A stretch of DNA of 32,684 bases from an uncultured Pseudomonadota bacterium (GCA_937862865.1 CALMFJ010000002.1:1-32684); one strand, 5' to 3'; shown: positions 1 to 32,684, numbered from the stretch's first letter. Made by a program: numbers and translations. The notes: a model not told the origin generated them from the letters alone.

Positions 1-1
1 G

Positions 2-75
2 AGCGGGAAACGGGACTCGAACCCGCGACCCTCAGCTTGGAAGGCTGATGCTCTAACCAACTGAGCTACTCCCGC
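2..75 (-). tRNA. tRNA-Gly (anticodon TCC)
   Basis: Reverse complement GCGGGAG TAGCTCAGTTGGTTAGAGC ATCAGCCTTCCAAGCTGA GGGTCGCGGGTTCGAGTCCCG TTTCCCGC; 7-bp acceptor stem, anticodon loop CTTCCAA. Confidence 0.97.
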
Positions 76-116
76 CTTTATCCTTACGGGCCTCAAAGCG
101 GGCCCATTTTTTTTGG

Positions 117-198
117 TGGAGAGGGGTGGGATCGAACCACCGAAGGCTTCGCCAACAGATTTACAGTCTGCCCCCTTTGGCCGCTCGGGAACCTCTCC
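117..198 (-). tRNA. tRNA-Tyr (anticodon GTA), long variable arm
   Basis: Reverse complement GGAGAGG TTCCCGAGCGGCCAAAGGGGGCAGACTGTAAATCTGTTGGCGAAGCCTTCGGTGGTTCGATCCCACC CCTCTCC; class II variable arm and GTA anticodon. Confidence 0.97.
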
Positions 199-201
199 GT
201 A

Positions 202-274
202 AGCTGGTGATGGGACTCGAACCCGCAACCTGCTGATTACAAATCAGCTGCTCTGCCGATTGAGCTACACCAGC
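202..274 (-). tRNA. tRNA-Thr (anticodon TGT)
   Basis: Reverse complement GCTGGTG TAGCTCAATCGGCAGAGCAGCTGATTTGTAATCAGCAGGTTGCGGGTTCGAGTCCCAT CACCAGC; anticodon loop contains TGT. Confidence 0.97.
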
Positions 275-283
275 AAAATAGTT

Positions 284-313
284 ATTATACTACAAGAATC
301 GTGCCAAAATCAA
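284..313 (-). promoter_or_regulatory. Putative sigma-70 promoter of the tRNA-Thr/Tyr/Gly operon
   Basis: Minus strand TTGATT - 18 nt - TATAAT just upstream of tRNA-Thr. Confidence 0.6.
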
Positions 314-421
314 CATGAAGTTCCTTACGAATAAACATAATGTATTAAAATATTTTGGCCGCCTGTGTCAATATATTCCTTGCACTATTGCACCATAATT
401 TACCGAACTCAATATAGCATA

Positions 422-450
422 TTGACAAGAGGGGGTAAATGTAGTTACAT
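422..450 (+). promoter_or_regulatory. Putative sigma-70 promoter for the PxxKW-type gene
   Basis: Perfect TTGACA at 422-427, 17-nt spacer, weak -10 TTACAT at 445-450, upstream of a gene with an AGGAGGT Shine-Dalgarno. Confidence 0.45.
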
Positions 451-484
451 AATACGCTTTTATTATTCAGGAGGTGATGCCGTT

Positions 485-769
485 ATGGTATGCACAACGT
501 TAAAACCGGGTATTGAATGCCTGTTCATGAAGAAAACCGGGTGTTCGTACAGTGGAGGAAAATGCTTCACAATAGTTGAGCAATGCGAAGGTTGCACCAG
601 GGTCGTCGAATTTGAAACAGGGAAATACTGTTCCAGTTTTCCGTCCCCTGCTCAAAAGTGGCAGAAAAGCAATTGCCCGATGTCGACCCATGTAAAGAAA
701 GCGGCTGCGAAAGAAGAGCAGAAGATAAACCCGCTGAAAGCGTCGAAAAGGGCCGCCGGCAAGAAATAA
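485..769 (+). CDS. PxxKW-family cysteine-rich protein (94 aa)
   Basis: ATG at 485 after CAGGAGGTGATGCCGTT; motif FPSPAQKWQKSNCPMSTH and multiple Cys (C-x(n)-CEGC). The ORF-track start at 365 is upstream of the promoter and RBS and is probably too long. Confidence 0.8.
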   Translation: MVCTTLKPGIECLFMKKTGCSYSGGKCFTIVEQCEGCTRVVEFETGKYCSSFPSPAQKWQKSNCPMSTHVKKAAAKEEQKINPLKASKRAAGKK

Positions 770-853
770 GAGTGGCGCAATCATGCAGAACTGTTTGACT
801 TTGCCATCTTAAGGATGGTAAAACAGACGGAAGTTTTAATAGGAGGTCTATCT

Positions 854-1120
854 TTGAGGAAAAATAAGTCGGCTATTAAGAGGGCGGTACAGTCTGAAAA
901 ACGCAGGTTAAGGAATTCTCATTTCAAATCGACAATGAAAACAAAGATCAAAAGGGTTATCACCGCTATCGAAGCAAAAGACGCCCAGACCGAAACTGTG
1001 TTCAGGGACGCCGTCGCCTCCATCGACAAAGCTTCTTCAAAGGGAGTTATCCATCCGAACAACGCGGCCCGGAAGATCTCCCGGCTCGCTAAGAAACTCC
1101 ACAAAAGCCAGCAGGTCTGA
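854..1120 (+). CDS. rpsT: 30S ribosomal protein S20
   Basis: (TTG)RKNKSAIKRAVQSEKRRLRNSHFKSTMKTKIKRVITAIEAKD...HPNNAARKISRLAKKL; TTG start at 854 preceded by AGGAGGT at 841-847. Confidence 0.93.
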   Translation: MRKNKSAIKRAVQSEKRRLRNSHFKSTMKTKIKRVITAIEAKDAQTETVFRDAVASIDKASSKGVIHPNNAARKISRLAKKLHKSQQV

Positions 1121-1145
1121 TCCAACCTCTTCCAGGATCGTAAAA

Positions 1146-1169
1146 AGCCAGGGCACGCATGCCCTGGCT
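1146..1169. terminator. Hairpin (likely bidirectional terminator) between convergent rpsT and lptE
   Basis: AGCCAGGGCA-CGCA-TGCCCTGGCT, 10-bp perfect stem; A-run on the left gives a U-tract for the minus strand. Confidence 0.75.
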
Positions 1170-1212
1170 TCGATATTTCAGCGTGCTTCGCCGTGATGGC
1201 GCAGGATCAGGT

Positions 1213-1728
1213 TTAGTATTCCAGCAGGAGCTGGGCGCTGAAGCGGCGCGCCATGCGCGCAGACATTCTCCTGATCGCCTCTCTGCGGTTGTATTCCTCG
1301 GCACCGCCCTGGATCTTATAGTATTCGTAGTCCGAGAGGGTATATTCCTTCACCAGCTTTCCGTTCCTCTGATACAACGCAACAAGCAGCACAACGGACA
1401 CGGTCTTCTCAATGACGGTACCGTCGGTGGCCAGGGCGTTCGGCGCCGTCGTTATCGTTCTGATATCGCCCTTGATATACGCGTCCGTATTTGACTGGTT
1501 GATGGTAAAAAGCCCTGTCATCAAAAGCTCTTTCGCGAAAGAATCGGTTACCGGCTGGGCTATGCTGGATTCAAAGGTCGAGTTTTTGAATATTGATATG
1601 TAGATCGACGAGATATCGCCCCCGTAGATGCCTTTCCCCCCGATAACCTGATACCCGCATGCGCCTGCCATGAGAACGAGAACTGCGGCACAGCACAGCA
1701 TGAACCCTTTCGCAACGTTCTTTTTCAT
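1213..1728 (-). CDS. lptE: LptE-like LPS-assembly lipoprotein
   Basis: MKKNVAKGFMLCCAAVLVLMAGACGYQV... lipoprotein signal then GCGYxxxG-like start; IYISIFKNSTFESSIAQPVTDSFAKELL typical of LptE; located directly after leuS. ATG at 1728 preferred over the ORF-track start at 1773. Confidence 0.8.
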   Translation of the reverse strand: MKKNVAKGFMLCCAAVLVLMAGACGYQVIGGKGIYGGDISSIYISIFKNSTFESSIAQPVTDSFAKELLMTGLFTINQSNTDAYIKGDIRTITTAPNALATDGTVIEKTVSVVLLVALYQRNGKLVKEYTLSDYEYYKIQGGAEEYNRREAIRRMSARMARRFSAQLLLEY

Positions 1729-1763
1729 ATGGTCTTCCGTCCGGCCCTTCTTCGCGCTCCGCA

Positions 1764-4238
1764 TCATCCGCACACAATGTTGACGAGCTTGTTCGGGATG
1801 ACGATCGTCTTCCTGACCGTCTTCCCTTCGATATGTTTTTGCACCTTTTCGAGCGCAAAGACGATCTCCCTGACCGCGTCTTCGGAGAGGTCCCTGTCCG
1901 CCTCGAACGTGTCACGCAGTTTCCCGTTTATCTGAACGGGGATCATTATCTTTTCTTCCTTGACGAGCTCGCTGTCCCAGACAGGCCATGACAGGCCGAT
2001 CGACGCCGCATCACGGTCCAGCGCCTGCCACAGTTCGCAGGTTATATGGGGCACGAACGGGTAGAGAAGCCTGAGGATGGTCTCGACGGAACCCCTGAAG
2101 AGTGCCTGCGCCCTGTCATTCAGGCTGCCTTTTTCAATGAACTTGTACGTCAGGTTCACGAGCTCCATGACGCCTGCGATGGCCGTATTCAAATGGAACC
2201 GCTCCAGGTCTTCGCTGACCTTCATTATTGTCTTGTGTATCTTGTGGATAAGGGGTTTCTCTTCGGCCGCGGCATCGGGGAGCTTGTCCGCCGAGGTCAC
2301 ACCTCGCAGAACGTCCCTGTGTTCATCGACCAGCCTCCAGACCCTCTGGAGGAAACGGTAGCTGCCCTCCACGCCCTGGTCGCTCCAGTCGAGGTCTCTT
2401 TCCGGGGGGGATGCAAAAAGGCAGAACAGCCGTGCGGTGTCCGCCCCGTACCTTTCAATAAGGTAATTGGGGTCGACGACGTTGCCCTTCGACTTCGACA
2501 TCTTCGCGCCGTCCTTGATCACCATCCCCTGGGTCAGAAGGTTCTTGAAAGGCTCCCTCACGGCGACAAGGCCCAGCTCATTGAGGACCCTGTTGAAGAA
2601 CCGGGAGTAGAGAAGATGGAGCACGGCATGTTCTATACCGCCGATATACTGGTCCACGGGCATCCAGTAATCAACCCGCTTCTTATCGAGCGGCCCGTCG
2701 AAATCCGGGCATGCATACCGCAGAAAGTACCACGATGATTCGACAAACGTGTCCATCGTGTCCGTTTCCCGCCGCGCTTTCGCCTTGCAGACAGGGCATT
2801 CCACCTCGTAAAAGGCCGGGTGGTCGGCAAGCGGGGAACGGCCTACCATCTTTATCTCGAGGTCCGTCGGGAGCACCACGGGGAGGTCGGCCTCGGGCAC
2901 GGGGACCGTGCCGCATTTCTCGCAGTAGATGATGGGAATGGGTGCCCCCCAGTATCTCTGGCGCGAGATGCCCCAGTCTTTCAGCCTGTAATTGACCGTC
3001 CTGGTTCCCAGGCCCTTTTCCTCGAGATAGTCGATGATGGCGTTTATGGCTTCCCGGTTGTTCATCCCGTTAAAGTGGTCCGAGTTAACGAGCACCCCGT
3101 CGTCGACATAGGCGCAATCCATGGTGGCCGCATCGAGCGTCCTGTCTTTCGGCGTGATCGTCACGATGACGGGGATGTCGTACTCCTTTGCAAACTCATA
3201 GTCCCTCTGGTCATGGGCGGGCACCGCCATGATGGCGCCTGTCCCGTACTCCATCAGGACAAAATTGCCGACGTATATGGGGACCTTCACGCCGTTCAGC
3301 GGGTTGATCGCGTATTTCCCCGTAAAAACGCCCTCTTTTTCCAGGCTGATCTCGCCCCGGAAACTCCTGTCCTGCGCCTTCACCTTCTGCACAAACTCGC
3401 CGACGGGCCCTTCCTGGTCCGTGCCCCGCGAAAGCCCCAGTGTGAGCGGGTGCTCGGGGGCGAGCACCATGAACGTCACACCGTAAAGGGTGTCCGGCCG
3501 TGTCGTGAATATCGTGAACGGCGAGCCGTCCTCCAGTGTGAAGTGCACCTCCACGCCGTAGCTCTTGCCGATCCAGTTCTTCTGCATGCTCGTGACCTTT
3601 TCCGGCCACCCCGGCAGTTTATCGCAATATTCGTAAAGCTCGTCCGCATATTGTGTAATGGCGAAAAACCACTGCGTGAGCTCCTTCTGGATAACCTCTT
3701 CGCCGCAACGCCAGCAATTCCCGCCCTCGACCTGCTCGTTCGCGAGAACGGTCTGGCATTTCGGGCAGAAATTGACGGGCGAGCTCTTGCGGTAAACGAG
3801 GCCCTTTTCGTACATCTTCAGGAACATCCACTGTTCCCACCGGTAATAGTCGACGCTGCACGTGGCGATCTCGCGCCTCCAGTCATACCCGAAACCGAGC
3901 CTTTTCAACTGCCGGCGCATATAGCCGATATTCTCGTACGTCCACGTGGCGGGCTGGATGCCCCTTTCAATGGCGGCGTTTTCCGCGGGCATGCCGAATG
4001 CGTCCCACCCCATCGGGTGGACGACGTTCAGGCCCAGCATTCTCTTGTACCGGGATATGACATCTCCGATCGAGTAGTTGCGCACATGTCCCATATGGAT
4101 GTTCCCGGATGGATAGGGGAACATCTCAAGGAGGTAGAATTTCTCCTTTGCGGGGTCCTCGTCGACATCGAATGCCCGGTTGTCTTCCCAGAATTGCTGC
4201 CATTTCTCTTCGATCGCGTGCGGTTCGTAGGGATTCAT
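1764..4238 (-). CDS. leuS: Leucine--tRNA ligase
   Basis: [23 protein letters not shown]..., [13 protein letters not shown] (HIGH) and KMSKSKGN (KMSKS) motifs; start at 4238 rather than 4373. Confidence 0.97.
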
Positions 4239-4269
4239 CTTCAATTCTCCGAATGTTCGTGTACCTGGT

Positions 4270-5469
4270 CTATTTCTCCTGCATCGCGCGTATGCGGAGC
4301 CGCAGTGCATTGCAGCGTATAAAGCCCCCGGCATCTTTCTGGTCATACACGGTGTCCGTATCGAACGTTGCAAACTCTTTCATGTAAAGCGAATTGTCTG
4401 ATTTTCTCCCGACCACGCTGCAGTTACCCTTGTAGAGCTTGACACGCGCCGTACCGTTGACGACGGACTGTATCTCGTCGGTCAGCGCCATCATCGCCTT
4501 CATCTCGGGGGAATACCAGAAACCGTAGTAGATGAGCTCGGCGACCTTCGGGATGAGGCCGTCGCGGATGTGCATGACCTCGCGGTCAAGCGTGAGCGTC
4601 TCGACGGCGCGGTGGGCCGCATGAAGGACCGTGCAGCCCGGGGTTTCGTAGACACCGCGCGATTTCATCCCGACGAAACGGTTCTCGACGATATCGACAC
4701 GTCCTATGCCGTTCTTCCCGCCGATCTTGTTGAGGTGGTCGACAATGCCGAATGCCGACATTCTTTCACCGTCGATGGCCACGGGGACGCCCTTCTCAAA
4801 TGTGATCTCAACGTATGTCGGTTTGTCCGGCGCCGCTTCGGGCGATACCGTGGTCAGGAACATGTCCTCGTTCGGCTCCGACCAGGGGTCTTCCAGGACA
4901 CCCCCCTCGTAGCTGATATGCATGAGGTTGCGGTCCATGCTGTACGGTTTCTTTTTCGTTACCGGAACGTCTATGTCGTGCTTCTTCGCGTAGTCTATGA
5001 GATCGTCGCGGGACGTGAACTCCCATTCGCGCCACGGTGCTATGATCTTTATGTTCGGCTCCATCGCGTAGAATGTCAGCTCGAAGCGGACCTGGTCGTT
5101 TCCTTTGCCCGTTGCGCCATGGCACACGGCATCGGCGTTCTCTTCACGGGCGATCTCAATATGCCTTTTTGCGATGAGGGGCCGCGCGATCGATGTGCCC
5201 ATGAGATAGTTCCCTTCGTATATCGCATTCGACCTGATCGCAAAAAATATAAAATCCCGCGCGAATTCCTCCCGAAGATCTTCGATATAAACCTTGGACG
5301 CGCCTGTCTTTATCGCCTTTTCCTTAAGCCCGACCAGTTCCTCTTCCTGGCCGACGTCAGCGGCATACGCTACGACCTCGCAGTCATATACGTCCTTGAG
5401 CCATTTGACAATGACCGATGTGTCGAGCCCTCCTGAATAAGCAACAACCACTTTCTTAACTTTTTTCAT
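4270..5469 (-). CDS. argG: Argininosuccinate synthase
   Basis: [26 protein letters not shown]..., SGGLDTS PP-loop, [13 protein letters not shown]. Confidence 0.97.
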
Positions 5470-5483
5470 CCTGACCTCCGTTT

Positions 5484-6413
5484 TTATTCGGCGGGAGCCG
5501 TCGCCGGGCCCTTGAGAAGCCACTCAAGAAGCGCCTTCTGTACGTGCAATCTGTTCTCCGCCTGCGTGAATATGACATCGCTGAACCGCTCGAAGACGTC
5601 ATCGGTTATTTCCTGCCCCCTGTACGCCGGCAGGCAGTGCATGACGATCGCATCACGATGCGCCGCTTTCAGCAATCTATCATCTATCTTATACCCTTTG
5701 AACGCTTTTTTCCGGGACGTCTTTTCCTTTTCCTGGCCCATGCTGACCCATACATCGGTGTATATCACGTCGGCGTCCCGCACGGCCTCTTTCGGGTCGT
5801 CGGTGAGCACAAAATCGGGGTTCTTCGAAGCCATAACGACAAGTTCCCTGTCCGGCCCGTATCCCTTCGGCGCGGCGATCGCGAACGGCGCCTTGAGGAG
5901 TATCGCCGCCTCGAGCCATGAGTTTGCCACGTTATTGCCGTCACCGATGTAGGCGACCTTCACGTTCCGGGGGTCGCCTTTATATTCCCCGATCGTGAAA
6001 AGGTCGGCGAGTATCTGGCAGGGGTGCAGCTGGTCGGAAAGGCCGTTGATGACCGGCACCGTTGCCCATTGCGCAAGATCGTCGACAATGCCCTGGGCAA
6101 ACGTCCGGACCATGATCCCGTGGACATACCGGCTTAAGACCCGTGCCGTATCCTGGATGGGCTCCCCCCGGCCGATCTGGGTTTCAGTCGGGCTCAAGAA
6201 AACGGCATGTCCGCCAAGTTCCTGCATTCCGATCTCAAATGAAATGCGCGTGCGGGTCGACGCCTTCTCGAATATCATCGCGAGGTTTTTGCCCTTGAGC
6301 GGCTGGTACGGTTTGCCCTTGCGGCGCAATTCTTTGATGCGTTTTGCCCTTTTCAACAGGTGATCGCATTCCTTTTTGGTAATGTCCAGCAGTCTTGTAA
6401 AGTCCCTTTTCAC
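5484..6413 (-). CDS. argF: Ornithine carbamoyltransferase
   Basis: [14 protein letters not shown] (STRTR), [20 protein letters not shown] motifs. Confidence 0.96.
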
Positions 6414-7603
6414 GGTCCCTTCCTTTCGAATATCCTGTCCGCTATCTCGAGAAAGATGTCGATCTCCTCTTTCCTGACAATGAGCGGCGGGACAAGGCGC
6501 AGGGTTGTCCCCTTCGTGCAGTTCAGAATGATCCCTTCATGGAGGAATTCCCGTGCGACCGCGTCGCCGTCGAGCGTAAGCTCGATGCCCCGTATGAGGC
6601 CGAGTCCCCGTATCTCGACGATGAACGGGAATTTTTTCTGGAGGGCTATCAGTCCCTGGTAAAGGTACTCGCCGGATTCAACGGCATTCCTGAGAATATT
6701 GTCGTCAATGATAGTGTTGAGGGTTGCGAGCACGGCAGCCGATGCGAGCGGGTTCCCGCCGAACGTTGAGGCGTGCGTGCCGGGCACGAACGCGGACATT
6801 ATTGCGTCGGTCGCCACGATGGCCCCGACCGGGAAACCATTGCCGAGCGCCTTCGCAAGGCTCATAATGTCGGGTTCGATCCCGAAATGCTCATATGCGA
6901 AAAACTTCCCTGTTCTGCCAATGCCCGTCTGGACCTCGTCGAGAACAAGGAGAATGTCCTTTTCTTTTGTAAACTCACGAAGCTGCCGGATATAATCCTT
7001 ATCCGCGACATAAACCCCGCCTTCCGCCTGGATGAGCTCGAGCATCACGGCGCACGTCTTTCCGCTGACCGCCCCCTTGAGCGCATCGATGTCATTGAAC
7101 GGGACGTGAGTGAAACCCTGCGTCAGGGGCTCGAAGCCCACGCCGAACTTCTTCTGGCCCGTTGCAGCAAGCGTGTTCACCGTCCTGCCATGGAACGAGT
7201 TCTCCATGCTGATGATCTCGTGCCGGCCCTCACCGTATTTGTTCCAGGAGTACCTCCGGGCGAGCTTGATGGCCGCCTCGTTCGCCTCCGCGCCGCTGTT
7301 GCAGAAAAACACCTTGTCGCCGAAGGAGTTCTCGACGAGCATTTCGGCGGCCTTGATCTGCGGCTCCATGTAGAACAGGTTTGACACATGGAACAGTTTT
7401 TTTGCCTGTGCGGTCAGCCCCTCGACAACCTTTTCATGGGCATGGCCGAGGTTGCATACAGCGATACCTGCGAGGAAATCGAGGTACCGCCGCCCGTTGA
7501 CATCCCAGAGCCAGCATCCCTCTCCCCGCGAGATCGCGATCGGGAACCGCGTGTATGTGTTCGCTATGTATTGCGCTGCCTTCTTGATAAGATCTTCCTG
7601 CAT
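6410..7603 (-). CDS. argD: Acetylornithine aminotransferase
   Basis: Class III PLP aminotransferase: NSGAEANEAAIKLAR, LVLDEVQTGIGRTGKFFAYEHFGIEPDIMSLAKALGNG; in an arg cluster; 4-bp overlap with argF. Confidence 0.95.
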   Translation of the reverse strand: MQEDLIKKAAQYIANTYTRFPIAISRGEGCWLWDVNGRRYLDFLAGIAVCNLGHAHEKVVEGLTAQAKKLFHVSNLFYMEPQIKAAEMLVENSFGDKVFFCNSGAEANEAAIKLARRYSWNKYGEGRHEIISMENSFHGRTVNTLAATGQKKFGVGFEPLTQGFTHVPFNDIDALKGAVSGKTCAVMLELIQAEGGVYVADKDYIRQLREFTKEKDILLVLDEVQTGIGRTGKFFAYEHFGIEPDIMSLAKALGNGFPVGAIVATDAIMSAFVPGTHASTFGGNPLASAAVLATLNTIIDDNILRNAVESGEYLYQGLIALQKKFPFIVEIRGLGLIRGIELTLDGDAVAREFLHEGIILNCTKGTTLRLVPPLIVRKEEIDIFLEIADRIFERKGP

Positions 7604-7606
7604 CCT

Positions 7607-8446
7607 TTAATCTCCTATTATCTCCGTGCCTATCCCTGAATCCGTAAAAACCTCGAGCAGGATCGCGTGGGGCACCCGCCCGTCGACGACGTGGGCCTCC
7701 CGGACCCCCGCCTTCAATGCATCGGTGCAGCATGTTACCTTCGGGATCATCCCGCCCGTCACAACATTGTCATCGATAAGTTTCTCTATCTCGGACCTCT
7801 TCAGCACCGAGATGAGTTTGCCATCCTTGTTCATCACACCCTCAACGTCTGTCAGGAGAATGAACTTTCCCGCGGAAAGGGCCGCCGCAATGCTTCCCGC
7901 CGCGGTGTCGGCGTTTATGTTGTACGCCTTTCCGTCCACCCCGTCCGCTATCGGGGCAATGACGGGAATGTAGCCATGCCGCGAGATGTCTTTGATAATC
8001 GCAACGTCGACGGAGACTATCTCTCCGACAAGGCCCACATCTTTCCCTCCCACCTGCTTCGCAACGAGGAGCCTGCCGTCCTTGCCGGACAGGCCGATCG
8101 CCTTGCCCCCCATGTCGTTTATATTCTTCACGATCTCCTTGTTCACGCTTCCCGAGAGCACCATTTCGGCCACCTGCAAAGTCTTCTCATCGGTGACGCG
8201 CAGGCCGTCGACGAACCGCGTCGGTATCTTAAGGTCCTTGAGGAGCCTGCCGATCATCGGCCCGCCCCCGTGAACGATCACGGGATTGATGCCCACATAT
8301 TTCAGGAGAGCGACGTCCTTGGCAAACTCCTTTTTCAGGGACTCCTCTTCCATTGCCGCGCCGCCGTACTTGATGACGAAGATGGAGCCGGCAAACTTGC
8401 TGATATAGGGAAGGGCTTCCAGCAGCGTCTGTATCTTCTCGCTCAT
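7607..8446 (-). CDS. argB: Acetylglutamate kinase
   Basis: FVIKYGGAAM, GINPVIVHGGGPMIGRLL, GGMIPKV motifs. ATG at 8446 is better spaced from a G-rich SD than the GTG at 8455. Confidence 0.95.
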   Translation of the reverse strand: MSEKIQTLLEALPYISKFAGSIFVIKYGGAAMEEESLKKEFAKDVALLKYVGINPVIVHGGGPMIGRLLKDLKIPTRFVDGLRVTDEKTLQVAEMVLSGSVNKEIVKNINDMGGKAIGLSGKDGRLLVAKQVGGKDVGLVGEIVSVDVAIIKDISRHGYIPVIAPIADGVDGKAYNINADTAAGSIAAALSAGKFILLTDVEGVMNKDGKLISVLKRSEIEKLIDDNVVTGGMIPKVTCCTDALKAGVREAHVVDGRVPHAILLEVFTDSGIGTEIIGD

Positions 8447-8472
8447 CGTAAACACCCCGTTTTACGTAAATT

Positions 8473-9807
8473 TTACAGGATATACCTGCTCAGGTCCTCT
8501 TTGTCGAGGAATTCGCCCAGCTTTTCCCGGACGTATGCCCTGGAAACATCTATCTTCTGACCTTTCAGGTCCGGGGCCGTGAACGATATATCGTCGAGGA
8601 GCTTCTCCATCACCGTGTAAAGCCTGCGGGCGCCGATATTCTCGGTCATTTCGTTTATGCGCTGGGCTATGTCGGTTATCTCCCGTACCGCCTCCTCCTG
8701 AAATTCGAGGTCGACATCCTCCGTTTTGAGAAGCGCCTTGTACTGCTTGATGAGGGCATTGTCGGGCTCCGTGATGATCCGGTAAAAATCGTCCCTGGTG
8801 AGGGCGTCGAGCTCGACCCTGATCGGGAAGCGCCCCTGCAGCTCGGGGATAAGGTCGGCAGGCTTCGACATGTGGAACGCACCCGCCGCGATGAAAAGGA
8901 TATGGTCCGTTTTCACCATGCCGTATTTCGTCGTGACCGTCGTGCCCTCCACGATCGGGAGGATGTCCCTCTGCACGCCCTCACGGGACACATCCGGCCC
9001 GTGCCCGTGGTCCCGGCTTGCGATCTTGTCGATCTCGTCAAGGAAGATGATCCCCGACTGCTCCACCCGGTCGACGGCGTCCGATGTCACCCGGTCCATA
9101 TCGATCAATTTTCGGGACTCCTCCTGGATAAGATGTTCATATGCCTCACCGACCTTCATCTTCCGTTTCTTCGTCTTCTGGGGAAGCATATTGCCGAACA
9201 TGTCCCGAAGCTGCATGTCCATCTCCTCCATACCCTGGGAAGAGAATATCTCTATAATGGGAAGGGCCCTGTCGGGCACATCGAGCTCCACGGTCCTGTC
9301 ATTCATGCCTCCGGCCTTGAAACGGGCGCGGATCTTTTCCCGCGACTGATCGGGGGTCTCTTCCCCGGTCTCATGTGAAATGCCTCGCCGCTTTGGTATG
9401 AGAAGGTCGAGTATCCTTTCTTCCGCCGCGAGCGTGGCTTTTTCCTTCACACGCTCATGTTCCTCTTTTTTCAGCATGTTGACCGAAAGCTCGGTGAGGT
9501 CCCTGATCATCGACTCGACGTCCCTGCCGACATAGCCCACCTCAGTGAACTTCGTCGCCTCGATCTTAAGGAACGGCGCATTGGCGAGCCTCGCGAGTCT
9601 GCGTGCGATCTCCGTCTTGCCGACACCCGTCGGCCCTATCATGATGATGTTCTTGGGGGCAACTTCGTCCCGCAGGTCTGCAGGGATCATCTGGCGTCGC
9701 CACCGGTTCCTCAGCGCGACAGACACGGCCTTTTTCGCCTTGTGCTGGCCGATGATGAACCGGTCGAGCTCCTCCATTATTTCTTTCGGCGTCAATTGTT
9801 TCATCAA
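8473..9807 (-). CDS. hslU: ATP-dependent protease ATPase subunit HslU (ClpY)
   Basis: [49 protein letters not shown] Walker [11 protein letters not shown] Walker B. Confidence 0.97.
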
Positions 9808-10328
9808 AGTTCCTCTATGTTGATCCTATCGTTGGTATATATGCATATCTCCGATGCGATCGCCATCGCTTCCTTAACGATCTCGGCCGCCGAAAGCGGT
9901 GCGTGCTTGACAAGGGCCTTCGCCGCGGCCTGGGCATAGGCGCCGCCCGAGCCTATCGCCGCAATCCCGTCGTCCGGCTCGATAACATCGCCGTTGCCGG
10001 ACAGAACGAGGGTGTGCTCCCTGTCTGCAACGATGAGGAGCGCTTCCAACCTGCGCAGGAGCCTGTCGGTCCTCCAGTCCTTCGCCAGCTCGACCGATGC
10101 CCGCATAATATTGCCGTTGTATTGTTCGAGCTTCTTTTCGAAACGTTCGAAAAGAGTGAACGCATCCGCCGTTGCGCCTGCGAAACCGGCAAGGCATTTG
10201 TCCTGGTAAAGCCTCCGCACCTTTTTCGCAGTGTGCTTCATCACGGTCGCATTCAGCGTGACCTGGCCATCCCCTCCAATAGCAATTCCCCCATTGTGTC
10301 TGACGCACAAAACAGTTGTGGCTTCCAT
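9804..10328 (-). CDS. hslV: ATP-dependent protease proteolytic subunit HslV (ClpQ)
   Basis: [58 protein letters not shown]; 4-bp overlap with hslU. Confidence 0.97.
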
Positions 10329-10331
10329 TTT

Positions 10332-11219
10332 TTACCTTCTTGGATGGGATTTGTCGTATATCTCCATGAGCTTGTCCATGGAGACGTGGGTATACCGTTG
10401 GGTCGTGGACAGCTTCGAATGGCCCAGCAATTCCTGGATGCCCCGAAGGTCCGCCCCGTTGTCGAGCATGTGGGTCGCAAAGGAATGCCTGATCCCGTGC
10501 AGGGCGAGGTTCTTGAAGAGGTGTGCCTTGATCTGGTGTTTTTTCATGATGCCGAGCAGGCCCCGGTACGTGAGCCTCTCTCCGCGAAAATTGATAAAAA
10601 GCGCCTTTTTCGCATTGAATTTCTCGATCTTGCCCGCCGCTTCCAGGTATGCTTCGAGCGCCTCTTTTGCCTTTTCCCCGAAGGGGACGATCCTTTCCTT
10701 TCCGCCCTTGCCCGTCACCCTCGCCCACATCCCTTCAAGGTGGAGGTCTTCCCGGTCAAGCGACAGGACCTCGCTCGCCCGCATCCCGGAGGAATACATC
10801 AGTTCGAAGATCGCCAGGTTCCTGATGTTGAGCCACCCTTCCTTCGGCAGGAAATCGAGAAAATGGAACATCTCGTCGATGGTGTAGAACTTGGGCAGGT
10901 GTTTCTCTATTCTCGGGCTCCGGATGATAAGGGCCGTGTTCTCATCGATATAACCCTTTTTCTTCATGAATCTAAAAAAAACCTTAATGGCGGATACCTT
11001 CCGTGCCAGCGACGACCTTTTCAGGTCCTTATACACTTCGACAATATAGGCGCGTATCGTATTATGATCAACGATCTCCTCAGTGCTTTTCTCGATAAAC
11101 CTGACAAAATCCTCGATATCGCTGCGATACGCCCGCATCGTATTGTGAGCAGCCCCCTTCTCGTTGTCGAGATACTTGTAGAACTCCTTCGCGACAACCT
11201 TGATGGTCTGCTTGTCCAT
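10332..11219 (-). CDS. xerC: Tyrosine recombinase XerC
   Basis: Phage integrase catalytic residues: R in SSGMRASEVLSL, LHGIRHSFATHML (HxxR), LGHSKLSTTQRYTHV (H...Y); followed by hslVU. Confidence 0.92.
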   Translation of the reverse strand: MDKQTIKVVAKEFYKYLDNEKGAAHNTMRAYRSDIEDFVRFIEKSTEEIVDHNTIRAYIVEVYKDLKRSSLARKVSAIKVFFRFMKKKGYIDENTALIIRSPRIEKHLPKFYTIDEMFHFLDFLPKEGWLNIRNLAIFELMYSSGMRASEVLSLDREDLHLEGMWARVTGKGGKERIVPFGEKAKEALEAYLEAAGKIEKFNAKKALFINFRGERLTYRGLLGIMKKHQIKAHLFKNLALHGIRHSFATHMLDNGADLRGIQELLGHSKLSTTQRYTHVSMDKLMEIYDKSHPRR

Positions 11220-11262
11220 AGACCCTTATTGTATAATTTTCGGTGAAATAATCAAGGAAATT

Positions 11263-11351
11263 CCCCTGTTGTCGATATCGTGCGGACGGCACAGGGGACA
11301 CCGGCAACGCCTTCGACACTATTGTCGATGGGTTGCAGGGAGGCTTCGACA
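11263..11351. promoter_or_regulatory. Cluster of TTGTCGA/TCGACA half-sites and a dyad (candidate regulator-binding region)
   Basis: TTGTCGA at 11269-11275, TTCGACA-CTA-TTGTCGA at 11312-11328, TTCGACAA at 11344-11351; CCCCTGT/ACAGGGG inverted repeat at 11263-11297. Confidence 0.4.
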
Positions 11352-11437
11352 AATTTTGCCCTCAGTGTGTCTGCAATAACATACACCCCTTCTCCTAAAC
11401 CCCGGATATTACAAAATCCTCGGGGGCCGGTTGATTA

Positions 11438-11453
11438 TGGCACGTTTGTTGCA
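11438..11453 (+). promoter_or_regulatory. Sigma-54 (RpoN) -24/-12 promoter
   Basis: TGGCACG-TTTG-TTGCA exactly matches TGGCACGN4TTGCW; GG-N10-GC spacing correct. Confidence 0.75.
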
Positions 11454-11683
11454 TAAAATAACAATGTGCCCGACAGGAAGCAATGATGTACGAAAGGCAT
11501 GTCCTGTAATGGACGCTTGATGCAACATACAGGGCTTAAACAGGCATATCCGAGGCTATTCATGCCTCACGAGGGTTCTGGGGTTACCCCTTCCTCCCCT
11601 GAACCCTCCCCCTTTAAAACCGGTAAAACGTAAGGCGCGAGACATAAAAAGTAAAGGCAAAAAACTGCCCTGAGACAAAGACA

Positions 11684-11712
11684 CTGGATCCCGGCTTTCG
11701 CGGGGATGACGG
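11684..11712. repeat. REP-like palindromic intergenic repeat (CCGTCATCCCCGCGAAAGCCGGGATCCAG type)
   Basis: CTGGATCCCGGCTTTCGCGGGGATGACGG; CCCGGC..GCGGGG hairpin; reads as PRESRDPVS in the spurious ORF, typical of this dispersed repeat; further GGATGACGGC copies at 11755 and 11782. Confidence 0.7.
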
Positions 11713-11803
11713 CGGGGAGGGGGCTGACTGTCCTGCATGATCGGAACCAATACAGGATGACGGCAGGGTTGTGGGTCTTAGCCGGGATGATGACAGTCTT
11801 TGG

Positions 11804-11828
11804 TTTCTAACGTGGAACGTGGAACCGT
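11804..11828. repeat. Short degenerate tandem repeat (TAACGTGGAACGTGGAACC)
   Basis: Unit AACGTGG repeated: TTTCTAACGTGGAACGTGGAACCGT immediately 3' of der. Confidence 0.5.
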
Positions 11829-11831
11829 CTT

Positions 11832-13157
11832 TTACTTTCTTTTCAGTACCAATCGTATCGGCGCGCCCATGAAGCCGAAATGCTCCCGGAGGCTGTTTTC
11901 CAGGTATCTGCGGTAATGGTCCGGTACGAGACGCGGGTGGTTCGAGAAAAGGACGAATGTCGGCGGCAGGGCCTTTGCCTGGCTGGCGTAGAATATCTTT
12001 ACCTGCTTCCCCTTCTGGTAGGAGATGCCGTGACGGGCAGCGATCTCCGCAAATGCGTTGTTGAGCTGGGCCGTGGGTATGCGCGTTGTGAGCTGCTCAA
12101 ATACGGCAAGGTCAGTTTTCAGGACATCATCGATGCCCATTCCGTACTTCGCGGAAGCGAAAACCACGGGGGCAAAGGATGCGTGGGGTATCCTGTCATA
12201 GATCATTTCCCTGTACTTTTCATGGGTGAACTGCCTGTCCACCAGGTCCCATTTATTGACAACGATACAGAGCCCCTTCCCGCGCGAGATTATGAGGTGG
12301 GCAATGCTGCCTTCCTGGTGCCCCGGACCTTCGGAGGCGTCAATAATAAGGTTCACGACGTCGGCGCGCTCGATGCTCCGGACAGCGCTCGACACCGAGT
12401 ATTCCTCGACCTTCTCATAGATCTTTCCCTTCTTCCGCAGACCGGCCGTATCAATGAGCGTGAGCTGCTTTCCCTGGAAAACGATGCCGGAATCCACCGA
12501 ATCGCGCGTTGTTCCCGGGATATCGCTCACGATCATCCTTTCCGCGCCGAGCATACGGTTCGCAACCGACGACTTCCCCGTGTTCGGTTTTCCGACGAGG
12601 GCTATCCGTGTGGCCTGCAGCGGTTTGGGAATTTCGGCCCCTTCCTCTTCTTCATGTCGTATCGCCGAGCATATGTCATCGAGCAGGTCCCCGATCCCGA
12701 GGCCGTGCGTCGCGCTCACAGAATAGAACTTATCCGCTCCGAACTCGTAGAATTCGATAAGGGAGTCTTCCCGCTTTTTGGAATCGACCTTGTTGATGAC
12801 ATAAAAAACGGGCTTGTGCACCTTCCTCAGCATCCGTGCGATATCGCGGTCTGCCGGCATCAGGCCCTCCTTGCCGTCGAGAAGAAATATCACGGCATCG
12901 GATTCTTCAAGCGACGCCTCGATCTGCTTCATGATCAGCCTCGAAAACCCGTCCTCCTCGGACGAGGAGAAACCGCCGGTATCGACCAGGAGGCAGGCGC
13001 GCCCGCCCATCTCAAACGTTCCGTAGTTCCGGTCGCGCGTGACGCCCGGGGTATCTTCCGTTATTGCCTTGCGATACCCTATTACCCGGTTGAAGAAGGT
13101 GGATTTGCCGACATTCGGCCTGCCGACGATGCTGATCAGGCGTTCTTTTCTAGTCAT
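11832..13157 (-). CDS. der: Ribosome biogenesis GTPase Der (EngA)
   Basis: Two GTPase domains: ISIVGRPNVGKSTFFNR...DTGG...NKVD and IALVGKPNTGKSSVANR...DTAGLRKK...NKWD; C-terminal KH-like domain. Confidence 0.97.
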   Translation of the reverse strand: MTRKERLISIVGRPNVGKSTFFNRVIGYRKAITEDTPGVTRDRNYGTFEMGGRACLLVDTGGFSSSEEDGFSRLIMKQIEASLEESDAVIFLLDGKEGLMPADRDIARMLRKVHKPVFYVINKVDSKKREDSLIEFYEFGADKFYSVSATHGLGIGDLLDDICSAIRHEEEEGAEIPKPLQATRIALVGKPNTGKSSVANRMLGAERMIVSDIPGTTRDSVDSGIVFQGKQLTLIDTAGLRKKGKIYEKVEEYSVSSAVRSIERADVVNLIIDASEGPGHQEGSIAHLIISRGKGLCIVVNKWDLVDRQFTHEKYREMIYDRIPHASFAPVVFASAKYGMGIDDVLKTDLAVFEQLTTRIPTAQLNNAFAEIAARHGISYQKGKQVKIFYASQAKALPPTFVLFSNHPRLVPDHYRRYLENSLREHFGFMGAPIRLVLKRK

Positions 13158-14313
13158 GGTACCTCAAAAGTAAGCTTAACAAGAATCCCGCGCAGGGCAG
13201 GACCGATATTGAATACAGGGCCGCCGGCACACCGAAACGGTCCGCAACGAAGCCAAGGATGGTCACCCCGATGCCGCCGGTCCCGATCGCAAATCCTACC
13301 ATGAGACCGGAGGCGATGCCAAGTTTGCTCGGGAGGAGCCGCTGCGCCATCACGATGGTCACCGAAAATGTCGACACAAGGATCATCCCCTGTGCCCCGA
13401 GAACAACGAAGAGGAGCGCCCCGTTCTGCACCGCGGGGATAAACATCACCGGAAGGGTGATCGTTGACAGGAGCATTGACGCTCTGACAAACAACCGGTG
13501 CCCGAACCGGTCCGCAATAGGGGCGCCGATCAATGTGCCTACGGCACCGCAGAAGAGAAAGGTGAAGACAAGTTTGCCCGCAAACAAGGGGCTTCCCTTG
13601 AGATAGTCGATATAATAAAACGGTATGTACGTAACGAGGCCGATTTGCGCCCACGAGCGCATGACGACGATCAGTATCACCATGCCGAGCGAAACATACA
13701 CCGTGATGGGGACCTTCACGGCATCCAGCTTCGACCGTTTCTCGTGGTCCTCGACCGGCATCCTGATCGCCCTTTTGTTCGCGACAACAAGAGCGGAACA
13801 TAAAACGGCCGGTACGATGATGACGGGAAGAGCGGAAAAACCGTAATAATTCACGATGTACATGGCGAGGATGGGGCCCAGGGAAAACCCGAGATTCCCA
13901 CCCACGGAGAAGAGCGACATTCCGGTTGCGGCCCGCTCACCGGTAAAGAAGTAAGCGGTCTTATATCCCTCGGGGTGGTACGACGCCACACCGAGCCCGC
14001 TTACGACAACAAGACCGAGTATAAGCAGAAAGGATGGGGAATACGCCAGCAGGGCAAAACCTGTCCCGGCTGCAAGCAGCCCCGTCGGCAGAAGGAAAGA
14101 CATCGTCTTTCTGTCCGAAACGTACCCGAAAACGGGCTGAAGGATGGACGACGTAAAATTAGATGCCATCAATATAAGTCCGGTCATGGCGTAACTCAGC
14201 CCAAACCTGTCTTTCAGGAACGGCAGGACTGCGGGGAGAGCACCCTGGTATATATCCACCACCAGGTGCCCCAGAGACAGAATGAGAAGGACCCTGAGAT
14301 TAAAACGTTTCAT
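13150..14313 (-). CDS. MFS transporter, fosmidomycin-resistance (Fsr)-like
   Basis: 12-TM-like hydrophobicity; LSLGHLVVDIYQGALPAVLPFLKDRFGLSYAMTGLILMASNFTSSILQPVFGYVSDR. ATG at 14313 preferred. Confidence 0.85.
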   Translation of the reverse strand: MKRFNLRVLLILSLGHLVVDIYQGALPAVLPFLKDRFGLSYAMTGLILMASNFTSSILQPVFGYVSDRKTMSFLLPTGLLAAGTGFALLAYSPSFLLILGLVVVSGLGVASYHPEGYKTAYFFTGERAATGMSLFSVGGNLGFSLGPILAMYIVNYYGFSALPVIIVPAVLCSALVVANKRAIRMPVEDHEKRSKLDAVKVPITVYVSLGMVILIVVMRSWAQIGLVTYIPFYYIDYLKGSPLFAGKLVFTFLFCGAVGTLIGAPIADRFGHRLFVRASMLLSTITLPVMFIPAVQNGALLFVVLGAQGMILVSTFSVTIVMAQRLLPSKLGIASGLMVGFAIGTGGIGVTILGFVADRFGVPAALYSISVLPCAGFLLSLLLRYHD

Positions 14314-14845
14314 TTTCGATGATGTCCCTGAAGCGCATGAGGACGCGGCAGGTGGCACCCCAGATCCTGTCACCATTGAAATGAAACGATGTCCACCCGC
14401 CTCCCCTGCTGGCCGGGGAGAACTGTTCGTCTTTCAGGTAGCTGTATGGGAGAAAGATAAGGTATGCGACCTCGCGGGGATTGGTGATGAATGTGTACGG
14501 CGCGTGAATGATCCCGACATGCGGCGTGATGACAAAACCGGTGTACGTCCACGAATCGTCGAGGCTGCCGATGATCTCGACAGATGCCGGGTCGATCCCG
14601 ATCTCTTCCTGTGACTCGCGGATTGCGGTCGACCTGAGGTCCCTGTCCCCCGGCTCGAACATGCCCCCGGGGAAAGACACTTCACCTTTATGATGCCGGA
14701 CCGTTTCCGTCCGCTTCGTGAGCACGGTGAACACGTCCCCGTCCCGCTCCAGCAGAAGGACGGCCACCGCTGCGCGGATATCGTCACGGGCGGGTATCCG
14801 GGACGGCGTATGATCAGCAATGCATTGTCTGATGGTACCAAGCAT
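14300..14845 (-). CDS. NUDIX hydrolase, CoA pyrophosphatase-like
   Basis: AAVAVLLLERDGDVFTVLTKRTETVRHHKGEVSFPGGMFEPGDRDLRSTAIRESQEEIGI: NUDIX box plus the CoAse/UPF0035-type SFPGG signature. Confidence 0.88.
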   Translation of the reverse strand: MLGTIRQCIADHTPSRIPARDDIRAAVAVLLLERDGDVFTVLTKRTETVRHHKGEVSFPGGMFEPGDRDLRSTAIRESQEEIGIDPASVEIIGSLDDSWTYTGFVITPHVGIIHAPYTFITNPREVAYLIFLPYSYLKDEQFSPASRGGGWTSFHFNGDRIWGATCRVLMRFRDIIENETF

Positions 14846-15011
14846 CCGGTATTGTAACGCGAAGGGCTCCCTAAATCAATTCCGTACCACGGGGGCCCCG
14901 AGATGCGCCGATCAAAAAACATTTTACTCGGTGCATATTTTGTGTAAAATGATAGGGGATAAAAGACAGACAGTCACGGTTTAAAGCTATCTCTTCGGAG
15001 GAAAGAAAGCG

Positions 15012-15353
15012 ATGAAAAAAAAGGAAGGAACGCCCGACCTTCGACCGAAGCTGGTTACCGACGCCATCAAGAACGTTGCCGTACTTCTCAAGGAAAAAGG
15101 GTACGGACCTGATAAAGCCGTGATCGAGGAAGTGGTCAACCAGGCGATCGACGAATACGTCGAGCAGTGGTACGAGGTCTCGCTCGAAGCGATAGAGCTC
15201 AAGGACGGCGAAGCCGATTTTGTGACCGACGAAGAGATAGATGACCCCGACCTGATAGAGGAAGCCAGGCTCAGGATCATCAAGGAATTATACGAAGAAC
15301 CTCCCGAGGATTTTTACCGGAACATCGCTGAGAGCATCATGGACTCTCAGTGA
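15012..15353 (+). CDS. Hypothetical acidic protein (113 aa)
   Basis: Complete ORF with GGAGGAAAG SD 9-14 nt upstream of ATG; low-complexity-free, Glu/Asp-rich, helical; no recognised domain. Confidence 0.7.
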   Translation: MKKKEGTPDLRPKLVTDAIKNVAVLLKEKGYGPDKAVIEEVVNQAIDEYVEQWYEVSLEAIELKDGEADFVTDEEIDDPDLIEEARLRIIKELYEEPPEDFYRNIAESIMDSQ

Positions 15354-17791
15354 TCCCCGTTAGTATCTTTCTTCTTTGAAGCCGCAGCATTGTTATCATG
15401 ATTCTCGTCTTTTTTCTTCTCCATCGCCTCGGAGATCTCTGTCAGGCGTTTCTCTACGAGATAGTTGATCGTGCCTTCCGGGTATGTGCCGTCAGCCTGC
15501 AATTCACCGGCCTTCATACCGGTCAGGACCTCGAGCCCTTCCTCCATCGTGTCAATCGTGTATATGACGAACAACCCCTTGCCGACCGCTTCACGCACAT
15601 CTTCGCTCAGGACCAGGTTCCGTGCATTGCGCTTCGGGATTATCACGCCGTTCGAACCGTCAAGACCGCGCTTTTCGCACAGGTGAAAGAACCCTTCTAT
15701 CTTCTGGTTGACCCCGCCTATCGGCTGGACGTCCCCGTTCTGGTCCATCGAGCCCGTAACGGCAAAATTCTGCTTGAGCGGAACGCCGCTTATACTGCTT
15801 AAGAGTGCATACAGCTCGGCGCATGTCGCGCTGTCGCCCTCGATCATTTCGTAGAGCTGCTCGAACGTAATGGACGCGGAAAGGCTGATCGGCTTGCGCA
15901 CGGCATACTTCGCCCCGAGATAGCTCGTTATAATCAGAATGGCCTTTTCATGGATCTTCCCGCTCATCTTCGTTTCACGCTCCAGGTTGACAACCCCGGC
16001 ACGGCCCACATACGTCTTCGCGGTTATCCTCGAAGGCCTTCCGAAGGAGTAATCACCAATATCGAGGACGGCCAGGCCGTTAATCTGGCCTACCTTTTCG
16101 CCCCGGCTGGCGACAATGATCGTGTCGTCGAGCGTCATCTCCCGGAGCCTCTCTTCGATCCCGTTGACCCGCTCGATCTTTTCCTTTAACGCCCGGGTAA
16201 CATGCTCCCCTTTAACGGTATCGCCTCCGTCCTTTTTCGCCCAGTAATGGGCCTCCCGGATAAGATCGGCGATATCGCTGAAGCGCGTCGAGAGTTTGTC
16301 CTGGTCGTCCGCAAGCCGCGAGCCCATCTCGACCAGCCGCGCAACGGCCGTGTTGTCGAACGGCAGCAGGCCCTCCTCTTTCTGGCAGTGCGCGACATAC
16401 ATGGCGTACTTGCCCATATTCTCCCCGGTCCGGTCCATCCGGCTGTCAAAATCAGCCTTGACCTTGAACAGTTCACGGGAATCGTCGTCGTACGCGCGGA
16501 GCATATAGTAGAGGTAAGGGTTCCCGACAAGGACGACCTTGGCGTTAAGCGGGATGGCCTCGGGCTTTAAACCGGCTGTCGTGATCATCCGGTATTGCTC
16601 AAGGACGTCCTCGACGCGAATCTCCCTGTTCTTCAGGGCCCTCTTCAATGCCTCGTACGAGAACGGGTTCTTGAGAAGCTCCAGGGCGTCGACCACGAGA
16701 TACCCGCCATTCGCCTTGTGGAGGGAACCCGCCTTGATCATCATGAAATCCGTCGAGGCTATACCGTACTGCACCCGGTATTCCATGCGCCCGAAAAGGT
16801 TGGGATACGTCGGGTTGCTTTCATAGACGACCGGTGCGCCCGTAGAGTCCCCGTTGTTGACGAAGACATTGACCGAATAGCGCCCGAGGCTGCTTTCCTG
16901 CTTCGGCATCTTCAGGAACGGTATCGGCGACGCCGCCTCTTCTGTGGCCTTGAAATCATCGAGGTGTCCCAGTATGTCCTCTTTGACATCTTCCAGATAT
17001 TTTACGACCTTTTCCTTGTCGGCCCATTTCTTCCGGATAGCATCGATCAGCGGGCCGACAAGGTCCATTGCAACCATCCTGTCAAGCCGGGTCACCATTT
17101 CCCCAACGATCTTTTCGGCCTCTCTCAGGATGCGGACGACATCGTTCAATTTCTCCTGAAGGAACCGTCCGGTCTCCTCGATCTTCTTCTTCGCCTTGGG
17201 GTCGAGGGCCTCGAACTCCTCTTTCGACATCATATCGCCGCCCTCTTTGATGGGAACGATGAGAACCCCCGTCGGGGTCCTTCTTACCGTAAAGCCCCTC
17301 TCCTTTGCCTCGGAATCGAGGCGCGTCAGGTATTCGGTCTGCTTTTGCTGGAACTCCTCCATGATCTTGTTCTTCTGCGTTTCATACTCCTTCGATTCGA
17401 AGGCCTTCGGTATCTCGACCTTGAGGGACCTGACCATCTCATCGATCTCTTTCTGAAACACAACCCCTTCACCCGGCTCTAAGGAGAGCGCTATCGAACT
17501 GTCCGGGTCCTTGAAATTGTGAACGTAACACCAGTCTGCAGGGGCCTTTTCGTCTGCGGCCTTTTTCTCCAGCATGTACATGACCGTGGACATCTTGCCC
17601 GTGCCGCTTTCGCCGATGGCGAAGATATTGAAACCCTGACTGTCCATGTTGAGGCCGAAATCAAGCGATTTTAGGGCCTTGTCCTGCCCTATCGTCATGG
17701 GCAGCTCGACGACCGCATCGGTCCGGTCGAACGTGAAGGACCCGGGATCGCATCTTCTGTACAACTGTTCAGCATCTAACTTGGTTATCAC
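15347..17791 (-). CDS. Lon-like (LonB/YcbZ-type) AAA+ ATP-dependent protease
   Basis: FAIGESGTGKMSTVMYML Walker A; AAA_32-like GGYLVVDALELL; Lon-protease domain with catalytic Ser in FAVTGSMDQNGDVQPIGGVNQKIEGFF and Lys in NGVIIPKRNARNL. Confidence 0.9.
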   Translation of the reverse strand: MITKLDAEQLYRRCDPGSFTFDRTDAVVELPMTIGQDKALKSLDFGLNMDSQGFNIFAIGESGTGKMSTVMYMLEKKAADEKAPADWCYVHNFKDPDSSIALSLEPGEGVVFQKEIDEMVRSLKVEIPKAFESKEYETQKNKIMEEFQQKQTEYLTRLDSEAKERGFTVRRTPTGVLIVPIKEGGDMMSKEEFEALDPKAKKKIEETGRFLQEKLNDVVRILREAEKIVGEMVTRLDRMVAMDLVGPLIDAIRKKWADKEKVVKYLEDVKEDILGHLDDFKATEEAASPIPFLKMPKQESSLGRYSVNVFVNNGDSTGAPVVYESNPTYPNLFGRMEYRVQYGIASTDFMMIKAGSLHKANGGYLVVDALELLKNPFSYEALKRALKNREIRVEDVLEQYRMITTAGLKPEAIPLNAKVVLVGNPYLYYMLRAYDDDSRELFKVKADFDSRMDRTGENMGKYAMYVAHCQKEEGLLPFDNTAVARLVEMGSRLADDQDKLSTRFSDIADLIREAHYWAKKDGGDTVKGEHVTRALKEKIERVNGIEERLREMTLDDTIIVASRGEKVGQINGLAVLDIGDYSFGRPSRITAKTYVGRAGVVNLERETKMSGKIHEKAILIITSYLGAKYAVRKPISLSASITFEQLYEMIEGDSATCAELYALLSSISGVPLKQNFAVTGSMDQNGDVQPIGGVNQKIEGFFHLCEKRGLDGSNGVIIPKRNARNLVLSEDVREAVGKGLFVIYTIDTMEEGLEVLTGMKAGELQADGTYPEGTINYLVEKRLTEISEAMEKKKDENHDNNAAASKKKDTNGDH

Positions 17792-17867
17792 AGCCTGCCT
17801 CCTGATTCGTATACTCTCATACGCGTGGACCGCTATTTAAAAATAACATGTCAACCGCAAAAAACAA

Positions 17868-17886
17868 GTTTCAGGTTCCAGGTTTC
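17868..17886. repeat. Short degenerate tandem repeat (GTTTCAGGTTCCAGGTTTC)
   Basis: TTTCAGG / TTCCAGG / TTTC unit repeated, between the lon-like gene and SDR. Confidence 0.45.
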
Positions 17887-17916
17887 GCGCTGCAGGCGAG
17901 GAAAAACTTTTCATTT

Positions 17917-18672
17917 TTATCGCATCCAGCTCCCGCCGGTTACGCACAGGGTCTGCCCCGTCATGTACTCGCCTTCGTCCGAAGCAAGAAAAAGGGCGGC
18001 ATTCGCCACGTCCTCAGGGGTACCTTTACGCGGGTACGGGATCTCCTCGTACATACGCTCTATTTCATCCTGCGGGTATATGTGCGGGATGAACTCGTTG
18101 AAAATGAAGCTGGGAGCGATCGTATTCGCGGTTATGCGGTACGGGGCGACCTCCATGGCAAGGCATCGCGTAAAGGCCATAACGCCGGCCTTTGCGGCGG
18201 CATAGTGCGCATGGCCTGCAGCAAGCCCGCGGAAGCCCGCGACAGACGTAACGCTTATTATCCTGCCGAAATTCTGCCGCGTCATGGCGGGGATCACCGC
18301 GCGGCAGCAGTAGAAGGTCCCCGTGAGCGTCGTCGCGATGACGAGGTCCCAGACATCGTCCGCTATGTCGGCAACGCGCGCAGGGCGGTTGGTCCCCGCA
18401 TTGTTGAACAGGATATCGACCCGGCCGAACGTGTTCAGCGTAGCCCCGACCGCGCGGTCCACGTCAGCCCTGTCGGTCACGTCACATTTGAGGCCCAGCG
18501 TTCGTGTGTTATATTCGCGGGCAATATCTTCTGCCACGATCTTCGCCCGCTCCTCGTGCAGATCGGTCACGACAACGGACGCCCCTTCCCTCGCCATCGT
18601 CCGTGCGGTTGCCTGCCCGATCCCCGCACCGGCGCCAGCGGTCACAAGGGCGATCTTGTCTTTCAGTCTCAT
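17917..18672 (-). CDS. SDR family oxidoreductase
   Basis: VTAGAGAGIGQATA cofactor motif, NNAG, YAAAK catalytic YxxxK; ATG at 18672 preferred over 18831. Confidence 0.93.
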   Translation of the reverse strand: MRLKDKIALVTAGAGAGIGQATARTMAREGASVVVTDLHEERAKIVAEDIAREYNTRTLGLKCDVTDRADVDRAVGATLNTFGRVDILFNNAGTNRPARVADIADDVWDLVIATTLTGTFYCCRAVIPAMTRQNFGRIISVTSVAGFRGLAAGHAHYAAAKAGVMAFTRCLAMEVAPYRITANTIAPSFIFNEFIPHIYPQDEIERMYEEIPYPRKGTPEDVANAALFLASDEGEYMTGQTLCVTGGSWMR

Positions 18673-18813
18673 GGTGTGCTCTCCTTCGCCTAATGATACA
18701 AAATCGCGGCGCGGATGCTCAAGGGGAAAAGTGCCTGTAAATGCCCGCTTCTCATGCATATCGTTAATATGGTATAAAGGGACTACATCAGGAAACCGGG
18801 GGCGGATACAACC

Positions 18814-20910
18814 GTGGCGAAAAAAAAGCATCGTCTGCGCAACATCGCGTTACTGTCCGCGGTGTCCTTTGCCATCGCCGCGGCCATGTTCCTTTTTGAC
18901 CTCCTCGCGGCCTACGAGAACAAATCGTTTGACCTTTTTTCGCGGTACTTGAACCCCGAAAGGGGGTCCGACCGCGTGGTCATTATCGAGATCGACCAGC
19001 AATCCATCGATGCGCTGAGCGCCGAGAACATCACCTGGCCCTGGCCCCGGCAGGTCTACGCTCCGATTATAGAGTTCGTCTCACGTGCCGACGCCCTCTT
19101 CGTCGATATCCTGTACACCGAACCTTCATCGTACGGCGAGGAGGACGACAGGATACTCGGCGACGCTATAGCGAAGGCATCGAATGTCTATCTGCCTTTT
19201 TTCCTCTCGATGAACGAGAAGCCCCTGGGGCCCGAAGACATCGCGTACCTGAAACGTTTTGCTTTACCGGGAGAGATCCCTGCGGGTGCCGCCTACCGGT
19301 CCGCAGTGATCCCCATAAGCCGGATAAGGACGGGCGTCAAGGGAGCGGGGAATGTCGCAATCTCACCTGACACCGACGGGGTGTACCGGAGGGTCCCGGT
19401 TACCTTTCGGCTCACGGATATGACGCTGCCGAACCTCGTCTTCTCTTCGTTCATCAATACGGGCGCCTGCACGGTGGCATCCAGCAGGCTGATGCTCGGG
19501 AAGCGTCCCCTCCCGCTCACCGAAGGGAAACTGCTCCTGCGTTTCCCAAGCGGCAGAAGCCCTTACCGGGCCATACCCGTGATCGACATACTCGAGGCGT
19601 ACCGCGCGGGAAGGAAGACGGGTATTACACCCGATGAGTTCAAGGGAAAGGTGGTCTTTCTCGGGATGACCGCCCCGGGGCTTCTCGACCTCAAGGCAAC
19701 GCCCACAATGCCGGTATCCACAGGGGTCCACATCAACGCGGCGATGTTCGAGAACCTCGAATCCGGGACGTTCATGCGCCCGGTCCCTTACACGGTTGTC
19801 CTTGCTGTGATGCTGTTCATCTGTATCTTCATCACGTCCGTTGTCATCAACTACCACACGATAGGCAAGAACCTGTCTGCCTTCTTCGGGGCGTTCGTCA
19901 TTGTCATCGGCGTTGCGGCGCTGTTGTTTTCAAGTCTGTATTACCTGCCGACGACATACCTCATGATAACCGCCATCGCGAGCTTTCTCCTTGCCGCTGC
20001 TTTCAGCTATGCGGTTGAGGGAAGGGAGCGGATGTTTATAAAAAGGACGTTTTCCCAGTATATGGACAAGACCATCGTCGACTATGTCCTTCAAAACCCC
20101 GAGATCGTCAAGCCTGGCGGCAAGAAGGCCCGCGTTACCGTCCTTTTTGCGGACATAGCGGGATTCACGACCATTTCCGAACAGAATACGCCCGAAGATA
20201 CAGCCCTCATGCTTCACAGGGTCCTCAATGAGCTTACCGAGGTCGTCATCGAGGAGAAAGGGGTCGTCGACAAATATATCGGGGACTGTATCATGGCATT
20301 CTGGGGAACGCCGCTCGCGCTGCCGGAGGATGAAGTCAACGCCTGCCGCGCTGCGCTGCGCTTTATCGAGGCAATTTACGGAATAAACGCCGTTTTTGCC
20401 CTGGAGGGGATCTCCCCGATAGCGATTCGGGTGGGGCTCCACACGGGAGATGCTATCGCCGGCAACATGGGCAGTATGCGCCTCTTTGATTTTACTGTCG
20501 TCGGCGATACGGTCAATCTTGCATCGCGGCTGGAGTCGGTGAACAAAGTGTTCGGTACGCGTGTTATAACAAGCGATCCGACGCTTGCGGGAACGCACGG
20601 GCTTTTCCTCACGCGCAGCCTCGGACCTATCGAGGTCAAGGGGAAATCCGAACCTGTCGTTATTTATGAACTCATGTCCGTTCAAGCCGATGCAACCTCC
20701 TCGGATGTGAGGAAGGCCGCGCTGTACACGGAGGCCTTTGCCCTCTACAGGGATGGAAAGTTCACAGAGGCCATACATCATTTCGAAACCGTGCTTTCCG
20801 AATTTCCCGATGACGGCCCGTCGCTTTTCTACAGGAAAAGGGCTGAAAACCTCAAAGGTGCTTTTCCTTTGACAAAAAACTGGGATATTATTAAAATGAC
20901 GGAAAAATGA
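18814..20910 (+). CDS. CHASE2-domain class III adenylate cyclase
   Basis: GTG start; N-terminal TM + CHASE2-like ectodomain (DRVVIIEIDQQSIDAL...WPWPRQVYAPIIEFV...FVDILYTEPS), 3 TM helices, then FADIAGFTTISEQ..VDKYIGDCIMAFWG..HTGDAIAGNMGS..DFTVVGDTVNLASRLE cyclase motifs; K and T consistent with ATP preference. Confidence 0.93.
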   Translation: MAKKKHRLRNIALLSAVSFAIAAAMFLFDLLAAYENKSFDLFSRYLNPERGSDRVVIIEIDQQSIDALSAENITWPWPRQVYAPIIEFVSRADALFVDILYTEPSSYGEEDDRILGDAIAKASNVYLPFFLSMNEKPLGPEDIAYLKRFALPGEIPAGAAYRSAVIPISRIRTGVKGAGNVAISPDTDGVYRRVPVTFRLTDMTLPNLVFSSFINTGACTVASSRLMLGKRPLPLTEGKLLLRFPSGRSPYRAIPVIDILEAYRAGRKTGITPDEFKGKVVFLGMTAPGLLDLKATPTMPVSTGVHINAAMFENLESGTFMRPVPYTVVLAVMLFICIFITSVVINYHTIGKNLSAFFGAFVIVIGVAALLFSSLYYLPTTYLMITAIASFLLAAAFSYAVEGRERMFIKRTFSQYMDKTIVDYVLQNPEIVKPGGKKARVTVLFADIAGFTTISEQNTPEDTALMLHRVLNELTEVVIEEKGVVDKYIGDCIMAFWGTPLALPEDEVNACRAALRFIEAIYGINAVFALEGISPIAIRVGLHTGDAIAGNMGSMRLFDFTVVGDTVNLASRLESVNKVFGTRVITSDPTLAGTHGLFLTRSLGPIEVKGKSEPVVIYELMSVQADATSSDVRKAALYTEAFALYRDGKFTEAIHHFETVLSEFPDDGPSLFYRKRAENLKGAFPLTKNWDIIKMTEK

Positions 20911-21368
20911 AGAGAACCCTAACATTTTCGACTATTTTTGTATTTGTTGCGTTGAGCGTGCTTGCTGAGACCGTGACCGTGATCACCAGGGACAATGCCA
21001 TCCGTGAATACGCGAAGTTCTTCGCCCCGGTCAAGGCGAATGTCCGGTACAACGACAGGCTTGAGGTCCTGGCGACCCAGGGTGACTGGTATAAGGTCAA
21101 GTACGGCCCGTCGATCGGATACATCCATAAGAGCGCCGTGGAACAAAGGGTAGCCGCAATGTCCGCATCGTACCCGGGCAAGAGGTCTTCCGTAAGCCAG
21201 AGCGAGGCCGCGCTTGCCGGAAAGGGGTTCAATCCCCAGGTCGAAGCGTCGTATAAGAACCAGCACCCGGAGATGAAGTTTTATCTGGTGGACAGTATCG
21301 AACGTTACGTGGTCCCGGACCGTGAGGTAGCCCAGTTCATAACAAACGGGGGGTTGCGGCAGCCATGA
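20907..21368 (+). CDS. Exported SH3-domain-like protein
   Basis: Signal peptide MKRTLTFSTIFVFVALSVLAE; VTRDNAIREYAKFFAPVKANVRYNDRLEVLATQGDWYKVKYGPSIGYIHKSAV is bacterial SH3-like; ATGA overlap with the upstream gene. Confidence 0.8.
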   Translation: MKRTLTFSTIFVFVALSVLAETVTVITRDNAIREYAKFFAPVKANVRYNDRLEVLATQGDWYKVKYGPSIGYIHKSAVEQRVAAMSASYPGKRSSVSQSEAALAGKGFNPQVEASYKNQHPEMKFYLVDSIERYVVPDREVAQFITNGGLRQP

Positions 21369-22240
21369 TGAGGAAATTGAGCCTGTTCCCCGCCGTGTTT
21401 GTCATGCTCGCCCTGTTCGCTTCGTGCGATACGACCGGCTTCGGGAACATCTCGCAGCATATCGGGACGGCTATGACCGCCGTCGACGCCACCTCAAGCG
21501 CCGCCCGCCCGATCTCGGAAGAAGAGGAATACTATGTCGGGCGTGCCGTAGCGGCCAAAATACTCGGCACTTACAAGCTGTCGACCGACGCGCACCTGAC
21601 CCGGTATGTCAACCTGATCGGCAGAACGGTCGCGCTCGGCTCGGACAAACCGTACACGTATGGCGGCTATCATTTCGCAGTCCTCGATACGCCGGAGATA
21701 AACGCCTTCGCCGCACCCGGCGGGACCATCTTCATCACCGCGGGCATGGTCCGGACAACAGCGAACGAGGATGAGCTCGCTGCGGTCCTTGCCCACGAGG
21801 TCGCTCATATCGGCAAGCGCGACGGCATCGCTGCGATCAAGAGCGCACGGTGGACACAGGCCCTGACGCTCATCGGGACGACTGCCGCCAAGAATTACAC
21901 GTCATCGGAGATATCCCAGCTGGTAAGTATTTTTGAAGGAAGCATCGACGATGTCTTCAAGACTCTCGTCGTGAACGGGTACGGCCGGTCCCAGGAATAC
22001 GCCGCCGATGAAACGGCAGTTATGACACTCGCCAGATGCGGGTATGATCCGAAGGCCCTGGTCTCCTTTCTCAAACGCCTCGAGCAGCGGGGGAAATCGT
22101 CCGGCGGGGGGATCATGCAGACACACCCCGGCACCGCAGACAGGATAGACAACATCTCCGGGAAGATTCCGGCGACGGGCGCCATCCATCCCAGGGCGAT
22201 CGAGGCCCGCACCGCGCGGTACAACCAGAGCGTGCGATAA
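21365..22240 (+). CDS. M48 family metalloprotease (lipoprotein)
   Basis: Lipobox LFASC; HEVAHIGKRDG (HExxH), EYAADETAVMTLARCGYDP third ligand region; ATGA overlap with the upstream gene. Confidence 0.92.
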   Translation: MMRKLSLFPAVFVMLALFASCDTTGFGNISQHIGTAMTAVDATSSAARPISEEEEYYVGRAVAAKILGTYKLSTDAHLTRYVNLIGRTVALGSDKPYTYGGYHFAVLDTPEINAFAAPGGTIFITAGMVRTTANEDELAAVLAHEVAHIGKRDGIAAIKSARWTQALTLIGTTAAKNYTSSEISQLVSIFEGSIDDVFKTLVVNGYGRSQEYAADETAVMTLARCGYDPKALVSFLKRLEQRGKSSGGGIMQTHPGTADRIDNISGKIPATGAIHPRAIEARTARYNQSVR

Positions 22241-22280
22241 TCTTACAGCTTTCTTCTTAAATCGCTTCGAGGAGTTCCGG

Positions 22281-23696
22281 GTGCAAAAACTCTTTTTTTT
22301 CATTCTCTTCCTGATGGTCCCGGCCGCACTTTTCGGGGCCGCCGCCCAGTGCCCGCGCTACAGCGTCATGATGGAAGGCACGACGGTATTCATGGGCGTC
22401 TCCTACACGGAACGGGTATCAGCCCACAAGGTGGGGGCTGGCGCAGGCTACAACGGCCGCTGGAAGGTCGATCTTTTCGAGCAGGTGATAACATATCCCC
22501 GGCCGGTCGGAATGCCCATCTCCACCGATGATATCCACGATCTCGGCAACGGGGTCACGATGCGTTCCGTTTGCGTCTGCACGGGCAACAACATCATTAC
22601 CTGCCGCAGCACATCAAACACGATGTTCCTCGAGGTCATCAACAACCAGGTGCGCATGGAACGCACCGTACCGTGGCACGGAAAGGTGACGGGAAACACA
22701 ATGTCCTGGAAGTTTGACCTTGCGAGCCCGACCGAACCTGTTGTAACGGGGACTATCGCCGAGGCGCCGAAGGAACCCGTTGAGCTCACTATAATCGAGC
22801 CGAAAGACAGGGCCCGCTACGTCTATGGGATCTTGAACCCGACACTGGAATTGAAACTTGAAGCAAAGACCAAACCGGAGCATTATGCCGATTCGGTGGA
22901 ATGGACCATCCCTGCAATGAACGGGGTCACGCGCACCATTCTTCAAGGGGCCCCGACAGGCCGGAAGCTTGATGTCATCTATAAGAATTTGCCGAAAGAC
23001 AACGATCAGTTCGGAAAGAAAAAGGTGACTGCCACGCTCAAGGTGGGGTCATGTACCGCCACTGAAACCCGCGAGGTCAGGTTTTTCTTCCCGAGAGATG
23101 CGAAGAACAACCCCGGTGGTGAATACTACAACTGGTTTTATTACTGGAAGCAGACGCCTGCTGCAAAACCCTTTGGACAAACGATCAATATCGAGTTCGG
23201 AGGAACGCAGTTCGATGTATGCAAGGACTTTCACGTCCCGGCGATGTTCAAACCGGCCTATATGTACAAGACGATCCACATCTGCGACCTCACCGCGAAG
23301 CTCGATAACGCCTTTGCAATGACCTTTCCATCGGTAAAACGCAGCGTGCCAAAGACGGTAACGGTAAAAGAGTACAGAACGACACGCCATATCGATACAT
23401 TCGCGGTCATAGTCCGCCACGAATATATCCATTTCAGCGCCTATCACAACTGGCGCCAGGGAAAGACCATGGCGCAGATGGAGGCGCAGGACAAAGACCT
23501 CGACGGCATTCCCGACCATCTCGAACCCGGCATGGAGTTCGACCCGGACAAATTCCAGACATACTGGGGCTGGGACCCGCAATGGAAGAAGATCGGGGGA
23601 GATGAAGAATTCCTCGCATACGAGGCGATGTACGATTATAAAGACGGCACGTACGACGCCTACGACTGGGCAAAACCGGGGAAAAACTGGCCTTAA
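22281..23696 (+). CDS. Secreted protein with HExxH metallopeptidase-like motif, family not recognised
   Basis: GTG start after GAGGAGTT; signal peptide ending FGAAA; IVRHEYIHFSAYHNW, DKDLDGIPD Ca-binding-like loop, GGDEEFLAYEAMYD C-terminal Glu motif. Confidence 0.7.
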   Translation: MQKLFFFILFLMVPAALFGAAAQCPRYSVMMEGTTVFMGVSYTERVSAHKVGAGAGYNGRWKVDLFEQVITYPRPVGMPISTDDIHDLGNGVTMRSVCVCTGNNIITCRSTSNTMFLEVINNQVRMERTVPWHGKVTGNTMSWKFDLASPTEPVVTGTIAEAPKEPVELTIIEPKDRARYVYGILNPTLELKLEAKTKPEHYADSVEWTIPAMNGVTRTILQGAPTGRKLDVIYKNLPKDNDQFGKKKVTATLKVGSCTATETREVRFFFPRDAKNNPGGEYYNWFYYWKQTPAAKPFGQTINIEFGGTQFDVCKDFHVPAMFKPAYMYKTIHICDLTAKLDNAFAMTFPSVKRSVPKTVTVKEYRTTRHIDTFAVIVRHEYIHFSAYHNWRQGKTMAQMEAQDKDLDGIPDHLEPGMEFDPDKFQTYWGWDPQWKKIGGDEEFLAYEAMYDYKDGTYDAYDWAKPGKNWP

Positions 23697-23811
23697 GTCC
23701 CGCGCCGGGCCCCGCATATCCCTTACTTTCCGGTGTCAAATAATCCTATCTATTTAACGGGAAATTCCGTACACTAATTGCCGATAAAATTTTTACGAGA
23801 GGAAAGCGTAC

Positions 23812-24564
23812 GTGGATAAGCTTTCAGACAAGAAATACCCTTCCGTACGGGACATCACCGACACAGAACGGATCAGCATGGTCAAAGAGATGTTTGCGAC
23901 CGTCACGAAAAAATATGACTTTCTCAATCATTTCCTGAGCCTGAGGCGCGATGTCGCGTGGCGCCGGTTCACGTGCAAAAAGATGAAGTTCAGCGGCGCG
24001 GGCCGGCTGCTTGACATCGCATGCGGCACCGGTGATCTTTCTCTCGAAGCGGCGAAGAAGCATAGCAATGTCGATATCACGGGCATTGATTTCGTTTATG
24101 AAATGCTCGAGGTCGGGAAAAAAAAGATCGGGCATAAGGGCCTTGGGCGCCGCATTACCCTCATGCAGGCGGATGCCATGGAGCTTCCGTTCCGGGACAA
24201 CTCATTCGACGTTGCCGCCGTTGCCTTCGGCGTCAGGAACATGCCGGACAGGGAAAAAGCCCTTCAGGAGATGCTCCGGGTCGTGGTTCCGGGAGGCTCC
24301 GTCATGGTGCTGGAGATGACCTTTATCCGGAACCGTATGTTTAAGATAATATACCACATCTATCTGAATTATCTCCTTCCCCGCCTTGCGAAATACTTCT
24401 CGCCCAATCCGGCCGCATATCATTACCTGGCCGATTCCATCATGAACTTCCCGAACCCCGACGCCTTCGCCGCTATGATGGAGGCAGCGGGAATGGTCGA
24501 TGTCAGAAAATACCCGCTCACCTTCGGCGTGACGTATCTGCATACGGGCACGAAACCTCGGTAA
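23812..24564 (+). CDS. ubiE: Demethylmenaquinone/ubiquinone methyltransferase UbiE/MenG
   Basis: VKEMFATVTKKYDFLNHFLSLRRDVAWRR, LLDIACGTGDLSLE SAM motif, AFGVRNMPDREKALQEMLRVVVPGG. Confidence 0.95.
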   Translation: MDKLSDKKYPSVRDITDTERISMVKEMFATVTKKYDFLNHFLSLRRDVAWRRFTCKKMKFSGAGRLLDIACGTGDLSLEAAKKHSNVDITGIDFVYEMLEVGKKKIGHKGLGRRITLMQADAMELPFRDNSFDVAAVAFGVRNMPDREKALQEMLRVVVPGGSVMVLEMTFIRNRMFKIIYHIYLNYLLPRLAKYFSPNPAAYHYLADSIMNFPNPDAFAAMMEAAGMVDVRKYPLTFGVTYLHTGTKPR

Positions 24565-24571
24565 AGAATAC

Positions 24572-24630
24572 GGGCTATAGGCGATGGGCGATAAGGAAGC
24601 GCCCGGATGATGGGTGATGGGAAACCCGGG
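24572..24630. repeat. Short degenerate tandem repeat (GGCTATAGGCGATGGGCGATAAGG ... GATGATGGGTGATGGG)
   Basis: GGCGATGG/GGCGATAAGG and GATGATGGGTGATGGG units in the ubiE 3' intergenic region. Confidence 0.5.
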
Positions 24631-24658
24631 GTGAGAGTCCCGTTGCCTATTACCTGCT

Positions 24659-24943
24659 TTATCTCCAATGCGGCGGCAGCTTCCTGTTGCATTCATTGCC
24701 GGATGCTTTACACGTCTCGATTCCCCCGTCCGACGCGCATTTCCACTTGCACATTGTACCGGATGAGCTGTCGTTGTATGTGCCCGACAGGCCCGACCGG
24801 GCAACGGAGACGATGCGCTGGCAGACCAGGCCGCCCGATGCATCCCTGCCGCATCTATATGACTGTTGAGCAGCGCCTGCCGACGATGCCATGATTACAA
24901 CAAGGCCTGCAAAAATAAGGGCCCATAGATGAAAACGTTTCAC
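24659..24943 (-). CDS. Small secreted cysteine-rich protein (94 aa, six Cys in the mature part)
   Basis: GTG start with GGGGAGGAAGC SD; signal peptide MKRFHLWALIFAGLVVIMASSAGA|A; six Cys. Confidence 0.65.
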   Translation of the reverse strand: MKRFHLWALIFAGLVVIMASSAGAAQQSYRCGRDASGGLVCQRIVSVARSGLSGTYNDSSSGTMCKWKCASDGGIETCKASGNECNRKLPPHWR

Positions 24944-25048
24944 GCTTCCTCCCCTTCAGAATTTCCACCGTATTGTTTTGCAATAAGTGTTCCACGTGAG
25001 AAAGCGTAATTGACACGCCCGGGGCGAAATGATATAAGCGTTTGAAAT

Positions 25049-25687
25049 ATGGAACATTCCCCTTCCTCCGGCAACAATTTTATCATGACGACGTACCGCA
25101 TCGAGAACCTCTCCGACTCTATTTTTGCCTTTTCCATGACACTCCTTGTCATGAATTTCACCTTCCCTGCCGGAGGGTTCCTGGTCAGCGACAGGCAGGT
25201 GACAGAGTTTTTCCTGAAAGAGATCTACAAATTCGACCGCTACGTCCTGACGTTTATCCTGCTCGCTATTTTTTGGATCAACCACCACCAGCAGTTCCAT
25301 CACATCAAGCGCACCGATCGCCGTTTTCTCTGGATACAGATTGCAATACTTCTCTTCATTGTCATGGTGCCCTTTACCGCGGCATGGATGAGCGCATACA
25401 GCAACCTTCACATGACAAATCTCGTGTTCGACGCGAACCTTTTCATCCTCGGTTTTTTGTTCCTGGTAAGCTGGGTCTACGCCACGCACAAACGGAGGCT
25501 CGTGGAGGACAACCTGGACCGCCGGTTCGTCCGCCACGGCGTGATGCGGTCAATTATAAGCTGTTTTTCCGCCCTGGTCGCAATAGTTCTGGCCTGTTTT
25601 CATCCCGGGTGGAGCAACTATGCTTTTATTCTTACGCCGGTCCTGATGATGGTCGTGCCCCTCGATAAAAAGCGGCCGGCATCGTAG
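25049..25687 (+). CDS. TMEM175/DUF1211-like membrane protein
   Basis: RIENLSDSIFAFSMTLLVMNF resembles the RxxxFSDxIFAxxxTLLV signature; FWINHHQQFHHIKRTDRRFLW; multiple TM helices. Confidence 0.8.
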   Translation: MEHSPSSGNNFIMTTYRIENLSDSIFAFSMTLLVMNFTFPAGGFLVSDRQVTEFFLKEIYKFDRYVLTFILLAIFWINHHQQFHHIKRTDRRFLWIQIAILLFIVMVPFTAAWMSAYSNLHMTNLVFDANLFILGFLFLVSWVYATHKRRLVEDNLDRRFVRHGVMRSIISCFSALVAIVLACFHPGWSNYAFILTPVLMMVVPLDKKRPAS

Positions 25688-25740
25688 CCAAGCAGGAAAC
25701 GTTTCCCGAGGCCGTGTACCGGCGGGCGCAGCAGAACCGG

Positions 25741-26913
25741 TCATTGAGCGGCGTCCCGGGTTTTCCCCCTGCCCCCCATAAAACCGTATCCCGTGCCGAT
25801 CGCATCACACGCTATGTGATAGCTGCGCATGAGAAAGACCATCGCCGGTATTGCAATCACCGCAGGAGCCACGACAATAGCGACAAACAAACGGTAAATG
25901 AACCCGTACATTTCGCCTGCAACGGTGAAGACATCCAGGCTTCCGAGGGCCGCCGTGTCACTCGCAAGATACGCTTCGACCATGTTCGCCATGGCGGAGC
26001 CATCCGTGCACAGGCTAAAAGCTGATGTCAGGACGCTGAGGATGTTGACGGCAACGACCGGGGTCAGGGCAATGGCGAAGGCCCTGACGATATTCTCGAA
26101 AAACACTTCTCTGCGGGCATCGAAGGCCATATTGACAACCGAAAAAGGGAACGTGACGCAAAATACGGATGCCCGCACGGCGGCGCTTATGATAACGCCC
26201 GTAAAGGTGAACAGGAGCAGCGTATAAAAGATAAAACCGGAGATAGCCCCGATGTTGTCGGTGGTCAGATCCTTTACGATCTGCAGGATGCTGATCATGT
26301 TCCGGGCGTCTATATTGACGCCGATCCCGCAGGTGATCACGGCCATATACTCCGATACCGTATAGCTGACAGCCATCAAGAACCCGCCAAGGGCGGTATT
26401 GAAAAAGGCAAGACAGGCAAGCGGCGGTATCACCGGCAGAAGAAAGATCAATTGGGCGAGGCGCACCCTGATCGCATCAGTCCATTTTATGCTCTGTCCG
26501 GCAAGCGGGGACGCCTCTTTAACGGCTATCAACTGCCCGGACAGCTCAAGCGACCCGGAACTGCTCTTGAGCTCTTCTTTTATTGTTGCCAGGTTTTCAA
26601 ATACGGCGTCATTCCCCATCTGCTCGAAACCGGCCGATATCACGATCCTGGGAAACGCCCCGATGAAGGTTCCCGGTTTGCCGTCAACCCCTGCGAGGTA
26701 GGGGACCGGTGTGCATAATGACGCGATGATCATGAACTTGCTCCCCTGGTCCTTCAGGTAGGGGACGATATTCTCCCATCCCCTCTTATAGGCTGTGAAG
26801 ATAACGCGGGAAGAGCCCATTACAAACGCAATCGCGGTGACGATGGCAGCTACCTGCTGCTCCACCTGGGAAACGAGGCCTGCAGTTTGCACGAGAAGAT
26901 CTGTCGGGTCCAT
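25741..26913 (-). CDS. Multi-pass membrane protein, weakly TrbL/VirB6-like
   Basis: About 6 hydrophobic segments with a central soluble loop; no clear family motif; ATG with GAGGTG SD. Confidence 0.5.
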   Translation of the reverse strand: MDPTDLLVQTAGLVSQVEQQVAAIVTAIAFVMGSSRVIFTAYKRGWENIVPYLKDQGSKFMIIASLCTPVPYLAGVDGKPGTFIGAFPRIVISAGFEQMGNDAVFENLATIKEELKSSSGSLELSGQLIAVKEASPLAGQSIKWTDAIRVRLAQLIFLLPVIPPLACLAFFNTALGGFLMAVSYTVSEYMAVITCGIGVNIDARNMISILQIVKDLTTDNIGAISGFIFYTLLLFTFTGVIISAAVRASVFCVTFPFSVVNMAFDARREVFFENIVRAFAIALTPVVAVNILSVLTSAFSLCTDGSAMANMVEAYLASDTAALGSLDVFTVAGEMYGFIYRLFVAIVVAPAVIAIPAMVFLMRSYHIACDAIGTGYGFMGGRGKTRDAAQ

Positions 26914-26969
26914 AGCACCTCATTACGATACGGGGACAGCCGTTCGTAAGATGATATAGCATGATAACG

Positions 26970-26999
26970 AAAAAAAGGCCGGGCGAATTACCCCGGCCT
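26970..26999 (-). terminator. Rho-independent terminator
   Basis: Minus strand AGGCCGGGGTAATTCGCCCGGCCTTTTTTT: 8-bp GC-rich stem followed by a U-tract, 3' of the 27028-29700 gene. Confidence 0.88.
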
Positions 27000-27027
27000 C
27001 GCGGTTTTTCTGTGATCGAACGAAGGA

Positions 27028-29700
27028 TCATCTCCGCAGCGTAAACCCGCGCGGCGGATTGCCGGGATGGGTGTCGCCTCCCTGCCATTTCCTTTTGATC
27101 ACGATCGTCTTGCCGTCGTCATTCCACTGCACGTGGAACGGGTAGAGCGTTCCCTGTATCTCGTTATTGTTCGTACCGATCGCGAAGGTGGCCTTCGCGG
27201 TGATCGTACCGATGGCCTGAGACAGGCGCATATCCTGCATATACTGGTTTATGACCGTGGCATTCCCGAACGTTAAAATGACGGACGCCGTATTCCCCGA
27301 TATTGATCCCGAAACGGGAATGCTGCCGCCGGGTGTCTGCATGGAGCCGCTTACGTTCGACCCGGATTGGTTCAAGGTCATCTTGCCGTTGAACCGTCCC
27401 TTGGAATCGACCGCGTTCCATGTCCCGTTCAGGGTAACGGGGGTAACGGGGACATTGCGGGATGTGTACGCCCTGCCGCTTGGGGTCGGCACCGGGGGCT
27501 GGGGTTTCGTTGTCTGGGCCGTCGTCGTGGCAGGCGTCTGTGTATTGCTCCCGCCCGACAGCGCTTCCATCAGTTCGCGAAAAGGATCGGGCTGCTCCCC
27601 TTTTTTATAAACGGTCACATTATGCGACGCCTGCGCCAGCTTGACCGGTTTCGGCTGGTATTTCATCCACAACTCCGCGGTGACATAGAAGGTCCCCGGA
27701 GCGGTTGCCGGCAGATTGACCGTATCCCGGGAGGCATACCGTCTCCCGTTGACCACCCAGCTGCAATAAAGGGCTGAAGAGGGGACGTTCGTGTCGCCGA
27801 CGCTCGCTGAAAGCTGAATGTTCTGCCCTACCTCGGCTGAGGAAGGGCCGCTTACCGAGACGGACCCTTTTGCCGGGTCGGGCCCGGCGGCAACGAACGC
27901 ATGGCGGGCTTCCCCTGCCCTGTGCCATTTTCCGGCCATTGCCTGCCATACCACCACCTGCACGACGTTCCGGCCTGCGCGTGCCACCTTGAGTGACTGG
28001 GTATCACCATTTCCGCCGAACCTCACACCGTCGACGGACCACACATAACTGTACGCGGGTTCGTTGTCGCTTCTGCTGAGCTGTGTTATCCGCGTTTTCA
28101 GGGATATTTCGTCACCCACCTTTGACTCTCCCGGCCCGTCCACCTGGACCGAGATCCTGCGGTCCCCGGCAACAACCCGATGCGTATCTTCGCCGACAAG
28201 GATCGACTGGCGCGTGTCAGGCCGCACCACATAAACCACCAGGCTCACATTATACGTTCCCGCCGTGACCAGCGTCCTTTTGAACTTTGTGCCAGAACCG
28301 AGGACCGTGTTGTTTCCCGTCAGCCGCCATGCATATTTGAGGGACGGCTTTATGGATTCGGCCGCTTCGATCTCCGATCCGAGCTCGATCGCATCACCCG
28401 TGAATGCCTGCTCAGGCCCCGTTATTGTCACCTTTACCCTCGGCTTGAGATTGAAGTCCACGGCCACGGGGACCGAAGCCGACTTTTCGTCCTTCGGCTT
28501 GACCGCGACCTTTTTCGATTCCACGCCGAAACCCGACGCCTCGGCGGTCATCGTATATGCCCCGGGAGGGACCTCGTCGAACCGTGCCTCACCGGAATCA
28601 CCCGTCGTCTCCGGCGACCGTGACGACATCCGCACCGTGGCGTTCGCGACGGGGATCGATCCCGACTTGACCCGCGCAGCAACGATGCTCAGAATGGGCT
28701 CCAGGGTGACCGGGTAGCTGTCCTCCCGTGACGGGACCAGTTCAACGGTGTCCGTGTAGGCCAGGTAGCCGTCGGCCGTGACACGGACCGCATATTTTGC
28801 CGGTTTGACACCTTTCGCCGTTACCGTACCGTCCGCCCCCGTTGTGCCGCTCAGCCTCATCTCCGCTGTGAGCGTCACGTGCGCACCGCTGACCGGCTTT
28901 CCCGAACTGTCCCTGACCTCGATCTTGATCACCCTGAGGTTCGTCCTGGTCTTTTCGACCAGTTCCCGGTTCGCCTCATCCAGGTCTTTTTTGGTTATCC
29001 CTTCATCCGACGAAAAACTGTTGTAGCCCTGATGCTTATTCATCAGTTTTCCCCAGTCCTCCGTCTTTATACCGTTCCATGCACTGTTATCGAAGCTCTT
29101 GAAATTTCCCCCGGAACCCCCGTGCGCCCACAGGTCAAAAGAATAGGGCACACCATCGATTACGGCAACCGGAGCGACATGGTTTATGTTGACGTCAAAG
29201 ATGTATCCCCTGTTCAGGGCCTGCCAGCCGTCTTTGTACCCGACAACGGAATGTATCTGGCCGGGGTCGAATCCCGAACCTTTGAGGGTTTCGGTCACGG
29301 CATCGTTAAGGTACCCGCATGTCGCCGCCTCACTGTTGCCATACCTGAGGGAAGCGTCAATACGACCGATCAGGGACGTATTGGGAGTGATCCCCCTGCG
29401 GTCCAACTCTTTCGCAACCTGGGAGGCAATATAGCGCGCCTTTTCAAGTTCACCGGCCGGCGCTGTCGCCTTCAACTGTTCGCCGAATTTCTTCCAGTCC
29501 GCGGGCGTCGGCACCCGGTCCTTCAGGCCCTGCGAATCTACCGGCTGATATCCATGATCTTTTCTGACATCGGTCGGCAGGGGGCGCTCCCCGCGAGAGT
29601 GCCCCGATGCGAAAATGAAGAGCATCGCCGTGATCAATGCCAGCATAACATAATTCACGAGTCTTCCCGCGCTGTTCCCGCCGTGGTGCCGTTCCTTCAT
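27028..29700 (-). CDS. Large membrane-anchored/secreted protein: transglutaminase-like N-terminal region plus carboxypeptidase-regulatory-like and PKD/Ig-like repeats
   Basis: N-terminal TM; ATCGYLNDAVTETLKGSGF...NINHVAPVAVIDGVPYSFDLW (C128-H174-D189); VSGAHVTLTAEMRLSGTTGADGTVTAKGVKPAKYAVRVTADGY and a second similar repeat; several GP-x-VGDEI..L.....W.VDG modules; Pro/Thr-rich linker. Confidence 0.75.
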   Translation of the reverse strand: MKERHHGGNSAGRLVNYVMLALITAMLFIFASGHSRGERPLPTDVRKDHGYQPVDSQGLKDRVPTPADWKKFGEQLKATAPAGELEKARYIASQVAKELDRRGITPNTSLIGRIDASLRYGNSEAATCGYLNDAVTETLKGSGFDPGQIHSVVGYKDGWQALNRGYIFDVNINHVAPVAVIDGVPYSFDLWAHGGSGGNFKSFDNSAWNGIKTEDWGKLMNKHQGYNSFSSDEGITKKDLDEANRELVEKTRTNLRVIKIEVRDSSGKPVSGAHVTLTAEMRLSGTTGADGTVTAKGVKPAKYAVRVTADGYLAYTDTVELVPSREDSYPVTLEPILSIVAARVKSGSIPVANATVRMSSRSPETTGDSGEARFDEVPPGAYTMTAEASGFGVESKKVAVKPKDEKSASVPVAVDFNLKPRVKVTITGPEQAFTGDAIELGSEIEAAESIKPSLKYAWRLTGNNTVLGSGTKFKRTLVTAGTYNVSLVVYVVRPDTRQSILVGEDTHRVVAGDRRISVQVDGPGESKVGDEISLKTRITQLSRSDNEPAYSYVWSVDGVRFGGNGDTQSLKVARAGRNVVQVVVWQAMAGKWHRAGEARHAFVAAGPDPAKGSVSVSGPSSAEVGQNIQLSASVGDTNVPSSALYCSWVVNGRRYASRDTVNLPATAPGTFYVTAELWMKYQPKPVKLAQASHNVTVYKKGEQPDPFRELMEALSGGSNTQTPATTTAQTTKPQPPVPTPSGRAYTSRNVPVTPVTLNGTWNAVDSKGRFNGKMTLNQSGSNVSGSMQTPGGSIPVSGSISGNTASVILTFGNATVINQYMQDMRLSQAIGTITAKATFAIGTNNNEIQGTLYPFHVQWNDDGKTIVIKRKWQGGDTHPGNPPRGFTLRR

Positions 29701-29731
29701 GGTCCGTCTCCTGAATACTATTTCTGCAATT

Positions 29732-30166
29732 CTATTGGTCTGCGTCGGGATCGATAGGCCTGCCCGTCCGGTATGATACGCTTTTCATCGTCGCGATCAG
29801 CGTCCGGTCGCCTTCCTTATCCATATAAACAGTAAATATATAGGAACCCGTCCGCTTGTTCATGGAAAGGTTTTCGCCTTCCACGACCAGAAGCGAACCC
29901 GGCTCGGGGCTCGCATGATATGTGATGGAGCAATCGAGGGCTACCGAAACATTGTTCGTATTGTTCCCGAGCACCGAGAAGGCTGCGTCCGCAAGCGAAT
30001 AGATCACGGCGCCGTGCGGCCTTCCGTAAAAATTGTGCATCGCCGGCCCGAGACGCATGTGCATCCTGACCGTCGTGCCGGTCAACTCATCGAGGACGAT
30101 TCCGAGCGACCGGGCATACCCGTCGTCTTCAAACAACCGTTGAACTATTTCGCAATGCTTTTCCAT
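29732..30166 (-). CDS. PaaI-family hotdog-fold thioesterase
   Basis: HNFYGRPHGAVIYSLADAAFSVLGN motif and hotdog length. Confidence 0.88.
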   Translation of the reverse strand: MEKHCEIVQRLFEDDGYARSLGIVLDELTGTTVRMHMRLGPAMHNFYGRPHGAVIYSLADAAFSVLGNNTNNVSVALDCSITYHASPEPGSLLVVEGENLSMNKRTGSYIFTVYMDKEGDRTLIATMKSVSYRTGRPIDPDADQ

Positions 30167-30178
30167 GCCAACCTCTCA

Positions 30179-31111
30179 TTACCCGTCAAGCCCCATCTTG
30201 CTTTCAAAATACATGGGCCTGCCGGTCAGGGGGTCCGGAAACTCAACCGAGCGCGCCACAAGCTGAAGCGGGCGTGAAAGGTCATCCTCTGCGGAAGGCT
30301 GCGTAACGGGATAGATCCGGTCATTGATGATCGGGATCCCGAGGGCTGCCATATGCACCCGCAGCTGGTGCTTTCTCCCCGTCAACGGCTCGAGCCGGTA
30401 CCGGGCTATTCCATTCTTCGCTTCGATGACGCTTATCCGCGTATACGCATTCGGCGGTCCCTGCGCCTCGTCCATCCGGAAAAAAGGGTTCCCCGCGACT
30501 ATCCGGCTCGCACGCTCAACCGGGAACCTCAGGCCCGGCACATCCAATGCCAGGGCCTCGTACATCTTGCGGACACTGTGCCTCTGAAACAACGATGCAT
30601 ATTTCCCCCTGCTTTCGAGGTCGTGGGAAAAGATAACGATCCCCGCGGTTTCCCTGTCAATACGGTGAAGGGGAACGAGGTCATCCAGCCCGAGCTTCCG
30701 CTTGAGGCGCACGAGAAGGGTTTCCCTCAAGTACCTGCCCGACGGGACCACGGGAAGAAAATGCGGCTTATCGGCGACCACGATACGTTCATCACGATAC
30801 AGGACCGATTCTTCAAAGGGTATCGGAGCCTCTTCTTCGATTTCGCGATAATAAAATATGTAGCCTCCGGCGCGGCACCGGGAGTCCGGGCTGAGCCGCG
30901 TCCCGTTCTCGTCGACGACATTCCCGTTCCCCATCCGGGAGGTCCAGGTGTCTGCCGCAATCTTCGGGAATCTTCCGGTCAGGTATTCAAGGACCGTCCG
31001 GCTGGAATTACGCATGATCCTCAGGCAGCTCGGACCCACACCATTTATCGTCGGAAGCGGTTTTTTCATAACGGTCAACCCGTACATCAGCAACTTCGGT
31101 TTTTCTGACAT
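30179..31111 (-). CDS. RluA-family pseudouridine synthase with N-terminal S4-like region
   Basis: PLHRIDRETAGIVIFS (HRLDxxTSG-type), EALTGRKHQLRVHMAALGIPIINDRIY-type C-terminal motif; ATG at 31111 preferred. Confidence 0.9.
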   Translation of the reverse strand: MSEKPKLLMYGLTVMKKPLPTINGVGPSCLRIMRNSSRTVLEYLTGRFPKIAADTWTSRMGNGNVVDENGTRLSPDSRCRAGGYIFYYREIEEEAPIPFEESVLYRDERIVVADKPHFLPVVPSGRYLRETLLVRLKRKLGLDDLVPLHRIDRETAGIVIFSHDLESRGKYASLFQRHSVRKMYEALALDVPGLRFPVERASRIVAGNPFFRMDEAQGPPNAYTRISVIEAKNGIARYRLEPLTGRKHQLRVHMAALGIPIINDRIYPVTQPSAEDDLSRPLQLVARSVEFPDPLTGRPMYFESKMGLDG

Positions 31112-31298
31112 GATTTTATCATAAGTGATACGCGCAGTGTTGTGATATGATACGTGTAAAAAAATCTTGTATAAGTTGCGTTTTGAATGGATAATCACAG
31201 AGAGGGTTCAGGCAGGTCCTTTGAAAAGGTCAACCCCCGAAGCTATGGACCGGCCGGGCATAACACCGGACACGACAATACGGAGGCAATACATCGAT

Positions 31299-31781
31299 AT
31301 GGTCAGCACCTTAAGATCGATAGCGATCGGGCTGACATTCCTGGTATTATTCACGGGGATGGCGGATGCCCAATGGGTATTTGTCGGGCGAAAGGCCCTC
31401 GGCAAAGTAAAGCAGCTCACGAGCGAAGCGGACAACTATCAGCAATCACTCGAAGCCGGGCAAAAGAATGTCCCGCAGCAGGGTTATGACGCCGCTACGG
31501 TGCTCCTTGAAGCACCGGCAAACAAGGTCTATGCGGCGGCGATCAATATAATGCAAAAGAACAAAGATATCCGGATCACCAAGAAGGATGACAGGGCCCT
31601 CTCGATCGAATTCACACACGGTAACCTTGCTGCCGGCATGACGATATCCTCCCTCTCTGACACCATCAGCCAACTTCTCGTAGTCTCCACAAAGGCAGGT
31701 AAAGCCGATTCGTCCCTGGTTTTGAAAGCGATCCTGAGGGTATGCAATGAAATGGGGGTACACTGCCAGTCCTCGGATTAA
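31299..31781 (+). CDS. Exported hypothetical protein (160 aa)
   Basis: Internal ATG at 31299 with upstream GGAGG; signal peptide MVSTLRSIAIGLTFLVLFTGMADA|QW; no recognised domain. Confidence 0.65.
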   Translation: MVSTLRSIAIGLTFLVLFTGMADAQWVFVGRKALGKVKQLTSEADNYQQSLEAGQKNVPQQGYDAATVLLEAPANKVYAAAINIMQKNKDIRITKKDDRALSIEFTHGNLAAGMTISSLSDTISQLLVVSTKAGKADSSLVLKAILRVCNEMGVHCQSSD

Positions 31782-31852
31782 AACGTGGTAGACGTAATAA
31801 AATTGATCGTGCATATTTTTAACATATTATTCTAATTCGAAAGGAGAATTGA

Positions 31853-32227
31853 GTGAAGCTACAGGAAGTTAAAGATATACTTGATGCTGAGGTTATTGTC
31901 GGAAACGACCTCTTGAATATGGAAGTAAGGACCGCATTCGGAGCGGACCTGATGAGCGACGTTCTCGCTTTCGCAAAGCCGGGGAGCCTTCTGCTTACGG
32001 GCTTGACAAATCCCCAGGTCATCCGCACCTCCGACGTTCTTGACATAGCTGCCATCATCCTGGTCCGCGGGAAAAGGCCCCTGTCGGAGACAATACAGCT
32101 GGCAGAGGAATTAAGAATACCGCTTTTGACCACGAAATTTATACTCTTTGAAGCCGTCGGTCGGCTCTATGCCCAGGGAATCCGTGGCTGCATAGAAAAG
32201 GTCGGCGAGACACGTGACCTTTCCTGA
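31853..32227 (+). CDS. DRTGG-domain protein
   Basis: GTG start with AAGGAG SD; KLQEVKDILDAEVIVG...FGADLMSDVLAFAKPGSLLLTGLTNPQVIRTSDVLDIAAIILVRGKRP typical of DRTGG. Confidence 0.85.
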   Translation: MKLQEVKDILDAEVIVGNDLLNMEVRTAFGADLMSDVLAFAKPGSLLLTGLTNPQVIRTSDVLDIAAIILVRGKRPLSETIQLAEELRIPLLTTKFILFEAVGRLYAQGIRGCIEKVGETRDLS

Positions 32228-32666
32228 GATCATCGAACAAACCTTTGCCGTAGAAGGGGGTTTCGACAATGCCGGCCTGGTATCGAGCCAGGTAAAAGCC
32301 TTTCTTACCGGGCACAACCTTCCCAAAGACATCATCAGGCGCGTGGCCATCGTGACCCTCGAAGCCGAAATGAACATCTGCTCCTACGCACACCGTGGAC
32401 ATATAACGGTCCGTGTCCTGCCGCATTTTATCACGATCGAGGCAATTGACGAGGGACAGGGAATCGGCGACATCGAACTGGCAATGGTGGAAGGTTATTC
32501 CACCGCCACCGACAAGATCCGGAGCCTCGGCTTCGGCGCAGGCCTCGGGCTCTCCAATATGAAGAAATTTTCCGATACGTTCCGGCTCATTTCAGAGGTC
32601 GGCAAGGGCACCCGCGTGAAGATGCTCATCCACATCCCCAGGGAATTCCATCCGCCCAGGGGGTAA
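32214..32666 (+). CDS. GHKL/HATPase_c ATP-binding protein (RsbW/anti-sigma-factor-like)
   Basis: VTLEAEMNICSYAHRGHITV (N box), AIDEGQGIGDIELAMVEGYSTA (G1), GFGAGLGLSNMKKFSD (G2); 14-bp overlap with the DRTGG gene. Confidence 0.88.
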   Translation: MTFPEIIEQTFAVEGGFDNAGLVSSQVKAFLTGHNLPKDIIRRVAIVTLEAEMNICSYAHRGHITVRVLPHFITIEAIDEGQGIGDIELAMVEGYSTATDKIRSLGFGAGLGLSNMKKFSDTFRLISEVGKGTRVKMLIHIPREFHPPRG

Positions 32667-32684
32667 TATCACTTTACGCCGTAA

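Follow-up and report, generated by a model that had tools for sequence, protein, structure and literature searches.

A CHASE2 adenylyl cyclase, a secreted SH3 protein and an M48 lipoprotease form a phylum-spanning gene trio that may couple envelope proteolysis to cAMP

Three adjacent genes of an uncultured bacterium, encoding a CHASE2 cyclase, a secreted SH3 protein and an M48 lipoprotease, form a genuinely linked unit, and we put at roughly 0.5 the probability that they constitute a conserved envelope-to-cAMP signalling module in which the SH3-M48 pair provides the input and the fourth gene behind them is a passenger. The window, by which we mean the whole 32,684-nucleotide stretch of DNA analysed, is one contig (C2) of a 2.64 Mb draft genome. 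Judging from its relatives, which are Syntrophorhabdales and related Deltaproteobacteria MAGs, the host appears to belong to Desulfobacterota, at the family level to Syntrophorhabdaceae.

Results

Layout of the locus and the cyclase gene

Four open reading frames lie on the + strand at 18814-20910, 20907-21368, 21365-22240 and 22281-23696. The ATGA overlaps at 20907-20910 and 21365-21368 and the 40-bp gap before gene 4 are present in the sequence exactly as an earlier note on this DNA had claimed, and the identities that it gave to the first three genes (CHASE2 plus class III cyclase, SH3 and M48) were borne out by Pfam. The overlap between the cyclase and SH3 genes was seen again in other genera and in Nitrospirota. 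A scan for terminator-like sites on the + strand returned positions 19908, 20808 and 22454, all within coding sequence, and no such site between the four genes. Further along the window, at 25741-29700 on the - strand, a membrane protein whose family was not recognised is encoded together with an 890-aa secreted protein carrying carboxypeptidase-regulatory-like and PKD-type repeats; homologues of one or both of these genes are found near the trio locus in some members of the genus.

Gene 1 (18814-20910, +) starts with GTG and encodes a 698-aa protein in which the CHASE2 domain (residues 22-339, 18877-19830; Pfam E 1.4e-41, 143.3 bits against a cut-off of 26.3) precedes the cyclase catalytic domain (residues 438-614, 20125-20655; Guanylate_cyc E 2.1e-24, 86.5 bits against a cut-off of 21.9), both scoring above their cut-offs. 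A short TPR-like tail, matched weakly by the Pfam TPR model, closes the protein. CHASE2 topology places the domain on the periplasmic side. The best PDB relatives of the catalytic domain are adenylyl cyclases, with CyaB first, and a metal-binding aspartate, DK[YF]xGD and a late TxxGDxVNxAxR motif are kept in cyclase relatives, with the window cyclase and its relatives carrying FADIAG, DKYIGD and TVVGDTVNLASR. The metal-binding aspartate, the substrate-specifying lysine and the late asparagine and arginine that characterise class III adenylyl cyclases are thus all present, and the protein is predicted to be a membrane-bound sensor producing cAMP. By pattern match, the first metal-binding aspartate motif occurs in 66/66 trio cyclases. 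A stricter pattern found the threonine before xxGD, which is typical of class IIIb adenylyl cyclases, in 60/66, and the DK[YF]xGD lysine is visible in all of the sequences printed, namely those that missed this stricter pattern. The same genome encodes two further CHASE2 cyclases, neither with SH3-M48 genes beside it, and gave eleven cNMP-binding matches, several of them CRP-like genes of CRP size.

The SH3 protein and the M48 lipoprotease

Gene 2 (20907-21368, +) encodes a secreted protein of 153 aa, comprising a signal peptide, an SH3b domain and a C-terminal helical signature domain. The bacterial SH3 domain (residues 32-78, 21000-21140) scored over the Pfam cut-off (SH3_3, E 1.6e-08) and matched SH3b folds by structure, and in a structure model the SH3b domain is predicted with confidence and is connected by a flexible linker to a C-terminal domain of four helices. 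From the alignment and this model, the C-terminal domain (21198-21350) carries the signature ALAGKGF-x3-VE-x2-Y, which begins mostly with ALAGKGF or TLAGKGF and takes the form SAGARGL in Nitrospira-like members. A structure search returned SH3 folds and no distinct fold match for the helical domain; in Pfam, gene 2 gave only SH3-type and GW matches, with neither a FecR nor a LysM domain. Assuming the usual function of its fold, the SH3b domain probably binds peptidoglycan.

Gene 3 (21365-22240, +) encodes a 291-aa M48 metalloprotease lipoprotein, assigned by Pfam (Peptidase_M48, E 7.3e-32, 111.1 bits against a cut-off of 20.3), NCBIfam and its HEVAH motif at residues 144-148. The HExxH motif is kept in 73/73 trio M48 proteins, and the lipobox reads FASC in the window and LASC in the consensus of relatives. 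BepA, a beta-barrel-assembly protease, is the best NCBIfam match and is among the best PDB matches. We nevertheless rejected gene 3 as BepA or LoiP, the scores being 103.3 of 570 and 59.8 of 365 bits relative to the curated NCBIfam cut-offs. It shares the M48 fold with both but differs in having no large TPR domain; it represents a distinct, SH3-linked subfamily. An apparent SH3-M48 fusion at one locus (L282) was also discarded, since its two domains lie in different reading frames. The signal peptide of gene 2, the lipobox of gene 3 and the topology of CHASE2 together predict that SH3, M48 and CHASE2 domain share the periplasmic side, in agreement with the earlier note.

Cyclase, SH3 and M48 genes are linked across phyla

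Homologues of the SH3 protein, which were found by sequence alone, have an M48 gene adjacent on the same strand at a gap of at most 237 bp in 66/66 loci with a full-length homologue, a count in which rare free-standing SH3 relatives may be missed because the profile was built from trio members and 19 of 38 matching Nitrospirota genomes, chosen from the stronger matches, were taken for neighbourhood examination. A CHASE2 cyclase is near the SH3 homologue in 60/66 loci, which span six phyla and the unplaced bacterium UASB270. None of 10 control matches to the SH3 half only had an M48 or cyclase gene nearby. The three genes are therefore a genuine linked unit, far beyond chance.

Searches of 247 Desulfobacterota genomes gave the same picture from both partners of the pair. 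The SH3 profile (A1) produced 24 matches, and an M48 profile produced 25 strong matches, 24 of them directly beside the SH3 matches; the M48 E-values then jump from 1e-65 for these top matches to 3e-49 below them. Of the 24 SH3 matches, 19 have a CHASE2 cyclase next to them. At L148 the contig edge falls just beyond a cyclase-like TPR tail, and at L146, L151, L160 and L167 no CHASE2 cyclase was found in the stretch examined. Five loci have SH3-M48 but no nearby cyclase, indicating that the pair does not depend on the cyclase in all lineages. In two related Desulfobacterota, where the cyclase is not nearby, an apolipoprotein N-acyltransferase gene directly precedes SH3-M48 (L160:7889-9403 and L167:5139-6656).

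A wider SH3 profile (A7) extended the family to Nitrospirota (38/148 genomes with a match), Pseudomonadota, Acidobacteriota, Spirochaetota and Campylobacterota; outside Desulfobacterota, phylum names follow the titles of the records that supplied the central loci. The trio is kept in two gene orders: among 64 complete trios, the cyclase comes first in 50 and last in 14, and explaining this distribution on the tree takes two changes of order, one of them dependent on a long branch. Besides the trio, no flanking family occurs in more than 9 of 59 loci. At one spirochaetal locus (L317, genome G873), the trio M48 and cyclase genes are each split over two reading frames, which suggests decay or an assembly error.

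Evolutionary distances of the SH3 and M48 proteins correlate with those of the CHASE2 domain at r 0.94 and 0.92 and with those of the catalytic domain at 0.86 and 0.82. We set this correlation aside as proof of contact, as the domains differ as clocks; the tighter match to CHASE2 agrees with an input role for the pair but may reflect CHASE2 being a better clock than the catalytic domain.

A candidate promoter within the cyclase gene

A motif scan identified a candidate sigma-70-type promoter, TTGACA-17-TAAAAT, within the 3' end of the cyclase gene (20869-20897, +), scoring 11/12 and lying immediately ahead of the start codon of SH3 (20907). The motif is conserved in the same register in 27/28 members of the family and related Nitrospirota and is absent from more distant trios, making it clade-specific. 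In the cyclase gene of the GC-rich genus members, TTG accounts for only ~1-6% of leucine codons and ACA for ~7-26% of threonine codons, so protein coding alone does not explain the motif. Because the encoded peptide is conserved too and the sequences compared are relatives of one another, this evidence for a promoter is strong without being conclusive. Retention of the motif in 27/28 members despite the rare codons suggests that SH3-M48 can probably be transcribed independently of the cyclase. If the promoter is used, it would yield an almost leaderless SH3-M48(-gene 4) transcript separate from that of the cyclase.

Gene 4 is a genus-level addition

Gene 4 (22281-23696, +) encodes a secreted HExxH protein of 471 aa with an N-terminal hydrophobic segment, a beta-rich N-terminal domain, an Ig-like beta-sandwich and a zincin-like domain. 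Neither Pfam nor NCBIfam gave a family match, even with the threshold relaxed to E 1. The HEYIH motif (23418-23432, +) falls in a helix predicted to span residues 370-391 and is followed by DxDxDGIPD and GDEE motifs; in the alignment, the invariant positions include HExxH, D404/D406/D408, D412 and D441/E442. The AlphaFold model, which is of moderate confidence (mean pLDDT 80.6, pTM 0.47), places HEYIH on a long helix. Foldseek found no PDB match to the model at E < 0.001, and the gene 4 profile gave weak PDB matches (best E 0.17) that we read as its DxDxDG motif. A secreted zinc protease is the likely identity of the gene 4 product. The Ig-like and zincin-like C-terminal portion belongs to a broad family that has no Pfam model and occurs in many phyla.

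We searched for gene 4 and the SH3 gene in the same 60 relatives and compared their neighbourhoods. Cyclase, SH3 and M48 genes occur in order in 11/12 genomes of the genus, and gene 4 adjoins the trio in 10/12 (the window's genome included in both counts), of which one (G002) has two copies and three (G001, G007 and G010) show the start of gene 4 only, at a contig end. In the window's nearest relative in the tree (G004), the trio is followed directly by a UbiE gene, without gene 4. G009 has lost the block: its SDR and UbiE flanking genes enclose no more than a 46-residue gene 4 remnant. In other genera of the family, eight genomes have the trio and no gene 4 beside it. In G018 the trio is on a contig (C90) that ends shortly after M48, and a two-domain gene 4 homologue lies on another contig among unrelated neighbours.

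A profile search produced 78 gene 4 loci from many phyla, which we called testable if their flanking sequence extended 3 kb or more on one side. A trio gene is nearby in only four, all of them this genus's module; besides these, 0 of 68 testable loci, which include some same-genus paralogues with a different N-terminal half, lie beside a trio gene, and six are too short to tell. The neighbourhood comparison that the earlier note had proposed thus split its suggestion of a four-gene system: SH3 homologues did keep company with M48 and CHASE2 cyclase genes, whereas HExxH homologues occurred almost only without the trio, and the four-gene combination fell away with gene 4 confined to the trio inside one genus and missing from G004. 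Gene 4 is a recent genus-level addition, which we read as a lineage-specific passenger that is able to share the transcript.

Gene 4 has a varied history within the genus. It is duplicated at L028:3971-7141 (G002), and its zincin-like domain falls into two sequence subtypes, one in the window, G008 and the second G002 copy and the other in the rest, a pattern that looks like domain replacement or gene conversion. The window's own genome also encodes, at L036 (G000:C24:8977-9927), a paralogue in which the C-terminal domain of gene 4 is joined to an unrelated N-terminal half, and close relatives of this domain are present in Thauera, Azoarcus and Thermodesulfovibrio as well.

Discussion

We favour SH3-M48 as the input to the cyclase because the pair is the invariant core of the locus, also exists where no cyclase is close by and carries a promoter motif of its own. 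The SH3 protein would act as an adaptor, its SH3b domain probably sitting on peptidoglycan and its helical C-terminal signature probably docking on a partner, and the M48 lipoprotease would be the enzyme that it serves. Both would face the periplasm, adjacent to the CHASE2 domain. Cyclase activity could then be set when the pair engages envelope substrates, or when it processes CHASE2 or a ligand, and the resulting cAMP may act through CRP-type regulators. Physical contact, signal direction, substrate and cAMP response are what we infer in this model. Its fullest form is an unnamed, phylum-spanning module in which a periplasmic SH3 adaptor and an M48 lipoprotease feed directly into a CHASE2 cyclase, turning envelope proteolysis into cAMP, and whose adaptor and protease can, in a single clade, be made apart from the sensor thanks to a promoter within the cyclase gene; we advance this combined statement tentatively, as something just short of an even bet.

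The earlier note had run the signal the other way, with CHASE2 sensing an envelope signal, cAMP driving the expression or activity of the exported proteases, and all four genes forming one system. The shared strand, the overlaps, the absence of a + strand terminator-like site between the genes and the linkage of the first three fit such a reading, but gene 4 is unlinked to the trio outside the genus and missing from the sister species G004, and SH3-M48 has its own conserved promoter motif, so that we regard it as improbable. That the cyclase drives exported proteolysis is not supported; the five cyclase-less SH3-M48 loci and the promoter motif fit better with a pair that stands upstream of the cyclase or beside it. 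The best reading is roughly the reverse, with the state of SH3-M48 read by CHASE2 and reported as cAMP.

Alternatively, the pair could carry no signal and serve instead in maturation or quality control of the CHASE2 cyclase, or of its envelope assembly. Trio linkage and a shared compartment fit this idea equally well, and BepA and LoiP are the closest named M48 relatives of gene 3. Yet SH3-M48 is kept at the five loci without a nearby cyclase, and the two further CHASE2 cyclases in the genome have no such pair beside them, which argues against a general need for it among CHASE2 cyclases; we find a maturation role rather doubtful. That the genes are unrelated envelope genes, neighbours by chance or through shared expression only, is scarcely credible: bacteria do have a general habit of clustering envelope genes, and this is all that speaks for it, against linkage in 66/66 and 60/66 loci over six phyla in two gene orders, controls at 0/10 and conserved overlapping junctions. 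A chance neighbourhood is contradicted for genes 1-3 and possible for gene 4.

The pair matters beyond this locus. The inputs of CHASE2 domains are, in general, not known (PMC5192318), and a protease and an adaptor co-inherited with the cyclase across six phyla are concrete candidate partners that make the input of CHASE2 cyclases directly testable. The M48 subfamily and the secreted SH3 family, each of them distinct, also gain a likely role. In the literature searched, whose coverage leaves out most subscription journals, no paper names the trio or describes the SH3-M48 pairing.

Several described systems resemble the trio in part. In Campylobacterota, a cluster of genes for a CHASE2 adenylate cyclase, a cAMP phosphodiesterase, a FecR-domain outer-membrane protein and a TPR protein was proposed, from gene clustering, to form one pathway (PMC9239204). 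Like the trio, it groups a CHASE2 cyclase with a predicted exported partner, but it has the FecR protein and phosphodiesterase where the window module has the SH3 signature protein and M48 (PMC9239204); the window module gave no match to a FecR, LysM or phosphodiesterase domain. The Burkholderia BiofilmReg operon (response regulator, LysM-FecR protein, CHASE2 histidine kinase and DUF4136) likewise pairs a CHASE2 sensor with a secreted protein predicted to bind peptidoglycan, but with a histidine kinase output, LysM-FecR in place of SH3 and no M48 protease (PMC5192318). In Sinorhizobium meliloti, cAMP output by the CHASE2 cyclases CyaD1, CyaD2 and CyaK depends on the outer-membrane protein NsrA and on Clr, a CRP-type regulator (PMC13001267). 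As in our model, an envelope protein and a CRP-type regulator are tied to cAMP there, but NsrA is a beta-barrel and the available part of that paper describes no SH3-M48 pair (PMC13001267). Magnetotactic bacteria carry the gene for secreted MtxA followed by a CHASE2 adenylate cyclase gene, again a secreted protein gene next to a CHASE2 cyclase gene; MtxA has TPR and Ig-like features, and no protease is described in the available part of the source (PMC4439547). CHASE2 sensors with FecR, LysM-FecR, MtxA and NsrA partners are thus already known, and by the literature searched the SH3-M48 pairing appears to be the new part.
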